Source: Prochlorococcus sp. AG-347-E23 (GTDB lineage Bacteria > Cyanobacteriota > Cyanobacteriia > PCC-6307 > Cyanobiaceae). From it: DNA of 64,000 nucleotides. Positions 1 to 64,000 of this stretch are shown here, one piece after another. Numbering within the stretch: the stretch's first letter is position 1; each line of letters opens with the position of its first letter. The stretch spans positions 1 to 64,000 of the forward strand of contig QCBH01000007.1 of NCBI GenBank assembly GCA_003281685.1. The letters are read 5' to 3'. A program made the translations under genes and the position numbers. The notes below the pieces were generated by a model. It searched no databases, was not told the DNA's origin, and saw nothing but the letters and a program-made list of their open reading frames with translations.

Positions 1-584
1 AAGATTTATGGGACTACAGTCAAAGATGGGGATTAATAAATTTAGAAAGAGAAGACAGACAGTTTTTAAAAAAAGCAGAAAAGTTACTCCCAAAGATTCA
101 AAATAAAAAGATATCCGTTAAAAAAACTATTGAAGAAAAATCATATTATTTATGGTTAAATTTTTACTTAGATGAAATTAGTATTTTTAGTAATTCTAAT
201 CTCCCAAAAAATAAACATGGTGTTTGGACACTCTTAATTGAAGAGGAAATAAAACTTCTTAAGGAATTACAACCAGTTATGGGTCTTCCAGATACTTTAA
301 AAGCCAAGAATCTATTCGAAAATAGAAAACAGCTCATAAATAAAGCGTTTAGCGAATTTGATGCCAAAAGCAATGATAAGGTTTTTAACTTTGATGAAGT
401 TTTAAACAACTCTGAAAAAGATGTTGGTAAGAATTGGAAATCAATTACTGAAAAAGATCCTGAGGCTAATAATACTTTTCCAATAATTGAATCTGCAAAT
501 ATTGATAAACTCAGATCTGCGATAAAAGAGGATTTGAGTACATATATGAAAGATAATTACCCCTCATTAAAAAAGGATTTATAA
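1..584 (+). CDS. C-terminal part of an unrecognised protein (5' end outside window)
   Basis: The frame is open from base 3 to the TAA at 582-584, so this is the last ~193 codons of a gene that begins before the window. The first ATG in this frame (279) is internal. The product is charged and mostly helical, rich in Lys, Glu and Asn, with no membrane segment and no motif I recognise. A T-rich stretch follows the stop, then metY on the same strand 72 bases on, so shared transcription is possible. Function unknown. Confidence 0.75.
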   Translation, partial: DLWDYSQRWGLINLEREDRQFLKKAEKLLPKIQNKKISVKKTIEEKSYYLWLNFYLDEISIFSNSNLPKNKHGVWTLLIEEEIKLLKELQPVMGLPDTLKAKNLFENRKQLINKAFSEFDAKSNDKVFNFDEVLNNSEKDVGKNWKSITEKDPEANNTFPIIESANIDKLRSAIKEDLSTYMKDNYPSLKKDL

Positions 585-629
585 ATATTTATCTTTTTTT
601 TGTTTTTTTTTGGGACTTTTCTAAGTTAA

Positions 630-1985
<1,356 letters not shown>

Positions 1986-1998
1986 GAAAGGAGATTTA

Positions 1999-2889
1999 TT
2001 GGCTTTAATAATTCCTAGTAACTATCACAAGATTAGTGATGTTGAGAAAAATCATATATCTTGGATCGAACCAGAATTGGCAAAAAGACAGGATATACGT
2101 CCTCTTAGGATTGGTATTTTAAATATCATGCCTCTTGGCAAGCAGTATGAATTTAATTTACTACATCCACTTGGTTTATCTCCTCTTCAAATTGAGCCAG
2201 TTTGGATAAAACTTGAAACTCACTCTTATAAAACATGGGATCTTAATCATCTAAATAATCTATACATAACTTGGGATGAAGCAAATAATCCAGAACCGTT
2301 AGATGGAATCATTATTACTGGAGCACCTATTGAGCACCTAGCCTTTGAGGAGGTTAAGTATTGGGATGAATTTGTGAAAATTGTAAATGAAGCCAGAAAT
2401 TCTTGTGCGAGTACTCTTGGATTATGTTGGGCGGGTTTTGCGCTGGCTTATTTGGCAGGGGTTGATAAGCAAGTTTTTGATAGGAAATTATTTGGGGTAT
2501 TCCCTTTAAAAAGTCTTGTTCCTGGACACCCTTTGATGGGTACACAAGATGATGAATTTATATGTCCTCAAAGTAGATTTGCGGGATTACCAGATTTGGA
2601 AATGGAGAAGGCCCAAAAAGAAGGGAAATTGAACTTGTTGGCTTATGGGGAAAACGTCGGTTATACAATATTTGAATCTAATGATCAAAAACAACTTATG
2701 CATTTAGGTCATCCTGAATATACGGTGCATAGAATTATTAGTGAAATTGAAAGAGACAAAGAAAAGGGAGATGTTCCTCCTGCTAAAAATTTTGATCCAA
2801 AAAGTTCAAAAACCGCTTGGCGATCTCATAGGAATTTGCTTTTTCAGCAATGGCTTTGGTTTTGTTATCAACAAGTTAGTCTTAATTAA
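1999..2889 (+). CDS. metA: Homoserine O-acyltransferase (MetA/HTS family)
   Basis: It activates homoserine with an acyl group, the first committed step to methionine. The family hallmarks are visible: the LRIGILNIMP N-terminal motif, a nucleophile-type elbow TLGLCWAGF with the cysteine near residue 143, and the GHPEYTVHR motif with catalytic His and Glu near the C-terminus. The 296 residues fit the family. The start is TTG at 1999, preceded by AAAGGAGA. Proteins in this family use either succinyl- or acetyl-CoA; the adjacent O-acetylhomoserine sulfhydrylase makes acetyl transfer more likely, but that is inference. Confidence 0.92.
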   Translation: MALIIPSNYHKISDVEKNHISWIEPELAKRQDIRPLRIGILNIMPLGKQYEFNLLHPLGLSPLQIEPVWIKLETHSYKTWDLNHLNNLYITWDEANNPEPLDGIIITGAPIEHLAFEEVKYWDEFVKIVNEARNSCASTLGLCWAGFALAYLAGVDKQVFDRKLFGVFPLKSLVPGHPLMGTQDDEFICPQSRFAGLPDLEMEKAQKEGKLNLLAYGENVGYTIFESNDQKQLMHLGHPEYTVHRIISEIERDKEKGDVPPAKNFDPKSSKTAWRSHRNLLFQQWLWFCYQQVSLN

Positions 2890-2894
2890 CTTTT

Positions 2895-4460
2895 TTAATG
2901 AGCGCTTTCCATACCACCTAGTCTTTCAAATAAGTTAAGACTTTCTTTATTTAATCCTACAATTTCAACTTTAGAACCACCATTCTGGAACTTTCTAATA
3001 ATTTGCTCAAGAGCAACAACGCCACTTTGATCCCAAATATGAGCTAAAGACATATCAATTACAATATTTTCAGGATGTTCATGAATATCAAATCCTTGAA
3101 AAAAATAAATTTTACTTACAAAAAATAATTGTCCTTTTACTTTGTAGGTAGTCAAATTATTTTCTTTAGCTCTTGAGACAGTTATAACTTTCGCGACTTT
3201 TCTGCTGAAAAGAATTGCAGCTAATGCAACTCCTGCAATAACTCCAAGTGCAAGATTATGAGGTTTCGTCAGCATTGTAACTGCAAAAGTCATAAGCATT
3301 ACTGCAGTATCACTTTTAGGTATCTTTCTGATATTTTTTAATCCATTTATATCTGCTGTACTTATTGCGATCGTTATCATGATTGCTACTAAAGCAGCCA
3401 TTGGTATTGCTCCAATCCAAGACTTTAAGAGGATGATCATAATTAGGAGTGATATACCTGAGGAGAGGGTTGATAATCTAGATTTGCCACCATTCTCAGT
3501 ATTCATTACGGATTGCCCAACTAAGGCACATCCAGCCATCCCACCAAATAAAGATGCCACAATATTTGCGATTCCCTGTCCTCTTGCTTCTTTATTTTTA
3601 TTAGAACTTGTATCAGTAACATCGTCTAAAATATCTTGAGTTAAAAAGGTTTCCATTAAACCCACGAGAGATATTGCAAGTGAGGTCGGTAAAATTATCC
3701 CTAATGTTTCAAGACTAAAAGGTATTTTCCCATTTTCTATTGATCCAAAAGGAATAGAAATACTTGGTAATCCATCAGGTAATTTACCCAAATCGCTAAC
3801 TGTTGGGACATCTAGATTAAAGAATATGCTTATAAGAGTTATTATTACTATTGCGATAAGTTGAGATGGGATTACTTTTGTGATTTTTGGAAGCCCATAG
3901 ATAATTACTAATCCTAGGATTACAAGGATCCAAACTACTGGAATCTGGGAGTTAACTGGGTATTGACTTAAAGTTTGTTCAACTAATTCTTTTGATTCTT
4001 TAATGCCAATTCCTAATTGAGGTAGTTGTGCTTGAAATATTAAAAGTGCCAGTGCATTTACAAATCCACTTAATACTCCTGTTGGCACGAACCGCATTTG
4101 GTAGGCAAGTCTTAAATAGCCCCAAAGAATTTGGAAAATTCCAGTTAATATTCCAGCTGCAATAAGATATGGGACTCCTAATCCAGGGGCTTGTGACTCT
4201 CCATAGGCAACAAGTCCAGTCATTAAAAGAGCTGTTGAGCCAGTGGCAGAAGTGATCATACCCCTTCTTCCTCCAACAATAGCAATTGTTATAGATAAGC
4301 AAAATGCACCAAAAAGGCCAACTTTAGGATCTACACCAGCTATACCTGAAAAAGCAATTGCTTCTGGGATCATTGCAAATGCAACAACTAAGCCAGAGAG
4401 AATATTTGACTTTGGATCATCTAACCAATTTTTAGATAAATATCTTGAGAAATTTGACAT
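2895..4460 (-). CDS. SulP-family anion permease with C-terminal STAS domain
   Basis: This is an inner-membrane transporter of the SLC26/SulP family, 521 residues. The first ~400 residues hold the many hydrophobic segments of the transporter core, opening with the conserved DDPKSNILSGLVVAFAMIPE-type first helix. From about residue 425 there is a soluble STAS domain ending near the stop. The substrate cannot be read from sequence: the family includes sulfate permeases and the cyanobacterial Na+/bicarbonate transporter BicA. The neighbouring sulfur genes suggest sulfate, while picocyanobacterial physiology makes bicarbonate equally plausible. It converges on metA with a 5-base gap. Confidence 0.85.
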   Translation of the reverse strand: MSNFSRYLSKNWLDDPKSNILSGLVVAFAMIPEAIAFSGIAGVDPKVGLFGAFCLSITIAIVGGRRGMITSATGSTALLMTGLVAYGESQAPGLGVPYLIAAGILTGIFQILWGYLRLAYQMRFVPTGVLSGFVNALALLIFQAQLPQLGIGIKESKELVEQTLSQYPVNSQIPVVWILVILGLVIIYGLPKITKVIPSQLIAIVIITLISIFFNLDVPTVSDLGKLPDGLPSISIPFGSIENGKIPFSLETLGIILPTSLAISLVGLMETFLTQDILDDVTDTSSNKNKEARGQGIANIVASLFGGMAGCALVGQSVMNTENGGKSRLSTLSSGISLLIMIILLKSWIGAIPMAALVAIMITIAISTADINGLKNIRKIPKSDTAVMLMTFAVTMLTKPHNLALGVIAGVALAAILFSRKVAKVITVSRAKENNLTTYKVKGQLFFVSKIYFFQGFDIHEHPENIVIDMSLAHIWDQSGVVALEQIIRKFQNGGSKVEIVGLNKESLNLFERLGGMESAH

Positions 4461-4490
4461 TTTGATTCTCTTTATAATTATGAAGTTACC

Positions 4491-5771
4491 TCATAAAGGA
4501 GGCAAAATACCTTGTGGGTCAAAAATATTCTTTAAAGTTTTTAATTCATCCATTCTATTCCCAAAGGCTAATGTAATTTCTTCCTCATGAGAATCCAAAT
4601 GATTATGCAATTGGGCTAAGTGAACATTTGGATAAAATATTTTTAGCTTTCTCCAGGATTTATAAAACCATTCCAAAGCTACTTCTTTTTCTTGAAGATC
4701 ATTTTTTTTCCATGATGCATATATCCATGGTTTCCAGGTACTTTTTCTATGAACAAAAAAGCTTGAGCCATGATTTATCTTTTTAGTTTTGCAACCTAAT
4801 TGTTGAGAGGCAACATAACAGGAATTATTAGGTTTATTATCCATTATTTCATCCAAACATTTTATGAAAATTGGGATATCATTTTTTAAATCTTCTCCAA
4901 GAAGACTAATTACCTCAGAATGGTTATTTGCATTTAACTCATACAAATTCAATTCCTTTGGGAAGAAATTTATTTTGTTAAAGCTCCCATAAAATTTTTT
5001 TTCTAGAGTAGGAAATTTGTCTAGAAGCATTAGGCATTCTTCTATTGTTTTATCCTCTAAATTATTTTTGAGTTCAGCAAAAATATATATGTAAATTTTT
5101 TGAGAATAAATCCATTGAAGACTAATATTTTCTGGAAATTCCTCTGATAGTTTTATTATTTCTGAAAGTTCATTTAGATTTACAAATCCTTCTATAACCT
5201 TAATTGGATTAGATTGGATAGTTTTAAGTTCCATTTCGGTAATGATTGAGAAGAAGGGTGCTGCGCCTTTAATTGCTTCCCAAATCAATTGATCTTCTGG
5301 ATTTATTTGATTTTTTTTTAAAGAGATAAATCTGCCATTACCCAAGAACCCTTTAACTGATTCAATATTATCAATGGCTAGTCCGTAGGCTCTACTGAGC
5401 GGGCTTACTCCACCAGTAAGTATATAACCTGCCCCAGGAAGTTTAGACAGTCCAATTGGGAAACTTCGATTATGTTTTTGTAAATGATTTACTAGATCCC
5501 CCATTATTACTCCACCTCCAATTGTTACTAAATTGCTTTTTCTATCAAGGTGAATTTTGCTGTGATTTTTTCTTAGATCAAGAGTTGTAAAACCATTTTT
5601 TGCACAGCTAGAGGTTGTACCTCCACTACAAACGCAAAGGTGCTCGAATTTTTCCTTAGAATAATTTTCCTTATTAAATAAGGAATCATCTACGTTATAA
5701 ATTAATTCCTTTAACTGTGCGTCCTTTGAGTTAATATTTGGAATTTCAAGCAAACTATTATTTTTTTTCAC
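4491..5771 (-). CDS. FAD-linked oxidoreductase (PCMH-type FAD-binding domain)
   Basis: This is a 426-residue flavoprotein of the FAD-linked oxidase family (glycolate oxidase subunit/D-lactate dehydrogenase type). Residues ~40-150 carry the FAD-binding fold: CSGGTTSS, then VTIGGGVIMGDL, then LPGAGYILTGGVSPLSRAYG. The C-terminal half ends in a BBE-like segment (ASWKKNDLQ, NRMDELKTLKNIFDPQG). The closing FDPxG motif is typical where these enzymes position the flavin. The substrate is unknown. It starts with ATG and is divergent from the CbiX gene; only about 47 bases separate the two if the CbiX start chosen here is right. Confidence 0.82.
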   Translation of the reverse strand: MKKNNSLLEIPNINSKDAQLKELIYNVDDSLFNKENYSKEKFEHLCVCSGGTTSSCAKNGFTTLDLRKNHSKIHLDRKSNLVTIGGGVIMGDLVNHLQKHNRSFPIGLSKLPGAGYILTGGVSPLSRAYGLAIDNIESVKGFLGNGRFISLKKNQINPEDQLIWEAIKGAAPFFSIITEMELKTIQSNPIKVIEGFVNLNELSEIIKLSEEFPENISLQWIYSQKIYIYIFAELKNNLEDKTIEECLMLLDKFPTLEKKFYGSFNKINFFPKELNLYELNANNHSEVISLLGEDLKNDIPIFIKCLDEIMDNKPNNSCYVASQQLGCKTKKINHGSSFFVHRKSTWKPWIYASWKKNDLQEKEVALEWFYKSWRKLKIFYPNVHLAQLHNHLDSHEEEITLAFGNRMDELKTLKNIFDPQGILPPL

Positions 5772-5818
5772 TACATAATATTGTTCTTTACTATTATGGT
5801 ATAAGTAATAATTTAATA

Positions 5819-6967
5819 TTGGATAATTTAGATTCGAAGTTAAATAATCAAGTTGCGATTCTTATCTGTGGACACGGGAGTAGAAATAAATTAGCCATTA
5901 CTGAATTTCAAGAATTAACCAATCTCATCCAAAAAAGATATCCAAATTTTTTAGTTGAATTTGGTTTCTTGGAATTTGCTAAACCTTCAATTGTTGATAC
6001 GCTAGACAAGTTAAAAGATAATTCTATAAAAAAAGTAATTGCAATACCCGCAATGCTTTTCGCTGCTGGCCATGTTAAAAATGATATACCGAGCTTGCTT
6101 AAGAATTATTCAAGTAAAACTGGTATTGAAATAATCTATGGAAAAGAATTAGGTATTAATAATTTAATGATTAGTGCAGCTTGTGAAAGAGTAAAAGATG
6201 TATTTAAACAAAATAAAACTCTCAAGCCTGAAGAATCATTATTAGTAGTTGTTGGTAGAGGCTCTTCTGACCCAGATGCGAATTCCAATGTTTCAAAAAT
6301 TACGAGAATGATCGTAGAGGGTATCGGTTTAGGGTGGGGGGAAACAGTTTTTTCTGGAGTAACTTTCCCTCTTGTTGAACCTGGCTTGAAAAATGTCGTG
6401 AGACTTGGTTATAAAAATATAATTATTTTCCCTTATTTCCTTTTCTCAGGTGTTCTTGTTACAAGAATAAAAAGGCAAAGTGATTTAGTTGCGATTAATA
6501 ATCCAAATATTTCATTTATACATGCAAAATATCTTGCATCACAGTCTTATGTAGTCGACACTTTTGTAGAAAGGATTGAAGAGATTCTTAATGATGAGGG
6601 TAATAATTTTATGAATTGTTCAACTTGTAAATATAGATCAAATTTATTTGGCTTTGAAAAAGAAGTTGGAATGGTACAAGAAAGTCATCATGACCACGTA
6701 GAAGGCTTGGGTATCAGCTGTGATTTATGTGATCCTGAATGTAATGGTGCTTGTGAAATACAAAATCAAATGCTAACTCATAACCAAGGAAAATCAAACC
6801 TAGGAAGAGGTCATCACTTAGAACATGAACATGTGGAGGCTCATCAACATGAACATAATCACCATCACCATAGTATTTATCCAAATTCAAACCACCCCTT
6901 GGGACCTGTCACGCTTCGCTTGCCTAATGAAGACCAAATCTTAAGAAAATCCGTTGAAAATAACTGA
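5819..6967 (+). CDS. cbiX: CbiX-type sirohydrochlorin chelatase with MxCxxC and His-rich tail
   Basis: It inserts a metal (cobalt for B12, or iron for siroheme) into sirohydrochlorin. Two tandem CbiX domains follow each other: the first opens with ICGHGSRNK, the second with VVGRGSSDPDANS. The tail, from about residue 260, carries MNCSTC, which matches the MxCxxC Fe-S motif known from long CbiX proteins, then CDLCDPEC and a histidine-rich run likely to hold metal. I chose the TTG at 5819, which starts right before the conserved domain; an upstream ATG at 5738 would overlap the divergent neighbour and its promoter. B12 supply fits the B12-dependent NrdJ downstream in this window; siroheme synthesis is an alternative. 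Confidence 0.85.
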   Translation: MDNLDSKLNNQVAILICGHGSRNKLAITEFQELTNLIQKRYPNFLVEFGFLEFAKPSIVDTLDKLKDNSIKKVIAIPAMLFAAGHVKNDIPSLLKNYSSKTGIEIIYGKELGINNLMISAACERVKDVFKQNKTLKPEESLLVVVGRGSSDPDANSNVSKITRMIVEGIGLGWGETVFSGVTFPLVEPGLKNVVRLGYKNIIIFPYFLFSGVLVTRIKRQSDLVAINNPNISFIHAKYLASQSYVVDTFVERIEEILNDEGNNFMNCSTCKYRSNLFGFEKEVGMVQESHHDHVEGLGISCDLCDPECNGACEIQNQMLTHNQGKSNLGRGHHLEHEHVEAHQHEHNHHHHSIYPNSNHPLGPVTLRLPNEDQILRKSVENN

Positions 6968-7056
6968 ATCATCTGTCTCTTTCTCGACTAAGTCTTAATA
7001 GACTCAGTGTATATAAGTATTCCTAATATAAAATCTTAAAAGTATTTTGAGCTAGA

Positions 7057-7098
7057 TTTTCCACAATTTACAGGTTGTTTTCCACGTCCAAATCCACA
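7057..7098 (+). other. Cluster of three DnaA-box-like sites in a 350-base intergenic region
   Basis: Within 42 bases there are TTTTCCACA (7057-7065), TTTTCCACG (7078-7086) and AAATCCACA (7090-7098), all in one orientation. TTTTCCACA is a close variant of the bacterial DnaA box TTATCCACA. The rest of the 6968-7320 spacer is AT-rich, with a short AGTCT/AGACT hairpin near 7000 that may help end cbiX transcription. DnaA binding is inference. Confidence 0.4.
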
Positions 7099-7320
7099 TT
7101 GGATTAGAAATCCCAGCAGTTTTTATAAAAAACAGGACTTCAACATTATTGTTGACTTTTCTTTAAGATCTAATCAATTTCCTTATTTAAAAAGTAAATT
7201 TTTTAAAAACCAACTTATAACTTGAGTCTCATTTGATAATTTGAAAAGTTTACATGCAGATTTTTTTTGATTTTTTTAGGAAAAAATATCATTATGTGTA
7301 GGCAGAAAATTATAAATTTT

Positions 7321-7578
7321 ATGGATCAAATCAGCCATTCAAATTTAACTGATGAGAAACTGGTAGAGTGCTCTTCAAATAAAGTCTCTTTAGAAACAGA
7401 GCTTTCAGAAACTCTCTACAACACTATGAAAGATTTCGTATTAAGTAACCCTACTTGGGATCAATACAAGCTTATAAATTCAGCATTAGCTACTTTTCTT
7501 ATGCAAAACGGATGTACTGATAATTCTGTTTCAGAAATTTATTTAAATCAACTATTTACTCCCTCTAAATCTTTTTAA
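7321..7578 (+). CDS. DUF2811 family protein
   Basis: This is an 85-residue soluble protein. The core, VSLETELSETLYNTM followed by a conserved WDQYKLINSALATFLMQNG, matches my memory of DUF2811, a family found in marine picocyanobacteria and other cyanobacteria; its function is unknown. The frame is open further upstream to an ATG at 7294 and a TTG at 7267, but the conserved core begins well after 7321. Its last 14 bases overlap the end of the convergent GMC oxidoreductase gene. Confidence 0.7.
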   Translation: MDQISHSNLTDEKLVECSSNKVSLETELSETLYNTMKDFVLSNPTWDQYKLINSALATFLMQNGCTDNSVSEIYLNQLFTPSKSF

Positions 7579-9205
7579 TATTTAGGCAAGCTCTCCTACA
7601 CAAGGCCATCATCGTAAGTGTGGGGCTTTGCCAAGATGAAGTTGGCCAGCACGCTCCATCAAGTACAAGTACATTTTTGCATCTCCATATTCTATTTAAT
7701 TTATCAACTACGCTATTTTCTTCATTAGTTCCCATTGGTGCCCCTCCTACTTCATGTATGTAATATCCTGGAGGAGGGGGATTATCTGAGAGTGCGATCA
7801 AATTTTTTGTTAATAAACTCCCCAATGGAATATTCATTAGTTCATCAATATTTTTCATTTCTCCATTTGCTGCTTTTATTGATTTTTGTATTGTGTTTTC
7901 CATATGTTTTGCCATATTTAACTCATTCTCGCTCCATTCGAATTCAATGTAGGGAATTGGGATACCCCATTTATCTGTTTTTTTTGAGAGAGAAACTGAG
8001 TTTTTCTCTCTAGGAAGGACCTCGCCATGAGCGATAAGAAAGCCAATAGATTTGTTTTTGTCTTTTTGCAAAAATTTAGGTATTCCTAATCTATCAATTG
8101 CCCCCCAGATTCCGTAACCTCTATGGAAATTCATGTCGTCAATTTCTGGCAAATTTGAACCAAATGGTATAAAGAAGCTTCCTGCTCCAGAAAGATCGGG
8201 AGGATTATCTACTGGTTTATCGGAGTTTTTTGTTTTTGGGACTGAAAAAAATCTACAGATAGATATGTGATCCATGAGGTATTTACCTAATTTCCCAGAA
8301 TTATCTTTAAACCCTGAGGAATTTGATTTGTATTCTGAGTTAAGGAGTATTCTCAGCGTTGAAATTGTTGATGCGCAGAGAAGAATTAAATCACAATTCA
8401 ATACTTCTTTTTGTCCATTCTCTAGGTTTACCACCGTTAGTTTTGAGGCGAGCTCTGTTACCTTGTTAATCTCAAAAGACTCCACTAGGTAATTAGAGAT
8501 TATTTGTACATTTCCAGTATCTAAAGCTTTTTTTAAAGAGCTTCCTAAGCTAGAGGACTTGGGCCATTTTTTTTCTTTTACTGATGAATTACGGTCAAAT
8601 CCTCTTGATTGGATAAATGGATAGTTTAATTTTGATTTTACTTTGCTGCCAAAAATATTTTCGTTTTCTGTAAGAGGTATTTTACCAATATATTTACCGT
8701 TTGGGACTTCTTTAATGTCATCTTTTCGTCCATAGATGCCGCAGAAATTTTCAATGAAATCATAGTGAGGGGATAGTTCATCGTATGAAATAGGCCAGTT
8801 TGGTCCGAATCCGTCTTTCTTAGCCGGATGAAAGTCTTCTGAGGAAAGTCTTAATGTTATGCCTCCCCAAGTTAATGATCTCCCCCCATATTGTTTACCT
8901 TGGGTCCACAGAAATGGCTTTTTTTTTGGGAAGTCATAAGGATGCTTCAATTCATTTGAATATAAGTCAGGATTATTTTTCCAATAACCAGGATGTTGGC
9001 ATTGATTGGCATGTTTTTTTGTTAAAACTCCTGATAATCTTTTAAATGTACTTTTTGGCTCATGATTACTAGCTTCTTGCCTTTTAACTTGATGCCCTGC
9101 TTCTATTACTAAAACTTTTATCCCCTGCTCTGCCAATGTAAGTGCTGCTATTCCTCCAGTAGCTCCAGAACCAACAACAATTGCTTCATAAGGACTTATA
9201 TCCAA
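7565..9205 (-). CDS. GMC-family (glucose-methanol-choline) flavin oxidoreductase
   Basis: This is a 546-residue FAD enzyme that oxidises an alcohol group on an unknown substrate. Residues ~8-40 form the dinucleotide-binding motif VVGSGATGGIAALTLAEQG. The segment GRSLTWGG is the GMC signature region; the C-terminal part has HEVGGAPMGTNEENSVVD and VLDGACWPTSSWQSPTLTMM, where GMC enzymes carry active-site His/Asn residues. The signature is closest to the cyanobacterial and gluconate-dehydrogenase-like branch. It starts with ATG. No pathway partner sits next to it. Confidence 0.88.
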   Translation of the reverse strand: MDISPYEAIVVGSGATGGIAALTLAEQGIKVLVIEAGHQVKRQEASNHEPKSTFKRLSGVLTKKHANQCQHPGYWKNNPDLYSNELKHPYDFPKKKPFLWTQGKQYGGRSLTWGGITLRLSSEDFHPAKKDGFGPNWPISYDELSPHYDFIENFCGIYGRKDDIKEVPNGKYIGKIPLTENENIFGSKVKSKLNYPFIQSRGFDRNSSVKEKKWPKSSSLGSSLKKALDTGNVQIISNYLVESFEINKVTELASKLTVVNLENGQKEVLNCDLILLCASTISTLRILLNSEYKSNSSGFKDNSGKLGKYLMDHISICRFFSVPKTKNSDKPVDNPPDLSGAGSFFIPFGSNLPEIDDMNFHRGYGIWGAIDRLGIPKFLQKDKNKSIGFLIAHGEVLPREKNSVSLSKKTDKWGIPIPYIEFEWSENELNMAKHMENTIQKSIKAANGEMKNIDELMNIPLGSLLTKNLIALSDNPPPPGYYIHEVGGAPMGTNEENSVVDKLNRIWRCKNVLVLDGACWPTSSWQSPTLTMMALCRRACLNIKKI

Positions 9206-9311
9206 AACCTAGTTCGTGATTTGTTATTTAAATAAATATAGCATTCAGTAAATAATCAATTTTTAGATTTCAGCTTAAGAAGTTAGAATTTATTGAAATA
9301 CTACTCAAAAA

Positions 9312-9785
9312 ATGAGATTCATAATTTTAACTGTTTTAATGATTGTTTTAACTCTCCCTTCTATAAGCTTTGCTGCATTGGATTATGGTAAACAATCCTT
9401 AATAGGAGCTGATTTTTCTGGATCTGATTTAAAAGGGGCAACTTTCTATTTGACTGATTTACAAGATGCAAATTTATCAGATTGTGAGCTCCAAAATGCT
9501 ACTCTTTATGGGGCAAAATTGAAAGATACTAATTTAAGTAACTCCAATTTAAGAGAAGTAACTTTAGACTCGGCTATTTTAAATGGAACAGATTTATCAA
9601 ATACTAACTTAGAGGATTCATTTGCTTATAGTACACAGTTTGAAAATGTAAAAATCCAAGGCGCAGACTTCACAAATGTTTTTTTGCCAAAAGATATTGT
9701 TAGGAAATTTTGTGAAAGTGCCTCTGGTACTAATCCATTCACAAATAGAGATACCAGAAAAACTTTAGAGTGTGATTACATTTAA
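9312..9785 (+). CDS. Exported pentapeptide-repeat protein
   Basis: The 157-residue protein starts with a clear signal peptide (hydrophobic residues ~3-20, AxA-like site near FAALDYG). From about residue 30 to 120 it follows the A(D/N)LxX pentapeptide pattern (GADFSGSDLKGATF, LSNTNLEDS), which folds into a right-handed quadrilateral beta-helix. A C-terminal segment has two cysteines (residues ~135 and 154) that could form a disulfide. In cyanobacteria such proteins sit in the thylakoid lumen or periplasm, mostly with unknown roles. It begins at ATG 9312. Confidence 0.88.
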   Translation: MRFIILTVLMIVLTLPSISFAALDYGKQSLIGADFSGSDLKGATFYLTDLQDANLSDCELQNATLYGAKLKDTNLSNSNLREVTLDSAILNGTDLSNTNLEDSFAYSTQFENVKIQGADFTNVFLPKDIVRKFCESASGTNPFTNRDTRKTLECDYI

Positions 9786-9787
9786 AT

Positions 9788-10180
9788 TTATGCACATAAA
9801 AGTTCTTTTCTAATTTTTCTTTGTTTATAAAGTGATCTCCCAATAGGCCAACCTAAAGTAGATAAATGTCTCATTAATGAACTTGAGTATTTAAAGTAAA
9901 AGTTGTCTGAATATTTGATACCAAGCTCTTTTAGAGTAGTTATTAACAAAAATAGTTCTTTCTTATTGCCTTTTTTCATGTCCAATAAAATAAATGCCTT
10001 ACTTGATAATTTCTTTTCAAGAACTTTATCATTTTCAGCAAAACCAACTTTAAGTGAATTGAATTCATCAGAATAAAGAGTGTAAATTATTCCATCTTTG
10101 AACTTATCAGTAAAACTATCTACATTAAAACTTGATGATATTAATGTTTTGTATCCTTTTATGATTTTTTTGTTATTCAT
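9788..10180 (-). CDS. Small protein with a GIY-YIG/T5orf172-like N-terminal region
   Basis: It has 130 residues. Residues ~28-55 read DGIIYTLYSDEFNSLKVGFA, which resembles the start of GIY-YIG/T5orf172 nuclease domains (Y-x-L, then a KIG/KVG strand). The usual catalytic Arg and Glu cannot be assigned with certainty, so nuclease activity is only a suggestion. The C-terminal 40 residues are basic and end RKIRKELLCA. It lies 2 bases after the ribbon-helix-helix gene on the same strand, so the two are almost certainly co-transcribed. Confidence 0.6.
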   Translation of the reverse strand: MNNKKIIKGYKTLISSSFNVDSFTDKFKDGIIYTLYSDEFNSLKVGFAENDKVLEKKLSSKAFILLDMKKGNKKELFLLITTLKELGIKYSDNFYFKYSSSLMRHLSTLGWPIGRSLYKQRKIRKELLCA

Positions 10181-10182
10181 AA

Positions 10183-10680
10183 TTACTTGATTTCATTCTG
10201 TGCGATTTCGTATTTCTCCAATAAATTGTTTACTTCTGCTAGTGCAATCCTTTTTTGACAGGCCGAGTCATATCTATTTACTGCTACTGAAGGTATTGAA
10301 CCTTTGCTTTTCATTTCCCTTATGCCAGTTTCTAAACACTGAAAAGCAACACTCGAGAGATCACGACCCTCTGCTGCGGCCCAAACTTTCAAAAGATAAG
10401 TAAGATTTGAAGGTACTGAGATTTGTACTTTGTTTGAGTTTGAAGTATTTAATGCGATATCATCAAGACTAATTTCTTTCGAGGAAATAGTTTCTTTAAC
10501 CTTTTTCTTCAAAAATTTTACTTGGCTTATAGCGTCCTCTTTATTATTTATTTTTTGCTCTATTGCAAATAACTCTTCTTCAGAGTTAATTAAAGCTTCT
10601 AATGCCCATTTAGCATCATCTTTCGCAACAGCGGTTCTATCAAGCCATTCATCTCTTATTTTTGACCAATTACTAGGCAT
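10183..10680 (-). CDS. Ribbon-helix-helix (CopG/Arc-like) DNA-binding protein
   Basis: It has 165 residues. Residues ~85-120 form a likely ribbon-helix-helix unit: a short strand KVQISVPSN, then helices across LTYLLKVWAAAEGRDLSSVAFQCLETGI. Such proteins bind DNA through the strand as dimers. The N-terminal third looks helical, possibly a coiled coil. The region just upstream holds an array of TCTA/TAGA inverted repeats in helical phase, so it probably represses its own two-gene operon. The arrangement resembles antitoxin-effector or plasmid-control pairs, but I cannot show toxicity. Confidence 0.65.
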   Translation of the reverse strand: MPSNWSKIRDEWLDRTAVAKDDAKWALEALINSEEELFAIEQKINNKEDAISQVKFLKKKVKETISSKEISLDDIALNTSNSNKVQISVPSNLTYLLKVWAAAEGRDLSSVAFQCLETGIREMKSKGSIPSVAVNRYDSACQKRIALAEVNNLLEKYEIAQNEIK

Positions 10681-10710
10681 AAGCTTTATGAGATAATTCT
10701 ATAATAAATA

Positions 10711-10757
10711 AATCTAAATAGATTGTCTACAAATTCTAAATAGATTTAATATAGATT
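10711..10757. promoter_or_regulatory. Phased inverted-repeat operator array upstream of the RHH operon
   Basis: Site 1 is AATCTA-AA-TAGATT (10711-10724), a perfect 6-base inverted repeat. Site 2 is ATTCTA-AA-TAGATT (10733-10746), with one mismatch. A half-site TAGATT follows at 10752-10757. The TAGATT elements begin at 10719, 10741 and 10752, spacings of 22 and 11 bases, which place them on one face of the helix. The array lies 30-77 bases upstream of the RHH start codon. Autoregulation is inferred. Confidence 0.65.
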
Positions 10758-10946
10758 GTAAAAATTATGAATTTAATTTTAATAATTTCTCATTTTAGAA
10801 ATAATTTTTTACAAAAATTGAATTGCAGAATCTATCCAATATGATCTTAGAGATATTTTTTTTGTGAATTGAAAACGGTATATTAGAAAATTCAATCTTC
10901 TTTAAATTCTAGTTATTTGTTTATTTAATTAAAGACTGCTGAGCTT

Positions 10947-11336
10947 TTAATCTCTTTCAATAAGTTCAATTTTATAACCATCAGGATCCTCAACAAAAGC
11001 CAAGACAGTAGTACTGTTTTTCATTGTTTTAGGTTTGGTTGTTATTTTGCAACCATTATTTTCTAATCCTTGGCAAATTAGATGAATATCTTTTACTCCA
11101 ATAGCTATATGACCATATTTATCTCCAAGCTCATAGTCTTCAGACTTTTTGTCCCAGTTATAAGTTAATTCAATTACTGTGTTTTCTTTTTCTGAGCCAT
11201 AACCAACAAATGCCAAAGTGAATTTCCCATGAGGGTAATCCTTTTTTCTTAATAAATTCATTCCTAATCTATTGACGTAGAAATCAATGGATTTATCTAA
11301 ATCTCCAACTCTCAACATTGTATGTAGAATACGCAT
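10947..11336 (-). CDS. gloA: Lactoylglutathione lyase (glyoxalase I)
   Basis: It isomerises the methylglyoxal-glutathione adduct to S-lactoylglutathione, detoxifying methylglyoxal in the cytoplasm. The 129 residues match bacterial GloA. It opens with the standard [19 protein letters not shown], whose His is a metal ligand, and has TVIELTYNW (ligand Glu), [10 protein letters not shown] (ligand His) and the closing [12 protein letters not shown] (ligand Glu). All four metal ligands are present. It starts with ATG. Confidence 0.95.
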
Positions 11337-11468
11337 TTTGAATTATGAACCTTAATCAATTATCTAACATTTAATAATCATCTGCCAAAATTGAATTTTT
11401 CGAGGATTAGTTTTTTTTAAGTTCAGAAAAATTAGGCTAAAATGTGAATACGAAATTTCAATAGTATA

Positions 11469-11903
11469 TTGAATCAGATATTTCAGAGACTCTCATCAGT
11501 ATTTATGTATACTTTGCCATTAAAGGCATCAATACCTTTTGGATCTTATTTTTTCTATAAATATTCATTTTTAAAAATACTATTATTACTAACTTTCCCG
11601 ATAGCAATAATTGAAAAATCTTTGCCTTTTGGTAGTTTTTTATTATTTATTATTTTGTTTGCTGGATTAGCAAGAAATCCAAATGTTCCCTATTTCGTTA
11701 GATATAACGCATGCCAAGCATTACTTATTGATATTGCTTTGATAATAATTTCATATTTATTTAGAATATTTCCCATAGTTGAATTAGGCTCAATAATTTT
11801 TATATTTACACTATGTATTTTTATTTATTCGATTTCTAAATGTATTTATGGAGTTGAACCTGAAATACCCTTAATTAGTAAATCTGTAAGAATGCAAATT
11901 TAA
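11469..11903 (+). CDS. Tic20/Ycf60-like membrane protein
   Basis: It has 144 residues and about four hydrophobic segments (~25-45, 50-68, 85-105, 108-128). The stretch RNPNVPYFVRYNACQALLIDI matches the conserved core of the Tic20 family, whose plant members form part of the chloroplast inner-envelope protein import channel. The role in cyanobacteria is not settled. The first possible start is TTG at 11469; an ATG at 11505 would still keep all membrane segments. Confidence 0.75.
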   Translation: MNQIFQRLSSVFMYTLPLKASIPFGSYFFYKYSFLKILLLLTFPIAIIEKSLPFGSFLLFIILFAGLARNPNVPYFVRYNACQALLIDIALIIISYLFRIFPIVELGSIIFIFTLCIFIYSISKCIYGVEPEIPLISKSVRMQI

Positions 11904-11930
11904 AAAGATTTATAGATTTACTTACTTTTT

Positions 11931-12260
11931 TCAGCACTCATTCAGAATTGATTCCCATCTTTGTTGACTTGCCTTTATTGCTTGCATTGGTGGATTAGCC
12001 CCCTCAATTTCAAAGGCCTTAATTAAGGATTTATTAGCTAATAGGCCTAATCTTGCAGCCTCTCTTTGCCTAGAACATACTTTTTTTCTTGACCCCTCTT
12101 TTAGACTATTTTCGATTTCTTTTAGAATTTGGCTAGCTTCATTCGATTTAGAATAAAAATCATTCATGTAAACATCAAGTGCTGTATCAGCAAGGCTTTC
12201 AACTGGAGAAATTATTGTGACTAAGCACATTATAAAACTTGCAAATACAAATTTTTCCAT
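11931..12260 (-). CDS. Small exported protein of unknown function
   Basis: It has 109 residues with a signal peptide (hydrophobic ~3-20, cleavage probably near SLADTALD). The mature part is helical and has two cysteines, one in KKVCSRQREAARLG and one at the C-terminal end (NEC), which may pair. I know of no characterised relative. It lies 7 bases downstream of the membrane-protein gene on the same strand, so they probably share a transcript. Confidence 0.7.
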   Translation of the reverse strand: MEKFVFASFIMCLVTIISPVESLADTALDVYMNDFYSKSNEASQILKEIENSLKEGSRKKVCSRQREAARLGLLANKSLIKAFEIEGANPPMQAIKASQQRWESILNEC

Positions 12261-12267
12261 AAGAATC

Positions 12268-12852
12268 TTAAGTAAATTTTTTGTCCGATCTCTTTAAAAC
12301 TAAGTAAAAGGTAAGAACGCTAATTGTTCCAGATGGGCCTATTAAAACATGCCAAAATTGATCGCCACTAATTGATAGTCTTGTTCCAAAGAAAGTCGTA
12401 AAAAAAATACCAAAAATTGGGTAAAGGATAAAAAGCCAATCTTTAAAAACTTTTTGCCAATTTATAATTAGAAGGATACTTATAATTACTTGAAAAAGAA
12501 GAGCAATAGTTTTACCAAATAAAAAATATGACATTATTGAACATAAAGAAATGCAAAAATTAGTTTTTTGAATAAATTTATTTTTTATAACTGATATTGA
12601 TAAACATGTTAGACCTAAAGATAAGAAAGAATAAAATAACCAATTAAATAAAGAGGAATGATCTACATAAATCCAAGATGTTTGGGTATGATCGATCATT
12701 TCAGAAATCGATGCTAATCCTAAAAAAATGAAACCGAAAGGTATCAGTTCGTTCTTGCGAATGTGTTTAAATTTTTTGATCGATCTAATTCCTAATAATA
12801 TTGGGATGATTGCCGCTTGAAGATGTGCAAAAAATAAAATTGAAAAAAACAA
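12268..12852 (-). CDS. Multi-pass membrane protein, unknown function
   Basis: It has 194 residues with about seven hydrophobic segments, beginning directly at the N-terminus. It has several polar/His positions between helices (MIDHTQTSWIYVDHS and GDQFWHVLIGPSG), a distribution that recalls seven-helix hydrolase-like or heme-binding membrane proteins, but I cannot place it in a family. It is followed by a short exported protein in the same direction. Confidence 0.65.
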   Translation of the reverse strand: MFFSILFFAHLQAAIIPILLGIRSIKKFKHIRKNELIPFGFIFLGLASISEMIDHTQTSWIYVDHSSLFNWLFYSFLSLGLTCLSISVIKNKFIQKTNFCISLCSIMSYFLFGKTIALLFQVIISILLIINWQKVFKDWLFILYPIFGIFFTTFFGTRLSISGDQFWHVLIGPSGTISVLTFYLVLKRSDKKFT

Positions 12853-12902
12853 ATTAATTTTAAACCTCGATTCAATACTAATTTTTATCAGAAATATATT
12901 AT

Positions 12903-13106
12903 TTAGTTATTTAAAAGAGAAATGTACCATTGCGCAACCACTATTATCAAAATTGTAAGAACAAAAGGAAAAGCAGGATATCGCGTTTGAAAGTCTGCAG
13001 CAGGCCAGGGTGACCATGAGATAAGCCTACCTTGAATTTTTTCGGGACTATTAGATTTTTTGGTTGTTGAAGTTGCAAAGTTGTCGTTAGCGAAACCTTT
13101 ATTCAT
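12903..13106 (-). CDS. Small single-helix membrane protein
   Basis: It has 67 residues from an ATG at 13106 (a TTG four codons upstream is less likely). The N-terminal half is polar; a conserved-looking WSPWPAADFQTRYPAFP leads into one C-terminal membrane helix ending at the stop. The arrangement resembles small photosystem or NDH accessory subunits, but there is no chlorophyll-binding ExxNxR motif, so it is not an Hli protein. Confidence 0.6.
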   Translation of the reverse strand: MNKGFANDNFATSTTKKSNSPEKIQGRLISWSPWPAADFQTRYPAFPFVLTILIIVVAQWYISLLNN

Positions 13107-13239
13107 TGTTCTGATCAAAAATTTAATACTATATTAAGCGAAGAGAAATGCTAAACGAGACGTAATCTCAAATTTGCTTTTGTTATCAAAGTAGTTTTGA
13201 TATAAAGTCTAGGTATTGAAAATATAAATCACTTTGAAA

Positions 13240-13673
13240 TCAGGTCCAAGGATAGCCTTTCCAATTTAGATGTTTTGTATTTGTGACCCTCACCATTCCT
13301 CCACCAATAAGGGCACAAAAAAAAATATTTTCTTTAAAGACATCAATACTTCCAAATACTAAGAAAAGACCAAAAATCATCATGAAGAAAGATATTTTGT
13401 CGTTTTTTGTGGCTTTACGATGATAGTTAGAAGACTGATATAGTGCTTTGTCAGAAAAACAACTAAAAATACCATCTCTTCAAAAGTTTTAGAATTGCAA
13501 ACTTCACACCCATTTGCTTTAATTTCATTCAACATCTAATCTGCAGCCTCATGATGTGAAGATGCATTAGAACAACAGATTGTAGGGATTCTTTCCCAAC
13601 AACTAAAATCAGAGTTCCACCTAATAAAAAATAGTAAATGATCTGTTTTTAAAGTAGGAGGTCTTTCACGCAT
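13240..13673 (-). pseudogene. Decayed gene: in-frame TAG plus a frameshift
   Basis: From an ATG at 13673 the frame gives a plausible protein (HLLFFIRWNSDFSCWERIP, CCSNASSHHEAAD), then hits TAG at 13536-13538. The same frame continues at once as MLNEIKANGCEVCNSKTFEE. Sense is then lost and a neighbouring frame takes over with DGIFSCFSDKALYQ, continues through a membrane helix and ends NWKGYPWT at the stop 13240-13242. Repairing both lesions would give one protein of about 140 residues. The last part could instead be a separate short gene starting at one of the internal ATGs. Its 5' end overlaps the upstream gene by 25 bases. Confidence 0.55.
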
Positions 13674-13987
13674 TTTTTTGCTTCTTCCAAATCAAAAAAA
13701 TCCTTTCTTTCTCCATATGATTCCGATTTGAATTCACAAACATAGTAATACTCTTTTTTTATATTTTTCTCATTTGGTTTGCCTTTCTTATGTCTCATAA
13801 AAGTAGCTACTTCTATCGTGTCAGGAGGGTTGGAACTTTTTAACTTAAAATGTTTTTTCGAAAATGATATATAATGATCCTCCTCTTTTTCTTTTGGTCT
13901 TTCTTTGCTAAATAAAAAGCTAAAAGCAATAAAAAAAGCATCTTCTATACAGTAAAACCTCTTTATTTGAGAACTTTGTTTCTGCAT
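13649..13987 (-). CDS. Hypothetical protein, highly charged
   Basis: It has 112 residues, rich in Lys, Glu and aromatic residues, with no signal peptide. The C-terminal half (YYYVCEFKSESYGERKDFF, then DLEEAKKCVKDLLL) looks like a small alpha/beta domain. I do not recognise it. It starts with ATG at 13987 and sits in a short-gene stretch between the tRNA-Ser gene and a decayed gene, a common place for strain-variable genes. Confidence 0.5.
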   Translation of the reverse strand: MQKQSSQIKRFYCIEDAFFIAFSFLFSKERPKEKEEDHYISFSKKHFKLKSSNPPDTIEVATFMRHKKGKPNEKNIKKEYYYVCEFKSESYGERKDFFDLEEAKKCVKDLLL

Positions 13988-13990
13988 TAT

Positions 13991-14098
13991 TTAAAAATAT
14001 AAAACTATAAAAAGAACACATATCCCTCCAATTGTAAATCGATTGTCAGCCAAATTTCTCTTTGATTGCTGTGCCGAATCGGTACCACTTTTCTTCAT
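13991..14098 (-). CDS. Possible 35-residue membrane peptide
   Basis: From the ATG at 14098 the frame encodes a polar stretch (MKKSGTDSAQQSKRNLADNR) followed by one short hydrophobic segment ending at the stop. The frame is open further upstream, but that part has no coding character. There is no clear ribosome-binding site. Low confidence. Confidence 0.3.
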   Translation of the reverse strand: MKKSGTDSAQQSKRNLADNRFTIGGICVLFIVLYF

Positions 14099-14202
14099 CT
14101 GATTACGTGAAATAATGTGAAATTTCGTGAAAAATAATCGAAAATAATAAGCAATAAAAAACTCCCTAAGGAGCAATTTTCATAAAAGTCAGTTTTAGAC
14201 AA

Positions 14203-14289
14203 CGGAGGGGGTGGGATTCGAACCCACGGTGCCCTTGCAGACACGCTAGTTTTCAAGACTAGAGCCTTAAACCACTCGACCACCCCTCC
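14203..14289 (-). tRNA. tRNA-Ser (anticodon UGA)
   Basis: Read on the minus strand, the 7-base acceptor stem GGAGGGG pairs with CCCCTCC and a discriminator G follows. The anticodon stem CTAGT/ACTAG encloses the loop CTTGAAA with anticodon TGA. A long variable arm, typical of serine tRNAs, precedes the T arm GTGGGTTCGAATCCCAC. The 3' CCA is not encoded. Confidence 0.96.
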
Positions 14290-14501
14290 AAAGGTTCTTC
14301 AGTTTTATTTAACTTAAAAACTATAACATAAGAAATTTGTCACAGTCTATAAATTCAAAGATTTAAAAATTATTTCAAGAAACTAATTTGAGATAGGAAC
14401 TTTTATTAAAAATGATGAGTTAAATCGTTATAACAATCTATTATTATTCAAATTTAGTCCACAAAATGAGTCCACAAAAAATTAGTCTGCTTTCAAAAAA
14501 A

Positions 14502-14651
14502 TCACCCAAAGTTGACATTTTGTTGAAATAAACCAAATAAGTTATTCCCAACTATGGCAGCGATTATTAAAACGAAGGCAACTATGGCGAAAAGAGCGCT
14601 AACATCTTTTATGTCATAAGGTGCTTTAAATAAAGGTTTTTGGTCTGCCAT
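14502..14651 (-). CDS. Small membrane protein, 49 residues
   Basis: It runs from ATG at 14651 to TGA at 14502-14504. The N-terminus MADQKPLFKAPYDIKDVS is polar and is followed by one hydrophobic helix (ALFAIVAFVLIIAAIVG) and a short tail. The size and layout resemble small thylakoid subunits. I cannot assign a family. It stands alone between the tRNA gene and a strong terminator. Confidence 0.6.
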   Translation of the reverse strand: MADQKPLFKAPYDIKDVSALFAIVAFVLIIAAIVGNNLFGLFQQNVNFG

Positions 14652-14739
14652 TGTTATCTAATATATAAATGCAATTGAATCATATTATTTTAATGCTTGT
14701 GAGAAGTTTTAAGTTATTTTTTAGTCTAAGAATGGATAA

Positions 14740-14766
14740 TAAAAAAGCCACTAAAAGTGGCTTTTT
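14740..14766. terminator. Rho-independent terminator, usable in both directions
   Basis: AAAAAAGCCACT-AAA-AGTGGCTTTTT forms a perfect stem with A- and T-runs on both sides. On the minus strand it ends the short transcript of the 33-codon DUF4278-like gene. Confidence 0.9.
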
Positions 14767-14785
14767 ATTTTAATGGTTAAAAAAA

Positions 14786-14887
14786 CTAGCTTGTGTAAGC
14801 TTTCCCTCTGTAAGTTAGTTCATTGTGCTGCTTTTTAGCGGCTTCTTTGTTCTGGACGTACTTTTGTCCTCTGTAAATTAGAGTCAT
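14786..14887 (-). CDS. 33-residue peptide with DUF4278-like repeats
   Basis: It runs from ATG at 14887 to TAG at 14786-14788. The peptide contains two copies of the LxYRGxxY motif, LIYRGQKY near the start and LTYRGKAY near the end, which is the signature of DUF4278. A GGAG ribosome-binding site lies 6 bases before the ATG. The gene is flanked by a structured leader and a strong terminator, so the transcript would be about 245 bases. From memory, a Prochlorococcus transcript of this size and peptide length was described among the Yfr RNAs (Yfr6); I cannot verify the match here. Confidence 0.7.
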   Translation of the reverse strand: MTLIYRGQKYVQNKEAAKKQHNELTYRGKAYTS

Positions 14888-14987
14888 TTTTTTAGCTCCG
14901 GTTTCGCTTAAGTCCCCGTTCCATGGCTCAAGTCGATTTGCGGCTTGCTATACGCAAGTTGAACGCTTTGGTAGCGGTTGCTACAAA
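14888..14987 (-). ncRNA. Structured, GC-rich leader ahead of the 33-codon gene
   Basis: On the minus strand, downstream of a TATTAT-like -10, the leader has three successive hairpins: GTAGC-AACC-GCTAC, CTTGC-GTATA-GCAAG, and CTTGAG pairing with CTTAAG. The base composition is far more GC-rich than the surrounding spacer. This suggests a folded 5' UTR or a dual-function small RNA rather than an ordinary leader. Confidence 0.55.
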
Positions 14988-15192
14988 TTTATAATAACAT
15001 CCATTAAAATTATTTGTCTAGGTTTTTAATAAATAAACTTAATATATTTATGATTGATTAGGTTTCTTATAAAAATATTTATCTTAATCCCGGCTTAATT
15101 GCTTACAGGTTACATTTTGTTCGTTTTTGAGAAGTATTTTTTATTTAATGGACTTTTAAATGTAAAATTCTTAAGATTATAAAATTTGTTTT

Positions 15193-15387
15193 ATGTTTTC
15201 TAGAAGCAAAAAACCTACAGTAAAAAAATCTGCAATAGTTGAAGAGACTCCATTATTTGCTCAATTATTACCATTCGCAAACAGAATGAATGATAAGGTC
15301 CAATTGGTAAATGCTTTGGCTTTTACTTTTATTATGGGATTCTCAATTTTTGGAATTGCTCTATGGAAACTATCGGGACTGACCTAA
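15193..15387 (+). CDS. Small single-helix membrane protein
   Basis: It has 64 residues. A basic N-terminus (MFSRSKKPTVKKSA) leads to a polar middle and one C-terminal membrane helix (ALAFTFIMGFSIFGIALW). The segment FAQLLPFANRMNDKVQLVNA looks conserved-type and amphipathic. Its layout resembles small photosynthetic-complex subunits, but I cannot name it. The last 4 bases overlap the end of the convergent gene. Confidence 0.65.
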   Translation: MFSRSKKPTVKKSAIVEETPLFAQLLPFANRMNDKVQLVNALAFTFIMGFSIFGIALWKLSGLT

Positions 15388-15650
15388 TTATTTAATTTTT
15401 CCAAAGCATCAATTTTTGATTCTTTGTTTTCAATTATGGTTATTAACCATCTAGAGGCTAGGCCTCTAGATATTGATCTATTTTTTAGAAATCTACATAT
15501 ATATACGTGTAGATTTTTTTCGTTTTTGGAGTTAAATTTTTCCTCAAAATCTAAGATATCCTCTTCAGATGTTCTTTTTCTTAGCTCATCCACCAATGCA
15601 TGACTAGAGGAATCATTAAAAAAGTTCCCAATATTTAAGCTTAATGTCAT
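15384..15650 (-). CDS. Hypothetical soluble protein, 88 residues
   Basis: Predicted all-helical and charged. The segment FLKNRSISRGLASRWLI is the most distinctive part. No motif is recognised and there is no signal peptide. It starts with ATG at 15650, converges with the small membrane protein gene, and lies in the same direction as nrdJ but about 90 bases beyond the nrdJ stop on its upstream side. Confidence 0.55.
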   Translation of the reverse strand: MTLSLNIGNFFNDSSSHALVDELRKRTSEEDILDFEEKFNSKNEKNLHVYICRFLKNRSISRGLASRWLITIIENKESKIDALEKLNN

Positions 15651-15738
15651 AAATAATTTATGTCCCTATTTAAGAGGTAGCCATAAATTAAATTTTTAAA
15701 AACTAATTTATATTTTTTATTTACAAATAATTCAAAAT

Positions 15739-18072
15739 TTAATCTTTTGGTTTGGCAAGAGGAAGTAAGCACTTATCTGAATCACAACCTGCTGGTCCTG
15801 CTTCAGATAGTTCTCCAACATCATATTTATTAAGAGCGTCAAAGAAATCGTTATTGACTTTCCTTTCTAATACTTTATTCTGCAATGATATATATTCCTC
15901 TTTATTTATTGGTTCAAAGGGTAATCTCGGGAAAGTGGCGTTAGCACTAAATCTAGCCAGCAATGCTGCTGAAATATATCCCTCATTATTTTCTATTGCA
16001 TTATGAATAGCCTTAGCTAAATCCTCGATTTCATTTTCTCTAAATTCTACGGTTGCAGAGGTATTATGCTCTGTATAAAATTTCTGCACTTGCATGTAAA
16101 AATCAAATTGAGCTAATGCTGAGAAATTATTGATGTCTATTTGGTCTGCGCCGTCTATATTTGCCCAACTAACTTCTGTAGGAATTTCAACTAACCATTC
16201 TGTACATCTTGGATCAAATGGATTATCGAGCAAGCAACCATTTTCATCTTTATCAGATTGAGATGGAACAACTGAGTAACCATAATCCATGCAAGCTAAA
16301 GCGATTGGGTCATTTTTCCTGAAAGTTATTCTTCTTATGAATCTTTGAGCCTTTGGAGGATGCCATCCTGGAGCTGCTCCAGTAAGAAGACTTTTAGTTC
16401 CAGCTGGCTGAACTGTTGTGCATCTATTTGGTCTCCTTAGATTATGCTTATCACAATATTCCCATACAGTTTCTTTTACTATTTTTCTCCAAGAATCTAA
16501 GAATTTAGCTTCCTTTTCTTTGAAGGCCTTCCCTTCTTCGCTATTTGGCCTTCCTGCTTCCCACCATTTCAACCATGGCGTTCCAAAGGCATGGACACAA
16601 AAATCAAATAATCCAGTGAAACTTACTCCTACGATAGGATCATATTCCCTACTTTTTCTGTAACGCTCAACTTCAAATTCATGATTAAGTAAACATGCTA
16701 CAGAAAGAGCGGCTGCTTTAAAAGCTTTTTTTTGCTCTTCAAAATTTCCTGGATCAATCTGATTTAAATGAACTTCAGCTAAATTGCAATGGAAATCATT
16801 TCCCAAGATCTCCCCACAAGGGTTAAGTCCATATCGGCTCATCCTGTGGTCTAACTCTTCTTCTGAAAAAGGACCATAACTACTATTTATCCAATTTCTC
16901 GCTTCATCCTTGCCTTGTTCTGAGTAGATTTCAATAAATTCCTTTCTCAATTCATCATCTTTGAGAATATCTGCATTTGACCTTGCGATTGCTTCTGGAG
17001 CAAATTGAATGGCTCCCTCACCTGAATGGAATTGTTTTGTTACTGCATCCAAAACAGTTTGGTAAGTGGGTTTTGCATGGTAAACCCTAGTATGATTGGC
17101 CATTCTGAGGGCATCTTTTTCAGGATCTATTCTCCAATTACCATTCTCATCTTGACTCCATAAATTTTCTTTTGCTGATGCGGCTTCCTTATCATCTGAA
17201 GCAAATTGTCTCATTCCAGCACTTCTTCTTATATTCCCAGCAACTATGGTTACTGCAGCTTCATCAATTAATAAACAACACTCTACTGTACTTAATTTCC
17301 TACCAATTGCCTTTCCAAGAAGCGATGCGACTCTAGAGTAAAGATCTTTTAATTTGATAGGGTTTGCCATACCACCAAAACCTTTTAATGATTCTCCAGC
17401 AGGCCTTATATCTTCCAAATCAATATAAACATCAATTTCTCTTTCAAGACTCTCGTTACTTGATGCCTCAAGAAGATATTTATAGCTATCTACCCATCCT
17501 CTTCTGCTATCTCCAACTTTGATATGCAGATCTTTTCCTTTAATTTCTAATGATGACTTTTCTTCTCTTTGATCTTTAGGAGTTATTCCAACTTCACTGA
17601 CTGATTTAATATTTATTTTGTTAATTACCGTAGGAAGATTATTTATAAAATGAGGCTCAATTATTGCACCTGTTCCACATCCCATCATTGCTAAGTCCAT
17701 CATTAATGCGAAGGCTTCCCAATCAATTAAGTTTGTTGAGGTACAGTTATATGCTCCTGAGAAATTTTGGTTCTTATTAATCCAAGGGGTTCCGCCTATC
17801 CATAACCATCTTCCTGAAGGTTGAGCTTTTTGGTTACTTTGCATCTCTCTCATTAGGATTAATTCTTCTTCAGAAAGTTTTCCTAATTCTTTTAATCCCG
17901 ATAAATTCCTTTCGCCTACTTCGCTCCAGTTCTCCCTTTTGCCAGATGAAGTTTTTCTACTATAAGATCTGAAAAATACTGGATAAGAAGCTGGCGCAGT
18001 CTTTGGAAAATCATCTTTTTTAAGATTATTGGAATTGCTCTCTGAAGAAGCTTTATTTGGTGCAACAGTCAC
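15739..18072 (-). CDS. nrdJ: Class II (adenosylcobalamin-dependent) ribonucleotide reductase
   Basis: It reduces ribonucleotides to deoxyribonucleotides using coenzyme B12 as radical source, without oxygen or a di-iron subunit. The 777 residues fit the monomeric NrdJ branch. Visible landmarks are YNCTST (first redox Cys, residue ~120), NPCGEILGNDFHCNL (radical Cys, Asn and Glu with the second redox Cys region), PAGTKSLLTGAAPGWHPP (substrate loop), and the C-terminal CDSDKCLLPL pair that passes electrons from thioredoxin. It starts with ATG. No cobalamin riboswitch is visible upstream; a 7-base inverted repeat lies at 18108-18144. Confidence 0.95.
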   Translation of the reverse strand: MTVAPNKASSESNSNNLKKDDFPKTAPASYPVFFRSYSRKTSSGKRENWSEVGERNLSGLKELGKLSEEELILMREMQSNQKAQPSGRWLWIGGTPWINKNQNFSGAYNCTSTNLIDWEAFALMMDLAMMGCGTGAIIEPHFINNLPTVINKINIKSVSEVGITPKDQREEKSSLEIKGKDLHIKVGDSRRGWVDSYKYLLEASSNESLEREIDVYIDLEDIRPAGESLKGFGGMANPIKLKDLYSRVASLLGKAIGRKLSTVECCLLIDEAAVTIVAGNIRRSAGMRQFASDDKEAASAKENLWSQDENGNWRIDPEKDALRMANHTRVYHAKPTYQTVLDAVTKQFHSGEGAIQFAPEAIARSNADILKDDELRKEFIEIYSEQGKDEARNWINSSYGPFSEEELDHRMSRYGLNPCGEILGNDFHCNLAEVHLNQIDPGNFEEQKKAFKAAALSVACLLNHEFEVERYRKSREYDPIVGVSFTGLFDFCVHAFGTPWLKWWEAGRPNSEEGKAFKEKEAKFLDSWRKIVKETVWEYCDKHNLRRPNRCTTVQPAGTKSLLTGAAPGWHPPKAQRFIRRITFRKNDPIALACMDYGYSVVPSQSDKDENGCLLDNPFDPRCTEWLVEIPTEVSWANIDGADQIDINNFSALAQFDFYMQVQKFYTEHNTSATVEFRENEIEDLAKAIHNAIENNEGYISAALLARFSANATFPRLPFEPINKEEYISLQNKVLERKVNNDFFDALNKYDVGELSEAGPAGCDSDKCLLPLAKPKD

Positions 18073-18207
18073 GATAAAAAAAAACGTATGTAAATAACCC
18101 GTACTGGAAGAATAACTCTACCTGTGGCGTCTGCAACTATTCTTACCACTATTTAACGGTTTGTGTAGAATTATGTTTAATATGAAATCTTTGTTTCAAG
18201 AAAGAAT

Positions 18208-18903
18208 ATGGAAAGAGTCCCCGAGCCTGAATTAATGGAAGAAAAAGAGCAGGTCATTTCTTATGACGAAGCTGATTTTTCAGAAGGGGAAGTTAATCTA
18301 ATTAATCAAATAAATCAATATCTTTTGAAAAAAAATATTTCTTTAGGTGAAAAAGATTTAATAGTTGATTTAGGATGCGGCCCAGGAAATATTTCTGAGA
18401 AGTTAGCAATAAAATGGCCTAATACTACAGTTGTAGGAATAGATGGTTCTAAAGAGATGATTTTGAGAGCAGAATATAATAAAAGTATTTCTTATAATCA
18501 AAAAAAATTAAAAAATTTACGCTACATTTGTTCTGACATCAAAGACATTAAATCAAATAATTTTTTATTTAAAAAAAGAATTAGTTTACTTGTAAGCAAC
18601 AGTTTAATTCATCACATTACCAATCTTGAAGATTTCTTCAACACAATAAGAAGTTTGTCTTGTAAATACACTGTAAATTTTCACAAGGACTTAAAAAGGC
18701 CATTAGATGAAAAGTCTGCTTTAGAACTCAAAGCACAATGTTCAACTAAATATAATGATATTTTAACTAATGATTATTATGCATCTTTAAGAGCTTCTTA
18801 TACTTTTAAAGAGTTAAAAAATTTTACCTTAGAGAATGATCTATCCTCTTTAGATGTGTTTGAGGAAGGTGAAAATTATTTAATAGTCTATGGTAATGTT
18901 TAA
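18208..18903 (+). CDS. SAM-dependent methyltransferase (class I)
   Basis: It has 231 residues. Residues ~53-75 carry motif I (VDLGCGPGNISEKLA), followed by VVGIDGSKEMI (motif II, adenosine-binding acidic residue) and LRYICSDIKDI (motif III). The motif IV region, LLVSNSLIHHI, is typical of small-molecule or ubiquinone/menaquinone-type methyltransferases. The substrate is unknown. It starts with ATG 18208, divergent from nrdJ; prfC follows 31 bases downstream on the same strand. Confidence 0.85.
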   Translation: MERVPEPELMEEKEQVISYDEADFSEGEVNLINQINQYLLKKNISLGEKDLIVDLGCGPGNISEKLAIKWPNTTVVGIDGSKEMILRAEYNKSISYNQKKLKNLRYICSDIKDIKSNNFLFKKRISLLVSNSLIHHITNLEDFFNTIRSLSCKYTVNFHKDLKRPLDEKSALELKAQCSTKYNDILTNDYYASLRASYTFKELKNFTLENDLSSLDVFEEGENYLIVYGNV

Positions 18904-18934
18904 GAACTTAGTGAAAGGCCCTTATATTATATAA

Positions 18935-20572
18935 ATGAGCTTAGGTACTAAAATTCTAAATAATAAAGAAATACTGGATGCGGTAAATAAAAGAAGAAAT
19001 TTTGCTATTATTTCACATCCAGATGCTGGGAAAACGACTCTTACCGAGAAGCTTCTTTTGTATGGAGGTGCCATTCAACAGGCAGGAGCAGTAAAAGCTA
19101 GGGGTAATCAGAGAAAAGCCACCTCAGACTGGATGGAACTTGAGAAACAAAGAGGTATTTCTATTACATCAACTGTATTACAATTTGAATATGAAAGATC
19201 AGTAATTAATCTATTAGATACACCAGGACACCAAGATTTCTCCGAAGATACTTATAGAACATTAGCTGCTGCTGATAATGCAGTTATGTTGGAAGATGCT
19301 GCTAAAGGATTAGAACCTCAAACTAGAAAATTGTTTGAAGTTTGCAAGATGCGAAAAATACCAATATTTACTTTCATAAATAAAATGGATAGACCAGGAA
19401 GAGAGCCATTTTCTTTACTTGATGAAATAGAATCAGAACTTGGATTAAATACCCTACCTGTAAACTGGCCAATTGGGAGTGGCGAGGAATTTAGAGGGGT
19501 TATTGATAGATTTTCGAGAGAGGTGATTTTATTTGATAAAGCAGTAAGAGGGAAACAATCGAATGAGAAAAGATTAAGTCTTAAAGATAAAGAGCTATCA
19601 AAATATGTAGAGAGAGATTTACTTGAAAACTCACTTGAAGAATTGGAGGTTCTTGATGAGGCAGGATCTGCATTTGAAAAAGAAAAAGTTTTTAATGGCT
19701 CTTTAACCCCAGTTTTCTTTGGATCTGCCATGACTAATTTTGGCGTAAGGCCATTTTTAAATAGTTTTTTAAAAATGGCACAAAAACCAACTTCAAGAAA
19801 TAGTAATAAAGGGGATATTGAACCTGCAAGCGACGAATTTAGTGGATTTGTTTTTAAGCTTCAGGCAAATATGGATCCAAAGCACAGAGATAGGGTTGCT
19901 TTTATAAGAGTTTGTAGTGGCAAATTTGAAAAGGATATGTCAGTTAAACATTCCCGAACTGGGAAAACAATTAGATTATCAAGACCACAAAAAATATTTG
20001 GGCAAGATAGAGAAGTAGTTGATGATGCCTATCCTGGAGATGTTATCGGTTTAAATAATCCAGGGATGTTTTCTATTGGAGATACTCTTTATACTGGTGC
20101 TCATCTGGAATATGAGGGCATACCATCCTTTAGTCCTGAAATATTCAGTTGGCTAAGAAATCCAAATCCCTCAGCATTTAAAAACTTTAGAAAGGGTGTT
20201 AATGAACTTCGAGAAGAAGGTGCTGTTCAGATTCTTTATGACTTTGATGAGAGTAAAAGAGACCCCATACTCGCAGCCGTTGGTCAATTGCAGTTGGAGG
20301 TAGTAACTCACAGATTAAAAAGTGAATATGGTGTAGATGCAAATCTTGAGGCAATGCCATATCAATTGGCTAGATGGATTTCTGATGGATGGCCAGCAAT
20401 TGAAAAACTAGGCAGAATATTCAACTGTAAAATAGTTAAAGATTGTTGGAATAGGCCAGTTATTCTTTTCAAAAATGAGTGGAATCTTAATCAATTTGTT
20501 GAAGACAATAATCAATTAAATTTAAACAAAGTTGCGCCCGTTGTTAGTGGAGTCGAACCAATTGTTTTATAA
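18935..20572 (+). CDS. prfC: Peptide chain release factor 3 (RF3 GTPase)
   Basis: This translational GTPase recycles RF1/RF2 after termination. The G motifs are intact: [13 protein letters not shown] (P loop), RGISITST (switch I), [14 protein letters not shown] (switch II) and NKMDRPG (G4). The 545 residues and the RF3-type spacing and C-terminal domain ([17 protein letters not shown]) distinguish it from EF-G. It begins with ATG 18935. Confidence 0.96.
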
Positions 20573-20623
20573 AGTCTTAATGGATTATAAAATTAGTTAA
20601 TCTGTTAGTATTAGTAAAAAATT

Positions 20624-21298
20624 TTGGATTCAAACAGTAATAAAAATAATAACGAAAAATCACCTTATGAAATTTTAGGTGTAAAAGAAGGCGCTGCTTT
20701 TGAGGATATTCAGAAGGCTAGAGATATTAAAGTTAAAGAGGCTGGTGAAGATTTAATTTTAAAAGCGAAAATAGAATCTTCCTTTGATCAATTACTCATG
20801 GGGAGTTTGAAAGCCAGGCAATCAGGAAATGTAAGCTATGAAGCTGTGAGTGCCTCAAAAAAAGAAAAACAAATTAATCAATTTACCAATAATAATTTCC
20901 CACTTCTTTCTAAGATAAAAAATTTAAATAATAACTCTAACAATTCAAGCCAGTATAGTCTGCCAAAAATTACTACCCCCTCATTTGATAATCTTTCAAT
21001 AAAAATATCTGTTGGGCTATTATTTTTAATTTTGTTATTTATCAGTCCAGACTCTAATAATAGACTTTTACTATCTATCTCAACATTAATACTTACCTAT
21101 ACTCAAATTAAATCGGGGAAAAAATTTATAAGTTCTCTGGGTTGGAGTGTTACCTTTCTCTCGATAGGATTAATATTTGGTGGATTGCTTGAAAATAATT
21201 CTTTCATTCAGGAAATATCAAACAACTCTTTATCAATACAAAAAATTCAAAGTATTCCGGCCATGCTTATTTTATGGCTAGGCGTAATTTTTTTATGA
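20624..21298 (+). CDS. CPP1-like J-domain-like membrane protein (DUF3353)
   Basis: It has 224 residues. The N-terminal [20 protein letters not shown] is J-domain-like but lacks the HPD tripeptide needed to stimulate Hsp70. It is followed by a linker and four hydrophobic segments. This matches the CPP1/DUF3353 family; the plant member stabilises protochlorophyllide oxidoreductase in plastids. It starts with TTG at 20624 and its end overlaps the end of the convergent hslO gene by 6 bases. Confidence 0.75.
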
Positions 21299-22201
21299 TT
21301 GATTTTCTATCATAGATACAATTTCTTCATAATTTATAAGATATTTATTTTTACAAAATTCACAAACCAACTCTGCTTTGCCATCTTTCTTGAGGATGTC
21401 CTCTAACTCACTCTTATCAAGCATTTTCATCGCATTTAAACTTCTTTGTTTGGAACACTTGCATTTAAAACTCACTTCTTGGGAACGAGCTTTCTCAGAG
21501 ATTGATTTATCGTCAATATCGGGAAATATATTTCTAATTAACGAAAGAAGATTATCTTTTGACTTAAATAGGTCTTCGCTGAAAGAATTAATTTCTTTAC
21601 ATCTTTCTTCAAGTATTGAGATTAGTAGTGGGTCAGTATCTTTTTTAGGTAGAACTTGAGCTAATAAGCCACCACTACAAATAACACTTTTATTTTGGAT
21701 TTTTTCTCCAATAAATACAGCAGAGGGAGTTTGCTCTGAATGATATAAATATGAAGCTAAGTCTTCAGCAATATTTCCATTTACTAATTCAACAGTGCTT
21801 GTAAAGGGTTCTCCAAATCCACTATCTCTAATAACATTTAAATATCCTCTACCTAATGCTTTTGTAAAATCAAAAGAATATTTATTATTACCTTTTTTGA
21901 TTAGGTCTAATTCTAAATTAGGATTCCCTACATAACCCCTAACTTTTCCGTCTCTACCTGCATCAACTAGTAATCCTTTTAATGGTCCGTCAGATCTAAC
22001 TCTTAAAGTAACTCTCCCATGCATTATCTTCATAGAGCTTGCCAAAAGTAGTGAAGCACTAAATGCTCTTCCTAAGATACAGGTAGTTAAATAAGAAAGA
22101 CCGTGTCTTTTGTTTGCTTCTAAAGAAGATTCTGTTGTTAAGACCGCAACTAATCTTATTCCACCATTTGCTGCAGTAGCCCGAACTATCCTATCTTTCA
22201 T
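21293..22201 (-). CDS. hslO: Hsp33 redox-regulated chaperone
   Basis: A holdase activated by oxidation. The N-terminal domain carries the typical [13 protein letters not shown] and [11 protein letters not shown]. The C-terminal zinc site CKC (residue ~250) plus CEFC (residue ~281) forms the four-Cys redox switch, which is intact. The 302 residues match the family. It starts with ATG. The start region overlaps the end of the upstream ABC ATPase gene by 11 bases, so the two are co-transcribed. Confidence 0.95.
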
Positions 22202-22838
22202 GATTTTCTTTCATAAAATTTTTGATTTTCCCTTTTTCCAAGAATAATATCCTAGAAGGAATCCCCTCAAATAAGGCAGGTTCATGAGTAACAATAATAA
22301 TTGTATTTTTATTTTTTAAATCAAGAATTAAATTCTTCACATCATTTCTCATTGAATAGTCTAATCCAGCAGTTGGTTCATCAAGTAAAAGAATTGAGGG
22401 GTTTCTAAGTAGTTGAACTGCTACAGCTAATCGCCTTTGTTGTCCGCCACTTAGTTGTTCTGGTGGTTGGGTCAGATTAATTTTTTTCAAACCAACTTTA
22501 TTTAAAACTATTTCTATATTTTTTTCTCTTAAAGATTTATGGCCTATTTTTAATTCTTTCCCAATGGTTGTACCTATAAAGTATCTTTCAGGGAATTGGA
22601 ATACTACTCCACAAAACCATCTTCTTTGTCTAGAGGATAAAATTTTATTCTTCCAAGTAATTTTTCCTTTTTGTGGATTTGTTAAGCCGCTTATTATTTC
22701 GAGTAGTGTTGTTTTCCCAGAACCACTATTGCCGCAAATTAAAATGATTTCATTTTCATGAACTTTTAAATTTAAATTGTCTATTATTTTTCTTTCACCA
22801 GTTTGGGGTTGATAAGATATTTCTTTTAAATCAAGCAT
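22191..22838 (-). CDS. ABC transporter ATP-binding protein
   Basis: It has 215 residues with all nucleotide-binding motifs: [12 protein letters not shown] (Walker A), [12 protein letters not shown] (signature), [12 protein letters not shown] (Walker B) and VTHEPALFE (H loop). It resembles the ATPases of energy-coupling-factor or CcmA/lipoprotein-export type systems. No permease gene is adjacent, so the partner and substrate are unknown. It lies upstream of and overlaps hslO by 11 bases. Confidence 0.88.
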
Positions 22839-22921
22839 TATTAATTAAGTTTTAGGTATGAATTTGAATCTAGTAATAACTTTCTTATAATAGCTGTAGA
22901 TCTAAAAAGATATTAGTCAAT

Positions 22922-23365
22922 ATGAATATTATTTTTAGGGAAGTTGATCCTTTTAATTGTTGGATATGGATCAGGTTTTCAGAATCGCCAACACAAGATG
23001 AAAAAAATTATTTAGATGGTGTTTTTGATAGTTGGTACGTTTTAGGAAGGTTAGGTGGATTTAATTCTGAAAATTTGCAAACTCATGAAGAGGGTTCCGA
23101 TCTGAGTTGGATGTCCTATGATAATGAACAAAAAAATGCGTCTCTTCCAGCCTTAATGCATAATTTAGGAATTATGGAATATCAAAACCTGTGGGGAAGA
23201 TGTTGGGTTGATTTTGGAACTTCAGACTCCATTTCAATAGATATATTAATTAATTCTTTGAATGAGATATCAAATAATTATGTGAAAATTGAAGAGTTAA
23301 TTATTGGGGGTGAAAATAATGATTGGGTAATTGAAGAACATGAAGATTTAGTTTTTAAAGATTAA
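22922..23365 (+). CDS. DUF3531 family protein
   Basis: It has 147 residues, soluble. The conserved-type features FREVDPFNCWIWIRF, FDSWYVLGRLGGFN and LWGRCWVDFGTSD match DUF3531, a family restricted to cyanobacteria and plastid-bearing organisms with unknown role. It starts with ATG and is followed 9 bases later by rsmE on the same strand, so it may share a transcript with it. Confidence 0.82.
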   Translation: MNIIFREVDPFNCWIWIRFSESPTQDEKNYLDGVFDSWYVLGRLGGFNSENLQTHEEGSDLSWMSYDNEQKNASLPALMHNLGIMEYQNLWGRCWVDFGTSDSISIDILINSLNEISNNYVKIEELIIGGENNDWVIEEHEDLVFKD

Positions 23366-23374
23366 GTGTTTTAG

Positions 23375-24148
23375 ATGGAAGACTTAACAAGATTAATTAT
23401 TTCCCATGAGAGAATTGAAAATATTAAGAATAAAAACTTAGAACTTTCTAAAGAAGAGGCTCATTATTTAAATAAAGTAATGAGGATAAAAAATGGTAAA
23501 GAAATATTTATAGGTAACGGAGAGGGTTCATTATGGAAAGCTATAAAAGTTAAAAATGATTGGTTAGAAATAATTGAATTAAAAAAACCTTACTTATTTC
23601 AAGAAAAAGAAATTTTCTTATTAGGCATAGCTGTTGTTATACCAAAAAGTGGGTTTGAGGATATTTTAAAAATGTGTACTGAAATAGGAATTGATTTTAT
23701 ACAACCATTATTTTCAGAAAGACAGGTAAACAAAAATTTAAATTTTTCTAGAAAACTTTTGAGATGGAATTTAATTATCAAAGAAGCAGTTGAGCAAAGT
23801 GAGAGATTATGGAAGCCATCTATTTTAAATGGAATGGATATTATTGAATGGCTAAAAAGTAGAGATAATCAAGAAAGAGTTTCAATTTCTATAACTAGGG
23901 AAGAAACACTATATGATCTAAATCAATGGTTAAGAAAACAACAAGAATTTGGAAATAAAAAAGGAGGTATTTTTTGGAATGTAATTGGTCCTGAAGGAGG
24001 TTGGTCCTCTAAAGAAATTGATTTTTTTAATAAAAATAATATTACTTTTGTTAAACTTTCCGACACAATCTTGAGAACTTCGACAGCTAGTATTAACGCA
24101 TCATCCATTCTAAATCAGTGGAGAATTGATTTGAAATTAACGAATTAA
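23375..24148 (+). CDS. rsmE: 16S rRNA (uracil1498-N3)-methyltransferase
   Basis: It methylates U1498 in helix 44 of 16S rRNA. The N-terminal PUA-like part (residues 1-70, AHYLNKVMR) is followed by the SPOUT fold, whose knot is marked by GPEGGWSSKEIDFF and LSDTILRTSTASINA. The length, 257 residues, is usual. It starts with ATG at 23375, right after the DUF3531 gene; the DUF92 gene follows 6 bases downstream. Confidence 0.93.
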   Translation: MEDLTRLIISHERIENIKNKNLELSKEEAHYLNKVMRIKNGKEIFIGNGEGSLWKAIKVKNDWLEIIELKKPYLFQEKEIFLLGIAVVIPKSGFEDILKMCTEIGIDFIQPLFSERQVNKNLNFSRKLLRWNLIIKEAVEQSERLWKPSILNGMDIIEWLKSRDNQERVSISITREETLYDLNQWLRKQQEFGNKKGGIFWNVIGPEGGWSSKEIDFFNKNNITFVKLSDTILRTSTASINASSILNQWRIDLKLTN

Positions 24149-24154
24149 ATAAAT

Positions 24155-24898
24155 ATGGATTTAATTAGAAATCAATTTTTAATAGGTTTTTGCATTAATT
24201 TTATTTTGATTTATATATTTTGCAATATTCCTTTGATGACGAAAAGTGGTTGGGTAAGTGCAGGCATCTTAGGTACAATTTTGTGGGGATGTTTGTCTTG
24301 GCAGGGATGGATGTCAGTTGTAATTTATTTATTATTTGGATCTCTTGTTACCAAAATAGGTTTTAAATTTAAAAAAGCACAAGGGATTGCTGAAAAAAGA
24401 GGCGGGAGGAGAGGTCCTGAGAATGTATGGGGCTCTGGAGCTACAGGATTATTTCTTGCCATTATGACCAAATTTAATGCTGCCAACATAGTGATGTTTA
24501 AAGTAGGTTTTGCTGCAAGTTTTGCTGCAAAGTTGGCGGATACTTTTGGTAGCGAAATTGGGAAAAGATTTGGTAAAGAAACATACTTAATTACTTCACT
24601 TAAAAAGGTGGATAGAGGAACTGAAGGAGGAATAAGTATAGAAGGAACATTAGCTAGTGTTTTGGGATCAATATTTATGGCTTTTATAATGCTTCGTCTA
24701 TCAATTATTTCTACAAAATATCATTTTATAGTTGTTGTAGTTTCTGGATTCTTGGCAACACTTTCTGAAAGTATTATTGGTGCTAAATTTCAAAATAAAT
24801 ATAAATTAAGTAATGAATTGGTAAATGCTATTCAGACAAGTATTGCTTCTGTTTTTGCTATCTTTGCTCTTATTTTATATTCATATTTTATAAATTAA
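24155..24898 (+). CDS. DUF92 / TIGR00297 integral membrane protein
   Basis: It has 247 residues and six or so membrane segments. The cytoplasmic stretch with RGGRRGPENVWGSGATG and DTFGSEIGKRFG is the family hallmark. The family includes the plant and cyanobacterial phytyl-phosphate kinase VTE6, which recycles phytol from chlorophyll breakdown into tocopherol and phylloquinone synthesis, so the same role is plausible here but unproven. It is third in the DUF3531-rsmE-DUF92 run. Confidence 0.8.
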   Translation: MDLIRNQFLIGFCINFILIYIFCNIPLMTKSGWVSAGILGTILWGCLSWQGWMSVVIYLLFGSLVTKIGFKFKKAQGIAEKRGGRRGPENVWGSGATGLFLAIMTKFNAANIVMFKVGFAASFAAKLADTFGSEIGKRFGKETYLITSLKKVDRGTEGGISIEGTLASVLGSIFMAFIMLRLSIISTKYHFIVVVVSGFLATLSESIIGAKFQNKYKLSNELVNAIQTSIASVFAIFALILYSYFIN

Positions 24899-24914
24899 TA
24901 ATATTTGGAAAGAC

Positions 24915-25559
24915 CTAGGATTCCTTCCATTTTGTAAGAATCTCCCAGCTTTTAAGTCTTTGGAAAAGCCAGAAATGACCTTCGGAATTTAGGTGAATTC
25001 CATCATGCGTAATCCAATTTTTACTCCTTTTATCAGAGTACATTTCTCTAAAAGTAGTGAGAAATGGGACATTCTGATTGAGGCATACTTCCTCCATTCT
25101 CCTTTCATAAGAATTACAAAAATCATTTGAGTACCATAGACATCCTGCGAAGGGCATTTTGCTTTCGTCAACTGGTGTCAGACCAATAACAAATACATTT
25201 GTTTGAGAGTTCATTTCATTAATTAGCCTCTCTAATCCATATTCAAATCCATCTATATCTAATTGATGTCTTCCATTTATTTGACCAATCGCTGCAGTGT
25301 CGTTAAGACCTACATTTAGTAGGATTGCTTTAGGTTTATTTCTTCTCGTTTCTCCTCTAGATGACCATTCTTTTTCCCATCTAGATGAAACTTTTTCTAT
25401 CCCATCTCCCCTAACGCCAAGTTGATAAATAACTGGCCCATTGTGGTTATTGCACCAATCTTTTCTAAGCCTCTCACACCATCCACCACCCTCATTATCT
25501 CCCCATCCATAAACTGAGCTATCTCCAATTACAACTAGCTGTTTTGGTAAACTAATCAC
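24915..25559 (-). CDS. SGNH/GDSL hydrolase
   Basis: It has 214 residues and no signal peptide. Block I VVIGDSSVYGWGD carries the nucleophile Ser near residue 14; block III NVGLND contains the oxyanion Asn; the C-terminal THDGIHLNSEGH carries the catalytic Asp and His. Members hydrolyse esters or lipids (TesA-like lysophospholipase/acyl esterase). The substrate is unknown. It is convergent with the DUF92 gene. Confidence 0.87.
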   Translation of the reverse strand: MISLPKQLVVIGDSSVYGWGDNEGGGWCERLRKDWCNNHNGPVIYQLGVRGDGIEKVSSRWEKEWSSRGETRRNKPKAILLNVGLNDTAAIGQINGRHQLDIDGFEYGLERLINEMNSQTNVFVIGLTPVDESKMPFAGCLWYSNDFCNSYERRMEEVCLNQNVPFLTTFREMYSDKRSKNWITHDGIHLNSEGHFWLFQRLKSWEILTKWKES

Positions 25560-25608
25560 TATAACCGAAAAAAAATAATTACTTGATTTAACAAATTATT
25601 CTTACAAA

Positions 25609-27111
25609 TCAAGATAAACTATTTTTGATTTTACCATTTATTAATTCGCCAACTATCGCGATGGAGCTAAAAGCTATCAAAACTATGGTAACTTCTTGCC
25701 ATGCGTAGGAACTTAGTGATTCTTGCAATTGCCAACCTAGACCGACACTTCCAATAACCCCAACAATTGCTGTTTCTCTAATAATAATGTCAGATCTATA
25801 AGCGCAATATGCTAAGTAACTTTTTGCTTGTTGAGAAAATAAACCTAAAAGCCAACTAGTCTTTTTTGAGATTCCTAGAGATTTCATTGCAATATAATTT
25901 CTCTTGTCTTGGCTATCTAGATTTGTAAAAAGTAATTTGCTAGTAATACCAGCGTTGTGGAGACCTAATGTTAAAGCTGCTAAAGATACAGAAGGATTAT
26001 TAAAAGTTAATAGAGTTAGAAGTATTACAGGTGTAGGTATTAAACGTAATAAAAATGCAAAAATTTTTATAAAAATTTTAGAAGTATTGTTGTTAAAAAT
26101 TCCTATTACTAATGGAGGTAAACTAATTGCGATTCCTGTTGATAAAAGACTTAAAATTATTGTTTCTAATATAAGTTTTAAGAAATCAAATAATCCTAAA
26201 TCTGAGCTTGATTTAAATAGAGAACTAACGGAATTAAAATTTTCAAAATTATTATTAAAAATAAAATAAAGAAAATATAAAAAAGAAAATAAAATTGTTA
26301 TGAAAAAAACTGAAATAAAAAAAATAGATAGGATTTTATTTGTAGTTTTAAATTTTATTTTTTTGAATATTAATCCAGAAAGAATTATCAAAATTGCTAA
26401 GGACCATAAATAAGTCCATAACTCTCTAAAATTCAAAGTTTGGAAAGATAAAAAAATACTGGTACCTATTCCTCCAATCCCAAAAAGTCCAAGAATCACC
26501 GTACTTCTTATTGAACACTCTAATCGATATAAACCAAAGTTTTTAAATGTATTTATTATTGGATTCCATATTAAAGTTAGTAAAGAAGAAAATTTAGGTG
26601 CATTTATTTTATTTATAGATTCAAAACTTTTGTAGTCAATAGTTTCTAATTGTTCAGCAAAAACTTTTGAATTTACAGCAATATAAGGTATACATATAGC
26701 TATTATTCCTATCGAAAAATTCATTCCATATATTTGCATTAATAGTATTCCCCAAACCACTTCGTGTATAGATCTAATTATTGTTAGAAAAAACCTTATT
26801 ATGCGGTAGAAAAAATTTGGAATATTAAAGATTTTATAAAAAATATTTGAGGAAATTATTCCAAAAATTGCTCCAAAAATAATACTTACTAACCAACTAA
26901 AAAAACCAATTAAGATAGTTTCATTTAATCGCTTAATTACGATAATAATAATTTCATTATCGATCTTGGGATTAAATGCAGAAATTAAGAATTCTTGGAA
27001 TAATTTAAATCCTCCAAAATGAATATTGTTTATTAATTGATACCCTAGAGGTATGCATACCAAAATTGGAAGAAAAGATAATGAGGTAAAGTTTAATTTT
27101 AATTTGTTCAA
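25609..27111 (-). CDS. phnE: Phosphonate/phosphite ABC transporter permease, two-domain PhnE
   Basis: At 500 residues it is about twice a typical PhnE, because two permease domains are fused: one in residues ~40-250 and a second in ~300-495. Each has the MetI-type cytoplasmic loop; the second has AMKSLGISKKTSW and GSVGLGWQLQESL. About twelve membrane helices are visible. One chain can therefore provide the whole transmembrane channel that is usually a PhnE dimer. It lies 4 bases after phnC in a phnD-phnC-phnE operon. Confidence 0.88.
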   Translation of the reverse strand: MNKLKLNFTSLSFLPILVCIPLGYQLINNIHFGGFKLFQEFLISAFNPKIDNEIIIIVIKRLNETILIGFFSWLVSIIFGAIFGIISSNIFYKIFNIPNFFYRIIRFFLTIIRSIHEVVWGILLMQIYGMNFSIGIIAICIPYIAVNSKVFAEQLETIDYKSFESINKINAPKFSSLLTLIWNPIINTFKNFGLYRLECSIRSTVILGLFGIGGIGTSIFLSFQTLNFRELWTYLWSLAILIILSGLIFKKIKFKTTNKILSIFFISVFFITILFSFLYFLYFIFNNNFENFNSVSSLFKSSSDLGLFDFLKLILETIILSLLSTGIAISLPPLVIGIFNNNTSKIFIKIFAFLLRLIPTPVILLTLLTFNNPSVSLAALTLGLHNAGITSKLLFTNLDSQDKRNYIAMKSLGISKKTSWLLGLFSQQAKSYLAYCAYRSDIIIRETAIVGVIGSVGLGWQLQESLSSYAWQEVTIVLIAFSSIAIVGELINGKIKNSLS

Positions 27112-27115
27112 CTAA

Positions 27116-27856
27116 TTAATATATTTTGTCTAAATGAATCTTCTTTAAGTTATTTCTTTTGATATTGAAAAAAATTTTACCATCCCTGATTCCAATAACT
27201 TTATCGAAATCTTTCAGTAAATCTAATCGATGTAATGCAACTAATGCCGTCTTTGGGGATTTTTTTGTATTATTTTTATCGACATTTTCTAGGATTAGGT
27301 TTTTAATTGTTGTTATCAATTTGGGATCTAGATTATTAAAAGGCTCATCTGCAAGTAATATATTTGATCCTTGAATTAATGATCTAGCTATAGCCACCCT
27401 TTGTTTTTGCCCCCCAGATAGTTTTCTGATTTTTTTGTCGTAAATAGAGTTATGAAGTCTACATAATTGCATATATTTATGCGCCTTCTTAAAAGAACTT
27501 ATATTTAGTAAATTTTTAAAAGCGAAATAAAAATTGTTTTCCGCTAGTAGTCCACAATTAACATTTTGTTCTGCAGAGAGATCTTCTATTAATCTTAGAT
27601 CTTGCCATATAGTTGTTATTTTACTTTTCTGCTTTCTATCTAATTCCTCGAAACTTTTATTGAATAATTTAACCTCACCTTGAGTTGGCTTGATAGTGCC
27701 ATTAAGTACTGATATAAGTGATGTTTTTCCTGAACCGCTTTTACCTAAAAGTGCAATTTTTTCCCCAGAATTTATTTTTAAATTTATTTTATTTAGGATC
27801 AGATCATTTTTGTATCTATAAGATATATTTTTTAATTCTAAGACAGTATTATTCAT
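27116..27856 (-). CDS. phnC: Phosphonate/phosphite ABC transporter ATPase
   Basis: It has 246 residues with Walker A GKSGSGKTSLIS, signature LSGGQKQRVAIA, Walker B NILLADEPFNNLDP and an H-loop in VALHRLDLL. The late signature spacing and the sequence around it are typical of PhnC. The start overlaps the end of phnD by 4 bases, a sign of translational coupling. It powers the fused permease encoded next. Confidence 0.9.
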   Translation of the reverse strand: MNNTVLELKNISYRYKNDLILNKINLKINSGEKIALLGKSGSGKTSLISVLNGTIKPTQGEVKLFNKSFEELDRKQKSKITTIWQDLRLIEDLSAEQNVNCGLLAENNFYFAFKNLLNISSFKKAHKYMQLCRLHNSIYDKKIRKLSGGQKQRVAIARSLIQGSNILLADEPFNNLDPKLITTIKNLILENVDKNNTKKSPKTALVALHRLDLLKDFDKVIGIRDGKIFFNIKRNNLKKIHLDKIY

Positions 27857-28746
27857 CTAATTTTATTTAATTTCCTCCCGATTTCCTCTATATTTTTATA
27901 TTGTTTTGATTCTGCCTTTATAAATCTTTTTGCATTGAACATATCTAATATCTGTTTATGTGATTTTTGCTTTATATCTAAATTTAGAATTACTGATTTA
28001 AGTTCGTTTGTAAACCCTTCCCCGAATCTATTTTCAAGATCCCCTTGAGCAATCCAATGATAGTCAACATATTCTGGGGTGATCCAGAATAATTCTGAAT
28101 TACTTGTTCTTTTGGGATTATTTTTAAGAGTGTTTTCCCAAACTTGTTTATTTAAAGCTCCAGCATCAAATGCCCCACTATTAACTAAAGCTATAGTGGC
28201 ATCATGACTCCCACTAAAACCTGCTTTTTTGCCTTTAAAGTTTTTAATTTCTACCCCTGCTTGATTTAAAAAATATTCTGGCATTAATCTTCCAGAAGTT
28301 GAGTTTTCAGAACCAAAAGTAAATCTCAAATTTTTTAGTTTTTTAAGTCCTTTAATGTTTGATATTGGGTTAAGTTCTAAATTTTTGTTTACTATAAAAA
28401 CACTTTTAAATTCCTTATCGATATCTCTTTGAGCAATGACAATTGAATTAGGAGTTTGTAGTCTGGCTTGAACTCCTGATAAACCGCCAAACCAAACTAA
28501 ATCTAAATCTTTAGTTCTAAATCCAGTTACTGCTGCAACATAATTAATAACAGGAATGTATTTAACTTCTACATCAAGTTGCTTGGATAATTCTTTTGAA
28601 AATAAATTAAATCTTTTGTCTATAACATCTTGGTTTTGATCAGGTATTGCTCCAACTTTTAAAACTTTGGGATTTGAAAATACAGGTGATGAAAAAATAG
28701 AAAATAATAGAGATGAACTCAGTAAGAAATTTTTTAGATTAAACAT
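27853..28746 (-). CDS. phnD: Periplasmic phosphonate/phosphite-binding protein
   Basis: It has 297 residues with a signal peptide (hydrophobic ~5-22, cleavage near VFSNPKVL). The mature part is a PhnD-family solute-binding protein: GAIPDQNQDVI, VWFGGLSGVQAR, TFGSENSTSGRLMPEYF and FSGSHDATIALVNSG. Members bind phosphonates; Prochlorococcus PhnD1 proteins have been shown to prefer phosphite and methylphosphonate, so the inorganic ligand phosphite is the best guess. First gene of the operon. No phosphonate-breaking enzyme (C-P lyase, phnYZ, ptxD) is in this window. Confidence 0.9.
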   Translation of the reverse strand: MFNLKNFLLSSSLLFSIFSSPVFSNPKVLKVGAIPDQNQDVIDKRFNLFSKELSKQLDVEVKYIPVINYVAAVTGFRTKDLDLVWFGGLSGVQARLQTPNSIVIAQRDIDKEFKSVFIVNKNLELNPISNIKGLKKLKNLRFTFGSENSTSGRLMPEYFLNQAGVEIKNFKGKKAGFSGSHDATIALVNSGAFDAGALNKQVWENTLKNNPKRTSNSELFWITPEYVDYHWIAQGDLENRFGEGFTNELKSVILNLDIKQKSHKQILDMFNAKRFIKAESKQYKNIEEIGRKLNKIR

Positions 28747-28759
28747 AACTTAGTTTCAA

Positions 28760-29956
28760 TTAATAGTATTCAGTGATTGCTTTTGTAATCCTTTGTAGTC
28801 CATCTTTTATTTTAATTTCTGAAGCTGCACAAGATATTCTTATACATTGATCAGCCCCAAAAGCTTTTCCAGGTATAACAACTAATCCGTAATCTTGAAG
28901 AGCTTTATTGCAGAAATCAACAGAAGTAATTGAGGAGTTAGGTAATTTTGGAAATGCGTAAAATGCTCCGTTAGGTTCTTCAATATAAATCCCATTTATA
29001 TTATTAAGGCCCTCATAAAGAAGTCTTCTTCTTTGATCATAATGGCTATTTATCATTGAGAAAAACTCATTATTAATTTTTAAAGCCTCTAAAGCACCTT
29101 TTTGAACAAAAGAGCAAACATTACTTGTACTTTGACTTTGTAATGCTGAGGACGCTTTTATTACTTCTTTGGGACCTACTAAATAACCTATCCTCCAGCC
29201 AGTCATAGCCCATCCTTTCGCAAACCCATTTATTATAAAAATCCTATCTTTTAAGTCATTTGCTAATGAAGATATACTGTAGTGTTTAAATTCTTTTTTA
29301 AGGATTAGTTCGTAAATCTCATCAGAAAGAATATTGATATTTGGATTTTCTCTAGCTAAATCGGCAATTTGTAATAATTCTTCCTTTGACATAACTCTTC
29401 CAGTAGGATTATTAGGAGAATTGATAATTATAAATTTAGTTTTTGAAGAGATTTTAGACTTCAAATCTTCTATATTTATTTTGAATCCATCTTCTGCAGA
29501 AGAATTTGTAAAAATTGGCTTCCCACCCGCCAATCTAACCATCTGGGGATAACTCAACCAATATGGAGAAGGAATAATAACTTCGTCTCCATTATTTAAA
29601 AAGACTTGGAAAAGATTATATATTGCTTGCTTAGCACCATTTGTGACCATTACATTTTCAAATTCATAACTTAAATCGTTTTGAATTTGAAGTTTATTTG
29701 CGATTGCTTCTCGGAGATCTAAATTCCCCGCTGCGGGCCCGTACTTTGTGAATCCATCAAATATAGCTTTACTTGTAGCCTCTATAACTTTTTTTGGGGC
29801 ATCAAAATCAGGTTCTCCTGCACTTAAATTGCAAATATCTACTCCTTCTGCAGATAATTGATTTGCTTTTGCACTTATCTGCAATGTAAGAGAAGGCTCA
29901 ATTGAAAGTGCCCGATCAGATAAATTAACTTGACTCATTGACTTATGACTTTTCAA
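28760..29956 (-). CDS. aspC: Aspartate aminotransferase (class I, PLP)
   Basis: It transfers amino groups between aspartate and 2-oxoglutarate, linking nitrogen assimilation to oxaloacetate. The 398 residues open with the class Ib pattern LSAGEPDFDAP. The PLP lysine is in INGFAKGWAMTGWRIGYLVG, and SPNNPTGRVMSKEEL and CIRISCAAS (substrate-carboxylate Arg) are present. It begins at ATG 29956, 13 bases upstream of phnD, and may be co-transcribed with it. Confidence 0.92.
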   Translation of the reverse strand: MKSHKSMSQVNLSDRALSIEPSLTLQISAKANQLSAEGVDICNLSAGEPDFDAPKKVIEATSKAIFDGFTKYGPAAGNLDLREAIANKLQIQNDLSYEFENVMVTNGAKQAIYNLFQVFLNNGDEVIIPSPYWLSYPQMVRLAGGKPIFTNSSAEDGFKINIEDLKSKISSKTKFIIINSPNNPTGRVMSKEELLQIADLARENPNINILSDEIYELILKKEFKHYSISSLANDLKDRIFIINGFAKGWAMTGWRIGYLVGPKEVIKASSALQSQSTSNVCSFVQKGALEALKINNEFFSMINSHYDQRRRLLYEGLNNINGIYIEEPNGAFYAFPKLPNSSITSVDFCNKALQDYGLVVIPGKAFGADQCIRISCAASEIKIKDGLQRITKAITEYY

Positions 29957-30099
29957 ATATGACTTTTAATAATGACAAATGCATAAATTAAGAATAAATA
30001 AAACTATCACACTATGGTTTAATTTAGTTCATTTTCTTAATCTATTTTATTTTCATGTTTTGAGTTCTTAAGATAAATACATTTAAAGTTTTATTTTCG

Positions 30100-30603
30100 G
30101 TGAAAAGGTTAGTAATTGGGAGAGGAAGTGTATTTGCAGATTTGTTAATAATTGGCGAGGCACCTGGAGCACAGGAAGATTTAGAAGGAAAACCTTATGT
30201 AGGTAAATCTGGTAAGCTATTAAACGAATTATTAATTCAAGCTGGGATTGACTATAAGAAGGATGTTTATTTTTGTAATGTAATTAAATGTCGTCCACCA
30301 AATAATAGAAAACCAACTGCTAGTGAAATTAATATTCATAAACCTTGGTTATTACAGCAAATAAAGCTAGTTGATCCAAAATTTATATTACTTACTGGTT
30401 CAACTGCTATGAGAGCTATTTTAGAAGTTAAAGATCCTATAAGTAATTTAAGAGGTCAATGGATTAAAAAAGATGGGAGAGAAATTATGGTAATTTTTCA
30501 TCCATCTTATTTGTTGAGATTTCCTTCAAAAGAAATCAATAAACCCTACCATCTAACTTTGAAAGACCTAGAGAATGTAAGTGGTAAACTATATGCCGTA
30601 TAA
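30100..30603 (+). CDS. Uracil-DNA glycosylase, family 4 type, lacking most Fe-S ligands
   Basis: It removes uracil from DNA. Family motifs are intact: IGEAPGAQEDLEGKPYVGKSG (motif 1) and IFHPSYLLR (motif 2). The 167 residues are about 40 fewer than usual because the N-terminal segment with the first Cys pair is absent: the open frame upstream to the stop at 30061 has no Cys. Of the second pair, the KCRPPNNR cysteine remains (residue 64), but the partner site is His (residue 80). The start is GTG at 30100. Related glycosylases without a cluster exist, so it may still be active. Confidence 0.85.
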   Translation: MKRLVIGRGSVFADLLIIGEAPGAQEDLEGKPYVGKSGKLLNELLIQAGIDYKKDVYFCNVIKCRPPNNRKPTASEINIHKPWLLQQIKLVDPKFILLTGSTAMRAILEVKDPISNLRGQWIKKDGREIMVIFHPSYLLRFPSKEINKPYHLTLKDLENVSGKLYAV

Positions 30604-30638
30604 TTTAGTGAAATCCTTTTTGAATATCAAGAATTTTA

Positions 30639-31856
30639 ATGTCATTAACTCAATCAAAAGAGGTTAATAGTCTCTCCAAAAGATATTCAACTCATATTGA
30701 GAGAAGGATAACTAGAACAGTAATGGTGGGTGATGTAGCTATTGGAAGTGATTATCCAGTAAGAGTTCAATCGATGATAAATGAAGATACGATGGATGTC
30801 GAAAATGCTTACTTAGCTATCAAAAGACTTCATGATGTAGGTTGTGAAATAGTAAGACTAACTGTCCCTTCCTTAGCTCACGCAAAAGCAGTAGGAGATA
30901 TTAAAGCAAAATTATTAGAAAATGATATCAACACCCCCTTAGTAGCTGATGTTCACCATAATGGTATGAAAATTGCAATGGAGGTTGCAAAACACGTTGA
31001 TAAAGTAAGAATAAACCCTGGATTGTTTGTTTTTGAAAAATCAGACCCTACAAGAACTGAATATACAGATGAGGAATTTGAAACTATTAAACAAACAATA
31101 CTTAAAAGATTTACCCCTTTAGTTGAAGTTTTAAAGGCTGAAAACAAAGCTCTAAGGATTGGAGTTAATCATGGGTCTCTATCTGAGAGGATGCTTTTTA
31201 CTTATGGAGATACGCCATTAGGAATGACAGAATCTGCGATGGAGTTCGTCAAAATTTGTGATGAGCTTGATTTTCATAACATAATTATTTCTATGAAAGC
31301 TTCTAGGGCTCCGGTCATGATGGCAGCTTACAGAATGATTGCAGATAGGCTTGACTCAGAAGGATATAACTATCCCTTACATTTAGGAGTGACCGAAGCT
31401 GGTGATGGTGATTATGGAAGGATTAAAAGTACTGCTGGAATTGGAACGCTTTTAGCAGAGGGATTAGGAGATACCATCAGGGTTTCCTTAACAGAAGCTC
31501 CAGAAAAGGAAATACCAGTGTGTTATTCAATTTTGCAATCTTTAGGATTAAGAAAAACAATGGTTGAATACATCAGTTGCCCTAGTTGTGGTAGAACACT
31601 TTTCAATCTGGAAGAAGTTGTAGATAAAGTTAGGAACGCCACCTCACATTTAACGGGTTTAGATATAGCAATAATGGGATGTATTGTTAATGGGCCAGGA
31701 GAAATGGCAGATGCTGATTATGGTTATGTTGGGAAAGGTAAAGGAACTATTGCCTTATATAGAAGGAAAGAAGAGATAAAAAGAGTACCTGAAGATGAGG
31801 GAGTTAATGCTTTAATCCAACTTATTAAGGATGATGGGAAGTGGATTGATCCTTAA
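30639..31856 (+). CDS. ispG: 4-hydroxy-3-methylbut-2-enyl diphosphate synthase
   Basis: It converts MEcPP to HMBPP, the penultimate MEP-pathway step towards carotenoids, phytol and quinones. The 405 residues fit. The [4Fe-4S] ligands are in ISCPSCGRT and [18 protein letters not shown]. The N-terminal barrel has [13 protein letters not shown] and VRINPGLF. The cyanobacterial enzyme uses ferredoxin. It starts with ATG 30639 and is followed by ctpA. Confidence 0.96.
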
Positions 31857-31908
31857 GGATTTGTCAAAATTTTGAATTATAAATAAATTCTTTTTATAAT
31901 AAAAAATA

Positions 31909-33252
31909 TTGAATTATTTGAAGATAAGAAAATTGCTTAAAAAAAAATATATATTTCTGTTCGCGACATCCTTTTCTGGACTATTCTTAAATAATTTTGC
32001 AGAGGCAACAGTTTTAAATAATAGTTATAAAGAAGTAATTGATCATGTTTGGCAAATTGTATATAGAGATTTTCTTGATTCAAGCGGCAAATTTCAAAAG
32101 TCCAATTGGATTAATCTAAGAAAAGAAACTTTATCAAAAACATATTCAGATAGCAATGAAGCATATGATGCGATTAGAGATATGCTTTCTTACTTAGATG
32201 ATTCTTATACAAGATTTTTAGAACCTAAGGAATTTAATCAAATGAGAATCGATACCTCTGGTGAATTAACTGGAGTTGGTATCCAAATAGTTAAAGATAA
32301 AGAATCTGATGATTTAATAATTATTTCTCCCATAGAGGGCACTCCTGCATTTGATGCTGGAATTAAAGCTAGAGATAAAATATTATCCATAGATGATATT
32401 TCTACTGAAGGTATGAATATTGAGGAGGCCGTGAAATTAATAAGAGGACAAAGAGGTACTAAAGTAAAGCTTGAAATTCTTAGAGGTTCTAATTCCTTTT
32501 TTAAGATTTTATCAAGAGAAAAAATTGAAATAAAATCTGTATCAAGTAAAGTCAATCAAACCAAAAACGGCTTATCAATTGGCTATGTAAGAATTAAACA
32601 ATTTAATGCAAATGCATCAAAAGAGACTAGAGATGCTATTAAGGATTTAGAAACAAAAAAAGTCGAAGGATATGTTCTTGACTTGAGAAGTAATCCTGGA
32701 GGTTTATTAGAATCAAGCATTGATATCTCAAGGCACTTCATTAACAAGGGAGTAATAGTAAGTACGGTAAGTAAAGATGGTTTAAAAGAAACAAAAAAAG
32801 GAAACGGTCAAGCTCTAACTAAAAAGCCCTTAGTTGTCTTAGTTAATGAGGGTTCTGCTAGTGCTAGTGAAATAGTCTCTGGTGCAATAAAGGATAACAA
32901 AAGAGGAAAATTAGTCGGGAAGAAAACGTTTGGTAAAGGTTTAGTTCAATCTATGAGAACATTAGTTGATGGTTCAGGTCTAACTGTTACAGTCGCTAAG
33001 TATTTAACTCCGAACGGCACTGATATAAACAAATCTGGAATTATTCCAGACATAGAAGTAAAAATGAATATAAACCCTATACTTCAAAGAGAGATAGGAA
33101 CTAGAAAAGATAAACAATATAGAGCTGGTGAAAAAGAGCTAATAAATATAATTAATAGAAAGAATCAGATAAGCGAATTTAAGCCCGACACCACAAACCT
33201 TAATGCATTCCTAAAAATTAGTAAGGAAGATAAAGTATTTTCATTAAATTAA
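31909..33252 (+). CDS. ctpA: Carboxyl-terminal processing protease (D1 C-terminal processing type)
   Basis: A lumenal or periplasmic serine protease of family S41; cyanobacterial CtpA trims the D1 precursor of photosystem II. It has a signal-anchor (residues ~15-33), a PDZ domain (~98-180, TGVGIQIVKD), and the catalytic core with LDLRSNPGG, NEGSASASEIVSGA (Ser nucleophile) and GKKTFGKGLVQ (the Lys base). The start is TTG at 31909. Its last 4 bases overlap the end of the convergent nadA gene. Which of the Ctp paralogues it is cannot be decided from this window. Confidence 0.9.
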   Translation: MNYLKIRKLLKKKYIFLFATSFSGLFLNNFAEATVLNNSYKEVIDHVWQIVYRDFLDSSGKFQKSNWINLRKETLSKTYSDSNEAYDAIRDMLSYLDDSYTRFLEPKEFNQMRIDTSGELTGVGIQIVKDKESDDLIIISPIEGTPAFDAGIKARDKILSIDDISTEGMNIEEAVKLIRGQRGTKVKLEILRGSNSFFKILSREKIEIKSVSSKVNQTKNGLSIGYVRIKQFNANASKETRDAIKDLETKKVEGYVLDLRSNPGGLLESSIDISRHFINKGVIVSTVSKDGLKETKKGNGQALTKKPLVVLVNEGSASASEIVSGAIKDNKRGKLVGKKTFGKGLVQSMRTLVDGSGLTVTVAKYLTPNGTDINKSGIIPDIEVKMNINPILQREIGTRKDKQYRAGEKELINIINRKNQISEFKPDTTNLNAFLKISKEDKVFSLN

Positions 33253-34163
33253 TTACTCATATCCAGCATTCTCTTTATTGGCACATAGGCTCTTCTTATT
33301 ATTTCTGGGTCTAGTTCGATAGACGGGGAATTATTTTTCAAACAATCAAGAATTTTTTCTAAAGTATTTAATTTCATATATGGACACTCGTTACATTTAC
33401 AACCTTCTACATCTGGGACTTCAATAAAAATTTTATTAGGTTCTTTCTTTTTCATTTGATGAATTATTCCAGGTTCAGTTAGTACCATGTAAGTTTTAGA
33501 TGGATCTTTACTTACGAAATCAAGCAGCTTACTTGTTGATCCAATAAAGTCTGAGAGAATTAGTAAATTTTGACTACATTCAGGATGAGCAATTACTTTT
33601 GATCCTGGATTTTGATATTTTAATTTTAGAAGCGCTTCTTCACTAAACGATTCATGAACAATGCAGCTGCCAGGCCATAATTTAAGATCTCTTCCTGAAT
33701 TTTTCTGTACCCATCTCCCAAGGTTCTGATCTGGTGCAAATATTATCTTTTTATCTTCAGGTATCTTTTTAATTAATGAGACTGCATTACTACTTGTACA
33801 TATCAGATCACTTTGAGCTTTTACTTCTGCAGTACAATTTATATAACTTACGACATAGTGATCTGGATTTTCTTCCCTGAACTTTTGAAATTTATCTGAG
33901 GGACAATCGTCTGCTAATGAGCATCCTGCGTCAATATCTGGTAAAAGTACTTTTTTATTTGGGCTAAGTATTTTTGCGGTTTCGGCCATAAAGTGCACAC
34001 CGCAAAAAATTATTATGTCTGCGTCATTATTTGCAGCTTTCCTAGATAGATCTAATGAATCGCCAATAAAATCTGCAATTTCCTGAATCTCTGGAGCTTG
34101 ATAATAGTGCGCAAGAATAATTGCATTAGCTTTTTCGCAACGCTCCTTTATTTCAGAAATCAA
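33249..34163 (-). CDS. nadA: Quinolinate synthase
   Basis: It condenses iminoaspartate with dihydroxyacetone phosphate to give quinolinate in NAD synthesis. Conserved motifs are IILAHYYQAPEIQEIAD, GVHFMAETAKIL, ICTSSNAVSLI and EGCKCNECPYMKLNTL, and the three cluster cysteines can be assigned within them. The start given is TTG at 34163 (304 residues). The frame is open for another 18 codons to a CTG at 34217, and many homologues have a longer N-terminus, so a non-standard start is possible. Confidence 0.93.
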   Translation of the reverse strand: MISEIKERCEKANAIILAHYYQAPEIQEIADFIGDSLDLSRKAANNDADIIIFCGVHFMAETAKILSPNKKVLLPDIDAGCSLADDCPSDKFQKFREENPDHYVVSYINCTAEVKAQSDLICTSSNAVSLIKKIPEDKKIIFAPDQNLGRWVQKNSGRDLKLWPGSCIVHESFSEEALLKLKYQNPGSKVIAHPECSQNLLILSDFIGSTSKLLDFVSKDPSKTYMVLTEPGIIHQMKKKEPNKIFIEVPDVEGCKCNECPYMKLNTLEKILDCLKNNSPSIELDPEIIRRAYVPIKRMLDMSN

Positions 34164-34266
34164 ATCCTCTTCGTTTTGAACTGATTTCTGTTTTGCAGTA
34201 GAAGTTATACTGGTCAGGATTTAGAATATCTCTAAATAGATTATATGCCTTTAAACAGAAAAAATT

Positions 34267-35100
34267 CTGACAAATTTAAAAATTGCTATTGTTGGTGACT
34301 GTCATGGTCAATGGTCTGAATTAGACTTGAAAGTTTTATCGATTATCAAACCAAATATTGTTTTATTTGTTGGTGATATTTCTAATGGAAGTGTCAAAAT
34401 AATTAAAAAAATCAATAAGATCAAAATTCCTACTTTTGTAATTTTAGGAAATCATGATAGAGGGAAAGATTCTACAGGCGAAACTCTCTCAAAACAGATA
34501 CGTGTTCTTGGTGAAAAAAATTGTGCATGGGATTTGAAAGTTTTTAATAATCAAATAAATTTATTATCTGCAAGACCATGTAGTTCTGGCGGCGGCTATT
34601 ATCTTTCAAAAGAAGTTAAAGGTGTTTATGGACCTATCACCGAACAAGATTCAATAAATAAAATCATCAAATGTTCAGAAGAGAGTATTGACGATATACC
34701 TTTAATAATTATGTCTCATGCAGGCCCCTCGGGTTTAGGTTCAGAACCTAGAAGCATTTGTGGGAAAGACTGGAAATTACCATCTTTAGATTGGGGAGAC
34801 AGAGATTTGTCTTTGGCTATTTCTCAAATACAAAAGAGAAGAAAAGTTGATCTTGTAATTTTTGGTCATATGCACAATCAGCTTAAAAGAAATCTTGGTT
34901 TAAGAGAGATGTTTAAAATTGATAGCAAAGGGACAATTTATTTCAATACTGCTGTAGTGCCAAGATATAAAACTAATGAGGATGGTAAATTACTAATTAA
35001 CTTTTCATGGATTGAGTTTGAAAAAAATGAATTAAAACATGTCTCTCACCGATGGTATTCAGAGTGTGGTGAAATTTGTGAAGAAGATAATTTTTTTTAG
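34267..35100 (+). CDS. Metallophosphoesterase with a non-ATG/GTG/TTG start
   Basis: This is a calcineurin-like phosphoesterase of about 277 residues. The essential first motif KIAIVGDCHGQWSE lies upstream of the first TTG in the frame (34327), so translation must begin earlier. Between the TAA at 34252-34254 and that motif there is no ATG, GTG or TTG; CTG (34267) or ATT (34264) remain. The other motifs are VGDIS, ILGNHDRG, MSHAGPSG and VIFGHMHNQL. The family includes a TIGR04168 group typical of cyanobacteria. It is divergent from nadA. Function otherwise unknown. Confidence 0.75.
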   Translation: MTNLKIAIVGDCHGQWSELDLKVLSIIKPNIVLFVGDISNGSVKIIKKINKIKIPTFVILGNHDRGKDSTGETLSKQIRVLGEKNCAWDLKVFNNQINLLSARPCSSGGGYYLSKEVKGVYGPITEQDSINKIIKCSEESIDDIPLIIMSHAGPSGLGSEPRSICGKDWKLPSLDWGDRDLSLAISQIQKRRKVDLVIFGHMHNQLKRNLGLREMFKIDSKGTIYFNTAVVPRYKTNEDGKLLINFSWIEFEKNELKHVSHRWYSECGEICEEDNFF

Positions 35101-35123
35101 GATTAGATATCTTTGATCATATT

Positions 35124-35921
35124 TTAAGTATTTTTTGGCTTTTCATATCTTGAAAATAACGTTTGAGATAAAATATAGCCGGCAATTCCTGCTGCTGTAA
35201 AAGCTAAACCATTTTTAAATAATGGTAATAAATCACTTGTTCTGGATATTATCGGTGCCAAACCAAAAATTCCAAATAACATTCCCCATAAAGGAGAAAG
35301 AAGAGCTAAAAATCCAATTGATATCACTTGACCTTCTTTTCGTGGCGCAGATGCGAAACCTGCAACTAAACCTCCAAGAATAGATGTACATAAAGTCCAT
35401 ATATATTGTTCTTTGGGTAGGCCAGGAACAACTTGACAACCTCCTCTTTCAAGACAAATCTTTACGGAATTTATTGCATCTAATACTGCGCCATCCTCAC
35501 CATGATCTTTCACATAATATTGATTACCAAATCTTGTTTGAAGTTCAACCCAAAATAACCTTGGCATAAAATTAAAATAAGCTTCTCCGACGTTAAAGTT
35601 CAGTAAATTTCCTCCTCTAGGATCCGCAACTATCAATAAACTTGTCTCATCTAAATCCCAATAGTCCTTTATTGCATTACCAGGAGAACTCTCAAACTGA
35701 GATAAATATTTAATTTTCCACCCACTTTCGATTTCTAGATTATTGAGCTTGTCCTCTAAAGATTTTTTTTGATTAGGGCTTAATGTTTTAGCTAAATCAA
35801 TTACTGGTGTTTTTTCTTCAGGTAAGAGATTTGGATTATTTATAGCGAAAACGGGTTTATTTGAAATTAAAACTAATATAGATAGAAATATTCCCAATAA
35901 ATAGTTAATCTTTGAAGGCAT
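35124..35921 (-). CDS. TPM-domain (Psb32-like) exported membrane protein
   Basis: It has 265 residues, a signal peptide (~5-25), and a TPM domain (residues ~35-155: VIDLAKTLSPNQKKSLEDKL through NQYYVKDHGEDGAVLDAI). The C-terminal ~85 residues contain two or three membrane helices. Cyanobacterial and plant TPM proteins (Psb32, TLP18.3) help photosystem II repair, so a thylakoid-lumen role is the best inference. It is divergent from the MidA-like gene 31 bases upstream. Confidence 0.8.
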   Translation of the reverse strand: MPSKINYLLGIFLSILVLISNKPVFAINNPNLLPEEKTPVIDLAKTLSPNQKKSLEDKLNNLEIESGWKIKYLSQFESSPGNAIKDYWDLDETSLLIVADPRGGNLLNFNVGEAYFNFMPRLFWVELQTRFGNQYYVKDHGEDGAVLDAINSVKICLERGGCQVVPGLPKEQYIWTLCTSILGGLVAGFASAPRKEGQVISIGFLALLSPLWGMLFGIFGLAPIISRTSDLLPLFKNGLAFTAAGIAGYILSQTLFSRYEKPKNT

Positions 35922-35952
35922 AAATAAGTTTTGTCTTTTTATATTTTCGCCG

Positions 35953-37143
35953 ATGAATAGCTTACCCGCGAATAATCCAGATTGGTTAGTAAAAAAAATA
36001 ATAAAAATGGGTGGGACTATAAGTTTTTATGACTATATGAATTTTGTTTTAAATGATCCTATTGGTGGTTATTATGGCAGCGGTAAAGCTGAGTTAGGCG
36101 TTCGTGGAGATTTTGTCACATCACCCTCTTTATCAGATGATTTTGCTTTTTTGGCTGGTAAACAAATAGAAGATTGGCTAATTCAGTTCAAAAATAGTTT
36201 TTTATCTAATCAGAAATTAGCGGTAATTGAATTTGGAGCAGGAGATGGAAGCTTTATGAGTGGATTAATTAAATATTTTTTGGAAAATAATAAGAATTTT
36301 TTGGAAGGAGTTTCTTTTGTAATTATCGAACCTAATGAAGGGATGGTAGGAAAACAAAAAAATAAATTGGAGGAATTTTTAAACTTAGGTATTAATATTT
36401 TATGGAAAGGTTTGGAAGAAATAGAGGAAAATAATATAAACGGAATAGTTCTTGCAAATGAGGTTTTAGATGCTTTGCCAGTAGAGAGAATAACCTTCTC
36501 AAAAGGAAAATTACTTCGACAAGCAGTTTCTGTAGATAAAAAATCTCATAAATTATTTTTTGATGTAATGCCAATTACAAGTGAATTAGAAAAAAGTATT
36601 GAGCTTGCTAAAGGTGAGTTGGGAATTACTATCCCGCCTGAAGATGCGCTAGAAGGATGGACAACCGAATGGCATGTAGATAACTCAAAATGGTTAGAAG
36701 CTATTTATGGAAAAATTAATAATGGTATTTTATTGATAATTGATTACGCTAGAGAAGCTAAAAAATACTATAACTCTAGGAATTCTGATGGGACGATAGT
36801 TTCTTATGAAAATCAAAAAATGATGAATAATGTATTAGATTCTCCTGGAAATTGCGATTTAACTTCTCATGTGTGCATAGAAACTTTAATTAATGATGCT
36901 GAGACTATTGGATTTAATACTGTTGGAATAACAAAACAAGGAGAGGCTTTGTTGGCACTTGGATTGGCAGAGAGACTTTATGGAATTCAGAAGGAATTTA
37001 AGGAGGATTTATCAAATGCTCTTTTAAGAAGAGAGGCATTACTTAGACTCGTAGATCCGGTATGCCTAGGTAATTTTAAGTGGTTTGTTTTTAATAAGTT
37101 TAAAGAGAAGGAAATGAATATAAATTCAACCTGTTTGCGTTAA
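35953..37143 (+). CDS. MidA/NDUFAF7-family SAM-dependent methyltransferase (DUF185)
   Basis: It has 396 residues. The N-terminal [19 protein letters not shown] and the SAM motif [14 protein letters not shown] (residues ~95-108) mark the family, along with [13 protein letters not shown] and [13 protein letters not shown]. The mitochondrial member NDUFAF7 methylates an arginine in a complex I subunit; the cyanobacterial target may be an NDH-1 subunit, but that is inference. Its stop overlaps the stop of the convergent aroB by 4 bases. Confidence 0.83.
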
Positions 37144-38231
37144 GAAAAAAACTTTAAAAATAATGAATCTTCTACGTCATCATATATATCTACTGCACCA
37201 ATTTCTTTCGGTAATATAAATCTCATTTTGCCATCGCGAACTTTTTTATCGCCCATAAGTATTTTTAAAACGTCTTCTTTATTTATTTTGGGAATCTCTG
37301 TAGGAAGATCGTAACTCCTCAAAAGATTCTTCTGTCTCTCTAATTCTTCTTGAGACCATAACCCTTTCTCAATTGCTATTTTCCCCGCAATATTCATACC
37401 AATTGATATCGCCTCACCATGTAGAAATTTGCCGTATCCGCATAAATTTTCAATTACGTGACCAAAAGAATGACCATAATTCAATATTGCTCTAACACCA
37501 TTTTCATGTTCGTCTTGAGAGACAATATGAGATTTTGTTTTTATTGAACTGTTAATTATTTTAATTAGATAATCATTTTTGAGATTGATAAGTTCATTCT
37601 TGTTTTTTTCAATTTCTAAGTATTCGAAAAGTTCCTTATCTCTTATTACTCCGTATTTTATAACTTCGGCCATGCCTGCATTAAATTCTCTTTTGGGCAA
37701 ACTTTTTAAAGTTTCTGGATCAATAAAAACTGCTTTAGGTTGATTGAAGGCTCCAATTAAATTCTTACCTTTTGGATGATTTACTCCTGTTTTCCCTCCC
37801 ACAGATGAATCAACCATTGATAATAATGTTGTTGGAATCTGAATATATTCGATACCTCTCAGCCAAGTAGCAGCTGCGAAACCACTTACATCTCCAACAA
37901 TTCCTCCTCCGAGGGCAATAATTATAGAATTTCTATCTAAGCCAAATTCAAATGCAACATCATATATTTCACTTAAGGTTTTTAAGTTTTTATATGATTC
38001 TCCAGCCTTGATAAGGAACATTTTTGCCTGAAATTGATTGTCTTTTAAATTATTTAAGAATTTTTCTCCATACAAATTTGATATTTCTTCATTTGAAATC
38101 ACAAGTATTCTTCTATTCTTTGTTATTCCAATTTTTAAAAGCTCTTCGCTGATATGATTCAGTATCCCTGCTTCTAGAGTTACTTCGTACGACTTATCAC
38201 CTAATGGGACTAATATCTTTCTCTTACTCAC
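37140..38231 (-). CDS. aroB: 3-dehydroquinate synthase
   Basis: Second step of the shikimate pathway, cyclising DAHP with NAD and a divalent metal. It has 363 residues. [20 protein letters not shown] and [20 protein letters not shown] are signatures; [12 protein letters not shown] carries metal-binding His residues, with a further Glu in AEVIKYG. It starts with ATG at 38231 and is divergent from purK. Confidence 0.96.
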
Positions 38232-38356
38232 AATTGATTACCTAGTGAAAATTTGTAAATATTTGGTATTAAATACTTTATATATTAGCAAAATTTAAGC
38301 TCTAGATACTTAAAAATTCAGTTGTTAAGAATTAGAAATGGTAATAAAATCATGCT

Positions 38357-39547
38357 ATGAGTTTTAAAAAAAATATAAACGAAATTAAGAAAAATTATTC
38401 CCTAGGAATAATTGGAGGTGGTCAACTGGCTTTGATGTTAACCGAGGCAGCACAAAAAAGAGATTTAGAAGTATGTGTGCAAACAAAATCTTGTGATGAT
38501 CCTGCTGGTTCAAAAGCAGATCATGTAATAGAAGCCGATCCTTTAAAGATAAGAGGTAATAAATCATTAATTAATGAGTGTGAAAAAATAATTTTTGAAA
38601 ATGAATGGATAAAAATTGATAAATTAAATTTAATTGACAATAAGGATATTTTTGTTCCAAGCCTTAATGCAATTAAGCCATTAGTAGATAGGTTTTCTCA
38701 AAAAAAATTAATAGATAGACTGAATATTCCCTGTCCAAAATGGATAAGTATTGAAGATTTTAAAAATCTCTCGGATGAGGAAACCAATAATTGGAATTTC
38801 CCTCTAATGGCAAAATCAAATAAAGGTGGATATGACGGTAAAGGGAACAGAAAAATAAAAACAAAAGAAGATTTAGATTCTTTTTTAACAGAGAATAATT
38901 CTGATGAATGGTTAATAGAAGAATGGATAGAGTATGAAAAAGAACTGGCTCTTGTTGGTTCGAGAGATAGGACCGGTAAGATAAGATTCTTTCCAATAGT
39001 TGAGACATTCCAATCAAACCATGTTTGTGATTGGGTTCTTGCACCTGGAACAAATGAATATGATTTGAACTTATTTGCAATAAATATTTTCTCTTCAATA
39101 GTCAATGAATTAAATTACGTTGGAGTTTTAGCTATTGAATTCTTTTATGGAGATAATGGTCTTTTAATTAATGAAATAGCTCCTAGAACACATAACTCAG
39201 CTCATTTCTCTATTGAAGCATGTACTTCAAGTCAGTTTGATCAATATGTTTGCATTTCTTCTGGGATAATGCCACCTGAAATTAAAATGAACTGTGGTGG
39301 GGCAATTATGATAAATCTACTTGGATTAAGAAAGAATTTCCCAATATCAATGGAAACCAGAATTAAAATGTTATCTGAAATTGAGGGTTCTAATATTCAT
39401 TGTTATGGTAAATCTCGAGAAATTCTGGGAAGAAAAATGGCTCACATCACATTTTTATTAAATGGTGAAACGCATTCAGAAAGATATGATGAAGCTCAAG
39501 TTTTATTAACTATGGTAAGAGACATTTGGCCATCTCCAAATAGATAA
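38357..39547 (+). CDS. purK: N5-carboxyaminoimidazole ribonucleotide synthase
   Basis: It carboxylates AIR at N5 using ATP and bicarbonate in purine synthesis. It is an ATP-grasp protein of 396 residues: GIIGGGQLALMLTEAA (N-terminal), KSNKGGYDGKGNRKI (ATP lid), LINEIAPRTHNSAHFSIEAC (active site and metal Glu/Asn). It starts with ATG 38357. The 6S RNA gene begins 17 bases after the stop, the known arrangement in Prochlorococcus. Confidence 0.96.
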   Translation: MSFKKNINEIKKNYSLGIIGGGQLALMLTEAAQKRDLEVCVQTKSCDDPAGSKADHVIEADPLKIRGNKSLINECEKIIFENEWIKIDKLNLIDNKDIFVPSLNAIKPLVDRFSQKKLIDRLNIPCPKWISIEDFKNLSDEETNNWNFPLMAKSNKGGYDGKGNRKIKTKEDLDSFLTENNSDEWLIEEWIEYEKELALVGSRDRTGKIRFFPIVETFQSNHVCDWVLAPGTNEYDLNLFAINIFSSIVNELNYVGVLAIEFFYGDNGLLINEIAPRTHNSAHFSIEACTSSQFDQYVCISSGIMPPEIKMNCGGAIMINLLGLRKNFPISMETRIKMLSEIEGSNIHCYGKSREILGRKMAHITFLLNGETHSERYDEAQVLLTMVRDIWPSPNR

Positions 39548-39564
39548 AAAAATAAGTTAGAGTT

Positions 39565-39749
39565 AGGTTACTGGGTCTTTGGTTAAGTTCTTCTTTATGT
39601 GCTCTGATCTGACTCTCTTTCGACATGAGGAGACTGTCGTGATGCGGTAGTAAACCGATCCTGCAATCGGAAACGAAAGCCCACTTTGAATCCTCTTCTG
39701 GCATTTCCAGGTCGATGCAGCAGAGAACTGACGGGGATCCGGTGTTACC
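39565..39749 (+). ncRNA. ssrS: 6S RNA
   Basis: This ~185-base non-coding region just downstream of purK is markedly more GC-rich than its surroundings and shows 6S architecture. The 5' segment (GGTTACTGGGTC) pairs imperfectly with the 3' segment (GATCCGGTGTTACC), and between them two long arms flank a large central bubble with hairpins such as CCGATCCTGCAATCGG. 6S RNA mimics an open promoter and sequesters RNA polymerase with sigma factor. The purK-6S linkage is established for Prochlorococcus. The ends are given to within a few bases. Confidence 0.85.
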
Positions 39750-39797
39750 TATCAAAATGCTTGCAATAACAGGCTTTTGATGGGTATTTTATTTTTT
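39748..39797 (+). terminator. Terminator of the 6S RNA / purK unit
   Basis: CCTATCAAAATGCTTG and CAGGCTTTTGATGGG form a long, slightly imperfect hairpin around CAATAA, followed by TATTTTATTTTTT. Confidence 0.75.
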
Positions 39798-39854
39798 AGG
39801 AATAGCTGAGCTGTTTTTTCTCTATCAGTATAAATAATATGTTTGCCAAAATAC

Positions 39855-39884
39855 TTGACGATCCATTTCCAATGTATTTATATT
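39855..39884 (+). promoter_or_regulatory. Sigma-70-type promoter of DUF1651 cassette A
   Basis: -35 TTGACG (39855-39860), an 18-base spacer and -10 TATATT (39879-39884). The block continuing into TTAATAGTACA is shared almost base for base with the promoter of the second cassette (42301-42329), so promoter and gene were duplicated together. Confidence 0.7.
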
Positions 39885-39909
39885 AATAGTACATATGTAT
39901 TATTAATTA

Positions 39910-40209
39910 ATGACTTTAGGAGGAGCTAATGTTTGGACTAATTTTTCTTACGGTTATCGTAATGAGTCCCCAAGTGGTTGGTTGCTTAGCCCAGACCGCA
40001 GCAGATTAATCTTATTTACCAGGAATAAAAAATCTCCAAGAAGTAGTATGAGAATTTTTACACACACATATTATGCAAATGATCTTGGTGAGCCAATGGC
40101 AATTAAATCATCAACTCAAATGTATTTGGATAATGCTTGGGATAAATGGCATGACCTTCAATTAGAAGGTTGGACTTTTGAAGAACTTGAATTACCTGAA
40201 TCAGTATGA
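39910..40209 (+). CDS. DUF1651 protein, copy A
   Basis: It has 99 residues. The DUF1651 domain begins at about residue 23 (SGWLLSPDRSRLILF) and shows the family pattern: TYYANDLGEP, AWDKWHDLQLEGWTF. DUF1651 proteins are small and multicopy in marine picocyanobacteria; their function is unknown. The ATG at 39910 has no ribosome-binding site; the AGGAGG within codons 3-5 is instead positioned for an overlapping +1-frame ORF at 39929. The stop overlaps the next start (ATGA). Confidence 0.75.
   Translation: MTLGGANVWTNFSYGYRNESPSGWLLSPDRSRLILFTRNKKSPRSSMRIFTHTYYANDLGEPMAIKSSTQMYLDNAWDKWHDLQLEGWTFEELELPESV
39929..40009 (+). CDS. Overlapping +1-frame 26-residue lipoprotein-like peptide, copy A
   Basis: It lies inside the 5' part of DUF1651 copy A, offset by +19 bases. 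AGGAGG stands 5 bases before the ATG, the best ribosome-binding site in the cassette. The peptide MFGLIFLTVIVMSPQVVGCL followed by AQTAAD is a short hydrophobic signal with a lipobox (VVGC) and cysteine at residue 19, leaving an 8-residue lipidated tail. A paralogue at 42372 has the same length and lipobox position, and substitutions between the two favour this frame. It could be a small lipoprotein, a leader peptide or a lytic/toxic peptide. No family known to me. Confidence 0.55.
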   Translation: MFGLIFLTVIVMSPQVVGCLAQTAAD

Positions 40210-40346
40210 ATAACTTAAATCCAATCAAAAAAAAACTTTCAAAAGTAGATAGAAAGATATCTATGCAAGACCCATCAAAATTATTAGCAGAATTTTTTAA
40301 TGGTGTTGTCATTGAACTTGATGAAGAATATAAATATGAATCATAA
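40206..40346 (+). CDS. 46-residue acidic/basic peptide, coupled to DUF1651-A
   Basis: The start ATG (40206) overlaps the DUF1651-A stop in ATGA, the usual sign of translational coupling. The peptide is basic in its first half (NPIKKKLSKVDRKIS) and acidic at the end (VVIELDEEYKYES), with no membrane helix. No family recognised. Confidence 0.6.
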   Translation: MNNLNPIKKKLSKVDRKISMQDPSKLLAEFFNGVVIELDEEYKYES

Positions 40347-40488
40347 GGAATTGATAGATCAAGTTTCCGCAAATTTATTTAAACAAAGCGGAAAGTTAGA
40401 AAGTAGAAGATCTTGGTTGGCAATGAGAAATTATCTCGAGCAATTAGATAGCGAACAACTTAAATCCATGCTTAAGGACCACGGATGA
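40336..40488 (+). CDS. 50-residue hypothetical helical protein
   Basis: From ATG 40336 the product reads MNHKELIDQVSANLFKQSG then ESRRSWLAMRNYLEQL, likely two amphipathic helices. An in-frame ATG at 40321 is an alternative. The start lies inside the end of the preceding 46-codon gene (11-base overlap), so DUF1651-A, this and the 46-residue gene form one tightly packed operon. Confidence 0.6.
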   Translation: MNHKELIDQVSANLFKQSGKLESRRSWLAMRNYLEQLDSEQLKSMLKDHG

Positions 40489-40498
40489 TTTAAAAACC

Positions 40499-40612
40499 TT
40501 ATTTAGTTTTTATTTTTTTCTTAATTCTTAGAAAACCGTAAGTTGCAAAGCCAACCAAAAACATATCCAAGTAAATATGCCAAGTAGGAAAAATCTGGTG
40601 CACTAATCCCAT
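40499..40612 (-). CDS. 37-residue single-helix membrane peptide
   Basis: It begins with an ATG at 40612 whose first bases overlap the stop of the upstream DNA-ligase-like gene (TAATG), so the two are translationally coupled. A hydrophobic helix (WHIYLDMFLVGFATYGFL) is followed by a very basic tail (RIKKKIKTK). Unknown function. Confidence 0.55.
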   Translation of the reverse strand: MGLVHQIFPTWHIYLDMFLVGFATYGFLRIKKKIKTK

Positions 40613-41361
40613 TACTTTTTTATTGCCACTTGCCAATAAGGATAATCTAAATTTGATTTTTCTCTAATTAATTGTAATTTTCTAGAATTTATCTTTACTA
40701 CTATTCCATCTGTTGGATATTTTCTAAAAAGCTTTCCTTCTAGCCACTTTTTTCTAAATACTTGAACTTGGCTGGTAAAGTTGCATAAAATATCTTGAGG
40801 GATCGTGAAGCCAAGCTTTGAAAGACTCTTTTTGGATTCATATTGGTTAAGTCTTGAATTAAGTATTTGAAATGCGCAGAAGCTAAGACTTTCAGAAAAT
40901 CCTTCTTTGGCTCTGAGAAATCCAGAAGCGAATCTTTGGGAGATATTTGGACTTTGGTTGGGTGCATATAATTCTCCTCTAACTTGAAGAACTCCTTGTA
41001 AAGGGAGATTATTGGGAATGTCTTGGATTTTAATCAGTTTATCAGTAACGTCAGTCCCTTTTCGTGAAATTGCTTTCTCAAATGTTCCATCCCTATATTG
41101 TAAAGCAACAGCACAACCATCAATTTTAGGTTCAACTAATAATCTGGTATCTGCTAATAATCCTTTCAAAAATTCATCTATTGAACCCTTTTCTAATGAA
41201 GGTAAAACTAATTTATTTTTCTTTTTAAAGTAATCACAATTAGGGTTAGTTCTTAATAAATTCTTTTCAAGTTGATCGAACTGCTTATCAGAGATTAAAG
41301 CATTACCATTTCTATAATTATCGTCATACCATTCAATTCTTTCTTCTAAATAAGTCTTCAT
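40612..41361 (-). CDS. Stand-alone adenylation domain of an NAD+-dependent DNA ligase
   Basis: It has 249 residues against ~670 for LigA. It contains the Ia-like N-terminal helix region (WYDDNYRNGNALISDKQFDQLE) and the nucleotidyltransferase core: EPKIDGCAVALQYRDG (motif I, Lys ~79), VRGELYAP (motif III), CAFQIL (IIIa), TDGIVVKIN (IV) and WQVAIKK (V). The OB fold, zinc finger, helix-hairpin-helix and BRCT domains are absent. It could self-adenylate, but may not seal DNA alone. Phages encode small relatives, and the island setting fits acquisition. Start ATG 41361. Confidence 0.85.
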   Translation of the reverse strand: MKTYLEERIEWYDDNYRNGNALISDKQFDQLEKNLLRTNPNCDYFKKKNKLVLPSLEKGSIDEFLKGLLADTRLLVEPKIDGCAVALQYRDGTFEKAISRKGTDVTDKLIKIQDIPNNLPLQGVLQVRGELYAPNQSPNISQRFASGFLRAKEGFSESLSFCAFQILNSRLNQYESKKSLSKLGFTIPQDILCNFTSQVQVFRKKWLEGKLFRKYPTDGIVVKINSRKLQLIREKSNLDYPYWQVAIKK

Positions 41362-41567
41362 TTAATAAGATGGCTTAAGTTTTTGGCTAGGCATCCAACT
41401 TGGTTTATCAATGATCCATTTTCCCTATGTTCATATTTAAAAGTCAATAAAAGAAATGAATAAATTTTTTTTAGAGATATGTCAACTAGATACCGTGTTT
41501 TCGAACTTATTGATATAAATCCAAATAATAATATCAATAAAATAAGCTTAAACATACCTTTAATCAT
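41358..41567 (-). CDS. Small membrane-anchored hypothetical protein
   Basis: It has 69 residues from ATG 41567. The N-terminal hydrophobic helix (MFKLILLILLFGFISISS) may be an anchor or signal; the rest is basic and aromatic. The stop overlaps the ligase-like start by 4 bases, so the two are in one transcript. Not a family I know; coding status is moderate. Confidence 0.45.
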   Translation of the reverse strand: MIKGMFKLILLILLFGFISISSKTRYLVDISLKKIYSFLLLTFKYEHRENGSLINQVGCLAKNLSHLIK

Positions 41568-41597
41568 TTAAAAACTCAGCGTAATTCTGCAAACTTA

Positions 41598-41855
41598 TTA
41601 ACTAATACAATTCTTATAACCTTCAATCTGGGCTAGTTCTTCAATATTTAAACCTGTTTCCTCTAATAAAGTTTCTCCGATATCGTCCTTATTAAATTTA
41701 GTTAATGCACCTTTAGTAGAGTACTTGATACATTGGTTTTTGTATTTCGCTTCTTTGACAATAGGAGATAAGTAAAAACCAAACAAGATAATAAAAGCTC
41801 CATAGGTTACAACTTTTCTATGGTTTTTCCACCATTCATAAAATTTATTTGACAC
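41598..41855 (-). CDS. Hypothetical protein with one membrane helix
   Basis: It has 85 residues. A basic N-terminus (WWKNHRKVV) is followed by a helix (TYGAFIILFGFYLSPIV) and a soluble C-terminal domain with two cysteines (KNQCIKYS and YKNCIS), which could form a disulfide outside the membrane. The segment DDIGETLLEETGLNIEELAQIEG is acidic and helical. Unknown function. Confidence 0.6.
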   Translation of the reverse strand: MSNKFYEWWKNHRKVVTYGAFIILFGFYLSPIVKEAKYKNQCIKYSTKGALTKFNKDDIGETLLEETGLNIEELAQIEGYKNCIS

Positions 41856-41905
41856 GAAAAATAAATCACTTGCTTCTATTTTAAATTAATTGTCAACAAT
41901 TTACT

Positions 41906-42160
41906 TTAGTAATTGAAGGATTGCTTAATTGATTGTTCTTCATTGATAGATTTAACCCAAGAATAATATCTTGATTTTCTAATCCTTTGCTCTTTCGAGA
42001 CTAATCTATCCGCAGATTCTAGGGGTGATTCTCCTTTTTTAACTTTTGTTGTAATAGATATACCAAATCCTCTTGCTTCAATTTTTGCAATGCCACCCTC
42101 TAAAAAGAATAAAAAAGACCAACCTTTATTCCATCCTAAATAGAAGGGATTTCTATACAT
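41906..42160 (-). CDS. Hypothetical protein, 84 residues
   Basis: Soluble, from ATG 42160. The N-terminal YLGWNKGWSFLFFLEGGIAKIEARGFG section looks beta-rich, the C-terminal half basic and helical. No family recognised. It is divergent from the second DUF1651 cassette, whose promoter lies in the 190-base gap between them. Confidence 0.5.
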   Translation of the reverse strand: MYRNPFYLGWNKGWSFLFFLEGGIAKIEARGFGISITTKVKKGESPLESADRLVSKEQRIRKSRYYSWVKSINEEQSIKQSFNY

Positions 42161-42300
42161 TGCATTCTTTTGAATATACTCTTTAATGATATTTTCCTCT
42201 TCAAGGAGTAACTTGTATACACTATTACTAAATAAAAAGTTTACGGCCGATTATTTCTGGAAATTAATTTTAGTATTTAAATAATTACTTGGATGAATAC

Positions 42301-42329
42301 TTGACGTCGACTAGTAGTACATTTATATT
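42301..42329 (+). promoter_or_regulatory. Sigma-70-type promoter of DUF1651 cassette B
   Basis: -35 TTGACG (42301-42306), a 17-base spacer and -10 TATATT (42324-42329). The sequence from the -10 through TTAATAGTACA is identical to cassette A. Expected transcript start is around 42336, giving a leader of only ~17 bases before the DUF1651 ATG and ~36 before the overlapping small ORF. Confidence 0.7.
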
Positions 42330-42352
42330 AATAGTACAACTGTATTGTATCC

Positions 42353-42643
42353 ATGACTTCAGGAGTCGCTCATGTTCGGACTTATTTTTATCGTAGCAGC
42401 TTTATTGACCCCCCAACTGGCTGGTTGTTTAACAAAAAAAGTGGTTTATTAATTTTTTTTGAGAGTTATAAGAAATCTGTATCTAATAACTTAAAAGTAT
42501 ATACTCATCTTTTCTATGCAAATGAATTAGGTGAACCAACGCAAATTAAAAATTCAAGACTTCATTCTATTGAGTGTGCTTGTGAAACATGGAATGAATT
42601 AATTTCAGGAGGTTGGCAAATTGTTACTAATAAATTCCAGTAA
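42353..42643 (+). CDS. DUF1651 protein, copy B
   Basis: It has 96 residues and is a paralogue of the copy at 39910: the DUF1651 core (TGWLFNKKSGLLIFF, HLFYANELGEPTQIKNS, CETWNELISGGW) matches, while codons 8-13 before the core are not conserved. As in copy A there is no ribosome-binding site before the ATG (42353); AGGAG within codons 3-5 serves the overlapping ORF. A Cys-rich gene follows 2 bases after the stop. Confidence 0.75.
   Translation: MTSGVAHVRTYFYRSSFIDPPTGWLFNKKSGLLIFFESYKKSVSNNLKVYTHLFYANELGEPTQIKNSRLHSIECACETWNELISGGWQIVTNKFQ
42372..42452 (+). CDS. Overlapping +1-frame 26-residue lipoprotein-like peptide, copy B
   Basis: Same +19 offset, same 26-codon length, and AGGAG at the same 6-base spacing as copy A. 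The peptide MFGLIFIVAALLTPQLAGCL plus TKKVVY keeps the MFGLIF start, the PQ, and the lipobox (LAGC, Cys 19). After the cysteine the two copies diverge. In this copy the frame crosses a run of seven A (ACAAAAAAAG), which could allow slippage into the DUF1651 frame; copy A has no such run, so that is not a shared mechanism. Confidence 0.55.
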   Translation: MFGLIFIVAALLTPQLAGCLTKKVVY

Positions 42644-42645
42644 TC

Positions 42646-42879
42646 ATGATCAAGCCAAATCCGTCAAAATGGGAATATCTAAAAGAATCTACCCTAAAAC
42701 GAAAACGAACAAAGATTTGTATTACTTGCAATCACTTTCGCTACAGCACTACAGAAACTTTTGCTACTTTCTTGATCTGTCCAAGATACGAAAAACGAAT
42801 ACCACAGGGTGATCATTTACTTAAAGGTTGTGAATATTGGCAAAAAAATAGGACGATATTTTCTCCTGAAGCATCTTAA
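42646..42879 (+). CDS. Cys-rich, zinc-finger-like small protein
   Basis: It has 77 residues, starting 2 bases after DUF1651-B. It has C25-x2-C28, then C45, H57 and C62, spacing consistent with one metal-binding site; the segment RIPQGDHLLKGCEYW is distinctive. The N-terminus is basic. Possibly nucleic-acid binding. No named family recognised. Confidence 0.65.
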   Translation: MIKPNPSKWEYLKESTLKRKRTKICITCNHFRYSTTETFATFLICPRYEKRIPQGDHLLKGCEYWQKNRTIFSPEAS

Positions 42880-42979
42880 TTATTCTCTAATTAAACTTCT
42901 TTAGGTAGAGATATTTAATTATGTAAACAAAGCATTATTTTATACAACTTAAAAAATTCTTTTTAACTAATTTAAAAAG

Positions 42980-43081
42980 ATGATCCAATTTTACTTTTCT
43001 ATATTTTTATTAGTTGTGCTTACATTTTTTGCACTTTTATTAGATGCCCCAGAATTGGCTTCTTTAATTCAAACATTTTAG
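42980..43081 (+). CDS. 33-residue single-helix membrane peptide
   Basis: From ATG 42980: one hydrophobic helix (FYFSIFLLVVLTFFALLL) then an acidic DAPELASLIQ tail. Similar in size to small photosystem and cytochrome subunits, none of which I can match. Confidence 0.45.
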   Translation: MIQFYFSIFLLVVLTFFALLLDAPELASLIQTF

Positions 43082-43163
43082 AAAATAATAAATCAGCAAT
43101 TTTACCGATTTACTTTCTTTACAAGTATGGTTTAAGTTTAACCTGTTGAATAGGAGGGATCTA

Positions 43164-43205
43164 ATGATTGATAGTCCACCAGAGGGGTTAAATTATAAAA
43201 TTTAA
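43164..43205 (+). CDS. 13-codon ORF with a strong ribosome-binding site (possible leader RNA)
   Basis: AGGAGGG stands 4-5 bases before an ATG that encodes MIDSPPEGLNYKI. A strong terminator begins 27 bases after the stop, so the unit is about 100-130 bases long. It may be a short peptide mRNA or a small RNA with regulatory function. The coding role is uncertain. Confidence 0.35.
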   Translation: MIDSPPEGLNYKI

Positions 43206-43231
43206 ATCTAGATAAAACTAATGCTAAATCT

Positions 43232-43266
43232 GGAATGAATCTTCTATTTGAGATTCATTCCTTTTT
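43232..43266 (+). terminator. Rho-independent terminator
   Basis: GGAATGAATCT and AGATTCATTCC form a perfect 11-base stem around an 8-base loop, followed by TTTTT. Confidence 0.9.
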
Positions 43267-43380
43267 AATTTCTTTCGCCAAAAAAAATGTGAAATTATAA
43301 TTATTAAATTTTTGTAGTAAAAAATCTGTTCATAATAAAATGATTTGATGCCAAAGTCACTTCTTATATAGTGATTTACT

Positions 43381-43563
43381 TTACCTGAATCCAAAACCAG
43401 TTTTTTGTTCTTCCTTTTCTTCCCATTCATTAATAATTAGTTTTAGTAAACTTTTAACTTCTAAATTCGAAGCATCACTATCTCTTTGAAGATTTATACA
43501 AATATTTTTAATTTCCTCAAAAGCATTATCGATTAATATTGTTTTTAGATCGGGATTAGCCAT
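43381..43563 (-). CDS. Hypothetical protein, 60 residues
   Basis: Helical and acidic. NPDLKTILIDNAFEEIKNI is followed by KSLLKLIINEWEEKEEQK. It starts with ATG 43563, 6 bases after the stop of the neighbouring gene on the same strand, so the pair is probably co-transcribed. Unknown. Confidence 0.5.
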   Translation of the reverse strand: MANPDLKTILIDNAFEEIKNICINLQRDSDASNLEVKSLLKLIINEWEEKEEQKTGFGFR

Positions 43564-43569
43564 AGAATT

Positions 43570-43767
43570 TTAAAAAGCTCCATTACAGTTAAAACCACTG
43601 CAGTTAATGATCCTAAAAATTTCCATTATGAAATTATGGAATCTTTCATCAAAAAAAAATGCCCAAGTCGTAAATATTGCAAAACCAGAAAAAGCAAAAG
43701 CAGCATATTGAAGCCAATGTATTCCATAGCTGTCAACTCCATCTTTATCAAAATCAGAATTACTCAA
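43570..43767 (-). CDS. Small membrane protein with C-terminal cysteines
   Basis: It has 65 residues. A polar start (SNSDFDKDGVDSYG) is followed by a hydrophobic segment (WLQYAAFAFSGFAIFTTWAFFF) and a tail with two cysteines in INCSGFNCNGAF. Unknown. Confidence 0.5.
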   Translation of the reverse strand: MSNSDFDKDGVDSYGIHWLQYAAFAFSGFAIFTTWAFFFDERFHNFIMEIFRIINCSGFNCNGAF

Positions 43768-43864
43768 ATGCTTTTTAACTAATAATAAAAAATTTTTTTT
43801 TAAAAGGAGAGTTTTTTTTTGAGGAAAAAATTATTTCTTCTTGAATCTTAGACGTATTAATTTC

Positions 43865-44119
43865 TTAAATAAAACCTGGAATTATCCATCCAAAAAAACC
43901 GTAGTTTACTATTAAAGCTAAAAAACCAATCATAGCTAATCTCCCATTTGTTATTTCGGCATTTTTCCAAAATTTACCCATGTAGTTTTTAATTTTCTTC
44001 GAATTTTTATCTATCAAATAATTTGGTTCTAAAGGTTCTTGTAACCTTTTGATGGCGTATAAAGAGAATTGAATTGTAATTGCAATAATAACAACTATAA
44101 AACTAGTAAGAGCATCCAT
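43865..44119 (-). CDS. High-light-inducible protein (one-helix chlorophyll-binding, Hli)
   Basis: It has 84 residues. The chlorophyll-binding motif AEITNGRLAMIGF (residues ~54-66) lies in the membrane helix that continues to residue ~80; this ExxNxRxAM motif is the Hli hallmark. An extra N-terminal hydrophobic segment (~5-20) makes this member longer than the minimal Hli. Hli proteins protect photosystem II and its assembly intermediates under strong light or other stress. A perfect inverted repeat lies 45-65 bases before the start. Confidence 0.9.
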   Translation of the reverse strand: MDALTSFIVVIIAITIQFSLYAIKRLQEPLEPNYLIDKNSKKIKNYMGKFWKNAEITNGRLAMIGFLALIVNYGFFGWIIPGFI

Positions 44120-44163
44120 TTGTAGGTTTCATATGTGATCAATTAGTAGTCAAAGAGTAAATG

Positions 44164-44184
44164 ACGTTTGTATCTATCAAACGT
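44164..44184. promoter_or_regulatory. Inverted repeat upstream of the Hli gene
   Basis: ACGTTTG (44164-44170) and CAAACGT (44178-44184) are exact 7-base arms around TATCTAT. The position is 45-65 bases upstream of the minus-strand Hli start, where an operator or a leader hairpin would lie. The rest of the 44120-44474 spacer is AT-rich, with one more palindrome at 44311. Confidence 0.5.
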
Positions 44185-44310
44185 TTCCTTATTTCTGCTT
44201 TATTGACAGAGGGAAAATTAACTTTAATTATTAATAAATGTAACATATCTAATTAAAATTAGTATGAATTCTTACTTTTTTTTTGGATTTCAGGTTTTTT
44301 AAGACTTTAA

Positions 44311-44328
44311 TGTCACATATATGTGTCA
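44311..44328. promoter_or_regulatory. 18-base near-perfect palindrome in the Hli upstream spacer
   Basis: TGTCACATATATGTGTCA has a perfect CACATATATGTG core, then one mismatched pair and two matched pairs outward. It is the size and shape of a dimeric regulator site. The regulator is unknown. Confidence 0.4.
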
Positions 44329-44474
44329 GCTATCAAAATAGTAGTTTTCATTTATTTAAAAAAATATGTTTGAGTCTTATTACTAAAATCTGAATGAGTA
44401 TTTATAATTTTTTTATGAGTATATATATTTTTAAATGTTATTTATTTAAAATAATTTTGAGTAAATAGCAATTA

Positions 44475-44594
44475 TTACTTTTGTCTAATTTCTGGAAGGT
44501 AAAATTTATTGCCTAATGTGTAACCAATTGACATAAGTACGAACCCAATAAGTTGGGGTAAATGAGAATTTGCTAGAGAGATTTTTTCAATCAT
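44475..44594 (-). CDS. 39-residue membrane peptide
   Basis: From ATG 44594. One weakly hydrophobic helix (LPQLIGFVLMSIGYTLG) is flanked by polar ends; the closing KFYLPEIRQK is typical of short membrane proteins in this region. Unknown. Confidence 0.45.
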   Translation of the reverse strand: MIEKISLANSHLPQLIGFVLMSIGYTLGNKFYLPEIRQK

Positions 44595-44631
44595 TTCTTA
44601 ATCTATAAAGTAATATAATAATAAAAAAATA

Positions 44632-44829
44632 TTAATTATGAAATCTATTTTTTTTTGATTCTTTGATTTCCCCTGATTTTTTTAGTGAATTAACAAGTCT
44701 TTCATTTTCTGTTTTTAAATTTTCTAATGCAGATTTTGTGAATTGTTCTTTAGCCTCAAATTTTGCTGAACTTATAACTTTTTTATTAGGCAATTTTTTC
44801 TTCGGTTCTGGCTTCATATTAAACTGCAT
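44632..44829 (-). CDS. Lys-rich hypothetical protein, probable coiled coil
   Basis: It has 65 residues, with MKPEPKKKLPNKKV at the start and heptad-like ALENLKTENERLVNSLKKS in the middle. No membrane segment. Unknown; it may be a small structural or nucleic-acid-binding peptide. Confidence 0.45.
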   Translation of the reverse strand: MQFNMKPEPKKKLPNKKVISSAKFEAKEQFTKSALENLKTENERLVNSLKKSGEIKESKKNRFHN

Positions 44830-44915
44830 TTTTAAAATCTTATAAGTTATTTTTTTTGTATTAGGTATTATTTTTTACAGTTTTCTGGTTAATAATAATT
44901 GTTTACATAAAAAAA

Positions 44916-45128
44916 TTAATCTTTGTCTTTTGGGAGTCTTAACCATCCAGTAGTCCATTCTGATTTAAGTTTTGCCCATGAGATCCTTTTAATATCTTTT
45001 TTATTTTTGGTAGGAAAAATATCAACCCATCTATCTTCATTTTTACCACCATAAGATTTAACTTGAAAATGCCTATTACCATTAATAGTTTTTGGTGCTG
45101 TCCAACAAAGAGTAGGAGGCCATTTCAT
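44916..45128 (-). CDS. Trp-rich small protein (TIGR02450-like)
   Basis: It has 70 residues with many tryptophans: KWPPTLCWTAP, EDRWVDIFP, ISWAKLKSEWTTGWLRLP. The pattern of a central RWVD and a final W-x2-GWxxLP recalls the TIGR02450 family, known from Gammaproteobacteria and cyanobacteria, function unknown. Assignment is tentative. Start ATG 45128. Confidence 0.6.
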   Translation of the reverse strand: MKWPPTLCWTAPKTINGNRHFQVKSYGGKNEDRWVDIFPTKNKKDIKRISWAKLKSEWTTGWLRLPKDKD

Positions 45129-45153
45129 GAGAAATTTTTAAAAGTTAAAAAAA

Positions 45154-45240
45154 CTAAAGGTTGCTTTGCCCAGTCAAAACTAAACCATAATATGCAATCG
45201 TACCAAGGATAAGTACAATGCCCAGTATTCTAATAATCAT
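45154..45240 (-). CDS. 28-residue single-helix membrane peptide
   Basis: From ATG 45240: MIIRILGIVLILGTIAYYG then a short polar tail (LTGQSNL). Almost the entire peptide is one membrane helix. Its size resembles cytochrome b6f or photosystem small subunits, but no match is evident. Confidence 0.45.
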   Translation of the reverse strand: MIIRILGIVLILGTIAYYGLVLTGQSNL

Positions 45241-45310
45241 GATTTAATATTTTTAAATTCAAAATATATTAAAGAAGTTTTATAAATTTGAGTTGAAGAC
45301 TTAATATTTT

Positions 45311-45520
45311 CTAATTTTTCCTTTTTTTATTTCTAACTATGGAGTGGCAAGATTCTGGATGCCATTCATTCTGAATCTTGCCAATAAAATCATGAATAAA
45401 TGAATCGGGACATCCAGTTTTTTTTTGAAGTTCTGAAAGTTCTTCTTTTATTAATTCATAAACACTCGTTATTAAACCTAAATTTTCTTCTTGGGAGGGA
45501 GCCCATTTTTTATTCTCCAT
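45311..45520 (-). CDS. Hypothetical protein, 69 residues
   Basis: Soluble and helical (ENLGLITSVYELIKEELSEL), with a C-terminal basic end (RNKKRKN). Two cysteines and two histidines (TGCPDSFIHDF, WHPESCHS) could bind a metal. Its start overlaps the end of the upstream gene by 11 bases, which suggests coupled translation. Confidence 0.5.
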   Translation of the reverse strand: MENKKWAPSQEENLGLITSVYELIKEELSELQKKTGCPDSFIHDFIGKIQNEWHPESCHSIVRNKKRKN

Positions 45521-45701
45521 TAATATTTTTTAAATTATTTTCCACAATATCGTAATAGGTTATGTCTCCATAATCAGCATCTGAACAACATAAATCTCCA
45601 TATAATTCCTCTAACAAATCGTATGCATCTGAATACTTATCAAAACTTTGAGCGGTTAATTCGTCATCTTTCCCATCAATTCTAATTATTTTGTAGGTCA
45701 T
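45510..45701 (-). CDS. Hypothetical protein, 63 residues
   Basis: Acidic, soluble. It resembles a small alpha/beta fold: TYKIIRIDGKDD (strand), DKYSDAYDLLEELY (helix), CCSDADYGDITYYDIVE (strand). Overlaps the following gene by 11 bases. Unknown. Confidence 0.5.
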   Translation of the reverse strand: MTYKIIRIDGKDDELTAQSFDKYSDAYDLLEELYGDLCCSDADYGDITYYDIVENNLKNINGE

Positions 45702-45758
45702 ATTTTACTTAGATGAAAAAAATTTTCGATTCATTAGATCATCTTATAAATAAAAAAC

Positions 45759-45965
45759 TTATTTAGGAGTATTAGTTGGGTAAAGCTTTTGAATTTTATT
45801 TTTCTGAATTTCTATTTTTCTTCGTTCATATTTTTTTGCCATTATTTTTCTTATAAGTAATTGTGGGATAAGCCAAACTAATGCAATAGCTATAGCCATG
45901 AAAGCAGGATTTCTCCATGTTAACCTAATAAACTCTTGTATAAATTCTTGATTAAAAATTTCCAT
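45759..45965 (-). CDS. Small membrane-anchored protein
   Basis: It has 68 residues. A helix (PAFMAIAIALVWLIPQLLI) sits in the middle, followed by a strongly basic region (KKYERRKIEIQKNKIQK), placing the C-terminus in the cytoplasm. Unknown. Confidence 0.5.
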   Translation of the reverse strand: MEIFNQEFIQEFIRLTWRNPAFMAIAIALVWLIPQLLIRKIMAKKYERRKIEIQKNKIQKLYPTNTPK

Positions 45966-46134
45966 ACACTAATTTTGATGATAAAAATATCTTTGTTTTC
46001 TTTTACGAAATCTATTAAGTTTCACAATATCATAACCTTAAAAAATCCTATAAGGAGTTTTATAAATTTTTTCTTTTTCTAGTTTATTTTTTTTATATTT
46101 GGATTTAGATTAATTTTTTATTTTTAGTTTAGAG

Positions 46135-46800
46135 ATGTCGACTTATCTAATTACAGGATCAAATAGGGGTATTGGATTAGAACTATGTAGGCAAATTCAT
46201 CAGAAAGGAGATAATGTAATTGCAACGTGTAGGAAAGCTTCAAAAGAACTTAGAGATTTAGGAGTGAGAATTGAAGAGAATATAGAAATTTCTTCTGATG
46301 AGTCGATAATAAATTTGTGTAAAAAACTATCTGGAGTTAATTTGGATTGCTTAATTCATAATGCAGGAATTTATGAATATAATTCTTTCGAAAACTTAGA
46401 TAAAAAAAGTATTTTGCGGCAATTTGAAGTCAATGCATTGAGCCCAATATGTATGACTCAATCACTTAAACATCTCTTAAAAAGATCTTCTAAAATTGCT
46501 TTTATCACAAGTAGAATGGGATCTATTGAAGATAATACATCTGGAAGTTCTTATGGTTACAGGATGTCTAAGGTAGCCTTGTCCATTGCAGCAAAATCAC
46601 TTTCCATAGATTTATCAAGGGAAGGTATTTATGTAGCTATTTTGCATCCTGGGTTAGTGAGTACAAGAATGACTAGCTTTACAAGAAATGGAATAAGTCC
46701 TGAAGAATCAGCAAATGGCCTTTTAAAACGCATTGATTCTTTAAATAAAAATAACTCGGGTACGTTTTGGCATGCCAACGGAGAAGTTTTGCCCTGGTAA
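46135..46800 (+). CDS. Short-chain dehydrogenase/reductase
   Basis: It has 221 residues. TGSNRGIGLELCRQ is the NAD(P)-binding glycine motif, HNAGIY the NAG motif, FITSRMGS carries the active-site Ser, and YGYRMSK is the YxxxK dyad. The basic Arg after the glycine motif favours NADP. The set is complete, so it should be active. Substrate unknown. It is the only ordinary enzyme gene in this stretch besides the ligase-like one. Confidence 0.9.
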   Translation: MSTYLITGSNRGIGLELCRQIHQKGDNVIATCRKASKELRDLGVRIEENIEISSDESIINLCKKLSGVNLDCLIHNAGIYEYNSFENLDKKSILRQFEVNALSPICMTQSLKHLLKRSSKIAFITSRMGSIEDNTSGSSYGYRMSKVALSIAAKSLSIDLSREGIYVAILHPGLVSTRMTSFTRNGISPEESANGLLKRIDSLNKNNSGTFWHANGEVLPW

Positions 46801-46932
46801 TATCTTTACCTTTGTATTGAAGAGATTGATATCGTAAATTTATTAAAAAACTTTTAAATTTTTAACGAATTTCTTTCCTTGTTTAATTATTTTAGTTATC
46901 TTAGAGAAAACATTAGTAAAGGAGGTGATTCA

Positions 46933-47055
46933 TTGTCGTATCTACCGAAAAATGCGGTTATCAAAGGGACCGTGAATTCAGTATCTTCACCACATTCATT
47001 GGTCTCTTTTTCTTCAATTAAGAAAAAAGGTTTCATCATTAATAGATTTATATAA
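46933..47055 (+). CDS. 40-residue peptide gene with an exceptionally long Shine-Dalgarno
   Basis: AAAGGAGGTGATT immediately precedes a TTG start (46933), pairing over about 12 bases with the 16S 3' end. The peptide (SYLPKNAVIKGTVNSVSSPH, ending KKKGFIINRFI) is basic. Within the gene AAAGGGACC (46963-46971) can pair with GGTCTCTTT (47001-47009). A strong terminator follows 20 bases after the stop, giving an RNA of roughly 200 bases. Either a highly translated small protein or a dual-function RNA. I do not recognise the peptide. Confidence 0.5.
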   Translation: MSYLPKNAVIKGTVNSVSSPHSLVSFSSIKKKGFIINRFI

Positions 47056-47074
47056 ATCAATTACTTTTTAACAA

Positions 47075-47110
47075 AAAACTCTGCATCTCCTGTAGTTGCA
47101 GAGTTTTTTT
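47075..47110 (+). terminator. Rho-independent terminator
   Basis: AACTCTGCA (47077-47085) and TGCAGAGTT (47097-47105) form a perfect 9-base stem followed by a T-run. Confidence 0.92.
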
Positions 47111-47140
47111 ATGAATTTAAATAATCTTTTAAAGTGTATG

Positions 47141-47242
47141 CTATCTTTTTTGGCCAAAGTAAATTAAGGCTAAAAAAGATAGAGTGCTTACAAAAGCGAT
47201 TAAGTACCACCCAGTTGAGGAGTTGCTAGTCAATTCTGTCAT
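47141..47242 (-). CDS. 33-residue single-helix membrane peptide
   Basis: From ATG 47242: a polar start (MTELTSNSSTGW), a helix (YLIAFVSTLSFLALIYFG) and QKR at the end. It begins exactly where the preceding gene ends, and two further short membrane-protein genes lie upstream, suggesting a run of co-transcribed small genes. Confidence 0.5.
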   Translation of the reverse strand: MTELTSNSSTGWYLIAFVSTLSFLALIYFGQKR

Positions 47243-47332
47243 TTATTTTGATTTATCGGAGGAATTGATTATTTGAGTGAAAATCACAATTGATATAATT
47301 AAAAAAACTAAAAGGATGTAAGTTACGTTCAT
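47243..47332 (-). CDS. 29-residue single-helix membrane peptide
   Basis: From ATG 47332: the helix YILLVFLIISIVIFTQII fills the N-terminal two thirds; the tail is NSSDKSK. The stop abuts the next gene, and the start abuts the preceding stop, with no spacer on either side. Confidence 0.5.
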   Translation of the reverse strand: MNVTYILLVFLIISIVIFTQIINSSDKSK

Positions 47333-47587
47333 TTATAGAAAAATGCTAATTATCAAAAAGATTATTCCTAGAACTACTGTAACAATTGCTCCATCTACTA
47401 ATAAGTCTTTCCATGTATAGCTTTTAAGCATCCTTGTTTTATCTTCTTCACTCATAAGGTTCTTTAACCACCTCCAATCTAAAAGCTGTGTCAATGCAAC
47501 ACCAAAAATTAAATGACCAATCAAAATACCAATTAGATCAATTCTAGAAATATCTTTAGTAAGACTTGTAATAATTAAAAAGTCCAC
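47333..47587 (-). CDS. Small membrane protein, 84 residues
   Basis: Two hydrophobic segments, residues ~15-35 (DLIGILIGHLIFGVALTQLL) and ~66-84, with a charged middle (SEEDKTRMLKSYTWKDLL). It overlaps the preceding gene by one base. Unknown. Confidence 0.55.
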   Translation of the reverse strand: MDFLIITSLTKDISRIDLIGILIGHLIFGVALTQLLDWRWLKNLMSEEDKTRMLKSYTWKDLLVDGAIVTVVLGIIFLIISIFL

Positions 47588-47814
47588 TAGCCTTTTTCTT
47601 TATTAGATAAGGCACCACCTTCTTCCTTGTATTTTTCCCAAGCTTCACTTATTTTTGCTTTAGAGAAGTTTTGTTTCCCCTCAGATAATTTATTTTTGAG
47701 GTTATTTAAACTATTATTAAGTTCTTTTTTTGTTGGTTCATTAAGAAAGTTTGATGTTAATTTCCATAAATACCAGCTAGTAGCTAGAAGAAGAATTAAT
47801 CCCAGTAATTGCAT
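47587..47814 (-). CDS. Small membrane-anchored, Lys/Glu-rich protein
   Basis: It has 75 residues. An N-terminal helix (LLGLILLLATSWYLW) is followed by a charged helical tail (KELNNSLNNLKNKLSEGK). It is the first of a block of four abutting short genes on the minus strand. Unknown. Confidence 0.55.
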   Translation of the reverse strand: MQLLGLILLLATSWYLWKLTSNFLNEPTKKELNNSLNNLKNKLSEGKQNFSKAKISEAWEKYKEEGGALSNKEKG

Positions 47815-47901
47815 ATTGGTTTTTTACTATGCTACAACTTTTTAAATGGTTTCGAAAAATTAATTTATTCAATACCTGCAGAATTTTTCTACAAATAAAA
47901 T

Positions 47902-48057
47902 TTAAAACTTTAACCAGTGGAAAAATATTCTATCAAGCAACCATATTGTTAAACCCCCTTCCAGGAAAGCCAACCAGTACATCCCATAATCAGAAAATCC
48001 CATTTGTTCTTTTACTGTCTGAATTAATTTTTTGTGAGCTTGAATGAAATCTTTCAT
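47902..48057 (-). CDS. 51-residue membrane-associated peptide
   Basis: From ATG 48057: a basic amphipathic start (MKDFIQAHKKLIQTVKEQMG) then a membrane helix (MYWLAFLEGGLTIWLL). The plus-strand ORF of similar size over the same bases is less likely because its composition is not protein-like. Confidence 0.5.
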   Translation of the reverse strand: MKDFIQAHKKLIQTVKEQMGFSDYGMYWLAFLEGGLTIWLLDRIFFHWLKF

Positions 48058-48072
48058 AAACAATCAAATTTT

Positions 48073-48324
48073 TTAAACCTGCTGATTTTCTTTTATTAAG
48101 AATCCCTTCCCATAACAAGATAAACACGTTTTAGTTTCATCTAATGAAATTCTTAGAAAACCAGCTCCTTTACATCTAAAGCAATTTACTTTAGATGTTG
48201 AGTAAAGTTTTGACTTGATTTTAGCAGCACGGTTTAAGTAAGAAACAGTTTCTTTTCGACCATTTGCTTGAGCAGCTTTATTTAAAAGCTTTTTATAATT
48301 GACTTTTAGTTCTTGGGTATTCAT
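48073..48324 (-). CDS. Small zinc-ribbon protein with DnaJ-type CxxCxGxG repeats
   Basis: It has 83 residues. A basic helical N-terminal half is followed by C48-x2-C51-KGAGF and C67-x2-C70-YGKGF, a pair that binds one zinc in the DnaJ cysteine-rich fold. Without a J domain it is a stand-alone zinc-finger chaperone-like protein; cyanobacteria and plastids have related small forms linked to photosystem assembly. The exact role is unknown. Confidence 0.65.
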   Translation of the reverse strand: MNTQELKVNYKKLLNKAAQANGRKETVSYLNRAAKIKSKLYSTSKVNCFRCKGAGFLRISLDETKTCLSCYGKGFLIKENQQV

Positions 48325-48622
48325 CTTTTAACTGAAACTAGTTTTCAAATATAGGTAAAAAGAAGGAATAAATAATTAAAATAAGCCCTATAAATTTACC
48401 GTTTATATTTCTAATCTGATCTCATATCGAGATTTAATTAATATAACGGATATTTTTTTTTAATGTTTATTGTGGGAGTACTATTTTTTTATTTTTACAG
48501 AAAATTTATATTTAATGAACTTTTTTTAAATCTTTAAAAAATGATTAATTGTTTTATTTAGCAGAACAAATTTTGAATTAAAGAGATTTCTTTAAAAAAT
48601 ATCATTTTGGTAGACCATGAGA

Positions 48623-48748
48623 CTATCCAGCCTTTTTTAGACTTTTAACTAAAAAATCATTTTCGTTAGTAAGTAAATCAAACTTTGATTTCTTAAGTTT
48701 TTCTTTGATTTCAGTAGTCGGATTTTTTTTAATTTTGTTAGTATTCAT
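48623..48748 (-). CDS. 41-residue basic peptide
   Basis: From ATG 48748: Lys-rich (NKIKKNPTTEIKEKLKKSK) then FDLLTNENDFLVKSLKKAG. It has no membrane helix. The even spacing of charged and hydrophobic residues suggests a real short protein. The spacers on either side (48325-48622 and 48749-49221) are otherwise AT-rich with no gene I can support, apart from the DnaA-like sites and a 19-codon ORF. Confidence 0.4.
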   Translation of the reverse strand: MNTNKIKKNPTTEIKEKLKKSKFDLLTNENDFLVKSLKKAG

Positions 48749-48880
48749 AAATTTAAAGATTGATCTAAAAAAAATGACATTTTCAATCTTACTGATCATC
48801 AAAAGAAAATGTGGCTATATTTTTTTAAAAAGAGAAAATATTTTATTTTGCACATACAAGATTTAATTTAATCAACATAT

Positions 48881-48920
48881 TGTGGAAAACCCTGTTGAAA
48901 AACACAAAAAAAGTGGATAA
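48881..48920 (-). other. Second cluster of DnaA-box-like sites
   Basis: Read on the minus strand: TTTTCCACA (48881-48889), identical to the first box at 7057, and TTATCCACT (48912-48920), one mismatch from the E. coli consensus. A weaker TTTTTCAAC lies between them at about 48894-48902. All are in the same orientation, within 40 bases, in a gene-free spacer. Binding is inferred. Confidence 0.4.
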
Positions 48921-49221
48921 CTCTCGGGGAGCATGATCAAAACAAGCTTTTCTGGAATAATTTTTAAGTATTAATACTTCATCAAGAAAAGTTTAAATAT
49001 AGTTTAAGATGCACCACAACCTATTGTCATAACTGTGGGATCATTACTTTTATATTTATAAAAAGGATTTTATCTAGAAACTAGTGTTGAGAAAAAATTA
49101 ATAAATTTATTTTTGAATGATGTATCAAATTGACAAATAAAGTTAAGAAAAATAAAAGGAAACTTGAATTTTTGAAAATTTGTCTCACCTGTTTAAATTA
49201 AGTCTTGATTCGGTTTTCTCT

Positions 49222-49281
49222 ATGGCAACACTTCCCAAACATAAGATTAATCAAATAGGTTTGTATGAGTTAAAAAACTAA
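49222..49281 (+). CDS. 19-codon upstream ORF
   Basis: ATG 49222 to TAA 49279-49281, encoding MATLPKHKINQIGLYELKN, ends one base before the ATG of the next gene (TAAAATG). It may be a leader peptide or a translational-coupling element rather than an independent protein. Confidence 0.3.
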   Translation: MATLPKHKINQIGLYELKN

Positions 49282-49282
49282 A

Positions 49283-49519
49283 ATGACAGAAGAAAAAAAG
49301 GATTCAAAAAAATGTTCTGGGAAGAAAAACATTATGTTTGCCTACGGTTTTATACAACTTGGTTCTAGTTTTGTATCTGCAATAGCTTTAGCTGCGATTG
49401 CTTTTGGATTCTGTTCAGTAAAAAAAGAGTCTAAACTTTTTAATAAATGTGTTGCCGAAATTATTGAAGATGGTAGTACTAATTCAGAGGCGGTAAGGTA
49501 TTGCAATGGAGGCAATTAA
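49283..49519 (+). CDS. Cys-containing small membrane protein
   Basis: It has 78 residues. A polar Lys-rich N-terminus (EEKKDSKKCSGKKN), one membrane helix (FVSAIALAAIAFGFCSV) and a C-terminal region with two cysteines (FNKCVAEI, RYCNGGN). The 19-codon ORF lies directly upstream; another small gene follows 21 bases downstream. Unknown. Confidence 0.55.
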   Translation: MTEEKKDSKKCSGKKNIMFAYGFIQLGSSFVSAIALAAIAFGFCSVKKESKLFNKCVAEIIEDGSTNSEAVRYCNGGN

Positions 49520-49540
49520 AACTCTCTCACAGAAAAATAG

Positions 49541-49783
49541 ATGGATTCGACAAGTGATTTGATTATCGACTCTTTAAAAGAGGAGCCAATTGGAGAAACT
49601 GATCACTTTATTTGGTTCATAACTGATATTGGTATTGCTGCCCTATTTAAAAGAGAGCAAAACTATGAAATTTATATTTCAAATATCGAAATTGAGGCTA
49701 ATAAAATTGGATTGGATTTAACTAAAGAGGTAAAAGAGTATCTCAAAATAAAAGAGAAACAACTTTTCTTGTTTTATTCATAA
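49541..49783 (+). CDS. Hypothetical soluble protein, 80 residues
   Basis: An alpha/beta-looking acidic protein (FIWFITDIGIAALFKREQNYEIYISN). No motif known to me. Co-directional with the small membrane protein gene before it. It converges with the next minus-strand gene. Confidence 0.5.
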   Translation: MDSTSDLIIDSLKEEPIGETDHFIWFITDIGIAALFKREQNYEIYISNIEIEANKIGLDLTKEVKEYLKIKEKQLFLFYS

Positions 49784-49800
49784 ATTTAGATCTTTTTTAT

Positions 49801-49992
49801 TTAATAAGAGGGCTCAAGGTTTAAGCTAGGCTCTTTAATATTATTTTCGCTAATTAATTCGTATGTTAGCTCTTTATTTAGGGCATTTATATAAGATGTA
49901 TAAAGTTTTCCCCAAACAAATTCGAATTCATCTTTACTTAAATTCTTGAAAAGAATTTCTCCTTTGAAGTAAATGTGATAAGAATCATTCAT
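49801..49992 (-). CDS. Hypothetical protein, 63 residues
   Basis: It reads SYHIYFKGEILFKNLSKDEF then FVWGKLYTSYINAL, a layout seen in small uncharacterised cyanobacterial proteins that look like single beta-hairpin plus helix. No motif assigned. Start ATG 49992. Confidence 0.5.
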   Translation of the reverse strand: MNDSYHIYFKGEILFKNLSKDEFEFVWGKLYTSYINALNKELTYELISENNIKEPSLNLEPSY

Positions 49993-50089
49993 AGTGGAAA
50001 ATAAATCTTATCCTTTTTAACGTAAAGGATTCTGTATGTAGTATTGTCTGCTACTAAAAAGGAATTTATAAGTGTAATGAGAAATATTT

Positions 50090-50401
50090 TTAAACCATTC
50101 TTGTATTCATTTTTTGTTTTTTGAATAATCCCACTGTTTCATCAAGATCCATGCACGGCTGAATACTTATATCCATTAACCTTCTCCAGGGATGCCATTG
50201 CTTCCAAATTGTCTCAAGAGAATCTGCACTCACTACAGAATGTCCTATCCCATTTTGAACCATAAAAACCCAAGAATGAACCTCATAATTTTCAGGTCTG
50301 TTTTGGGGACCACCTGATTCGTACCAATTAATTAGCATTTCTGCCCCTTCTTCTTGATCCTCGCCATCGGTAAATTCGTAGGAAATCAAATACCTTTGCA
50401 T
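50090..50401 (-). CDS. DUF3303-like protein
   Basis: It has 103 residues. The opening YLISYEFTDGEDQEEGAEML, a Trp-rich middle (WVFMVQNGIGHSVVSAD) and WKQWHPWRRLMDISIQPCMD fit the DUF3303 family, a ferredoxin-like single-domain group of unknown function found in cyanobacteria. Start ATG 50401. About 280 bases of AT-rich spacer follow towards 50685. Confidence 0.65.
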   Translation of the reverse strand: MQRYLISYEFTDGEDQEEGAEMLINWYESGGPQNRPENYEVHSWVFMVQNGIGHSVVSADSLETIWKQWHPWRRLMDISIQPCMDLDETVGLFKKQKMNTRMV

Positions 50402-50684
50402 ATAGATTATGATTAAAATCTCTAAACTATTTTAACTCTAGATTTAGATATTGCCTTCCAATTTAATTAATGCTATGAAGTTTATAGAAGTGATTGTTTT
50501 AAATGACCGAAAGATTTGGGAAAATTAAAAAGAATATTTTGACTAATTTATCTTTTATAAATAAGACAATCTTTAAGTATTTTCAAAACCATGATCTGTT
50601 CGTATAGCTCCAGTTATCAGATAAAATTTGATACTTTTTAAAATACCTTAAATTAGTTACCATATTTGTACTGTATAGATACCA

Positions 50685-51068
50685 ATGATAAATAAAAAGG
50701 ATCAAACTGATCCAATTGATAATTTAGAGTATGAAAAAGTTCTAGAAGAAGAAATAATTAATTCATACGAAAGTAAATTTCAGAAAGATACTGAAGAAGA
50801 TATTAAAAAGATTAAATTCTACAGACTCAAAAGAACTCCATTAGAAATATTGAATAGGTCATTTTTCTTTTTCTTTATTGGAAGTTTTCTTTTCTCTTTG
50901 TTTTTAGCTTATTCAGAAAGTAAGTTATGGTTCATACTTTATGTAATAAGTGCATTGTCATGTGTTTTCTATACTCCTAATAGAAAGGCACTTAAAGAAT
51001 TAATCGCAGCTTGGCCAAATATAGAGGATCTCATCAAAGGGAGGAGTATGTGGAGAAAAGGCAAGTAA
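50685..51068 (+). CDS. Membrane protein with long acidic N-terminus
   Basis: It has 127 residues. The first ~55 are polar and acidic; two close membrane helices follow (FFFFFIGSFLFSLFLAY and LWFILYVISALSCVF), then a basic end with IAAWPNIEDLIKGRS. Unknown. Confidence 0.6.
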   Translation: MINKKDQTDPIDNLEYEKVLEEEIINSYESKFQKDTEEDIKKIKFYRLKRTPLEILNRSFFFFFIGSFLFSLFLAYSESKLWFILYVISALSCVFYTPNRKALKELIAAWPNIEDLIKGRSMWRKGK

Positions 51069-51164
51069 ATAGATTATGATACCGTTGATTTCATTTAAAA
51101 AATGGCTATTAAATATCCTTGTGCCATACATAGAGGGCACCAATAAGAAAAAAGAGGATAAAAA

Positions 51165-51302
51165 ATGAGTTTAATAAAGTTTGGAATTATTGTTGAAATT
51201 TTTTTGTTTGTGGGAGTTTTTTTATGGATTAGGAAACTAAATAGTAAACAAAGTAGGCAACCATCTTTATCAAAAAAAATAATAAAAAATCTCAAATTTT
51301 AG
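51165..51302 (+). CDS. 45-residue membrane peptide
   Basis: From ATG 51165 with AGAGGA upstream. Hydrophobic N-terminal helix (IKFGIIVEIFLFVGVFLW) and a basic tail (KLNSKQSRQPSLSKK). Better composition than the antisense ORF over the same bases (51095-51295). Confidence 0.5.
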   Translation: MSLIKFGIIVEIFLFVGVFLWIRKLNSKQSRQPSLSKKIIKNLKF

Positions 51303-51378
51303 AATTTTGATCACAAAATAAGGAATCTTCATAAAGAGATCAAATTTATGGGAAAATTCTTTACTTTTTTCTCTCACT

Positions 51379-51777
51379 TTGTATGTGAAATCGTTTAGAA
51401 CATCTACATCGTTCTTAAAAAATATGGTTTCCTCCATTCAAGGTCTTGCTCCAATAACCAATCCATTAAACAGTGTCTTAATAGAAAAGAAACTAATAAA
51501 TGTTGATCAGAAGTTTATTCAACTTGTTTCTCTGGCAGAAGGGTTACCTCGGACAGAAGTTATTGAAAGTGGAAGGAATTATTGGAGAGGTGTTTGTAGA
51601 AGCTTGATTTTTAGATTTCCTGACGATCTTGAAATTTTAAAGCTTGATGTAAGAAGTTATGTAGATAGATCAAAAGGAATTATCCAGATAAGATCTGCAG
51701 CAAGATTGGGACAATCAGATTTAGGCGTTAATCTAAGAAGAGTGGAATACTTGTTTAATCAATTAGAAAAATTTTAA
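51379..51777 (+). CDS. DUF1499 family protein
   Basis: It has up to 132 residues from TTG 51379; an ATG at 51424 (117 residues) also keeps the domain. The core with RTEVIESGRNYWRGVCRSLIFRFPDDLEI and IIQIRSAARLGQSDLGVNLRRV is the DUF1499 hallmark. These proteins are widespread in cyanobacteria and proteobacteria; function unknown. Confidence 0.78.
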   Translation: MYVKSFRTSTSFLKNMVSSIQGLAPITNPLNSVLIEKKLINVDQKFIQLVSLAEGLPRTEVIESGRNYWRGVCRSLIFRFPDDLEILKLDVRSYVDRSKGIIQIRSAARLGQSDLGVNLRRVEYLFNQLEKF

Positions 51778-51854
51778 TTAATCTATTTTTTATAAATTTA
51801 AGGTTCTTTTTACTAAATAGGTGTGCTTTAATTCATAAGAATATTTGAAATGCC

Positions 51855-51986
51855 ATGGTAAAGATAATCTTAGTTGGAATTATTGTCGCGCTTGTATATT
51901 CTCAACCTGACCTTCGTCTTACGGTCGCTGATTGGTTAAAAGCAGCTTCTGATTTTCTTATTGAATCAGTACAAGTAAAACCTTGA
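51855..51986 (+). CDS. 43-residue small membrane protein
   Basis: From ATG 51855. The helix VKIILVGIIVALVYSQPD is followed by an amphipathic region (LTVADWLKAASDFLIESV). The composition is that of a genuine small protein. Unknown function. Confidence 0.55.
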   Translation: MVKIILVGIIVALVYSQPDLRLTVADWLKAASDFLIESVQVKP

Positions 51987-52169
51987 ATTAATTTTTAATG
52001 AAGCATTAAATAAGACCTGAGACAGTAATCATTTGTTTAATGCATAGAGCTACGAAAATAAATATTATGATCCTGCTAAATATGTATTTCACTTAAACAA
52101 ATAAATAGTTTTAGGAACATAATAGAAAATTTTTTTGAAATTTTTGAATAGTTAACGATAATAAGGGAT

Positions 52170-53225
52170 ATGAAGCTTAGATTATTTGAGTTCTATTTTA
52201 TTAAAGACTATTTAAGGCCTTGGTTTGGTCTTATTTATTCTTTATTCTTTCTGTTTTTTTTAGGTGCAATTGGCTATCGAATAACAGAGGGATGGGAATG
52301 GAGTGATTGCTTATGGATGGTTCTGATCACAATAACCACTATTGGTTTTGGAGAAGTTCAACCTTTAAGTCCTGAAGGCAGGATCGTGACTGTATTAGTA
52401 ATCGTTGGCGGATTGATCTTTATTCAATTTACCTTTCAAAAAGCTGTAAGATTATTCGAATCCGGCTATTTTCAAAGAGTAAACGAATTACGTTTTAAAA
52501 GACTTCTTAGAAAAATGGAAAATCATGTAATTTTGTGCGGATATGGGAGGGTAGGTCAGGAAATATCAAACCAAATAAAAACGCAAAATATTCCAATTAT
52601 TGTTGTTGAGAGTGATGAAGATAGAAAAAAAATTGCAGAAGAAAATGGTTTAGAAGTGCTTTGTGCTGATGCAACTCTTGATGAGACTTTAAAACTGGCA
52701 GGATTAGAAAAATGCAAAAGCTTGGTTGTAACTTTGCCCAATGATGCTGCTAATTTATATGTTGTTTTAAGCGCTAAAGGGATAAGAAGTTCTATAAGAG
52801 TAATTGCAAGAGCTGGAACTGAAGAAGCTGCAAGTAAGTTGAGATTAGCTGGAGCAAGTATAGTTGTAAGCCCTTATATTGCTGCAGGAAGAGCAATGGC
52901 ATCAATGGCATTAAGACCAATAGCTATTGACTTTCTAGATCTTCTCGCAGGAAGTGAATGTGAGATTGAAGAATTTGAATTAAGTAATGATATTAGTCTT
53001 TTTGAAACAGCAGAGAAAAGATCACTTTCTGAACTTGGAATAGGTAAAAAGAGTGGTGCAAAAATTTTAGCTATTAAAGAGAACGAAAAATTATTTACCA
53101 ACCCTGGAGGTAATTTCATACTTCAGCCAGGTCAGGTATTAATTGCCTTTGGTAGTAAAGAACAACTAAATATTTTGAACGGATTATTAGGTAATCTTGT
53201 CGTAGCAGTAGAGTTATTAAAATAG
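52170..53225 (+). CDS. Potassium channel with RCK (TrkA-N/TrkA-C) domains
   Basis: It has 351 residues. Two membrane helices flank a pore loop whose selectivity filter is TTIGFGE (residues ~56-62), a TxGF variant of the common TxGYGD. The cytoplasmic RCK part starts at HVILCGYGRVGQEI (Rossmann), and a TrkA-C domain follows to the C-terminus. It is built like MthK and the Kch-type K+ channels. It probably controls K+ flux gated by nucleotide or ion. Confidence 0.9.
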   Translation: MKLRLFEFYFIKDYLRPWFGLIYSLFFLFFLGAIGYRITEGWEWSDCLWMVLITITTIGFGEVQPLSPEGRIVTVLVIVGGLIFIQFTFQKAVRLFESGYFQRVNELRFKRLLRKMENHVILCGYGRVGQEISNQIKTQNIPIIVVESDEDRKKIAEENGLEVLCADATLDETLKLAGLEKCKSLVVTLPNDAANLYVVLSAKGIRSSIRVIARAGTEEAASKLRLAGASIVVSPYIAAGRAMASMALRPIAIDFLDLLAGSECEIEEFELSNDISLFETAEKRSLSELGIGKKSGAKILAIKENEKLFTNPGGNFILQPGQVLIAFGSKEQLNILNGLLGNLVVAVELLK

Positions 53226-53279
53226 ATAGATTTAGATTCACAATTAATTGCTAAATTAATTGTGGGTGAAATAAATCAA

Positions 53280-53633
53280 ATGAAAATATTTAAATTTCTA
53301 ATTGTAATTCCTGTAATAACTTTAATAATTATTTTTCAAACCTCTTTGCAAAATAGATATCTAATGGCTTCTGATATTAGTGATGGAGAGACAATTTTTA
53401 GAAATGTTTGTGCAGGCTGCCATGTAAGAGGTGGATCAGTCGTTCTTAAAGGATCCAAATCATTAAAACTTTCCGACCTTGAAAAAAGAGGAATAGCTGA
53501 TGTAAATTCAATCACAAAAATTGCTAATGATGGGATTGGTTTTATGAAAGGTTATAAAAATAAATTGAAGGATGGAGAGGATAAGGTTCTTGCACAATGG
53601 ATTATTCAAAATGCAGAAAAGGGTTGGGAGTAA
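53280..53633 (+). CDS. Small soluble c-type cytochrome (cytochrome c6-like)
   Basis: It has 117 residues from ATG 53280; a GTG at 53262 adds 6 residues. An N-terminal signal (~8-28) leads to C44-x2-C47-H48 (VCAGCHVRGG); the axial Met is Met89 in GFMKGYKNKL. The family includes lumenal electron carriers between cytochrome b6f and photosystem I or oxidase, though distant c6-like paralogues may have other roles. The gene abuts the LptA-like gene (TAAATG). Confidence 0.85.
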   Translation: MKIFKFLIVIPVITLIIIFQTSLQNRYLMASDISDGETIFRNVCAGCHVRGGSVVLKGSKSLKLSDLEKRGIADVNSITKIANDGIGFMKGYKNKLKDGEDKVLAQWIIQNAEKGWE

Positions 53634-54002
53634 ATGAAAAGCTTACTTCTTGCATCGTTTTTATTTCTATTAGCTGAATATTCTTTTGCTGAGGAATTTA
53701 CTAATTACACAATAACATCTGATTCTCAAGTAAATACTTTAGAAGGTGATTTAGAGGCTATGGGAAATGTAGTCATTAAGAGTAATAGTGGTAATTTTGA
53801 GGCTTATTCTGACAAGCTTTCTTTTGACAAAGATGATAAATCTCTAAAACTTATTGGTAATGTTTATGTTAAAAATTTAGAGTCTGAGGGAATTGCAATT
53901 GAAGAAATATCTGGAGATGAGTTGACCATATTTACTGAAACAGGAATTTTTGAATTCAAATCTCAAAATAAAAATAGAGTAACAGCAAAAATTAAATTTT
54001 AA
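53634..54002 (+). CDS. LptA/OstA-like periplasmic protein
   Basis: It has 122 residues with a signal peptide (cut near FAEEF). The repeated beta pattern (VNTLEGDLEAMGNVVIKSNSG, ISGDELTIFTETGIFEFKS) matches the OstA/LptA-like jellyroll that bridges lipopolysaccharide from inner to outer membrane. Cyanobacterial members are short and divergent. The ATG follows the cytochrome stop directly. Confidence 0.7.
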   Translation: MKSLLLASFLFLLAEYSFAEEFTNYTITSDSQVNTLEGDLEAMGNVVIKSNSGNFEAYSDKLSFDKDDKSLKLIGNVYVKNLESEGIAIEEISGDELTIFTETGIFEFKSQNKNRVTAKIKF

Positions 54003-54169
54003 ATAAAGAGTCGATATTTAATTGCAATTTAAATTGCTAGCTGAGCTCTTAATAACGATATATACATAATTATTTTTTATATCAAAATAATTTGATTTAT
54101 ATATCTTTAAATTTATAAATTATCTTTTTACTGTAATTTGTATTTACCAGAATTATTTCTCATTACAAA

Positions 54170-55141
54170 GTGGGTATTTTCAAAAAAGTCCTTATTTTTT
54201 CTTCTACTATCTCATTAGTTTTCTCTCCAGCAGCGATTGCTTCAAAAAGATTGAGCGGAGCTGGTGCTACATTTCCCTCGAAAATTTATACTAGGTGGTT
54301 TTTTGATTTAGCTCAATCAGGTGGACCAAGGGTTAATTACCAAGCAGTTGGTTCGGGCTCTGGAAGAAAAGCTTTTATAGACCAAACCGTAAACTTTGGT
54401 GCTTCTGATGATCCTATGAAGGCTAAAGATATAGCAAAGGTATCAAGAGGTTTAGTACAGATTCCTATGGTTGGAGGAACTATTGCTTTTGGTTATAACT
54501 ATGATTGCGATTTGAATCTTACTCAAGAGCAGGCAGTACGAGTTGCAATGGGTATGGTCAAAAACTGGAAAGAATTAGGCTGTAAATCAGGAAAGTTAAC
54601 TTGGACACATCGTTCTGATGGTTCAGGAACTACTAAGGCTTTCACAAACTCTATGGAAGCATTTTCACCAACATGGACTTTAGGAACTGGTAAATCAGTT
54701 AAGTGGCCAGCAGGCGTAGGAGCAAAAGGTAATTCTGGTGTTGCAGGTGTAATTCAAAACTCTCCAGGCTCAATTGGTTATGTAAATCAGTCATATATTA
54801 AAGGTAATATTAAGGCTGCTGCACTCCAAAATCTTGCAGGGGAGTTTCTAAAACCATCTATAGAAGCAGGAGCTAAGGCTCTTAATGGTATTACTTTAGA
54901 TGAAAATCTTGCGGGTAAAAATCCTAATCCAACAGCAAAAGGAGCGTACCCTATCGCTTCATTGACATGGATACTTGCTTACGAAAAAGGTAATGGGAGA
55001 AACACTAAAGCAATCAAACACGCCTTTAATACATTGTTAAGTGATGAGTATCAAGATAAGGCTTCATCCCTTGGATTTATCCCCTTAAAAGGGAATATCC
55101 TATTGAAATCAAGAGCTGCCGTTGAAAAAATAGGTAGTTGA
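54170..55141 (+). CDS. pstS: Periplasmic phosphate-binding protein
   Basis: Captures phosphate for the PstCAB permease. It has 323 residues with a signal peptide (~5-24). RLSGAGATFPSKIY opens the mature part; YQAVGSGSGRKAF, FGASDDPM, TWTHRSDGSGTTKAF and NSPGSIGYV hold ligand contacts. Start GTG 54170. The pstC gene begins 105 bases on, after a possible Pho box-like repeat at 55181. The complete transport set follows. Confidence 0.95.
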   Translation: MGIFKKVLIFSSTISLVFSPAAIASKRLSGAGATFPSKIYTRWFFDLAQSGGPRVNYQAVGSGSGRKAFIDQTVNFGASDDPMKAKDIAKVSRGLVQIPMVGGTIAFGYNYDCDLNLTQEQAVRVAMGMVKNWKELGCKSGKLTWTHRSDGSGTTKAFTNSMEAFSPTWTLGTGKSVKWPAGVGAKGNSGVAGVIQNSPGSIGYVNQSYIKGNIKAAALQNLAGEFLKPSIEAGAKALNGITLDENLAGKNPNPTAKGAYPIASLTWILAYEKGNGRNTKAIKHAFNTLLSDEYQDKASSLGFIPLKGNILLKSRAAVEKIGS

Positions 55142-55180
55142 ATTTTTTAATAGATGTCAAATTATCATGACTTTCTTATA

Positions 55181-55210
55181 CCTTTAACCCCTCTTAAAGT
55201 CTTTTACAAC
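55181..55210 (+). promoter_or_regulatory. Candidate Pho-box-like tandem repeat
   Basis: Three 10-base units in a row: CCTTTAACCC, CTCTTAAAGT, CTTTTACAAC, each with a TTA(A/C) core. They lie 37-66 bases before the pstC ATG. The layout resembles a PhoB-type direct-repeat operator, but the 10-base period is shorter than the 11 described for cyanobacterial Pho boxes, so this is tentative. Confidence 0.4.
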
Positions 55211-55246
55211 ATTTAGTAGTAGATTTATATAGATATTCTTTTTTTA

Positions 55247-56194
55247 ATGGAAGAGAAATTAACTCTTTTCAAGAATCGTAAAAGATTCGGTATCGAAAAA
55301 AATATAGATATTATCTTCAAGAATACTGCCCTAGTCTTGTCTAGTTTCGTAGCAATAATACTTTTAGGAATTATTTTAGTTGTCTTTTTTCAGTCATTTG
55401 AATCATTTTCAAGGTATGGCTTGAAGTTTTTAGTCACCTCTGAATGGAATCCAGTAAAAGATGAATACGGAGCTTTTACTGCAATATATGGCACATTAGT
55501 AACCTCATTTCTTTCGTTATTAATAACTATCCCTTTGGGCGTTGGAACTGCAATATTTATTACCGAGGACTTTGTACCGAAAGTTGTTAGAGAAATAATA
55601 GGTTCTTTTGTTGAATTATTAGCGGCTATTCCATCAGTTGTATTGGGACTTTGGGCAATATTTGTTATGGAACCTTTTTTTAGAGCCTTTTTTGTCTTTT
55701 TACATAATTTCTTTGGTTGGATACCTTTATTCAGTACAGAACCTACAGGTAGGAATTCTTTGTTAGCAATATTGATTTTAGTAGTAATGCTTTTACCAAT
55801 AGTGACTTCTATAGCTAGAGATTCTCTTAATCAAGTGCCTAAAAAGCTTAGAAATGCTGCATATGGAATTGGAGCAAGTAGATGGAAAACAATATTTTCA
55901 GTAATTTTGCCGGCAGCATTATCAGGAATTATGGCAGGTGTTTTATTGGCTTTAGGCAGGGCAATGGGAGAAACAATGGCTGTCACAATGATTATTGGTA
56001 ATTCCAATGCATTTAGTTGGTCTCTATTATCTCCTGGATATACCATTTCTTCCATGCTTGCAAACCAGTTTGGTGAAGCCGATGGAAGTCAGGTTTCATC
56101 ACTTTTTTATGCGGCTTTTGTACTGATGATCCTATCTTTAGTGGTCAATATCTTTGCGCAATGGCTAGTTAAGAAATTCAGTCTCAAATATTAG
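55247..56194 (+). CDS. pstC: Phosphate ABC transporter permease PstC
   Basis: It has 315 residues and about six membrane helices. The cytoplasmic loop AAYGIGASRWKTIFSVILPAA is the MetI-type EAA motif that docks on PstB. It is longer than PstA and begins with a charged N-terminal tail. It forms a heterodimer with the next gene product. Start ATG 55247; pstA follows 6 bases downstream. Confidence 0.95.
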   Translation: MEEKLTLFKNRKRFGIEKNIDIIFKNTALVLSSFVAIILLGIILVVFFQSFESFSRYGLKFLVTSEWNPVKDEYGAFTAIYGTLVTSFLSLLITIPLGVGTAIFITEDFVPKVVREIIGSFVELLAAIPSVVLGLWAIFVMEPFFRAFFVFLHNFFGWIPLFSTEPTGRNSLLAILILVVMLLPIVTSIARDSLNQVPKKLRNAAYGIGASRWKTIFSVILPAALSGIMAGVLLALGRAMGETMAVTMIIGNSNAFSWSLLSPGYTISSMLANQFGEADGSQVSSLFYAAFVLMILSLVVNIFAQWLVKKFSLKY

Positions 56195-56200
56195 ATAATT

Positions 56201-57094
56201 ATGAATTCACTTTATTATCAGAAAAGATTATCAAGAAATATAGGAGATAAATTCTTTACTTCTTTATCAGTAATTTGTGCATTGATAGCAATACTTCCTT
56301 TGATTTTTCTAGTGACTTATATCCTTTACAAAGGTGGATCTCAAATCACACCGGAATTATTTACTTTAGAACCAAATCCCCCTGGAGATGATTTAGATGC
56401 AGGAGGTATTAATCCTGCATTAATAGGGACATTAATAATTACTACCATTGCTTCAATTATTGCAATACCGGTAGGTGTTGGAGGTGGCATATATCTAGCT
56501 GAATATTCTAAAGGTGGTTCTTTTTCAAGGTTTATTAGATTTGGGGTAAATGTTTTGGCAGGTGTTCCCTCAATAATTGCTGGTGTCTTTATTTATGCCT
56601 TAATTGTTTCTACAAAGATCTTGTTTGGGAGTATGTACAGCGGTTTGGCTGGAGGGATGGCGCTTTCAATATTGATGTTGCCTACTGTGATTAAGACTAC
56701 TGACGAGGGTTTAAAGTTAGTTCCTAACGAATTAAGATATGCGTCTCTTGGTATTGGAGCAAGTATGTATACAACCATATTGAAGGTTACTTTGCCCTCT
56801 GCTTTTAGGTCTATTGCTACTGGCGTTGTACTGGGAATCGCAAGAGCTGCAGGTGAAACAGCACCTTTGATATTTACTGCTTTATTCTCTTACTACTACA
56901 TAACAGGCTTTGAAGACTTGTTTTATGAAATGGGTTCTTTGGCTGTATTGATATACAACTTTGCTCTTGAACCTTATGATGCACAGAATAAATTAGCCTG
57001 GGCAGCTTCCTTTATTCTTGTTTTGTCGATACTATCAGTAAATATATTTTCAAGGATATTGGCCACTTTTACTGAGAAAACAAAGAGAGTATAA
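56201..57094 (+). CDS. pstA: Phosphate ABC transporter permease PstA
   Basis: It has 297 residues with about six membrane helices. The EAA loop is LRYASLGIGASMYTTILKVTLPSA, and the PAAAGVPS-like GVPSIIAGVFIYA is also typical of PstA. It pairs with PstC. The stop codon TAA is directly followed by the ATG of pstB. Confidence 0.95.
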   Translation: MNSLYYQKRLSRNIGDKFFTSLSVICALIAILPLIFLVTYILYKGGSQITPELFTLEPNPPGDDLDAGGINPALIGTLIITTIASIIAIPVGVGGGIYLAEYSKGGSFSRFIRFGVNVLAGVPSIIAGVFIYALIVSTKILFGSMYSGLAGGMALSILMLPTVIKTTDEGLKLVPNELRYASLGIGASMYTTILKVTLPSAFRSIATGVVLGIARAAGETAPLIFTALFSYYYITGFEDLFYEMGSLAVLIYNFALEPYDAQNKLAWAASFILVLSILSVNIFSRILATFTEKTKRV

Positions 57095-57904
57095 ATGATT
57101 AGAACTAATAAAAAAATACCTAAGAATATCATTTTATCTCTTGAGAATGTCTCTATTAGCTATGGAACTTTCGAAGCAGTAAGAAATGTTTTTTGTAATT
57201 TTAAAAAAGGAAATATTACCTCCCTTATTGGCCCTTCAGGTTGTGGTAAATCAACTGTTCTTAGATCATTAAATAGGATGAACGATTTGATTCCCAATTG
57301 TTCGTTAAAAGGGACTGTCCTCTTTGATGGAACTAATATTTACGATAAAAGAGTAGATCCAGTTGAAGTGAGAAGAAGAATTGGGATGGTTTTTCAACAA
57401 CCTAATCCTTTTCCTAAATCTATTTACGAAAATATTGCATTTGGGGCAAGAATTAATGGATTTACTGGAGATATGGATGAATTAGTCGAAAGTTCACTAA
57501 GAAAGGCTGCTTTATGGGATGAATGTAAGGATAAATTGAATGATAGTGGTTACTCTTTATCTGGAGGACAACAGCAAAGATTATGTATCGCTCGAACCAT
57601 TGCAATTGAGCCTGAAATAATTCTCATGGATGAGCCATGTTCTGCATTAGATCCAATTTCCACTCTGAAAATTGAGGAGACGATGCATGAACTTAAGAAG
57701 AATTACACAATAATAATCGTTACTCATAATATGCAACAGGCATTAAGAGTTAGTGATATGACAGCATTTTTTAATGCGATCGAATATGAAGATGGTGATG
57801 GAGGAAAGGTTGGTTATCTTGCAGAATTTAATTCCACTAAGAAAATTTTCAACTCTCCCAAAGAAAAAACTACTCAGGAATACATATCAGGTAAGTTTGG
57901 TTGA
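57095..57904 (+). CDS. pstB: Phosphate ABC transporter ATPase
   Basis: It has 269 residues. Walker [14 protein letters not shown], signature [12 protein letters not shown], Walker [13 protein letters not shown] and H-loop [13 protein letters not shown] are complete. [14 protein letters not shown] and [19 protein letters not shown] are PstB-specific. Last gene of the pstSCAB set. No phoU or phoBR lies in this window. Confidence 0.96.
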
Positions 57905-58011
57905 CGTTAAATTTTTACATTTAAAAGCAAAATTTTTACCTTTAAGACAGTCAAGGGGTAGACAAACAGTATAAATACCTATATAGTTATTTCGAATTAG
58001 ACGGTTTATCT

Positions 58012-58101
58012 TTGAAAAACTACCCTTTTCTACCTTTCTTGATTTTTGCAGGGGCTCTCATAACAACTGCAACATTAGGGTTGCCTGTATTTTCTTCATA
58101 A
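58012..58101 (+). CDS. 29-residue hydrophobic peptide
   Basis: TTG 58012 to TAA 58099-58101: KNYPFLPFLIFAGALITTA then TLGLPVFSS. It is almost wholly hydrophobic and resembles small thylakoid subunits, but I cannot match one. There is no ribosome-binding site to speak of. Confidence 0.4.
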   Translation: MKNYPFLPFLIFAGALITTATLGLPVFSS

Positions 58102-58131
58102 TTTAAGAGTATTTCTATTTCAGGTAATCTT

Positions 58132-58287
58132 ATGGTTTCAATAATAAATGAAGAATTAATTGGAAGTCCTCATAAAACTTTAATAAAGGGAAAATTATTT
58201 GACTTTATAAAAAAAAGAGAGAATATGAATCTGTGTGGGAGTGAAAAATCTGTATTAAAACCATTTTTAATAGTGGTCAATTTCTAA
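58132..58287 (+). CDS. 51-residue hypothetical peptide
   Basis: From ATG 58132; Lys/Ile/Asn rich with KGKLFDFIKKRENMN in the middle. No membrane helix and no family match. The gene after it starts 11 bases downstream. Coding status uncertain. Confidence 0.35.
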   Translation: MVSIINEELIGSPHKTLIKGKLFDFIKKRENMNLCGSEKSVLKPFLIVVNF

Positions 58288-58297
58288 TTTATTTATC

Positions 58298-58444
58298 ATG
58301 GATAAAACTAAAGAACAGTTAGAAAAATTAAGAGAAGTTGCAGAAGCATCTCTTACAAAAACGGATGAACTTCAAAAAGTTCTTGCTCAAATAGAAGCTT
58401 TAATGTCTAGAGAAGAATCACAAACATTATCAAAGAAGAAATAA
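58298..58444 (+). CDS. 48-residue coiled-coil-like protein
   Basis: From ATG 58298. It has a clear heptad-rich helix (KTKEQLEKLREVAEA then KTDELQKVLAQIEALM) and ends SKKK. Composition and helix regularity support a real protein. Unknown role. Confidence 0.6.
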   Translation: MDKTKEQLEKLREVAEASLTKTDELQKVLAQIEALMSREESQTLSKKK

Positions 58445-58554
58445 TTATTTAGACAATAATTTTAGGTTTTGTACTTTTAATCACATCCTTACTATTTCTT
58501 TGTAGTTATTAATTGGATATGCAGAACCCGTTCCAAAGTTTTCTGTTAGGTCTC

Positions 58555-58600
58555 GAGGTCTTACCTTCTTTAAGTAAAAGACCTCTTTAATTTGTTTGTT
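58555..58600 (+). terminator. Rho-independent terminator
   Basis: GAGGTCTT (58555-58562) pairs with AAGACCTC (58578-58585), followed by a T-rich tail. It ends the small-gene run downstream of pstB. Confidence 0.7.
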
Positions 58601-58625
58601 TTTATTATATTATTAACCTACTTAT

Positions 58626-58928
58626 TTAGTTGATTACTTTATAGATTTCTTTCAGGCAGACATTTACGTCGAAAGATTCAGTATTGACGACCTCTAATCC
58701 AGTTTTTTCTGTAACTTCTACAGTGGCATTACATTCATCTTGTTTAAGAGCCATATAACTTGGCTTTTTATCTTCTATATCTGATTCAACACTTGATTCA
58801 GTATCTTCCTTATATTGCTCCATTACTAGTGTAAGTGCCTCTATCTCAACGGAAAAACTATCATTTGCTTTTACCCCAAATGGGATGACAAGAAATGGGA
58901 ATAAAATCAAGGCTATTAATTTTTTCAT
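58626..58928 (-). CDS. Small exported acidic protein
   Basis: It has 100 residues with a signal peptide (~4-20, cut near VKANDSF). The mature domain is acidic and holds two cysteines (KQDECNATVEV and VNVCLKEIY) that may form a disulfide. No family recognised. Start ATG 58928. Confidence 0.65.
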   Translation of the reverse strand: MKKLIALILFPFLVIPFGVKANDSFSVEIEALTLVMEQYKEDTESSVESDIEDKKPSYMALKQDECNATVEVTEKTGLEVVNTESFDVNVCLKEIYKVIN

Positions 58929-59135
58929 TTCTATAAAATGTGTTTATTTTTTTTATAACGTGAAATGTCTGCTAAAGAAAGAGTCATTAGCTTTATAAAT
59001 TATTTATTATCTATTTTTAATTGTAAAAATTAGATTTATAGAGATAAATTAATTGATAAATAAAATAAACGAGACTTTTAAGTATAAATTGGTATATCTA
59101 AATGAAAAATTTAAGTCACTTCATTAGGATTTTTC

Positions 59136-59786
59136 TTAAGATTTTATTTCGATAATTTCTTCTTCAGAAACAATTGCCCATTTTTTAAATGACTTTTTGC
59201 AGGGATATCCTCCTGTTAAGTCTCCAAATGCAGGTAAAAATAAAGTATTTTTATTCTTATCCATTGCAAAGCATCTAAAAGATAATTTATCTCTATTGTC
59301 TTTTAAATAGATTTTTGGATGATAATGTCCACAAATATTTAAGATTTTATTGTTTTTTAAATTAACTGGTTCATGGCTAAAAGTAATATTTTTAGTTTTT
59401 CTAATATCAAAAATTTTTATATTTTTAATATCGCAACCTACATCGTGATTTCCTAGGACAAGTTCAACGTTAGTTTTTAGTAGTTCAGGAAGATCCTCAA
59501 CTTTTTTTTGAAGAGTTTTATCTATTGAATATTTGCTGTGGAATAAATCTCCCAATATTATTAACTTTTCAGGACTATATTTTTTTACTATTTTTTTTAT
59601 TCTTGCGAAATTGTCTTTATCTGAATTATTAGTAAGAGGTATACCATTTTGCTGAAAATACTCAGCTTTCCCAAGATGAATATCGCATATTAACAACTCT
59701 TTTGTTTCCGGTAGAAATAACGCTCTTGAAGGAAGCATCTCTAACAATGTATCTTCCCAACAAAATTTAAAAGAACTTTTTTTCAT
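59136..59786 (-). CDS. Ligase-associated metallophosphoesterase (PdeM-like)
   Basis: It has 216 residues. Motifs LLICDIHLGKAEYF, IILGDLFHSK, LVLGNHDVG, FSHEP and CGHYHPKI give a calcineurin-like two-metal active site. The downstream gene order (helicase, ATP ligase, nuclease) is the 'ligase-associated DNA damage response' set, in which this protein is the PdeM endonuclease/phosphatase. It begins directly after the helicase stop (same strand). Confidence 0.88.
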   Translation of the reverse strand: MKKSSFKFCWEDTLLEMLPSRALFLPETKELLICDIHLGKAEYFQQNGIPLTNNSDKDNFARIKKIVKKYSPEKLIILGDLFHSKYSIDKTLQKKVEDLPELLKTNVELVLGNHDVGCDIKNIKIFDIRKTKNITFSHEPVNLKNNKILNICGHYHPKIYLKDNRDKLSFRCFAMDKNKNTLFLPAFGDLTGGYPCKKSFKKWAIVSEEEIIEIKS

Positions 59787-62273
59787 TTAATCACTATATT
59801 TTTTTATAAGTTTTTCTACTCTTTTTTCTATTGGTTCATTGCTTAAAGTATTTTTGAGTCTTTCAACTAATAAAGGGAAAGCAAAAGGAGTTGGAGTTTT
59901 TATCTCGTTTAATAGCATTTTTAAATTTTTTAATCTTTCTAATGATCTAGATATTCTTTTATTTTCAAATTGATATTCTTTAACTTCTTGATGCGATTGT
60001 TTTATCAAAAGATGGCCTTCTTCATATTTAGTAAATACATCGTAGAAAAGACTTGAACTTATTTGAAGTTGAGAAGAAGTTTTTGTTTTGGTTGGATTAT
60101 TTTGATTTACTAGTCCACTTATCTGTGCAATATTTTTAAATCTACGTTTTGTTAATTCTGAAAAATTAATTGCATTTTCTAAATCCTCCTCTAATTTTTT
60201 GTTATCCAAAAAATAATCAGCTTCTTTTTTAATTATGGAAAAATCATAGTCTTCTGAGGTAGATAAGCTAAACCCAAAATCATTAGCAGTAATACTAAAT
60301 GTAGATTGTTTTAATTTTGCTAACCTTAAAGCCCATAGAAATGCAATTCCTTCATTTACAAATTTACCATCAAGTGTAAAAACAAAAATATTTGATAAAT
60401 CCTTGGTTTTATATATTTCTATAAGGAATTCATCTTTCTTTGGAATATTTGAAACAGCCTTTTGTTTCTTGAATATTGGGCGTAATGAATTTAGTTCAGG
60501 ATTCAAGAAATCATAATTGTCAGATTCATTGCACATATCTATTTCTTTTCTCAAACTTTCACAAAGTAGATCAGAAATTGCCATTTGACCTCCAACCCAT
60601 GCAGGAATTAGAGAACTTTTTTTTGTTGATTTTTTTACGTACAAAATCATATCTCTGATTCTTACAAATTCAAGCATTTTACCGGCAAAGTAAAAGGTAT
60701 CTCCAGGATTTAATTTTGAGGCAAAATTCTCTTCTAAATTTCCCAAGGATTTCCCTTTCATATATTTCACATTTACAAATTTGTCACTTGTAATTGTCCC
60801 AATATTGAACTTATGCATTCTTATTAAAGATTTGTCTTTTACAAAATATTTAAAGTTTACATTATTATTTTGTGATTCTTCTTTAACTATCTTTTTATAT
60901 TTTGGGTATGCTTTAAGACACTTTCCTCCATATTCTAAAAAGTCAAGACACCAATTCCAATCTTGATCTTTTATGTTTCTATAACTCCAGCAATTTTTAA
61001 TTCTTTCTTTCTCAATATTTGGATCAAAGCCATTTCCGCATGCCAAACTTATTAGATGTTGAAGAAGCACATCATAAGATAATTCAGGAAGTCTAATTTC
61101 CTCAGATATACCACTTTTTATTATTCTTCTAATTGCACTAATCTCTAATAACTCTAAAGAATTAGTAGGCATAAAAATTATTTTTGATTTTCCGCCTGGT
61201 CTATGAGCACTTCTTCCCGCTCTTTGGATAAGTCTAGCTAAATTCTTTGCACTACCAATTTGAACTATTTGATCTACAGGTTGGAAGTCAACTCCCAAGT
61301 CTAAAGAGCTGGTGCAGACTACCCATTTTATTAATCCGTCTTTAACCCCTTCTTCAACTCTTTTTCTGTCTTCTTTATCGAGGGAACCGTGATGAAGTGC
61401 GATTTTGTCTTCCATCTCAGGCAGAAAAAATTTAAGACATTGATACCATCTTTCAGATTGGTTTCTTGTATTAGTGAATAATAAGGTGCTTTTATTTTTA
61501 TCTAGGATTTTTAAAAGTGAAGAATGACTTCTGATTCCTAGATGCCCACTCCATGGAAAGGTCGTTTCCTCCTCTGGTAAAACGCTTATAATTTCGATTT
61601 CTTTTTGAATATTAGTACTTATAATTTTGGGTTTAGTAGCGTTCATACCAACTATTGCTCTTGCTGCTTCTTCAATATTTCCAATAGTTGCAGACATTGC
61701 CCAAATTTTTAAATTTTTTATATTACCTCTTAGCCAACTTAAAGATAACTCGCACTGGTTTCCTCTTTTACTACCCATCAATTCATGCCATTCATCAATA
61801 ATTATTGATGACAACTCCTTGAACAGATTATTAGATTCTTTATTAGAAAGTAAAAGAGATAAAGACTCTGGAGTGGTAATAAGAATATTAGGTGGTTTAG
61901 CTAGTTGCTTTTTCTTTTCATATGGGGTTGTATCCCCATTCCTAATTTCAACAGTGATTTCTTTATTAAAATGTAAAGATGCTAATTGTATCGAATTTTT
62001 TAGATCTCTACTTAGTGCTTTTAAAGGCGTTATTAATAATATTTGCACACTTTTATTATTTTGGGGATCTTCTATCTGTGATAAAGGTCCCATTAATGCA
62101 GCATAAGTTTTGCCGCATCCAGTAGGAACTTGTATTATTCCGTTTTCCCCATTTAAAAATGCTTTCCAAGATTCTATTTGGTATGGTAGTGGCTCCCATC
62201 CATTTGAGAAGAAAAACTCTTTAATTTTAGAAATTAAATAATTTGGTTTACTATTTTGAGTAATATTTTTCAT
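59787..62273 (-). CDS. Ligase-associated DEXH-box helicase (Lhr-like)
   Basis: It has 828 residues. QVPTGCGKTYAAL (Walker A), IIDEWHELMGSKRG (DEWH box), MSATIGNIEEAA (motif III), LLFTNTRNQSE (IV), WVVCTSSLDLGVDFQPVDQ (V) and IQRAGRSAHRPGG (VI) are all intact. The C-terminal half is the Lhr/ligase-associated specific part. Its stop abuts the next gene, and its start overlaps the ligase end by 4 bases, so the three are translationally coupled. Confidence 0.93.
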   Translation of the reverse strand: MKNITQNSKPNYLISKIKEFFFSNGWEPLPYQIESWKAFLNGENGIIQVPTGCGKTYAALMGPLSQIEDPQNNKSVQILLITPLKALSRDLKNSIQLASLHFNKEITVEIRNGDTTPYEKKKQLAKPPNILITTPESLSLLLSNKESNNLFKELSSIIIDEWHELMGSKRGNQCELSLSWLRGNIKNLKIWAMSATIGNIEEAARAIVGMNATKPKIISTNIQKEIEIISVLPEEETTFPWSGHLGIRSHSSLLKILDKNKSTLLFTNTRNQSERWYQCLKFFLPEMEDKIALHHGSLDKEDRKRVEEGVKDGLIKWVVCTSSLDLGVDFQPVDQIVQIGSAKNLARLIQRAGRSAHRPGGKSKIIFMPTNSLELLEISAIRRIIKSGISEEIRLPELSYDVLLQHLISLACGNGFDPNIEKERIKNCWSYRNIKDQDWNWCLDFLEYGGKCLKAYPKYKKIVKEESQNNNVNFKYFVKDKSLIRMHKFNIGTITSDKFVNVKYMKGKSLGNLEENFASKLNPGDTFYFAGKMLEFVRIRDMILYVKKSTKKSSLIPAWVGGQMAISDLLCESLRKEIDMCNESDNYDFLNPELNSLRPIFKKQKAVSNIPKKDEFLIEIYKTKDLSNIFVFTLDGKFVNEGIAFLWALRLAKLKQSTFSITANDFGFSLSTSEDYDFSIIKKEADYFLDNKKLEEDLENAINFSELTKRRFKNIAQISGLVNQNNPTKTKTSSQLQISSSLFYDVFTKYEEGHLLIKQSHQEVKEYQFENKRISRSLERLKNLKMLLNEIKTPTPFAFPLLVERLKNTLSNEPIEKRVEKLIKKYSD

Positions 62274-63910
62274 GATATTTTTTTCATTAGTTCATAAGCA
62301 TTCTCTAGGCTATCTGCATCATTGATTTTTTTATCTTTTCTCCATTTTGTTATTCTTGGAAATCTTACTGCTATTCCAGACTTATGACGTTTTGAAATTT
62401 GTATTTTTTCAAAAGATATTTCGAATACCATTTCTGGTTTTAACGATCGAACAGGACCAAATTTTTCTATTGTATTTTTCCTTATCCATTTATCTAACTC
62501 TTTAATCTCAATATTAGTTAAACCAGAGTATGCACTTGCAAATTTAATTAATTCTTGGTCTTTCCATAATGCAAAACTGTAATCCGTATACAGACCAGCT
62601 CTTCTACCGCTACCGCCCCTAGCGTAAATTAGAACAGCATCCAGTTGCATAGGATCAACTTTATATTTCCACCAAATACCTTTTTTTCTACCTGAGGAGT
62701 ATATAGAAGTCTTTTTCTTAATTATTAATCCTTCAGTATTATTTTCTCGAGATTTTTCTTTATAAGTTAAAGCATCAGGCCAATCTTTAGGAAAGATTAA
62801 ATCACATATTTTGAAAATATTAGAGATATTATTCTCAGTTTTATTTTGCCATTTTGAAAAATATTTTTCTAACTCAACTCTTCTATTGTCTAATCTAATT
62901 TCTCTTATATCTCTTCCATTAATCTCTAAAAGATCATAAGCAATAAAAATGATTGGATATTTTATTTGGATTGATCTATTAGGAGACTTTCTATTTATTC
63001 TTTTTTGAAGTAAAGAAAAATCAAAGGCAATTTGTTCTTTAAAATTCCAAACTAATAATTCCCCATCAAGAACAAAATCATCTTTTATATGCGACATTTT
63101 CTCTACTAACTCTGGGAAAGATTCATTGACTAATTCTTGCCCTCTTGTCCATAACGAAACATTGCCTGACCTTTTAATTAATTGCATCCTAATACCGTCG
63201 TATTTCCATTCAAATTGAAAATCATTTATTGAATGATGGAAGATTTTATCTTCAATAGTATTCGCTAGAAGAAATGGAAATGGTTTGGAATTTAACTCTT
63301 GAATATTGATATTCTTATTAATTAAAAATTCATATGAATCAATTGAAGGCTTGAAATTACCCATCAACCTATGAGAAATAATCTCTTCATCAATATTAAT
63401 AAGTTTTGATATTGATTTTGTAATTAACCCGATAGAGACTCCTACTCTAAAAGTTCCAGTAAGAATTTTATTGAAAATTAAATGGTAATCTTCAGGTAAT
63501 CTTTCCCAAATATTTTTAATTTGTAAATTTTTCTCCTCCTCATTAAGTTTTGATATATCAGGTATTGTTTTGCTTAGTAATTCATTGAGACTTATATTTG
63601 ATAATTTTTTATTTCTGGAAGTAGTTTTATTTTTAAGTAATAATGTTATTACCTCAGCAGAATCACCAACTTTTAAATAACAGGTATCAATTAACCATTG
63701 AGGATATTCATATATTTGAGAAAAAAGATTTTTTAAATATCTTCCACTAATAAATCTCTTATTACTTTTTCCAGTTAGTAAATATATTGCCCATGAATTA
63801 TCTATTGGTTCATTTGATAAAAAATATCTTTTTAAAACTTCAATTTTATTATTTGTACTATTGATTGAATCTAGATCGCCAAATAATTCTGAAAACTTTT
63901 TTAAGCTCAT
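62270..63910 (-). CDS. ATP-dependent DNA ligase (ligase-associated cluster type)
   Basis: It has 546 residues. The N-terminal ligase domain (1-~200) precedes the adenylation core: EWKYDGIRMQL (motif I, Lys ~236), VLDGELLVW (III), FIAYDLLEINGRD (IIIa), GLIIKK (IV) and WWKYKVDP (V), then an OB-fold domain with SGRRAGLYTDYSFALW. It seals nicks using ATP, separately from the NAD+-dependent replicative ligase (not in this window). Its end overlaps the helicase gene by 4 bases. Confidence 0.93.
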   Translation of the reverse strand: MSLKKFSELFGDLDSINSTNNKIEVLKRYFLSNEPIDNSWAIYLLTGKSNKRFISGRYLKNLFSQIYEYPQWLIDTCYLKVGDSAEVITLLLKNKTTSRNKKLSNISLNELLSKTIPDISKLNEEEKNLQIKNIWERLPEDYHLIFNKILTGTFRVGVSIGLITKSISKLINIDEEIISHRLMGNFKPSIDSYEFLINKNINIQELNSKPFPFLLANTIEDKIFHHSINDFQFEWKYDGIRMQLIKRSGNVSLWTRGQELVNESFPELVEKMSHIKDDFVLDGELLVWNFKEQIAFDFSLLQKRINRKSPNRSIQIKYPIIFIAYDLLEINGRDIREIRLDNRRVELEKYFSKWQNKTENNISNIFKICDLIFPKDWPDALTYKEKSRENNTEGLIIKKKTSIYSSGRKKGIWWKYKVDPMQLDAVLIYARGGSGRRAGLYTDYSFALWKDQELIKFASAYSGLTNIEIKELDKWIRKNTIEKFGPVRSLKPEMVFEISFEKIQISKRHKSGIAVRFPRITKWRKDKKINDADSLENAYELMKKIS

Positions 63911-63912
63911 AT

Positions 63913-64000
63913 TTATTTACCGAAGAAAAGAACATTTATTGATTCCTTTTCAACTAAATATTTACTTATGGCTTCACTATCTCCATGATGAAAAAATACA
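63913..64000 (-). CDS. C-terminal end of a ligase-associated exonuclease-like protein
   Basis: The gene enters at the window edge and ends at TAA 63913-63915, just 2 bases before the ligase start. The visible 28 codons end FFHHGDSEAISKYLVEKESI then NVLFFGK. The 'HGD' and helix match the C-terminal end of beta-CASP metallo-beta-lactamase nucleases, the fourth member of this cluster type. Identification rests on position and little sequence. Confidence 0.55.
   Translation of the reverse strand, partial: VFFHHGDSEAISKYLVEKESINVLFFGK

What the first reader, a model, noticed from the sequence alone, without database searches (positions are those of the whole stretch)
46920..47110. 40-codon gene with a near-full-length anti-Shine-Dalgarno match
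AAAGGAGGTGATT pairs with about 12 bases of the 16S 3' end, far beyond normal for this genome, where many genes have no site at all. The RNA also has an internal AAAGGGACC/GGTCTCTTT pairing and a strong terminator. It could be a very highly translated peptide or an RNA that binds ribosomes.
Basis: seen in the sequence. Interest (0 to 1): 0.5.

Follow-up and report, generated by a model that had tools for sequence, protein, structure and literature searches.

The report
Structured micro-gene with giant ribosome-binding site
Many ocean cyanobacteria carry one copy of a tiny undescribed gene whose RNA pairs unusually well with the ribosome and encodes a short peptide with a nearly unchanging tail; why its ribosome site is kept almost letter-perfect is unknown and testable.

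Summary
The Shine-Dalgarno (SD) block AGGAGGTGATTCA (46920-46932) can pair with 13 consecutive bases of this genome's own 16S end (one G.U) just before a TTG start. It belongs to a single-copy family (120 of 400 family genomes, one each, none on the control pattern). Three layers of selection separate. (1) SD to codon 5 is fixed as nucleotides in the own genus, rare codons included, and nearly so elsewhere. (2) Codons 7-28 are almost free as protein (dN/dS 0.8-1.1) but hold a hairpin. (3) The tail ...KGFIINRFI-stop is protein-constrained (dN/dS 0.02-0.07). In other genera the stop codon lies in the loop of a covarying stem. The halves also occur apart: 5 of 132 collected loci lack the tail, and four genomes have it as a 26-codon gene. 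Best reading: a translated, structured micro-gene whose initiation site has its own role in ribosome docking or regulation. "Very highly translated" is not shown; in E. coli, SDs longer than six bases are less efficient. A ribosome-trapping RNA is not excluded. No Rfam, Pfam, NCBIfam or PHROGs family matched, and it is not Yfr6.

The parts
46893..46905 (+). probable -10 region and start of transcription (TAGTTATCTT...)
   Evidence: inferred from sequence and from upstream conservation in the alignment; not mapped
46918..46947 (+). initiation block AAAGGAGGTGATTCATTGTCGTATCTACCG (SD, spacer, TTG start, codons 2-5)
   Evidence: identical in 43 of 43 same-genus loci found by whole-locus similarity; from GGAGG on identical in 72 of 72 own-genus-form loci collected by motif
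46920..46932 (+). AGGAGGTGATTCA, 13 consecutive pairs (one G.U) with the 16S 3' end
46933..47055 (+). ORF, 40 codons, TTG start, TAA stop: LSYLPKNAVIKGTVNSVSSPHSLVSFSSIKKKGFIINRFI
46944..46958 (+). small hairpin ACCG...CGGT
   Evidence: 100% of cells paired in 43 aligned own-genus rows, nearly invariant
46965..47007 (+). internal hairpin (AAAGGGACC/GGTCTCTTT and extension)
   Evidence: 98.6% of cells paired, 6 of 12 pairs vary on one side, none on both
47017..47052 (+). protein-constrained tail IKKKGFIINRFI
   Evidence: dN/dS 0.02 in own genus, 0.07 for the matching tail in the 33-codon form
47040..47063 (+). possible stem around the stop codon (own-genus form TAAT.GATTT/AAATC.ATTA)
   Evidence: own-genus form only tallied loosely; the equivalent stem in other genera shows covariation
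47079..47110 (+). terminator CTCTGCA...TGCAGAG-T7

Best explanation
The locus is a stand-alone, structured micro-gene. An mRNA of roughly 200 nt starts just upstream of the SD and ends at its own terminator. A 30S subunit docks on it by pairing with the single-stranded 3' tail of 16S rRNA and starts at UUG. It makes a 40-residue peptide (33 residues in most loci of other genera) whose middle is a spacer and whose C-terminal 9-12 residues, ...KGFIINRFI, carry the function, most likely by binding a partner. The start block, the internal hairpin and the stem around the stop codon are RNA-level control elements. Together they make initiation slow or conditional rather than simply strong: a long SD, a weak start codon and structure around it. 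Shown: conservation, coding constraint on the tail, nucleotide constraint on the start block, covariation of the stop-codon stem in other genera, single copy. Inferred: transcript ends, translation, conditional initiation, and the peptide acting through a partner.
For: Open 40-codon frame without indels in 43 of 43 same-genus loci. Tail dN/dS 0.02 (64 distinct own-genus ORFs) and 0.07 (51 distinct 33-codon ORFs), against 1.14 and 0.76 in the middle. In 127 of 132 collected loci the TTG is in frame with the tail although the length varies (30, 32, 33, 35, 40 or 41 codons). Arg38 is kept where its codon changes from AGA to CGT or CGC (L190). In the own-genus form codons 2-5 are TCG, TAT, CTA, CCG in 72 of 72 loci, although TCG, CTA and CCG are 3%, 11% and 4% of the codons for their amino acids in long window ORFs. 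Synonymous difference in codons 2-6 is 0 there, against 0.39 in the tail of the same ORFs. The stop-codon stem in other genera has 95.8% of cells paired and 22 cells changed on both sides; 0 of 500 shuffles reach that count or the covariation score. The tail also stands alone as a 26-codon gene with a terminator-like end in 4 genomes.
Against: No expression, proteomic or ribosome data were available. Five of 132 collected loci keep the start block and first hairpin but lack the tail, so the block has a use beyond making this tail. In other genera the block is less fixed: codon 3 is CAT in 30 and TAT in 29 of 60, codon 5 is CCG in only 21 of 60, and dN/dS of codons 2-6 is 0.59. The hairpin that would cover the SD is no more stable than shuffles. 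The internal hairpin shows no two-sided changes in the own genus. The stem's two-sided changes fall almost all on one pair (21 of 22); two other measures are not beyond shuffles (88 and 118 of 500). The last two sense codons are also fixed as nucleotides (TTT 123 of 124, ATA 123 of 124), so part of the tail's conservation is RNA-level. Eight of 68 same-genus genomes lack the block, so it looks dispensable.
Confidence: 0.55

Rival explanations
1. Ribosome-docking or ribosome-trapping RNA: the complementarity to the 16S tail plus the UUG start hold 30S subunits. The RNA is the functional product, and the peptide is secondary or was added later.
For: The start block is kept in five orthologs without the tail (L260, L261, L268, L269, L285). 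In four of the five the first hairpin is followed by a T run like a terminator (folds). The block is nucleotide-fixed in the own genus. Other genera have C where the own genus has T, which makes the pairing fully Watson-Crick.
Against: 127 of 132 loci keep an in-frame tail that is protein-constrained, which a pure RNA would not need. Three of the five tail-less forms share LAPAF in the same frame (L260, L261, L268), although the hairpin arm encodes it. The TTG is at ordinary start spacing. One RNA species would have to be very abundant to titrate ribosomes, and abundance is unknown.
Confidence: 0.2
2. Regulatory nascent chain: the ribosome pauses at the end of the ORF on ...FIINRFI-stop, and the pause regulates this RNA (decay or the stop-codon stem).
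For: Only the C-terminal residues up to the stop are conserved as protein; the middle is a spacer of about tunnel-filling length; the last codons are fixed; the stop codon lies in the loop of a covarying stem in other genera.
Against: A terminator follows the ORF directly. The conserved neighbours downstream are on the other strand, and the plus strand there holds only short mechanical ORFs of 30-72 aa, so no regulated downstream gene is seen. The 26-codon stand-alone versions have different N-termini.
Confidence: 0.12
3. RNA switch: the SD and start are masked by local pairing (GGAGGUGAU with GUCGYAUCU, or in other genera CCAUUG with CAAUGG beside the first hairpin, forming a pseudoknot) and are released by temperature or a ligand.
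For: Both pairings are kept in 59 other-genera rows: 99.2% of cells for the first and 97.5% for the second. Most variation in the first is wobble-compatible.
Against: Most pairs are invariant or vary on one side only, so there is no two-sided change to prove either. The folded start-block fragment is no better than shuffles (85 of 200 shuffles for the window, 16 of 200 for L218).
Confidence: 0.08
4. Type I toxin of a toxin-antitoxin pair with a structured mRNA.
For: Tiny peptide and a structured transcript.
Against: The peptide is Lys- and Ser-rich rather than a single hydrophobic span. It is single copy, with shared flanking genes in the three own-genus loci compared. No viral or phage carriers were found; plasmids were not searched. 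Antisense transcription could not be tested.
Confidence: 0.03

Closest known systems
Yfr6 / glutamine-II 'downstream peptide' RNA of Prochlorococcus (PMC1242208, PMC2518516; passages read)
   Same: Short structured Prochlorococcus transcript with a possible 33-aa ORF, compared there with the dual RNA/peptide RNAIII
   Different: It is a different gene: the glutamine-II aptamer (RF01704) is at 14907-14968 minus in this window, and the ORF just downstream reads MTLIYRGQKYVQNKEAAKKQHNELTYRGKAYTS, with no BLASTP alignment to our peptide. That this is the Yfr6 locus is my inference from the neighbouring tRNA-Ser and the 33-aa ORF.
Dual-function RNAs (SgrS/SgrT, RNAIII/delta-hemolysin; as cited in PMC2518516)
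   Same: RNA-level and peptide-level selection on one short transcript
   Different: No base-pairing target is known here. The most conserved RNA part is the start site itself.
Extended Shine-Dalgarno sites of Staphylococcus aureus (PMC13009471, passages read)
   Same: SD pairing extended towards the start codon; small unannotated ORFs; UUG starts
   Different: There it is common (a conservative estimate of about 30% of initiation sites in the passages). Here the exact 13-mer occurs once in the whole assembly.
Arrest-type leader peptides (TnaC, SecM, SpeFL; recalled, no call)
   Same: Free middle, fixed C-terminal residues at or near the stop
   Different: No downstream gene on the same strand is apparent; a terminator follows directly

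Membership tests
Yfr6 / glutamine-II riboswitch RNA | Glutamine-II aptamer (RF01704) upstream of the ORF | tested here: not met
   Rfam over the window finds RF01704 only at 14907-14968 minus; none of the 25 sub-threshold matches listed at the locus (best 23 bits) is RF01704
Yfr6 / glutamine-II riboswitch RNA | Same peptide family | tested here: not met
   BLASTP of the two peptides: no alignment with E up to 100
Small-protein gene | Conserved start, frame and protein-level purifying selection | tested here: met
   Tail dN/dS 0.02-0.07; frame kept in 43 of 43 own-genus loci; the N-terminal and middle parts do not meet it
Small-protein gene | Peptide detected | not testable with these tools
   No proteomics or Ribo-seq available
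Dual-function RNA | RNA structure or sequence selected independently of coding | tested here: met
   Rare codons fixed at codons 2-5 in the own genus; stop-codon stem covariation in other genera, mostly at one pair; start block kept after loss of the tail
Dual-function RNA | A trans-acting RNA function shown | not testable with these tools
   Needs experiments; apart from the rRNA operon no target was sought
Arrest / leader peptide | Controls a downstream gene on the same transcript | tested here: not met
   Terminator at 47079-47110; conserved downstream neighbours are on the minus strand
Type I toxin-antitoxin | Overlapping or nearby antisense RNA and toxic hydrophobic peptide | tested here: inconclusive
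   Peptide is not a hydrophobic span (sequence); antisense transcription and toxicity not testable

The most novel reading that the evidence does not exclude
A dual RNA in which the start site itself is the functional RNA: a transcript that docks 30S subunits by pairing with the whole single-stranded 16S tail at a weak UUG start, kept almost letter-perfect across Prochlorococcus-type genomes, fused in most lineages to a separately evolving peptide module (KGFIINRFI). It would link ribosome availability to a peptide signal in a cell with few protein regulators.
Probability: 0.2. Interest if true: 0.85.

Novelty: new variant of a known kind. Interest (0 to 1): 0.55.

Why it matters
Prochlorococcus is among the most abundant photosynthetic cells and has few protein regulators. 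A single-copy gene with a start site held at nucleotide level, a covarying stem around its stop codon and a fixed peptide tail is a clean test case for whether an over-long SD acts as a regulatory ribosome dock rather than a strength dial. The natural splits of the two halves allow each to be tested alone.

Tried and rejected
Antisense to 16S helix 45: codons 2-5 can also pair, with many G.U, with the helix-45 strand (-38 to -42 kcal/mol). Shuffles of that part do as well in 138, 27 and 44 of 5000 for the three element versions, random AT-rich letters in 14, 8 and 12 of 5000, so the fit is better than random but not striking. A synonymous change that would improve the pairing (TAT to TAC) is seen in 0 of 132 loci. 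Set aside as a likely side effect.

Known families: nothing at the locus above Rfam thresholds, nor in ten ortholog stretches; no Pfam (40-aa form only), NCBIfam or PHROGs match for the peptides tested; no PDB match for the 26-aa form. Viral and phage carriers: none. A first idea from memory (the ATP-synthase regulator AtpTheta) was only put to a literature listing and dropped without reading those papers.

RNAalifold on the other-genera alignment gave only a weak structure (-4.5 kcal/mol, 0 two-sided pairs); on the own-genus one -19.5 kcal/mol, also 0 two-sided pairs. In other genera the internal hairpin is only 79% paired, so it is good mainly in the own genus and in the tail-less forms.

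Same-genus genomes without the block: 8 of 68. The neighbouring gene (47587-47814) was found in 0 of those 8 and in 10 of 10 genomes with the block, so the loss looks regional.

Full report
WHAT IS THERE. The window is Prochlorococcus-like: of the 80 named loci kept from a search of the genome collection with the peptide (147 hits), 76 are titled Prochlorococcus and 4 uncultured Synechococcaceae, and the window holds Yfr17, 6S RNA and the glutamine-II RNA. At 46918-46947 lies AAAGGAGGTGATTCATTGTCGTATCTACCG, the start of a 40-codon ORF (46933-47055) that begins with TTG. The genome's own 16S ends in GGATCACCTCCTAAC, so AGGAGGTGATTCA pairs over 13 consecutive positions, one of them G.U. The 13-mer AAGGAGGTGATTC is unique in the assembly, and near matches are at chance level. 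A terminator follows the stop codon, and the conserved neighbours downstream lie on the other strand.

HOW WIDESPREAD. A peptide search of 99 relatives found an unbroken 40-codon frame in 43 of 61 genus genomes, many of them incomplete, and in 0 of 38 outside; DNA similarity found 47 of 99, a few of these partial or very short. A profile of the peptide then found short ORFs in other genera that share mainly the end, KGFIINRFI (loose threshold). I fetched 37 such places in other genera; 33 showed an ORF with the tail in a first script. Of these 33, 29 carry GG(A/G)GGTGATCCATTGT just upstream, with a TTG start and 32-33 codons; 4 do not. A pattern for the tail hits 98 of 400 family genomes and a pattern for the start block hits 120 of 400. 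Each is single copy, with no hit for the control pattern, in 14 of 59 genera each. In the own genus the block is present in 60 of 68 genomes. Other genera have GATCC where the own genus has GATTC, making the pairing fully Watson-Crick. Genome and clade names were not available for these, so ecotype labels in my notes (HL, LL) are shorthand.

THREE LAYERS OF SELECTION. In 64 distinct 40-codon ORFs, codons 2-6 show pN 0.006 and pS 0; codons 7-28 show dN/dS 1.14; codons 29-40 show dN/dS 0.02 with pS 0.39. In 51 distinct 33-codon ORFs the corresponding regions give 0.59, 0.76 and 0.07. So the tail is selected as protein, the middle hardly at all, and the start block, at least in the own genus, as nucleotides. 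In 72 own-genus-form loci codons 2-5 are always TCG TAT CTA CCG, although TCG, CTA and CCG are 3%, 11% and 4% of the codons for their amino acids in long window ORFs. In 60 loci of the other form, TCG is kept in 57 and CTA in 56, but codon 3 is CAT (30) or TAT (29) and codon 5 mostly CCA (32) or CCG (21). Invariance inside the collecting motif is by construction, but 43 of 43 loci found without it are identical over all 30 bases from AAAGG to CCG; a more distant own-genus locus (L190) differs in the bases just before GGAGG.

RNA STRUCTURE. Changes are on one side only and shuffles do as well (267 of 500), so it is consistent rather than proven. Several of these changes alter the amino acid (Gly/Glu 12, Thr/Ala 13) while keeping the pair. 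In other genera the corresponding hairpin is weaker (79%). The best structural signal is a stem in other genera that joins the last codons to the 3' side and leaves TTTATATAG, holding the last two codons and the stop, largely in the loop. It has 10 pairs, 95.8% of cells paired and 22 cells changed on both sides; 0 of 500 shuffles reach that count or the covariation score, and slid versions are far lower. Against it, 21 of the 22 double changes are in one pair (A-U 28, G-C 21), the number of doubly changed pairs and of pair types is reached by 88 and 118 of 500 shuffles, and shuffles ignore relatedness. A comparable own-genus stem was only tallied loosely. Pairings that would hide the SD are conserved but nearly invariant and not unusually stable.

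TWO MODULES. In five of 132 loci (L260, L261, L268, L269, L285) the start block and first hairpin remain, but the frame ends without KGFIINRFI; in four of the five a T run follows the hairpin (folds). Among 35 loci compared by tblastx, flanking genes are shared with tail-bearing loci for L260 (with L205), L285 (with the window), L268 (with L194 and L262) and L269 (with L194), suggesting loss in place; L261 showed no link. Four genomes carry the tail as a separate 26-codon gene, ML...S...LL...KGFIINRFI, with an ATG and a terminator-like end, without the block beside it. One genome (G124) has both halves about 32 kb apart. In a wider search of 291 genomes of the class no further stand-alone version came up at E below 0.01; five genomes outside the family gave E 0.011-0.036.

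WHAT IT PROBABLY DOES. A small peptide with a functional C-terminus is made from a start site that is itself selected. I do not think the long SD simply means high output: in E. coli six bases beat longer SDs (PMC2176067, abstract), while in S. aureus extended pairing serves start selection (PMC13009471, passages). A weak UUG start with near-maximal 16S pairing fits controlled or slow initiation. A ribosome-trapping RNA stays possible because the block outlives the peptide tail.

WHAT IS KNOWN. It is not Yfr6, the published Prochlorococcus RNA with a 33-aa ORF (PMC1242208, PMC2518516, passages); the matching aptamer and a different peptide lie at about 14.8-15.0 kb of this window. It is not in the table of ncRNAs Yfr8-Yfr21 of PMC2518516 as far as I can infer from coordinates (passages; MED4 itself was not examined). 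That paper reports 113 new ORFs whose supplementary tables I could not read, so the ORF may be listed there. Full-text searches for FIINRFI and for guessed nearby MED4 tags found no paper. The other searches listed none that describes it in the titles and abstract beginnings shown.

Noticed in passing
window 14786-14968 minus: Glutamine-II riboswitch (RF01704, 14907-14968) followed by a 33-codon ORF MTLIYRGQKYVQNKEAAKKQHNELTYRGKAYTS (14786-14887): probably the locus equivalent to Yfr6 of MED4.
   Followed up: partly
window 48779-49037 plus; 39565-39749 plus: Rfam matches to Yfr17 sRNA and 6S RNA (Yfr7 of MED4), in the same order as the MED4 coordinates given in the two Yfr papers.
   Followed up: no
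window 47141-47242 minus: 33-aa ORF with one likely membrane span (MTELTSNSSTGWYLIAFVSTLSFLALIYFGQKR) convergent with the micro-gene; no NCBIfam match.
   Followed up: no
G275, G452, G463, G023, G466, G470, G475, G002: Eight same-genus genomes of 95-99% completeness lack both the micro-gene block and the neighbouring gene 47587-47814, suggesting a regional loss or replacement.
   Followed up: partly
L191, L192, L193, L196: 26-codon ORFs ending in KGFIINRFI with TTGAC-type promoter-like sequence upstream and a terminator-like end: an independent gene for the peptide tail.
   Followed up: partly
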